Assembly (NCBI GenBank): GCA_030617125.1
Contig: JAUWWA010000019.1
Coordinates: 1 to 11,077 of the forward strand
Length of the DNA: 11,077 nt
Reading direction: 5' to 3'
Origin: Pirellulales bacterium
GTDB taxonomy: Bacteria > Planctomycetota > Planctomycetia > Pirellulales > Thermoguttaceae
Below the pieces are notes generated by a model, which was given only the letters and a program-made list of their open reading frames with translations, was not told the origin of the DNA and ran no database searches. Shown here in pieces: positions 1-11,077 of the stretch. Position 1 is the first letter of the stretch. Every line of letters begins with the position of its first letter. The translations under genes and the position numbers were made by a program.

Positions 1-1267
1 GATGGCGGTAGTTGAATACAAATTGTCCGTGGATGTCGCCGGCGAGAAACTCGCCCGGGTCTTTCATCAGCCCCGAGTCAGACAGTTCGGCGTGAAGCGG
101 CGTGCCCGGAATCGGCGTGTAGAGCATGAACTGGTGGAAGTCGGTGTCGTGGCGGACGGCGTAGTCGATAACCCGGTCGATGTTCTCCGGCGTATGGTTT
201 TCCAGGCCGATGATGGTCGAGCCCAACACGCGGATGCCGTGCGACTGCAACTCCTCGATCAATGCGAATGTGTCGATGCCGTCGAGTTTGGTATACTGGC
301 TGCTTTCGCCCTCGATACCCATCCAGATCCAGGAGATACCCAGGCGGACGAGTTGATCGATGCTGTACGACCGCAACCCGTTCGCGGACGTGAAGACATA
401 AAGTGCCCAGGCCTTGTCGTGCTGTTCGATCAGTTCCAAGAGCCGCATTGCGCGGCGGCGGTGGAGCAGGAAGTTTTCGTCCATGACGAAGAACGACTGG
501 ACGTTCATTTCGCGTTCGAGCCGGCACATGACGTCGAACAGTTCGTCGCCGGTCTTGTAGAAGTGGATGCACTTTCCCTTGCCGCCGAACATGGCCGAGG
601 TGGAGCAGAAGTTGCACCCCATGGGGCATCCGACCGAGGGGATAAGCGTGGCGGCGACGTCGCCCGGCTTGCTGTAGGCGGTAACGCCGAAGTTCCGCGT
701 TCCGATGCCCGAGGCGACCACCGGATGGCGCACGGGCTGCTGGCCGTCTTCGCCGAGGAAAGCGCGGAACCATTGCACGCCCTCGCCGCGCACGACGTGA
801 TCGACGTCGATCTGGAGGTGCAAATCGGGGATATTGGCCACGTGCCCGCCGACGACGATCGTCGCGTGCGGCTGATACTTGCGGATCAGCTTGCACATGT
901 GCTCGACCTTCATCACGTTGGGGATGATGCTGCTGATGCCGATGATGTCGTACCGGTTGGTGCGGAGTTCTTCGATGAACCGCTCGAGGACGGGAAAGTC
1001 CAACAGCGTGCACGGGGCCTCGATATTCGACTGGATCAGCATCAGCCCCCAGCTACGATGAAACATCCGCAACGAGAACGGGCCCTGCGTGCGCGTGACC
1101 TGGTTGTGGTAGAGTTCCATCGGGTTCAGCGCGCGGCTGCCGAACGCATCGTCTTGGGCGTACGGCCCGAACACGCCGGTTAACAATACTTTCGCGCGCG
1201 AACCGTCCGGGTGGACGGACCGAGGCGGTTGGTTCGGGGCATGGACTTCGGCTCGGTCTCGCTTCAT
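1..1267 (-). CDS. B12-binding-domain radical SAM protein (3' end outside window)
   Basis: I translated the minus strand from ATG at 1267 and it stays open for 422 residues to the left edge, so the C-terminus is missing. An in-frame stop lies at 1282-1280 and no other ATG follows it before 1267, which fixes the start. Residues about 80-165 look like a cobalamin-binding-type Rossmann domain, with a VVGGH turn at 138-142 and a VVRGEG segment at 158-163. I see no DxHxxG motif, so cobalamin may bind base-off without a lower His ligand or not at all. The radical SAM cluster motif CX3CX2C is at Cys214, Cys218 and Cys221, followed by an MDEN segment at 262-265 and MGIEG at 316-320, as expected in the TIM-barrel. 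Such enzymes do radical methylations or rearrangements on lipids, cofactors or natural products. The substrate here is unknown. It is transcribed away from the two-component genes. Family call firm, specific function open. Confidence 0.9.
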   Translation of the reverse strand, partial: MKRDRAEVHAPNQPPRSVHPDGSRAKVLLTGVFGPYAQDDAFGSRALNPMELYHNQVTRTQGPFSLRMFHRSWGLMLIQSNIEAPCTLLDFPVLERFIEELRTNRYDIIGISSIIPNVMKVEHMCKLIRKYQPHATIVVGGHVANIPDLHLQIDVDHVVRGEGVQWFRAFLGEDGQQPVRHPVVASGIGTRNFGVTAYSKPGDVAATLIPSVGCPMGCNFCSTSAMFGGKGKCIHFYKTGDELFDVMCRLEREMNVQSFFVMDENFLLHRRRAMRLLELIEQHDKAWALYVFTSANGLRSYSIDQLVRLGISWIWMGIEGESSQYTKLDGIDTFALIEELQSHGIRVLGSTIIGLENHTPENIDRVIDYAVRHDTDFHQFMLYTPIPGTPLHAELSDSGLMKDPGEFLAGDIHGQFVFNYRH

Positions 1268-1343
1268 GACTGCATATGCTCAGCGTGCATTTCCTGGGTT
1301 TCTCAGAGTGGGCGCAATGCGCGTTTCCGACACGTTGGGAAGT

Positions 1344-1372
1344 ATTATAGGTGATATCGCTTGCGATGCTAG
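1344..1372 (-). promoter_or_regulatory. Candidate promoter of the radical SAM gene with internal palindrome
   Basis: On the minus strand there is a perfect TATAAT at 1349-1344. Seventeen bases upstream is CTAGCA (1372-1367), a weak 3-of-6 match to a -35 box. A 12-bp palindrome, ATCGC-TT-GCGAT, fills 1356-1367, mostly within the spacer where a repressor or activator could bind. Predicted transcription would start near 1337, about 70 nt before the ATG. This rests on pattern matching only. Confidence 0.35.
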
Positions 1373-1474
1373 ACTGAGTGCGTATTTATTGTGTAATAGG
1401 TGAGTAATACTTGCGCAAATCCATCGGTAAACCCGTCAAACCGTTGGGCTTACCCGGTCGCCAAAGGGACTACC

Positions 1475-1502
1475 TTGACGGATCGCGCGGATTTGTTATC
1501 TT
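1475..1502 (+). promoter_or_regulatory. Candidate sigma-70-type promoter of the two-component genes
   Basis: TTGACG (1475-1480, 5 of 6 to the -35 consensus) is followed after 16 bases by TATCTT (1497-1502, 4 of 6 to the -10 consensus). It lies about 50 bases before the kinase start. The rest of the 287-bp divergent intergenic region (1268-1554) is visibly AT-richer than the genes. Beyond this and the opposing promoter I see nothing in it. Confidence 0.4.
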
Positions 1503-1554
1503 CAGTTTCTTTGGGTGTTGTGTTTCCCGTTTCCCCGCCCCTTGCTGATCCGTC

Positions 1555-2487
1555 ATGCCTCTGCGCCGCTCACTGAGGTTGCCGATCACATTGGCGGTCG
1601 TCATGATCGTCCTGCTGGTGGTGTGGACCGTCGGCTGGGTGCTGCTGGCGGTGTTCGGGGCGTGGGACAACGCCCCGAACGCCGTTCTGTATTGGACGAT
1701 GCTGCCGGTGGGCACGACGTTCATCGCCATGCTGCTCGTCGGCGTCGTCTTGTACCTCGTGCTTTCGATCAAGGCGATCAACCTCAGCCGGCGGCAATCG
1801 AACTTCATCGACAGCGTTACCCACGAATTGAAATCACCCATCGCGTCGATGAAACTCTACCTCCAGACGTTACATCGCCGGCAGGTAAGCCACCGTGAAC
1901 AGGTCGACTTCTACCGGTTCATGCTCGAAGACGTCGAACGCCTCGATCACTTGATCAACCAGGTGCTCGACGCGGGCCGATTGGAGACCGGACGCATCGA
2001 CGGCGACGTAACCGACGTGCCCCTGGCCGACGTGTTGCGCGAGTGTGCCGACGCCGTCTGCGCAAGCTACCGCGTGGCTGCCGACACCGTTCGCCTCCAG
2101 ATCGAGCCGTGCACGATCCGAGCGCGGCGCGTCGACCTGGAGATGGTCTTCCGCAACCTGATCGACAACGCCGTGAAGTACGCCGGCACGCAACCCGAGG
2201 TCGAGGTGACGCTACGGGCGGCCAACGGCTGCACCGTCACGCAGATCAGCGATAACGGCCGGGGAATCCCCCAGAAGCTGCGCCGGAAGATCTTTGGGCG
2301 GTTCGTCCGATTGGGACTTGAGCTTCAACGTGAGAAACTCGGCACCGGGCTGGGACTCTACATTGTCCGAACCGTGGTCAAGCGACTCGGCGGCCGGGTG
2401 AAGGTCCGCGATCGCGCCGACGGCCCCGGAACTGTTTTCGAAGTCCAACTCCCCGGCAACAAGACCGAAGAAAGTGACGATCCGTAG
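1555..2487 (+). CDS. Sensor histidine kinase, minimal, membrane-bound
   Basis: A 310-residue HisKA/HATPase_c kinase that autophosphorylates a His and passes the phosphate to a response regulator, presumably the one encoded next. Two hydrophobic helices (about 11-33 and 48-72) are joined by a loop of only about 15 residues, so there is no extracytoplasmic sensor domain. I also see no HAMP domain: the H-box follows the second helix almost directly. The H-box reads FIDSVTHELKSP with His90. The N-box is FRNLIDNAVKYA (199-210), the G1 box DNGRGIP (233-239) and the G2 box GTGLGLY (263-269). All ATP-binding boxes look intact. The start ATG has no evident Shine-Dalgarno, which is common in this window. 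The stimulus is unknown; a kinase of this shape may sense the membrane or act through a partner protein. Family call secure. Confidence 0.92.
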   Translation: MPLRRSLRLPITLAVVMIVLLVVWTVGWVLLAVFGAWDNAPNAVLYWTMLPVGTTFIAMLLVGVVLYLVLSIKAINLSRRQSNFIDSVTHELKSPIASMKLYLQTLHRRQVSHREQVDFYRFMLEDVERLDHLINQVLDAGRLETGRIDGDVTDVPLADVLRECADAVCASYRVAADTVRLQIEPCTIRARRVDLEMVFRNLIDNAVKYAGTQPEVEVTLRAANGCTVTQISDNGRGIPQKLRRKIFGRFVRLGLELQREKLGTGLGLYIVRTVVKRLGGRVKVRDRADGPGTVFEVQLPGNKTEESDDP

Positions 2488-2572
2488 AACCGCAATAGAG
2501 TCTTCTGGTGAGGGATGAGCGCACAGTGCGCGCATCTGCATAGACATGAAACTATATGTACGGTAAGGACTT

Positions 2573-2634
2573 AGGGTTCAGGGTTCAGGACTTGATGGAC
2601 AGCCGAAACACAGGGATCCTGAACCCTGAACCCT
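2573..2634. repeat. Heptamer inverted repeat between kinase and regulator genes
   Basis: Bases 2573-2590 (two and a half units of GGGTTCA) are the exact reverse complement of 2617-2634, an 18-bp perfect inverted repeat with a 26-base loop. The rest of the 195-bp gap between the two genes holds no gene, only a small 5-bp stem at 2519-2531. The element belongs to the same family as those at 3428-3502, 3576-3624 and 6689-6767. If transcribed, the strong stem could lower regulator expression relative to the kinase. Confidence 0.85.
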
Positions 2635-2682
2635 TGCTTAGTTTGGTTGCGGCTGAACGCCGCGTTAGGGGTAACGAGGAAG

Positions 2683-3414
2683 ATGAAAGGCAAGGAACAC
2701 ATCTTGGTCGTCGAAGACGAACAACACCTGGCCACCGGCATCAAGTACAACCTCGACGCCGAAGGCTACCGCGTGACTACCGTCGGCGACGGCCCCTCCG
2801 CGCTGGAACTGATCGAGCAAGACCCCGACGGCGTCGACCTGGTGGTTCTCGATCTCATGCTGCCGGGCATGAGCGGCTACGCCGTGTGCGAGGCCCTGCG
2901 CGCCACCGGCAAGGAATTGCCCGTGCTCATCCTCAGCGCGCGAACGCTCACCGAGGACCGTACCCGCGGATTCGACGTCGGCGCGAATCAGTATCTCACC
3001 AAGCCGTTCGATCTGGACGAGTTCCTCAGCCGGGTAAAGAACCTGCTGGCGCTGCACCGCCGCCGCGTGGAGCGTACAACGGGTGCGGCATCCGAGCCCG
3101 TTTCGTTCGAGTTCGCCGACGCCAACATCAATTTCGAGACCTTCGAAGTCACCGTCGCCGGCGAGCCGGTCCGGATGACGCGGTTGGAAATGAGTCTGCT
3201 GCAATACTTTGTCAGGTACGAAGGGCGAGTGATCCCCCGCAGCGAGCTGATGGAAAACGTTTGGGGACTCCCGTGGAAGCCGTACACCAGGGCGCCCGAC
3301 CAGTTTATCCGCCGGTTGCGAAGAATCTTCGAGCCGAACCCCGCCGAACCGCGGCATTTCCTCACCATCCGCGACGCGGGATACCGTTTCATCGCCGAGC
3401 CGGAGGATGGTTGA
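2683..3414 (+). CDS. OmpR/PhoB-family response regulator
   Basis: A 243-residue DNA-binding response regulator and likely phosphate acceptor from the upstream kinase. The receiver domain spans about 5-122: acidic pair Glu11/Asp12, phosphoacceptor Asp57 in VLDLMLPG, Ser85 at the switch position and Lys107 in LTKPF. A linker leads to a winged-helix output domain (about 135-240) ending in the typical RDAGYRF wing. The residues before LTKPF are ANQY rather than the usual ADDY. I chose ATG 2683 because GAGGA (2676-2680) lies just upstream and the protein then begins MKGKEHILVVEDE. A TTG at 2647 in frame would add 12 residues, partly from the end of the repeat region. It probably regulates transcription, possibly of the neighbouring glycan cluster, but no binding site could be identified. 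Family call secure, regulon unknown. Confidence 0.93.
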   Translation: MKGKEHILVVEDEQHLATGIKYNLDAEGYRVTTVGDGPSALELIEQDPDGVDLVVLDLMLPGMSGYAVCEALRATGKELPVLILSARTLTEDRTRGFDVGANQYLTKPFDLDEFLSRVKNLLALHRRRVERTTGAASEPVSFEFADANINFETFEVTVAGEPVRMTRLEMSLLQYFVRYEGRVIPRSELMENVWGLPWKPYTRAPDQFIRRLRRIFEPNPAEPRHFLTIRDAGYRFIAEPEDG

Positions 3415-3427
3415 CGCCATTCAGCAA

Positions 3428-3502
3428 GGGTTCAGGGTTCAGGGTTCAGGGTTCAGGATTTGTGTGTTACGGCTCTCCATCAAGTCCTGAACCGTTAACC
3501 CT
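3428..3502. repeat. GGGTTCA heptamer array with degenerate inverted partner
   Basis: Four perfect GGGTTCA units occupy 3428-3455, beginning 13 bases after the regulator stop. An imperfect inverted partner lies at 3485-3502. Its flank CCATCAAGTCCTGAAC (3478-3493) is the reverse complement of the flank of the left arm at 2583-2598, so the two loci share more than the heptamers and belong to one repeat family. Confidence 0.8.
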
Positions 3503-3527
3503 GGTGTGGGCTTCGGCGGCAGCTAAA

Positions 3528-3546
3528 CGGCGGGCGAGGCCCGCCG
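3528..3546. repeat. GC-rich hairpin
   Basis: CGGCGGGC (3528-3535), loop GAG, then GCCCGCCG (3539-3546): a perfect 8-bp stem inside the gene-free stretch, between two oppositely oriented heptamer arrays. No run of T follows, so a standard intrinsic terminator is not supported. It more likely is another short palindromic repeat. Confidence 0.7.
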
Positions 3547-3575
3547 GCCAAACACTGACGGCACCACCAGCCACC

Positions 3576-3624
3576 AAGTCCTGAACCGTGAATCCTGAAC
3601 CCTAAACTCTGAACCCTGAACCCT
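3576..3624. repeat. TGAACCC heptamer array (reverse orientation)
   Basis: Six consecutive heptamers from 3582 to 3623 read TGAACCG, TGAATCC, TGAACCC, TAAACTC, TGAACCC, TGAACCC. This is the reverse complement of the array at 3428, so 3428-3624 is bounded by inverted heptamer arrays. The whole 364-bp stretch 3415-3778 holds only these arrays, the hairpin at 3528, and the promoter and leader hairpin listed separately. Confidence 0.8.
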
Positions 3625-3677
3625 CGGGGTGCATGCAGTGCTGGCGCTGTCTCTGCTTCCCAAGCAGTTCGTTCCCC

Positions 3678-3707
3678 TTGACGCTTAGCTGGCGGAAATG
3701 GTAGACT
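3678..3707 (+). promoter_or_regulatory. Candidate promoter of the glycan cluster
   Basis: TTGACG (3678-3683) and TAGACT (3702-3707, 4 of 6 to TATAAT) are separated by 18 bases. Transcription would begin near 3714, giving a leader of about 65 nt before the cytidylyltransferase start that includes the hairpin at 3732-3754. It is the only decent promoter-like match seen upstream of the cluster. Confidence 0.35.
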
Positions 3708-3731
3708 CCCGGGTGCGCGGGCGGTTCTGCT

Positions 3732-3754
3732 CTTGGCGGAGCGTTTCCGCCAAG
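3732..3754 (+). promoter_or_regulatory. Perfect 9-bp hairpin in the cluster's 5' leader
   Basis: CTTGGCGGA (3732-3740), loop GCGTT, TCCGCCAAG (3746-3754). It lies 11 bases before the AAGGA ribosome-binding site of the cytidylyltransferase gene. It could be a leader structure affecting mRNA stability or translation, or one more palindromic repeat. No U-run follows it. Confidence 0.5.
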
Positions 3755-3765
3755 GCGGCCGGATC

Positions 3766-3770
3766 AAGGA
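3766..3770 (+). promoter_or_regulatory. Ribosome-binding site deciding the cytidylyltransferase start
   Basis: AAGGA at 3766-3770 is 8 bases before ATG 3779, good spacing. It favours 3779 over the in-frame ATGs at 3698 and 3770. The 27 extra residues from 3698 would also be encoded by the leader hairpin and would precede the first beta strand of the fold. Confidence 0.6.
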
Positions 3771-3778
3771 TGGGCCCG

Positions 3779-4528
3779 ATGTTGAAGACACTGGGAATCG
3801 TTCAGGCCTGTTTTGCCTCACAGCGTTTTCGTTGCGTCGCCGGGCGGAAACTGGGCGGCCAATCGCTGCTGGGATGGGTCGTTCGCCGAGTGACCGACTC
3901 CATGCGGCTCGACGGCGTCATCGTTGTCGCTTGCGGTCGACAGGAGCATCGCTTTGTTGCCGAGCTAGTGCCCGCGGACGTCCCCGTGTTTATCGCCAAC
4001 CAAGACGACGCCTTGCACCGTTTCGCCCAGGTGCTGGAAGAGTACCCGGCGGAAGCGGTGGTCCGCGTGCGGGGCGACAACCCGTTTATCGATCCCGCGC
4101 TGATCGACCGGCTGGTCACGACGGCCGAAGCGCACCCGAATTGCGACTACGTCAGCTACAGCTCGCGGGACGGACGGCCGGCGATCCTCTCGCCGGTGGG
4201 CATTTACGCGGAGTGGTTCTGCACCGGCGCATTGCGCACCGCGGTCCGCTCTGCAAGGCATTGGGCCGATCGCGAACATGTTACCCGATACATCTACTCC
4301 CACCCGGAGAAGTTCAATATCCGGCTCATTCCCGCCCCGCCGGAAATCGACCGCGAGGACATACGCCTGACGGTCGACCACGAGGAGGACTGGGACCACG
4401 CGCTGACGATCTACGATGCGTTGGGGCCGGAAGCGTTGGATTGGCAAAGGATTGCCGACCTGTTGGACCATCAACCGGCCTTGCGCAAGCGGATGGCGGC
4501 GCTGAACCGCGCCGTCGCCCAAGGCTGA
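3779..4528 (+). CDS. SpsF-like cytidylyltransferase (degenerate signature loop)
   Basis: A 249-residue GT-A-like nucleotidyltransferase of the SpsF/CMP-sugar synthetase kind, which transfers CMP from CTP to a sugar or sugar/alcohol phosphate for surface glycans. The first strand and loop read LGIVQACFASQRF (5-17). The usual family form is QARMGSTRLPGK, so the loop Arg, Gly and Lys appear changed, with only Ser14 and Arg16 kept. The metal/nucleotide motif VRGDNPFIDP (97-106) is intact, and IRLTVDHEEDW near the C-terminal third matches the family's conserved LRLTVD segment. It is the first gene of the plus-strand cluster, 39 bases before the HAD gene. The start was chosen by the ribosome-binding site. 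It may use an unusual substrate or have weakened activity. Confident of family, not of substrate. Confidence 0.8.
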   Translation: MLKTLGIVQACFASQRFRCVAGRKLGGQSLLGWVVRRVTDSMRLDGVIVVACGRQEHRFVAELVPADVPVFIANQDDALHRFAQVLEEYPAEAVVRVRGDNPFIDPALIDRLVTTAEAHPNCDYVSYSSRDGRPAILSPVGIYAEWFCTGALRTAVRSARHWADREHVTRYIYSHPEKFNIRLIPAPPEIDREDIRLTVDHEEDWDHALTIYDALGPEALDWQRIADLLDHQPALRKRMAALNRAVAQG

Positions 4529-4567
4529 TTACCGGTCGAACGACAATCGAAAGGAATCGAATCCGCG

Positions 4568-5389
4568 ATGAGCAGGAAGCTCACCCTCCACCAGCCGCCG
4601 GATACCGTTTCGGTCCCGCTCCACGCCGCCGGCCGACCGCCGCCTTTGACGTCCCTGCCCGGTGTCCGCGGTGTGCTGTTCGACATGTGCAACGTGCTGT
4701 ATGACAACACCGTCTGGCGGCGATGGGTGTTGAAGGTGCTCGGCCGGCTCGGACTGCACACCAACTACCACAGCTTCTTCCGTGTTTGGGATCGCGACTA
4801 CTTGGCCGAGGTGCATCGCGGCCGCAGCACGTTTTGCGAGGCGTTTCGGGCGTTCCTGCTGTCGGCCGGACTCTCAGCCGGACAAATCGACGAGGTCGAA
4901 GTCGCCTGCACGGCACGCCGCCGGGAACTGCAACGCACCGCGCGGCCCCTGCCGGGCGTGATACCCACGCTGGCGCGGCTCCACCAGTCGGGACTGGTCC
5001 TCGCGGTAGTGGCCGACTCGGAACACCCCGCCGCCGTGTTGCGCGAACAGCTTCAGCGGTTCGCCATTGCAGGGATGCTCAGCGGGATCGTCTCGTCGAT
5101 CAACCTGGGGCGAACCATGCCCGACGCACCTTGTTACCTCGCCGCGTTGGAGGCTATGGATCTGCCGGCCGAGAAAGTGGCCTTCATGGGGCACGACACG
5201 GCCGAGCTGGCCGGGGCGGCGGCGCTCGGCATGCGCACGATCGCCGTCAATCACGACGCCGACGCCCGGGCCGACATTTACCTCGCGCGGTTCGAACAAC
5301 TGCTCGATGTGGTCGATTCGCGGAAAAGAGGGGACATGCGACTTTCTGAGCGATTTCAAGGTGCATATTTCCCGGGAAAAACGGGCTGA
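4568..5389 (+). CDS. HAD-superfamily phosphatase-like protein with atypical active site
   Basis: A 273-residue subfamily-I HAD protein with a helical cap (about 50-125). Typical members hydrolyse small phosphate esters. Motif I reads VLFDMCNVLYD: nucleophile Asp39 is present, but the second Asp, the usual general acid/base, is Cys41. Motif II is VVADS (147-151). The motif III region reads GRTMPD (181-186), with Met184 where GxxKPD proteins have Lys. Motif IV is MGHDTAELAGA, with Asp210. Activity may therefore be altered or lost. A 30-residue N-terminal extension precedes motif I. The last 21 or so residues (from about 253) are encoded by a palindromic repeat starting near 5324 and are not part of the HAD fold. 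AAAGGA ends 12 bases before the ATG. The position beside a cytidylyltransferase suggests a role in making or trimming the activated phosphorylated precursor. Confidence 0.8.
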   Translation: MSRKLTLHQPPDTVSVPLHAAGRPPPLTSLPGVRGVLFDMCNVLYDNTVWRRWVLKVLGRLGLHTNYHSFFRVWDRDYLAEVHRGRSTFCEAFRAFLLSAGLSAGQIDEVEVACTARRRELQRTARPLPGVIPTLARLHQSGLVLAVVADSEHPAAVLREQLQRFAIAGMLSGIVSSINLGRTMPDAPCYLAALEAMDLPAEKVAFMGHDTAELAGAAALGMRTIAVNHDADARADIYLARFEQLLDVVDSRKRGDMRLSERFQGAYFPGKTG

Positions 5390-5486
5390 ATTGGCCCAAA
5401 AAGGGGACAGGCCAGGTTTTCTGCGTTGTCAAGCTCCATAAACCTCGGGCAAAAACGGGCGAAAAGGTGGCATGTTCCCTTTTTCG
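5324..5486. repeat. REP/BIME-like palindromic repeat, two tandem diverged units
   Basis: Unit A begins with GGGGACATGCGACTTTCT (5330-5347). Unit B begins with GGGGACAGGCCAGGTTTT (5403-5420). Both later contain CGGG(C)AAAAACGGGC (5373 and 5446). The far end, 5462-5479, reads in reverse as GGGAACATGCCACCTTTT and matches 14 of 18 bases of the first arm, so the whole block is bounded by an inverted repeat. A-runs flank the GGGGACA starts. The style matches GGGGACA...TGTCCCC palindromes known to accompany REP-associated tyrosine transposases. No transposase lies in this window. It overlaps the 3' end of the HAD gene and fills the gap up to the ribosome-binding site of the next gene. Confidence 0.75.
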
Positions 5487-5493
5487 CCTCTTG

Positions 5494-5499
5494 AAGGAG
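5494..5499 (+). promoter_or_regulatory. Strong Shine-Dalgarno deciding a GTG start
   Basis: AAGGAG sits 7 bases before GTG 5507, the best ribosome-binding site in the window. It starts only 8 bases after the palindromic repeat ends, so the repeat insertion spared it. It supports the unusual GTG start of the next gene. Confidence 0.7.
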
Positions 5500-5506
5500 T
5501 ATCGAA

Positions 5507-7357
5507 GTGATCGTTCGCATTTTCGCCCGGCGTGAACTCGTCGATGGAAGCCTCGCACCGGAAGACCCGGCGTTGCTGCTGGAAGGATCGTGGCCGGCCG
5601 AGAGCCGCGAGGGGAGGCTGGGGCAAAGCACAGCGATGCCCCAGCAACGCCCGGCCCGGGGCTTCGGCGCGCTCAGCCGCCAGCCACCCAGTACTCCTTG
5701 CCGTCGGGCGCTCGACGACCTGATCGACGGGCGCTTCGACTGGATTGATCGCCAGGCGGCCGAGTTCGCCGAGCAACTCGGGCCGGGCGATTCGGCCGGT
5801 GGAGACCTTTCAGCGGCGTACGTCAATGCACTGGCCCTACGCTACTACCTGGTGAAGTTGATCCGGCCGCTGGCCTACTTCACCGAGGTCCGGCCGTTGC
5901 GACGCAGCGATCACGTGGAATTGGTCGTCGCCGGGCGCGACAAGGACTACGCCGACGTGCTGGCGCGGCTGTCTTTGGCCGCGGGAGCGTACTTCCACGT
6001 GCGTTGGGTCAAGGATCGGCCAAACGCCGACCGCGATTTTCCATCGAACCCGGCATGGCGGCGCTATTGGGGTCGGTTCAGCCGGATGCTGAAACCTTCG
6101 TCCGTCCGCGCGGGTTCGCCGCGCGTGGTGTTGTGCGGCAATCCCCGGCTGCTCGATCCCGTCTGCCGAGAGTTGCTCGCGCGTGGCTGCAACGTCTGGC
6201 GGCTGTACGATCGGTTCGCCGTCAGGTCGTGGTTGCGGTGGCGAGGCGCCGGCGCGGGGCAACTGGTGTGCGATTCGAGCCTGGGCCGCGAGAACCGGCT
6301 GACGCTCGACATGCCCGGGCGGTTGGACTGCCGCGGCGTGAACCTGGCCCTGCCCGTCGAGCGATGGCTCGAACATCGCGTGGCGACGCACGGGCCGCGA
6401 CAAAGCCGTCTGATCGCACAACTCGACGCGCACTTCCGCGACGTGCGCCCCGATGCGGTGGTGCTCGACGAAGACGCCACGCCGCTGGCCCGGGCGGCGG
6501 TGGCCGTCGCCCGGCGATATACCGCGCGCTCGCTGGTCGTGCAACACGGCGTGCCGTGCTGCCGGTTCGGTTTTGCGCCGGCGGCGGCGGACCGTGTCCT
6601 CGTCTGGGGCCGGTCGTCCCAGCGACAGTTGATACGTTGGGGTGTGCCGGCGAAGCGAATTCGTATTACCGGGGCGGTGCAGGAAGAAGGGGTCAGGGTT
6701 CAGGGTTCAGGGGTCAGAGGTAAAGAGTCGGGGAACAGGGAGCAGGAAGAAGGGGGCAGGAAGAAGACGCCGCGGATTCTGCTTTTGACGACGGTTCCGC
6801 CGCGTGACGAACGCCCCGACGCGGTTTCGCTGCACCTGACCGGCCGTACCTACGCCGAGATGCTCCGCATGACGTTTGCGGCCATCGCCCAGATCGGCGG
6901 CGCCGAGTTAATCATCAAGCTGCATCCGCGTACGGGTGACGACCCGGTGGTGCGGGCGCTGAAGTCGGAGTTCGCCGCGCTCGATGCCCGCGTGGTTAGC
7001 GGCGGGCCGTTCCAGCAGTGGCTTCCCGACGCCGATTGCGTGCTCAGTTGCGGTTCGAGCGCCGGGGTCGAGGCCACGCGGTTTGGCGTGCCGGTGATCC
7101 AACTGACGCCGTCCGGCGCAAAGGATTTTCTTCCGCACGACGAGTGGGGGCTTTGGGCCACGGCGCGAAGCAAGGCCGAACTTGGGCGATTGCTCGGCCG
7201 GCTGCTCAGTGAAGGTTGGCAACCGCCGATTGGCGGTAACCCTGAAACATTCGCCGACTTCGGTGTGCCGCCGGCCGCACGCATTGTTGACGAGATCCTC
7301 AACCCCACGGCGCCGGAAATCCAGAGCACGTTTAGCCGCCGCGTCCACGCGGCGTAA
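5507..7357 (+). CDS. GT-B-fold surface glycan transferase (capsule/CDP-glycerol-transferase-like)
   Basis: A 616-residue protein with an N-terminal region that I do not recognise (1-330) and a C-terminal half with GT-B-type motifs: VVQHGVP (344-350), an LHP motif with His473-Pro474, and SCGSSAGVEATRFGVPVI (514-531) with Glu522. These order and spacing patterns are shared by capsule synthesis, polysialyl- and CDP-glycerol glycerophosphotransferase-like enzymes. It may transfer a CMP- or nucleotide-linked unit onto the glycan. GTG start is fixed by AAGGAG at 5494. Two repeats are read in frame: a hairpin at residues about 36-46 within an odd Gln/Pro/Arg-rich stretch (27-68), and heptamer-derived residues 393-417 (VRVQGSGVRG and so on) in the linker between the two Rossmann halves. 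The C-terminal SRRVHAA is also encoded by a hairpin. No transmembrane helix is evident. Donor and acceptor are unknown. Confidence 0.72.
   Translation: MIVRIFARRELVDGSLAPEDPALLLEGSWPAESREGRLGQSTAMPQQRPARGFGALSRQPPSTPCRRALDDLIDGRFDWIDRQAAEFAEQLGPGDSAGGDLSAAYVNALALRYYLVKLIRPLAYFTEVRPLRRSDHVELVVAGRDKDYADVLARLSLAAGAYFHVRWVKDRPNADRDFPSNPAWRRYWGRFSRMLKPSSVRAGSPRVVLCGNPRLLDPVCRELLARGCNVWRLYDRFAVRSWLRWRGAGAGQLVCDSSLGRENRLTLDMPGRLDCRGVNLALPVERWLEHRVATHGPRQSRLIAQLDAHFRDVRPDAVVLDEDATPLARAAVAVARRYTARSLVVQHGVPCCRFGFAPAAADRVLVWGRSSQRQLIRWGVPAKRIRITGAVQEEGVRVQGSGVRGKESGNREQEEGGRKKTPRILLLTTVPPRDERPDAVSLHLTGRTYAEMLRMTFAAIAQIGGAELIIKLHPRTGDDPVVRALKSEFAALDARVVSGGPFQQWLPDADCVLSCGSSAGVEATRFGVPVIQLTPSGAKDFLPHDEWGLWATARSKAELGRLLGRLLSEGWQPPIGGNPETFADFGVPPAARIVDEILNPTAPEIQSTFSRRVHAA
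5618..5644. repeat. Hairpin repeat inside the GT-B gene, N-terminal part
   Basis: CTGGGGCA (5618-5625), 11-base loop, TGCCCCAG (5637-5644): perfect 8-bp stem. It is read in frame as part of a low-complexity segment that looks unlike the surrounding protein, suggesting an inserted mobile palindrome. Confidence 0.65.
6689..6767. repeat. Heptamer repeat inserted in frame within the GT-B gene
   Basis: GGTCAGGGTTCAGGGTTCAG begins at 6691 and decays into GGGAACAGGGAGCAGG-like units up to about 6767. It is the same GGGTTCA family as the intergenic arrays, here without an inverted partner. It encodes about 25 Gly/Arg/Glu/Gln-rich residues (393-417) and keeps the reading frame. Confidence 0.8.
7337..7354. 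repeat. Hairpin overlapping the GT-B gene stop
   Basis: CGCCGCG (7337-7343), loop TCCA, CGCGGCG (7348-7354): perfect 7-bp stem ending 1 base before the stop TAA at 7355. It supplies the last residues RRVHAA. The flanking TTTAG and TAATAC recall the flanks of the hairpin at 3528, so the two may be one repeat family. No T-run follows. Confidence 0.55.
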
Positions 7358-7427
7358 TACACAGCCGCACGAATGGAGTTCTTGTCGACTTCCCAGTACC
7401 CGCCTAATTTCCATTGCAGCAATCACC

Positions 7428-8954
7428 GTGTCCACGCAGCTCGAAGCACTACACCCGACGCAGATTTCCGCTCCGCTAAGCGGCTGGCGACGGCTGCTGG
7501 GCGATTGGATGGTCGTCGGCTCGGCGACGGCCGTCTGCCACGCGCTGGGCGCGGTCACGGGGGTGCTGTTGCGCATGCTGCTGAGCCCAACCCAAATGGG
7601 CATCTTCAGCGCGCTGAAACTCTTTCTCAGCTACGGCAACTACGCCAACCTGGGCATCAGCAAGGGCGCCGCCCGGGAGTTCAACGTCGCCACCGGCCGG
7701 GGCGACGCCACCGCCGCGCGGCGCGGGCTGAACCTGGCCTTCACCGTCAACACGCTCAGTAGCCTGCTGTACGCCGCGGTGCTGGTCGGCGTGGGCGCGC
7801 GGATCGCGACAAGCGACGGCGCCTGGGCGAACGCCTGGGGCCTGGGGCTCGCCGTGGTCGGTTTGCTCGCCGTGCTGACGCGCTACGTCACGTTTCACGT
7901 CACGATCTTGCGGGCAAACCAGGCATTTGTAATCACCTCGCGGCTGTCGATCCTCGAAGGCGTGCTGACGCTTGCCGTCTGTCCCGCGGCCGCATGGTGC
8001 TGGGGACTGCCGGGCCTGTTGGGCGGCATCGTACTCGTGGTGCTCGGCTCGCTGGTGTTCGTGCGCCGTCACGCCGCCGCCGTGCTTCGCTGGTCGTGGA
8101 ACACGGCCGAAATCCGCCGGCTCGTCGGCATCGGGAGCCCGATCCTGCTGGCCGGCGCCGTCTCGTCGCTGCTGCGTTCGCTCGATAAGCTGATGATCCT
8201 CGGCTACTTCAGCGATCGCGAGTTTCAACTCGGCTGCTACTCGGCGGCGCTGTTGGTCACCGGTCACCTCTTCGGTTTGGGGAACATGCTCGCCATGGTC
8301 ACCGGGCCGAGGCTTGGGGAAAAATACGGCCATTCGGCCGACCGCCGCGCGGTGGCGCGTTTGGCCGCCCGGGCGAGCGAATTGCAGGCCGCCGCCATCG
8401 CCCTGCCCGCCGCGCTGGCGTTGCTGGTCGCGCCGCCGCTGTTGGCGCATCTATTGCCCGAATATCGATCCGGCCTGGCGCCGCTGGTGTGGCTCGTGCC
8501 GGGCGTGGTGGCGATGACGCTCGCACTGCCGGGGAGCCAGATGCTCGTGGCCGTCGGACGGCAGCGCCGGGCGCTGCTGGCCGTGCTGCTGGCCACGGCG
8601 GCCGCCGCGGTGGGAAATCACCTGGCGCTGCGCGGCGGGTTCGGACTGATGGGCGTCGCCGCGGCCACGGCCACCGCCTACGCGGTCTATTTCGTGCTCA
8701 TCGCCGCGCTCTCGCTGTGGATCGAACTCGACGCGCCCGGGCGGTTGCGGTACGTCGGCATGCTTGCGCTCGCCGTAGGGCCGACGGTGGGTTCGGCGGT
8801 GTTGTTGCAGCGATGGTATCCCGACACGATCGCCGCGACGGTCGCCGCCGTGGTCGTCATTTGGAGCATAAGCGTCGCCGTCGGCTGGCGCCACGGCGGC
8901 TGGGGAGAAGAACTGAAAAGAACCAATGAACCGCTTTTCCCTCGACGAACTTGA
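7428..8954 (+). CDS. Polysaccharide flippase, Wzx/MATE-like
   Basis: A very hydrophobic protein of about 508 residues with roughly 12-14 membrane helices, the size and composition of the MOP-superfamily exporters that flip lipid-linked glycans across the inner membrane. The start region LLGDWMVVGSATAVCHALGAVTGVLLRMLLSPTQ is the typical first helix plus amphipathic loop. The middle segment SPILLAGAVSSLLRSLDKLMILGYFS matches the conserved family region around the helix preceding the central loop. I chose GTG 7428 because it starts just before this fold. The open frame extends upstream to 7182 but would overlap the GT-B gene by 176 bases. No clear ribosome-binding site precedes it. The gene ends in a 29-base overlap with the next gene, which suggests translational coupling. 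The transported lipid-linked glycan is unknown. Confidence 0.85.
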   Translation: MSTQLEALHPTQISAPLSGWRRLLGDWMVVGSATAVCHALGAVTGVLLRMLLSPTQMGIFSALKLFLSYGNYANLGISKGAAREFNVATGRGDATAARRGLNLAFTVNTLSSLLYAAVLVGVGARIATSDGAWANAWGLGLAVVGLLAVLTRYVTFHVTILRANQAFVITSRLSILEGVLTLAVCPAAAWCWGLPGLLGGIVLVVLGSLVFVRRHAAAVLRWSWNTAEIRRLVGIGSPILLAGAVSSLLRSLDKLMILGYFSDREFQLGCYSAALLVTGHLFGLGNMLAMVTGPRLGEKYGHSADRRAVARLAARASELQAAAIALPAALALLVAPPLLAHLLPEYRSGLAPLVWLVPGVVAMTLALPGSQMLVAVGRQRRALLAVLLATAAAAVGNHLALRGGFGLMGVAAATATAYAVYFVLIAALSLWIELDAPGRLRYVGMLALAVGPTVGSAVLLQRWYPDTIAATVAAVVVIWSISVAVGWRHGGWGEELKRTNEPLFPRRT

Positions 8955-9801
8955 ACGCCGTTGCCAGAAGCCCGACCATCGGCGCGTCGGCAATTGGATG
9001 GCCCGGCACGTTAGCCGGCCGGCGGCGCTGCGTATTACGCGAGTGGTGGCGCCTTCGGGCATTTCGGCCAATGCGGTTACACTCGCCGCGTGGGGATGTG
9101 GCGTCGCCGCCGCCTGCGCGCTGGCGTGGGGGACGATTGGGGGCTGGGTCGCGGCCGCCGTGTTGCTGCAGACGTGGTACCTGCTCGACCACGTCGACGG
9201 CCAGCTCGCTCGGCTGCGCGGCGCCGCCTCGCTCGACGGCGTGCAGTTGGACTACCTGATGCACCACACGATCAACCTGCTCGTGACGCTGGGAATGGGC
9301 GCCGGGCTGTTCGTGCGGACGACCGAACCGCTTTGGGCCGTCGCCGGGTTAGTCTGCGGCGTGTCGCTGCTGCTAATCACCTTGCAGCACGACGCCCGCT
9401 ACAAGGCGTTCATCCAGCGGCTCAAACGGCTCGACGGCCGGCTCGAAGTGGTCGGCGGCGGTGGTGGGCGGCCCGAGCCGCAACCACCCATCCCTCGCCG
9501 GCCCGTGCGGCTGGCGGCGTGGATCGCGCGGAAGGCCTGCGAAATGCACGTCGTGACCAACGTGACGTCGGTCCTGGCGTTGGTGCAATTGGCCGTTGGC
9601 GATACGCGGTTGCTCATCGCCGCGGCGTACCTTGCCGCAATAGCGCCGGTCGCCGCCGCGGTCGCCGGATGGACCCTCTTCCACTCCCAGCACGTCGGCG
9701 CGGCCGAGCGCGAGTTCGCCGCGTGGTACCAAACAGGGGACATTCTACTTTCTCACACACACGGTTTCGGCGAGACCGACGACACGAACGCAAAGAAATA
9801 G
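8926..9801 (+). CDS. CDP-alcohol phosphotransferase with Asp-to-His at the fourth motif position
   Basis: A 291-residue membrane protein of the CDP-alcohol phosphatidyltransferase family, which moves a phosphoalcohol or phosphatidyl group from a CDP-linked donor to an alcohol. The signature motif has the form D88-HV-D91-G92-QL-A95-R96, eight residues, G105, VQL, D109, YLM, H113. The fourth Asp, thought to be the catalytic base in this family, is His here. The family's surrounding layout (N-terminal amphipathic helix with KPDHRRVGNWMARHVSRP, then paired helices) is kept. A Gly/Pro-rich linker (about 176-195) splits the membrane region. The last 21 residues (from about 271) are encoded by a palindromic repeat. 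It starts inside the flippase gene. With the cytidylyltransferase upstream, it could place a CMP-activated alcohol phosphate on the glycan or lipid. Confidence 0.85.
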   Translation: MNRFSLDELERRCQKPDHRRVGNWMARHVSRPAALRITRVVAPSGISANAVTLAAWGCGVAAACALAWGTIGGWVAAAVLLQTWYLLDHVDGQLARLRGAASLDGVQLDYLMHHTINLLVTLGMGAGLFVRTTEPLWAVAGLVCGVSLLLITLQHDARYKAFIQRLKRLDGRLEVVGGGGGRPEPQPPIPRRPVRLAAWIARKACEMHVVTNVTSVLALVQLAVGDTRLLIAAAYLAAIAPVAAAVAGWTLFHSQHVGAAEREFAAWYQTGDILLSHTHGFGETDDTNAKK

Positions 9802-9810
9802 CATGTCCCC
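9736..9810. repeat. REP-like palindrome joining two genes
   Basis: GGGGACATTCTACTTTCT (9736-9753) matches 14 of 18 bases of the reverse complement of 9793-9810 (GGGGACATGCTATTTCTT). An AACA and a TTTTT flank the ends. It is the same GGGGACA/TGTCCCC family as 5324-5486. It contains the last 20 or so codons and the stop of the CDP-alcohol transferase gene and an ATG (9803) in frame with the next gene. Confidence 0.75.
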
Positions 9811-9832
9811 TTTTTCCGCGACTACACCAAGA

Positions 9833-10924
9833 ATGCTCGTTCATGTGCTCATCTTGAACTACAATGGGCGCCGGCTCTTGGCCGAGTGTTTGCCTTCGGT
9901 GCTGCGCGCGGCCGAGACCTCGCGCCACCGGTGCGACGTGGCGGTCGTCGACAACGACTCGACCGACGATTCCGTGCCGTGGCTGGCCGAGCACTTTCCA
10001 AGGGTCCGCGTCATCGGCCTGCCGAACCGGGGACTGTGCTCGTTCAACGACGTGGTGCCCACGTTGGAAGGCCCGGTGGCCGTGCTGCTGAACAACGACA
10101 TCCAGCTCGACGCCGGCTGCATCGATCCATTGATCGATCCGTTGGTGGCCGACTCGCAGTGTTTCATGACGGCCCCGCTGTGCCGGCGAATGGACGACGA
10201 CACATACGAAGGCTTCAAGACGGCGGTCTGCTGGCGGTGGGGGCTCGTGCAGGCGACGGCGCTCTTTCCGGGCCACGAGGCGGCGATCGATCGGCCGGGG
10301 CTGACGGCCTCGGCCGGGGCGGCTATGGCGGTCGACTGCCGCAAGTTCGTCGAGTTGAGCGGGTTCGATCCGCTCTACCTGCCCGGCCGGCTCGAAGACC
10401 TCGACTTCGCGTTTCGGGGCTCCATGGCGGGCTACCACGCCCGATACATCCCCGAGGCGGTTGCCCGGCATCGCGGCATGGCCACGTTCGCCGAGGTGTT
10501 CGGCCGCGACGGTTGCGACGCGTTGGCGCTGCGCAACACGCTGCTTTTCCAGTGGAAAAACCTCCGGCATTCGCGCCACCTCCTGCGGCAGTGCATGGCG
10601 TTGCCGCTACGGCTGGCGTGGGACGTTTGCCGCAGCGCGTCGGCGCCGCGCCGGCGACGTTGGGTATTCCTTCGCGCGCTACTGGCGGCGCTTACCAGAG
10701 CGCACATGCTGCGATCGCCGCACTATCGCGCCGGCGGCACTACCGCGCAAGAGTACGAGTTCTTCGATCGCTTCCGGCCGGAGCGATTGGGGGAGCAAAG
10801 ACAAGGCGCCCCAGTGGGAGGCGTCTCCGACGGCGACTGGAACACGAACGGGCGATGGTCGCCGAAGGAGCCGCCTCCCACAGTGGTGAGTTACCGTATA
10901 CCGATTCAGTGGGGGGAATCTTGA
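9833..10924 (+). CDS. Family 2 glycosyltransferase
   Basis: A 363-residue GT-A glycosyltransferase with no obvious membrane helix. It opens with VHVLILNYNGRRLLAECLPS and VDNDST (39-44), has the DxD-like NND (87-89) for metal/nucleotide binding, and the GRLEDLDFAFR acceptor-side motif (Glu188/Asp189, catalytic base region), like rhamnosyltransferase-type enzymes. It adds a sugar from a nucleotide sugar to the growing glycan. I prefer ATG 9833 because the longer form from 9803 starts inside a palindromic repeat and adds 10 residues, MSPFSATTPR, that are repeat-like. Either is possible, as no Shine-Dalgarno is clear. The final 40 or so residues, from about 322, come from another inverted repeat (10814-10881) and look unlike the fold. 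The stop overlaps the next start as TTGA. Sugar donor unknown. Confidence 0.85.
   Translation: MLVHVLILNYNGRRLLAECLPSVLRAAETSRHRCDVAVVDNDSTDDSVPWLAEHFPRVRVIGLPNRGLCSFNDVVPTLEGPVAVLLNNDIQLDAGCIDPLIDPLVADSQCFMTAPLCRRMDDDTYEGFKTAVCWRWGLVQATALFPGHEAAIDRPGLTASAGAAMAVDCRKFVELSGFDPLYLPGRLEDLDFAFRGSMAGYHARYIPEAVARHRGMATFAEVFGRDGCDALALRNTLLFQWKNLRHSRHLLRQCMALPLRLAWDVCRSASAPRRRRWVFLRALLAALTRAHMLRSPHYRAGGTTAQEYEFFDRFRPERLGEQRQGAPVGGVSDGDWNTNGRWSPKEPPPTVVSYRIPIQWGES
10814..10881. repeat. REP-like inverted repeat at the GT2 gene end
   Basis: GTGGGAGGCGTCTCCGACGG starts at 10814 and the 24-base arm runs to 10837. Its partner 10858-10881 reads in reverse as GTGGGAGGCGGCTCCTTCGG and onward, matching 21 of 24 bases. 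The 20-base spacer forms the loop. GTGGGAG(G)CGGCTCC-type palindromes are a known bacterial REP style. It is a third repeat family in this window and encodes part of the C-terminal tail of the glycosyltransferase. Confidence 0.75.
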
Positions 10925-11077
10925 GCACGGACGTATCCAGGTTGATTCGCGAGGACGTGAGGAACGCTCAGCAATGCGACGGCCGCCTTGAGGGCGCGCT
11001 GGAGGCACGGCGCGCCCGTCGCTACCCGATCTCGCGCTGGTACGTCCGTCCGGCGGCGAACTGGCTCGCCGCGGTGC
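10921..11077 (+). CDS. Start of a gene, possibly a second CDP-alcohol phosphotransferase (partial)
   Basis: From TTG 10921, overlapping the preceding stop as TTGA, the frame is open for 52 codons to the right edge. A G-run (10911-10916) a few bases upstream could serve as a weak ribosome-binding site. Residues 1-34 are charged and soluble-looking (EDVRNAQQCDGRLEGALEARRA). Then RYPISRWYVRPAANWLAAV resembles the amphipathic helix with an RP pair that precedes the first membrane helix in CDP-alcohol phosphotransferases, as in the gene at 8926. The catalytic motif lies outside the window, so this is a weak call from the N-terminus and context only. Later in-frame starts are possible. Confidence 0.5.
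   Translation, partial: MSTDVSRLIREDVRNAQQCDGRLEGALEARRARRYPISRWYVRPAANWLAAV

Follow-up and report, generated by a model that had tools for sequence, protein, structure and literature searches.

What is made by a planctomycete locus in which a cytidylyltransferase homologue, a HAD-family protein, glycosyltransferases, a flippase and CDP-alcohol phosphotransferases lie side by side? The initial annotation of such a locus in a Pirellulales bacterium read it as a CDP-linked phosphoglycan pathway. The window, by which we mean the whole stretch of 11,077 nucleotides analysed here, is an entire contig of a metagenome-assembled genome at 68% completeness. In the excerpted account of an earlier genome study, the O-antigen pathway is undescribed for the planctomycete R. 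baltica (PMC3422733), and the present cluster is a concrete candidate for outer-surface decoration in part of the Pirellulales. Based on our results, we suggest that the window is probably the front half of a conserved cluster for a cell-surface sugar coat, with a product best read as a phosphate-linked surface glycan that derives from nonulosonate and whose synthesis involves a new variant of CDP-alcohol phosphotransferase (CDP-AP). We infer these pathway roles from the genes, their order and conservation, motif changes and fusions, all of which were observed directly.

Gene content and conservation of the cluster

The genes named in the initial annotation are all open frames on the forward strand, at about the coordinates it gave. 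CTP, our label for the cytidylyltransferase homologue (3782-4528; PF02348, E = 8.6e-19), is followed by the HAD-family protein (4568-5389; PF00702, 9.8e-14), a GT-B protein of 616 aa (5507-7357), a MOP/Wzx-type flippase (7374..8954; PF13440, 1.8e-11) with an uncertain start codon and a doubtful stretch of about 60 codons at its beginning, the first CDP-AP (CDP-AP1, 8926-9801; PF01066, 2.6e-6) and a GT2 glycosyltransferase (9803-10924; PF00535, 8.8e-11). The second CDP-AP (CDP-AP2, 10921..11077) starts at a TTG at 10921 that overlaps the GT2 stop (TTGA) and leaves the contig after its N-terminal 52 aa. This fragment has no Pfam match, and it aligns with proteins in the same place of relatives at 40% over 50 aa (L004) and 64% over 25 aa (L010); PF01066 scores above its cut-off in all four of the latter that were tested. 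The suspicion of a second CDP-AP is thereby borne out. The signature of these relatives, with Asp at the fourth signature position in 14/14 rows against a window fragment of only 52 aa, predicts a canonical transferase. No Rfam match and no tRNA was found in the window, and a promoter/terminator scan was uninformative (1 and 10 sites versus 0.7 and 6.8 in shuffles).

Of 196 genomes sampled from the same order, 23 carry the larger cluster to whose front the window belongs. This cluster runs cytidylyltransferase, (NeuB), HAD, GT-B, flippase, CDP-AP1, GT2, CDP-AP2 and further glycosyltransferases. Among 28 distinct loci, the flippase lies immediately 5' of CDP-AP1 in 19 of the 25 with room to tell (20 counting one fused locus), and GT2 lies immediately 3' in 15 of 24 (16 with the fused locus), the eight loci with room where it is not next being L006, L012, L014, L043, L049, L051, L057 and L059. 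The flippase is missing from L004 and none is visible in L050 and L052-L054, while both HAD and GT-B are missing from L007 and L008. The 20 Omnitrophota loci with CDP-AP1 include six with a flippase, six with GT-B and three with NeuB, to which extra flanks add one locus each for GT-B and NeuB. Flippase and CDP-AP1 are fused in L048 as one protein of 869 aa, and HAD and GT-B are fused in protein P0308. The co-conservation in the 28 loci exceeds chance by far, and the expectation that the genes would stay together in relatives held, their order being kept apart from the variation given above. The initial annotation knew of no tag/tar or capsule operon with this exact order; our searches of open-licence PMC papers matched the locus to no characterised cluster, and none of the papers listed named this cluster or a CDP-AP of the type described next.

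A fixed His in the first CDP-alcohol phosphotransferase

CDP-AP1 matches PF01066 at 28.3 bits, against a cut-off of 22. CDP-APs have four signature Asp positions, here called D1-D4, and the CDP-AP1 signature reads D88xxD91G92xxA95R96(x8)G105xxxD109xxxH113 (9187..9264, forward strand). D1-D3 are kept, and D88, D91, G92, A95, R96, G105 and D109 each have a conservation of 1.00 in 120 relatives. D4 is His in all 120 relatives and in 33/33 locus rows. His-type CDP-APs from two phyla, Planctomycetota and Omnitrophota, cluster together with a support of 84/91, below the 95/80 mark; sequence comparison thus gives moderate support to a single group. In sister Omnitrophota rows D4 is Asn in 6 of 30. 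A change of D4 to Asn nearly abolishes the activity of MtPIPS (PMC4634129, in extract), and CDP-AP1 could therefore be inactive.

The predicted structure of CDP-AP1 (mean pLDDT 90.3) retrieves AF2299 (1.7e-6), IPCT-DIPPS (1.9e-4) and RsPIPS (2.5e-4) in a Foldseek search, with loose superpositions (TM 0.40-0.55, rmsd 6.8 or more). The class I enzymes AF2299, AfDIPPS and the PIP synthases share its fold and D1-D3 signature; unlike them, CDP-AP1 has His at D4 and another His right after. In AF2299 and AfDIPPS the CDP-AP is itself paired with a cytidylyltransferase-like domain, an arrangement comparable to CTP and CDP-AP1 here. A basic residue follows D4 in PIP synthases (PMC6506517, in extract), a pattern that CDP-AP1 does not fit, with H114 in 120/120 relatives. 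The inositol-phosphate synthase PF01658 occurs in only 13 of the 23 cluster genomes, including that of the window. Thus, the comparison with inositol-phosphate enzymes that had been proposed is apt for the fold of CDP-AP1 and fails for the pathway, and we rejected an IPCT/DIPPS-type osmolyte or inositol lipid pathway as a general explanation.

Front genes probably related to nonulosonic acid synthesis

CTP is a homologue of the CMP-sugar synthetases SpsF/NeuA/KdsB; its best PDB match is 6oew, 'Cytidylyltransferase' (8.7e-11), and its relatives carry the name SpsF. D100 and D200, which we take by alignment to be the metal-binding Asp residues, are kept in 119/120 and 101/120 relatives, respectively. 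The nucleotide-binding loop (residues 9-20, QAxxxSxRxxxx; 3806..3841, forward strand) is degenerate, with Cys at 11 instead of the usual Arg and Val at 20 instead of Lys, so that the window protein lacks the nucleotide-binding pair of CMP-sugar synthetases. By order and spacing, this pair corresponds to Arg12/Lys21 of E. coli NeuA (PMC2901514, in extract). C11 is found in 115 of the 120 nearest relatives and R11 together with K20 in none; both are kept in 3 of 17 distinct alignable CTPs of the cluster, and the whole loop is kept in one of five NeuB-linked CTPs (L041). Arg and Lys are intact in 8/9 SpsF-like proteins of other loci, the ninth being unalignable at the loop, and the SpsF-like enzyme is intact in 3/3 Omnitrophota flanks. 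A cytidylyltransferase producing a CDP-alcohol or CDP-sugar, as first supposed, is not supported: CTP has SpsF/KdsB-like kinship, has lost Arg and Lys in the lineage of the window and adjoins NeuB in relatives.

The HAD protein has the nucleophile Asp of motif I, as do 13 of 17 distinct loci. The second Asp of this motif is present in only 4/17, so that motif I is no clean test and the Lys of motif III was used instead; it is Met in the window and Lys in 12/17 loci. Residue loss in HAD also occurs at some NeuB-bearing loci (L014, L041, L065).

NeuB lies on the same contig as CDP-AP1 in 7 of the 23 cluster genomes (G001, G004, G005, G010, G023, G042 and G077), and in an eighth (G073) a separate contig reads CTP-NeuB-HAD-GTB. 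A true NeuB (E < 1e-40) is present somewhere in 20/23 genomes. No NeuB-type synthase lies within the window, although with its genome at 68% completeness one may have been missed. Matches over cut-off to PseI (450 and 453 bits) and to PseG (236 and 173 bits) occur in two Omnitrophota loci, L146 and L151. We infer that NeuB was an ancestral member of the cluster and that the front genes are best read as a former CMP-nonulosonic-acid (CMP-NulO) module. A role of the cluster as a Kdo replacement in the LPS core was rejected as unlikely because the KdtA domain PF04413 was found in 20/23 genomes.

The C-terminal part of GT-B (residues 203-605; residues 1-202 are barely covered) has a UDP-GlcNAc 2-epimerase/MurG fold among the best 50 matches listed, below which TagF-like or sialyltransferase folds may rank. 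GT-B has no match at E <= 0.1 to PF04464, the CDP-glycerol glycerophosphotransferase family (TagB/TagF), and on this sequence evidence we set aside its assignment to the CDP-glycerol-transferase kind, with which the fold comparison is still compatible. TagB-like proteins do turn up in nonulosonic-acid clusters (PMC7439481, in extract). No relatives were found among PDB sequences at E <= 1. The top NCBIfam matches are the Leptospira-type surface carbohydrate proteins TIGR04326 (length 602, similar to the 616 of GT-B) and TIGR04396, but the scores of 23.9 and 27.1 are far under the cut-offs of 250 and 125. As a separate observation, the invariant D323 and HPR 473-475 are reminiscent of the sialyltransferase motifs D/E-D/E-G and HP (PMC7439481, in extract), a likeness that is only a lead as the third residue of the D323 motif is not G.

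Proposed pathway and alternatives

In the ancestral module, NeuB would have supplied NulO or NulO 9-phosphate, the HAD protein would have taken off the phosphate, the SpsF-like enzyme would have made CMP-NulO, and GT-B would have transferred this or a related sugar. In the lineage of the window the cluster would no longer stand with NeuB, and the SpsF-like and HAD proteins, having lost catalytic residues and yet been retained, are probably partner or binding proteins of an assembly of GT-B, flippase and CDP-AP rather than enzymes. With D1-D3, G and AR intact for metal and CDP, CDP-AP1 has probably kept the ability to bind a CDP-activated donor, from which it probably transfers a phospho-alcohol (or phosphatidyl) group to a lipid-linked glycan beside the flippase, where His would stand in for Asp as base or metal ligand. 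GT2, GT4, GT9 and PMT-type enzymes would extend the glycan, and the flippase would export it. We consider the chances evenly balanced that the window holds the front genes of a Pirellulales surface-glycan cluster descended from a NulO module, with altered enzymes retained and CDP-AP1 predicted to be probably active. Against this reading stand the variable gene string, the presence of the whole CTP loop in only one of five NeuB-linked CTPs and the residue losses of HAD at NeuB-bearing loci. More tentatively, and with some doubt, we speculate that the His-type proteins are a new class within the CDP-AP fold, working without the fourth Asp, coupled to (and once fused with) a Wzx-type flippase and making a phosphate linkage in a surface glycan, with the decayed SpsF-like and HAD proteins as pseudo-enzyme partners. 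A fixed His at a supposedly essential catalytic Asp would force a rethink of the mechanism of the family, and the cluster would be a natural case of biosynthetic enzymes that lost catalytic residues while their place stayed conserved.

That CDP-AP1 is non-catalytic, binding lipid or CDP-alcohol and acting on the flippase as its scaffold or gate, is unlikely but deserves weight: D4 is the presumed base (PMC4634129 and PMC6506517, in extract), its Asn variants recur in sister Omnitrophota, the flippase is fused to CDP-AP1 in L048, and the neighbouring CTP and HAD have likewise lost residues. Against this, the remainder of the signature is invariant where CTP and HAD decay patchily, and D4 is fixed as His rather than variable. 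The model of the initial annotation, in which CTP makes CDP-X from a sugar or alcohol phosphate and CDP-AP1 and GT-B build a teichoic-acid-like phosphoglycan, appears improbable. Its genes are adjacent and conserved, L007 and L008 retain CTP with flippase and CDP-AP1 despite the loss of HAD and GT-B, and a cytidylyltransferase-like domain stands at the N-terminus of the nearest CDP-AP structures, AF2299 and IPCT-DIPPS, the former of which binds CDP-glycerol (PMC4634129, in extract); but CTP is of the CMP-sugar kind, adjoins NeuB and lacks its Arg and Lys, and GT-B lacks PF04464. What survives of this model is the gene set, its order and conservation and the second CDP-AP, and a phosphate-linked glycan is still plausible because two CDP-AP genes are retained. 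Very improbable, in our view, is that base loss shifts the acceptor; in this model CDP-AP1 would act in the manner of a phosphoglycosyl transferase, attaching a phospho-alcohol to an anionic acceptor, for example polyprenyl phosphate, and thereby initiating the glycan that is flipped. A phosphate acceptor would make a base unnecessary, the flippase is directly adjacent and once fused, and a scan of 57 cluster loci with simple motifs, run with no positive control, gave no convincing initiating transferase in Planctomycetota, where the sole match (L014) looks like chance. However, three Omnitrophota CDP-AP1 loci (L138, L141, L148) have a WbaP-like motif protein, and PF02397 proteins occur elsewhere in 23/23 cluster genomes, about 20 kb away in G077, which weakens the case for CDP-AP1 as the sole initiating transferase.

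Comparison with known glycan pathways

In the Bacteroides thetaiotaomicron KDN pathway the synthase is of the NeuB type and the phosphatase of the HAD type. The Bacillus subtilis sps cluster, a CMP-legionaminic acid pathway, resembles the relatives of the window in combining an SpsF-like cytidylyltransferase and a NeuB-type synthase with GT-B and GT2 proteins for a surface glycan, and its SpsB has a TagB-like domain (PMC7439481, in extract). It differs in that SpsF is required there, whereas the window homologue lacks the Arg/Lys loop and the window lacks NeuB, and in that the excerpted description includes no CDP-AP or HAD protein. Although the KDN pathway, as excerpted, has no flippase, GT-B or CDP-AP, its set of KDN-9-P synthase, phosphatase and CMP-KDN synthetase (PMC6200933) matches the ancestral front genes of the cluster.

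Gene content and conservation of the cluster

The window, which is a whole contig of a 2.42 Mb MAG (68% complete), begins with a B12-binding radical SAM protein (2-1267, - strand) upstream of the cluster, and a histidine kinase and response regulator (1555-2487 and 2647-3414, + strand) lie just upstream of it. The initial annotation, which proposed a CDP-linked phosphoglycan pathway, named a set of + strand genes that frame and family searches bore out: a cytidylyltransferase (CTP, 3782-4528, an SpsF/KdsB-like homologue by our searches), a HAD protein (4568-5389), a GT-B transferase (5507-7357), a flippase (ending at 8954), a CDP-alcohol phosphotransferase (CDP-AP1, 8926-9801) and a GT2 (9803-10924). 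A second CDP-alcohol phosphotransferase, previously listed as possible, is present as well: a frame opened by TTG at 10921 overlaps the GT2 stop and exits the contig end, its 52 residues match proteins at the same place in relatives, and these scored above the PF01066 cut-off in all four relatives tested. Therefore, the cluster has two such enzymes, the second being CDP-AP2.

CDP-AP1 was found at E <= 1e-10 in 23 of 196 sampled genomes of the window's order (G000 counted). Scanning genome contigs for it gave 13 loci, most labelled Planctomycetota or Pirellulales, with one Omnitrophota and one Nealsonbacteria. L004, a locus labelled Candidatus Nealsonbacteria, encodes a CDP-AP1 71% identical to that of the window together with GT2 and CDP-AP2, and is probably a mis-binned planctomycete contig. 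Profiles built from the loci gave the order CTP-(NeuB)-HAD-GT-B-flippase-CDP-AP1-GT2-CDP-AP2-GT2b-polysaccharide deacetylase-GT4-GT9-PMT, where NeuB is a nonulosonic-acid synthase. Of 28 distinct loci, 25 have at least 1 kb of sequence before CDP-AP1, and in 19 of these the flippase immediately precedes it; 24 have at least 0.9 kb after it, and in 15 of these GT2 comes next (L048, with its fusion, is scored as negative in both figures, which would otherwise be 20 and 16). The string varies: L007 and L008 are without HAD and GT-B, no flippase was seen in L004 or, at the threshold used, in L050, L052, L053 and L054, and GT2 is not next after CDP-AP1 in L006, L012, L014, L043, L049, L051, L057 and L059.

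A probable nonulosonic-acid origin of the front genes

It is a strong inference that the front genes were a CMP-nonulosonic acid (CMP-NulO) module. NeuB (PF03102 with SAF) shares a contig with CDP-AP1 in 7 of 23 genomes (G001, G004, G005, G010, G023, G042 and G077), and a contig of an eighth, G073, has the order CTP-NeuB-HAD-GT-B. Genome-wide, true NeuB (E < 1e-40) occurs in 20 of the 23, and was not found at this threshold in G000, G173 and G070. The Pirellulales cluster NeuB is closer to the NnaB model than to the PseI model, falling below both cut-offs. Published parallels are the Bacillus subtilis sps genes, which make CMP-legionaminic acid via SpsE and SpsF (PMC7439481), and the Bacteroides thetaiotaomicron CMP-KDN pathway of synthase, phosphatase and synthetase (PMC6200933).

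In the phylum to which the Omnitrophota locus L016 belongs, the CDP-AP1 profile matched in 45 of 285 sampled genomes. The first pieces of 20 fetched Omnitrophota loci held a flippase in 6, GT-B in 6 and a NeuB homologue in 3, with added flanks supplying GT-B in one more and NeuB in one more. L146 and L151 encode PseI (450 and 453 bits) and PseG (236 and 173 bits), all over curated cut-offs, and three Omnitrophota SpsF-like proteins retain the loop Arg, Ser, Arg or equivalent, and Lys. In L151, a glutamate-1-semialdehyde aminomutase-like protein (12009-13367, below cut-off) lies between PseI and GT-B.

Residue losses in CTP and HAD

Of nine SpsF-like proteins encoded at other loci, eight have the loop sequence QARxxSxRLPGK and one (L069) is unalignable at this place; the window CTP reads QACFASQRFRCV there. 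Arg12 and Lys21 of Escherichia coli NeuA are reported to bind nucleotide (PMC2901514); judged by order and a spacing of nine, they would match CTP positions 11 and 20. Among the best 120 of 1002 CTP relatives, 115 have Cys11, three have Lys20 and none has Arg11 with Lys20. Both residues occur in three (L041, L045 and L047) of the 17 distinct cluster CTPs, out of 18, that are alignable at the loop, and the whole R-S-R-K set in L041 only. R23, E145, D191, R192, D194, R196, E203 and W205 show no variation among the best 120 of 1002 relatives, and CTP is therefore under strong constraint.

The window HAD keeps the nucleophile Asp and carries Met instead of the motif III Lys. Across the HADs of 17 distinct loci, the Asp is retained in 13, the Lys in 12 and both in 9. 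Such losses are also present in the NeuB-bearing loci L014, L041 and L065, thus decay is not simply tied to loss of NeuB. In P0308, HAD and GT-B form a single polypeptide (residues 1-220 and 227-852), which links the two. We propose, less firmly than the CMP-NulO origin, that CTP and HAD now serve as non-catalytic partners.

Histidine in place of D4 in CDP-AP1

CDP-AP1 matches PF01066 and has a confident predicted structure (mean pLDDT 90.3), whose nearest structural matches, in a loose superposition, are AF2299, IPCT-DIPPS and PIP synthases. Its signature D88, D91, G92, A95, R96, G105 and D109 is invariant, and the place of D4, the fourth signature Asp of the family, is taken by His113 in all of the best 120 of 570 relatives. 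The His is found in 33 of 33 CDP-AP1 locus rows, duplicates included, and Asp in 14 of 14 CDP-AP2 rows.

We built a tree of 100 rows comprising cluster CDP-AP1 and CDP-AP2 together with distant Planctomycetota hits and Omnitrophota hits, with D4 being His in 68, Asp in 23 and another residue, mostly Asn, in 9 (one of these, L048, is misaligned and has His in the locus-row alignment). All 68 His rows and 8 others form one group, separate from every Asp row, with branch support of 84/91, below the tool's 95/80 mark, and a bootstrap not fully settled; the D4 label changes 3 times on the tree vs 27.3 in shuffles. CDP-AP-like proteins of other Planctomycetota families (L081-L095, L102, L103 and L105) combine His at D4 with loss of the second motif Gly, and L087, L088 and L091 of that subgroup have Glu for D3.

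The genes and their order, the altered motifs and the fusions were observed directly. With its invariant signature, CDP-AP1 may be a His-type transferase that is still active and works next to the flippase on a lipid-linked glycan, a suggestion weaker than that of the CMP-NulO origin. The leading alternative is that CDP-AP1 has no catalytic role and is a partner of the flippase. In PIP synthases, D4 is presumed to act as the base and also coordinates the second metal (PMC6506517), and changing D4 to Asn nearly abolished activity (PMC4634129); in L048 (9358-11964), a single 869-residue frame joins a Wzx-type flippase to a His-type CDP-AP1. The parts belong to known families; what sets the cluster apart is their combination and the D4 change, and in the open-licence literature we found no paper naming the cluster or a His-type CDP-AP.

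Repeats in the window

A short repeat built around GGGGACA...CTTTCT and its inverse lie near gene ends (5325-5347, 5398-5420, 5459-5485, 9731-9753 and 9790-9816); the strict pattern occurs in its own genome just at 5325 and 9731, and is not common there in exact form. The 7-base repeat AGGGTTC is clustered at 2573-2634, 3427-3502, 3583-3624 and 6688-6715, and, when up to 2 mismatches are allowed, its doubled unit has 16 matches in the window vs 0.04 in shuffles. The cluster at 6688-6715 is in frame within the GT-B gene, in a low-confidence linker joining its halves.
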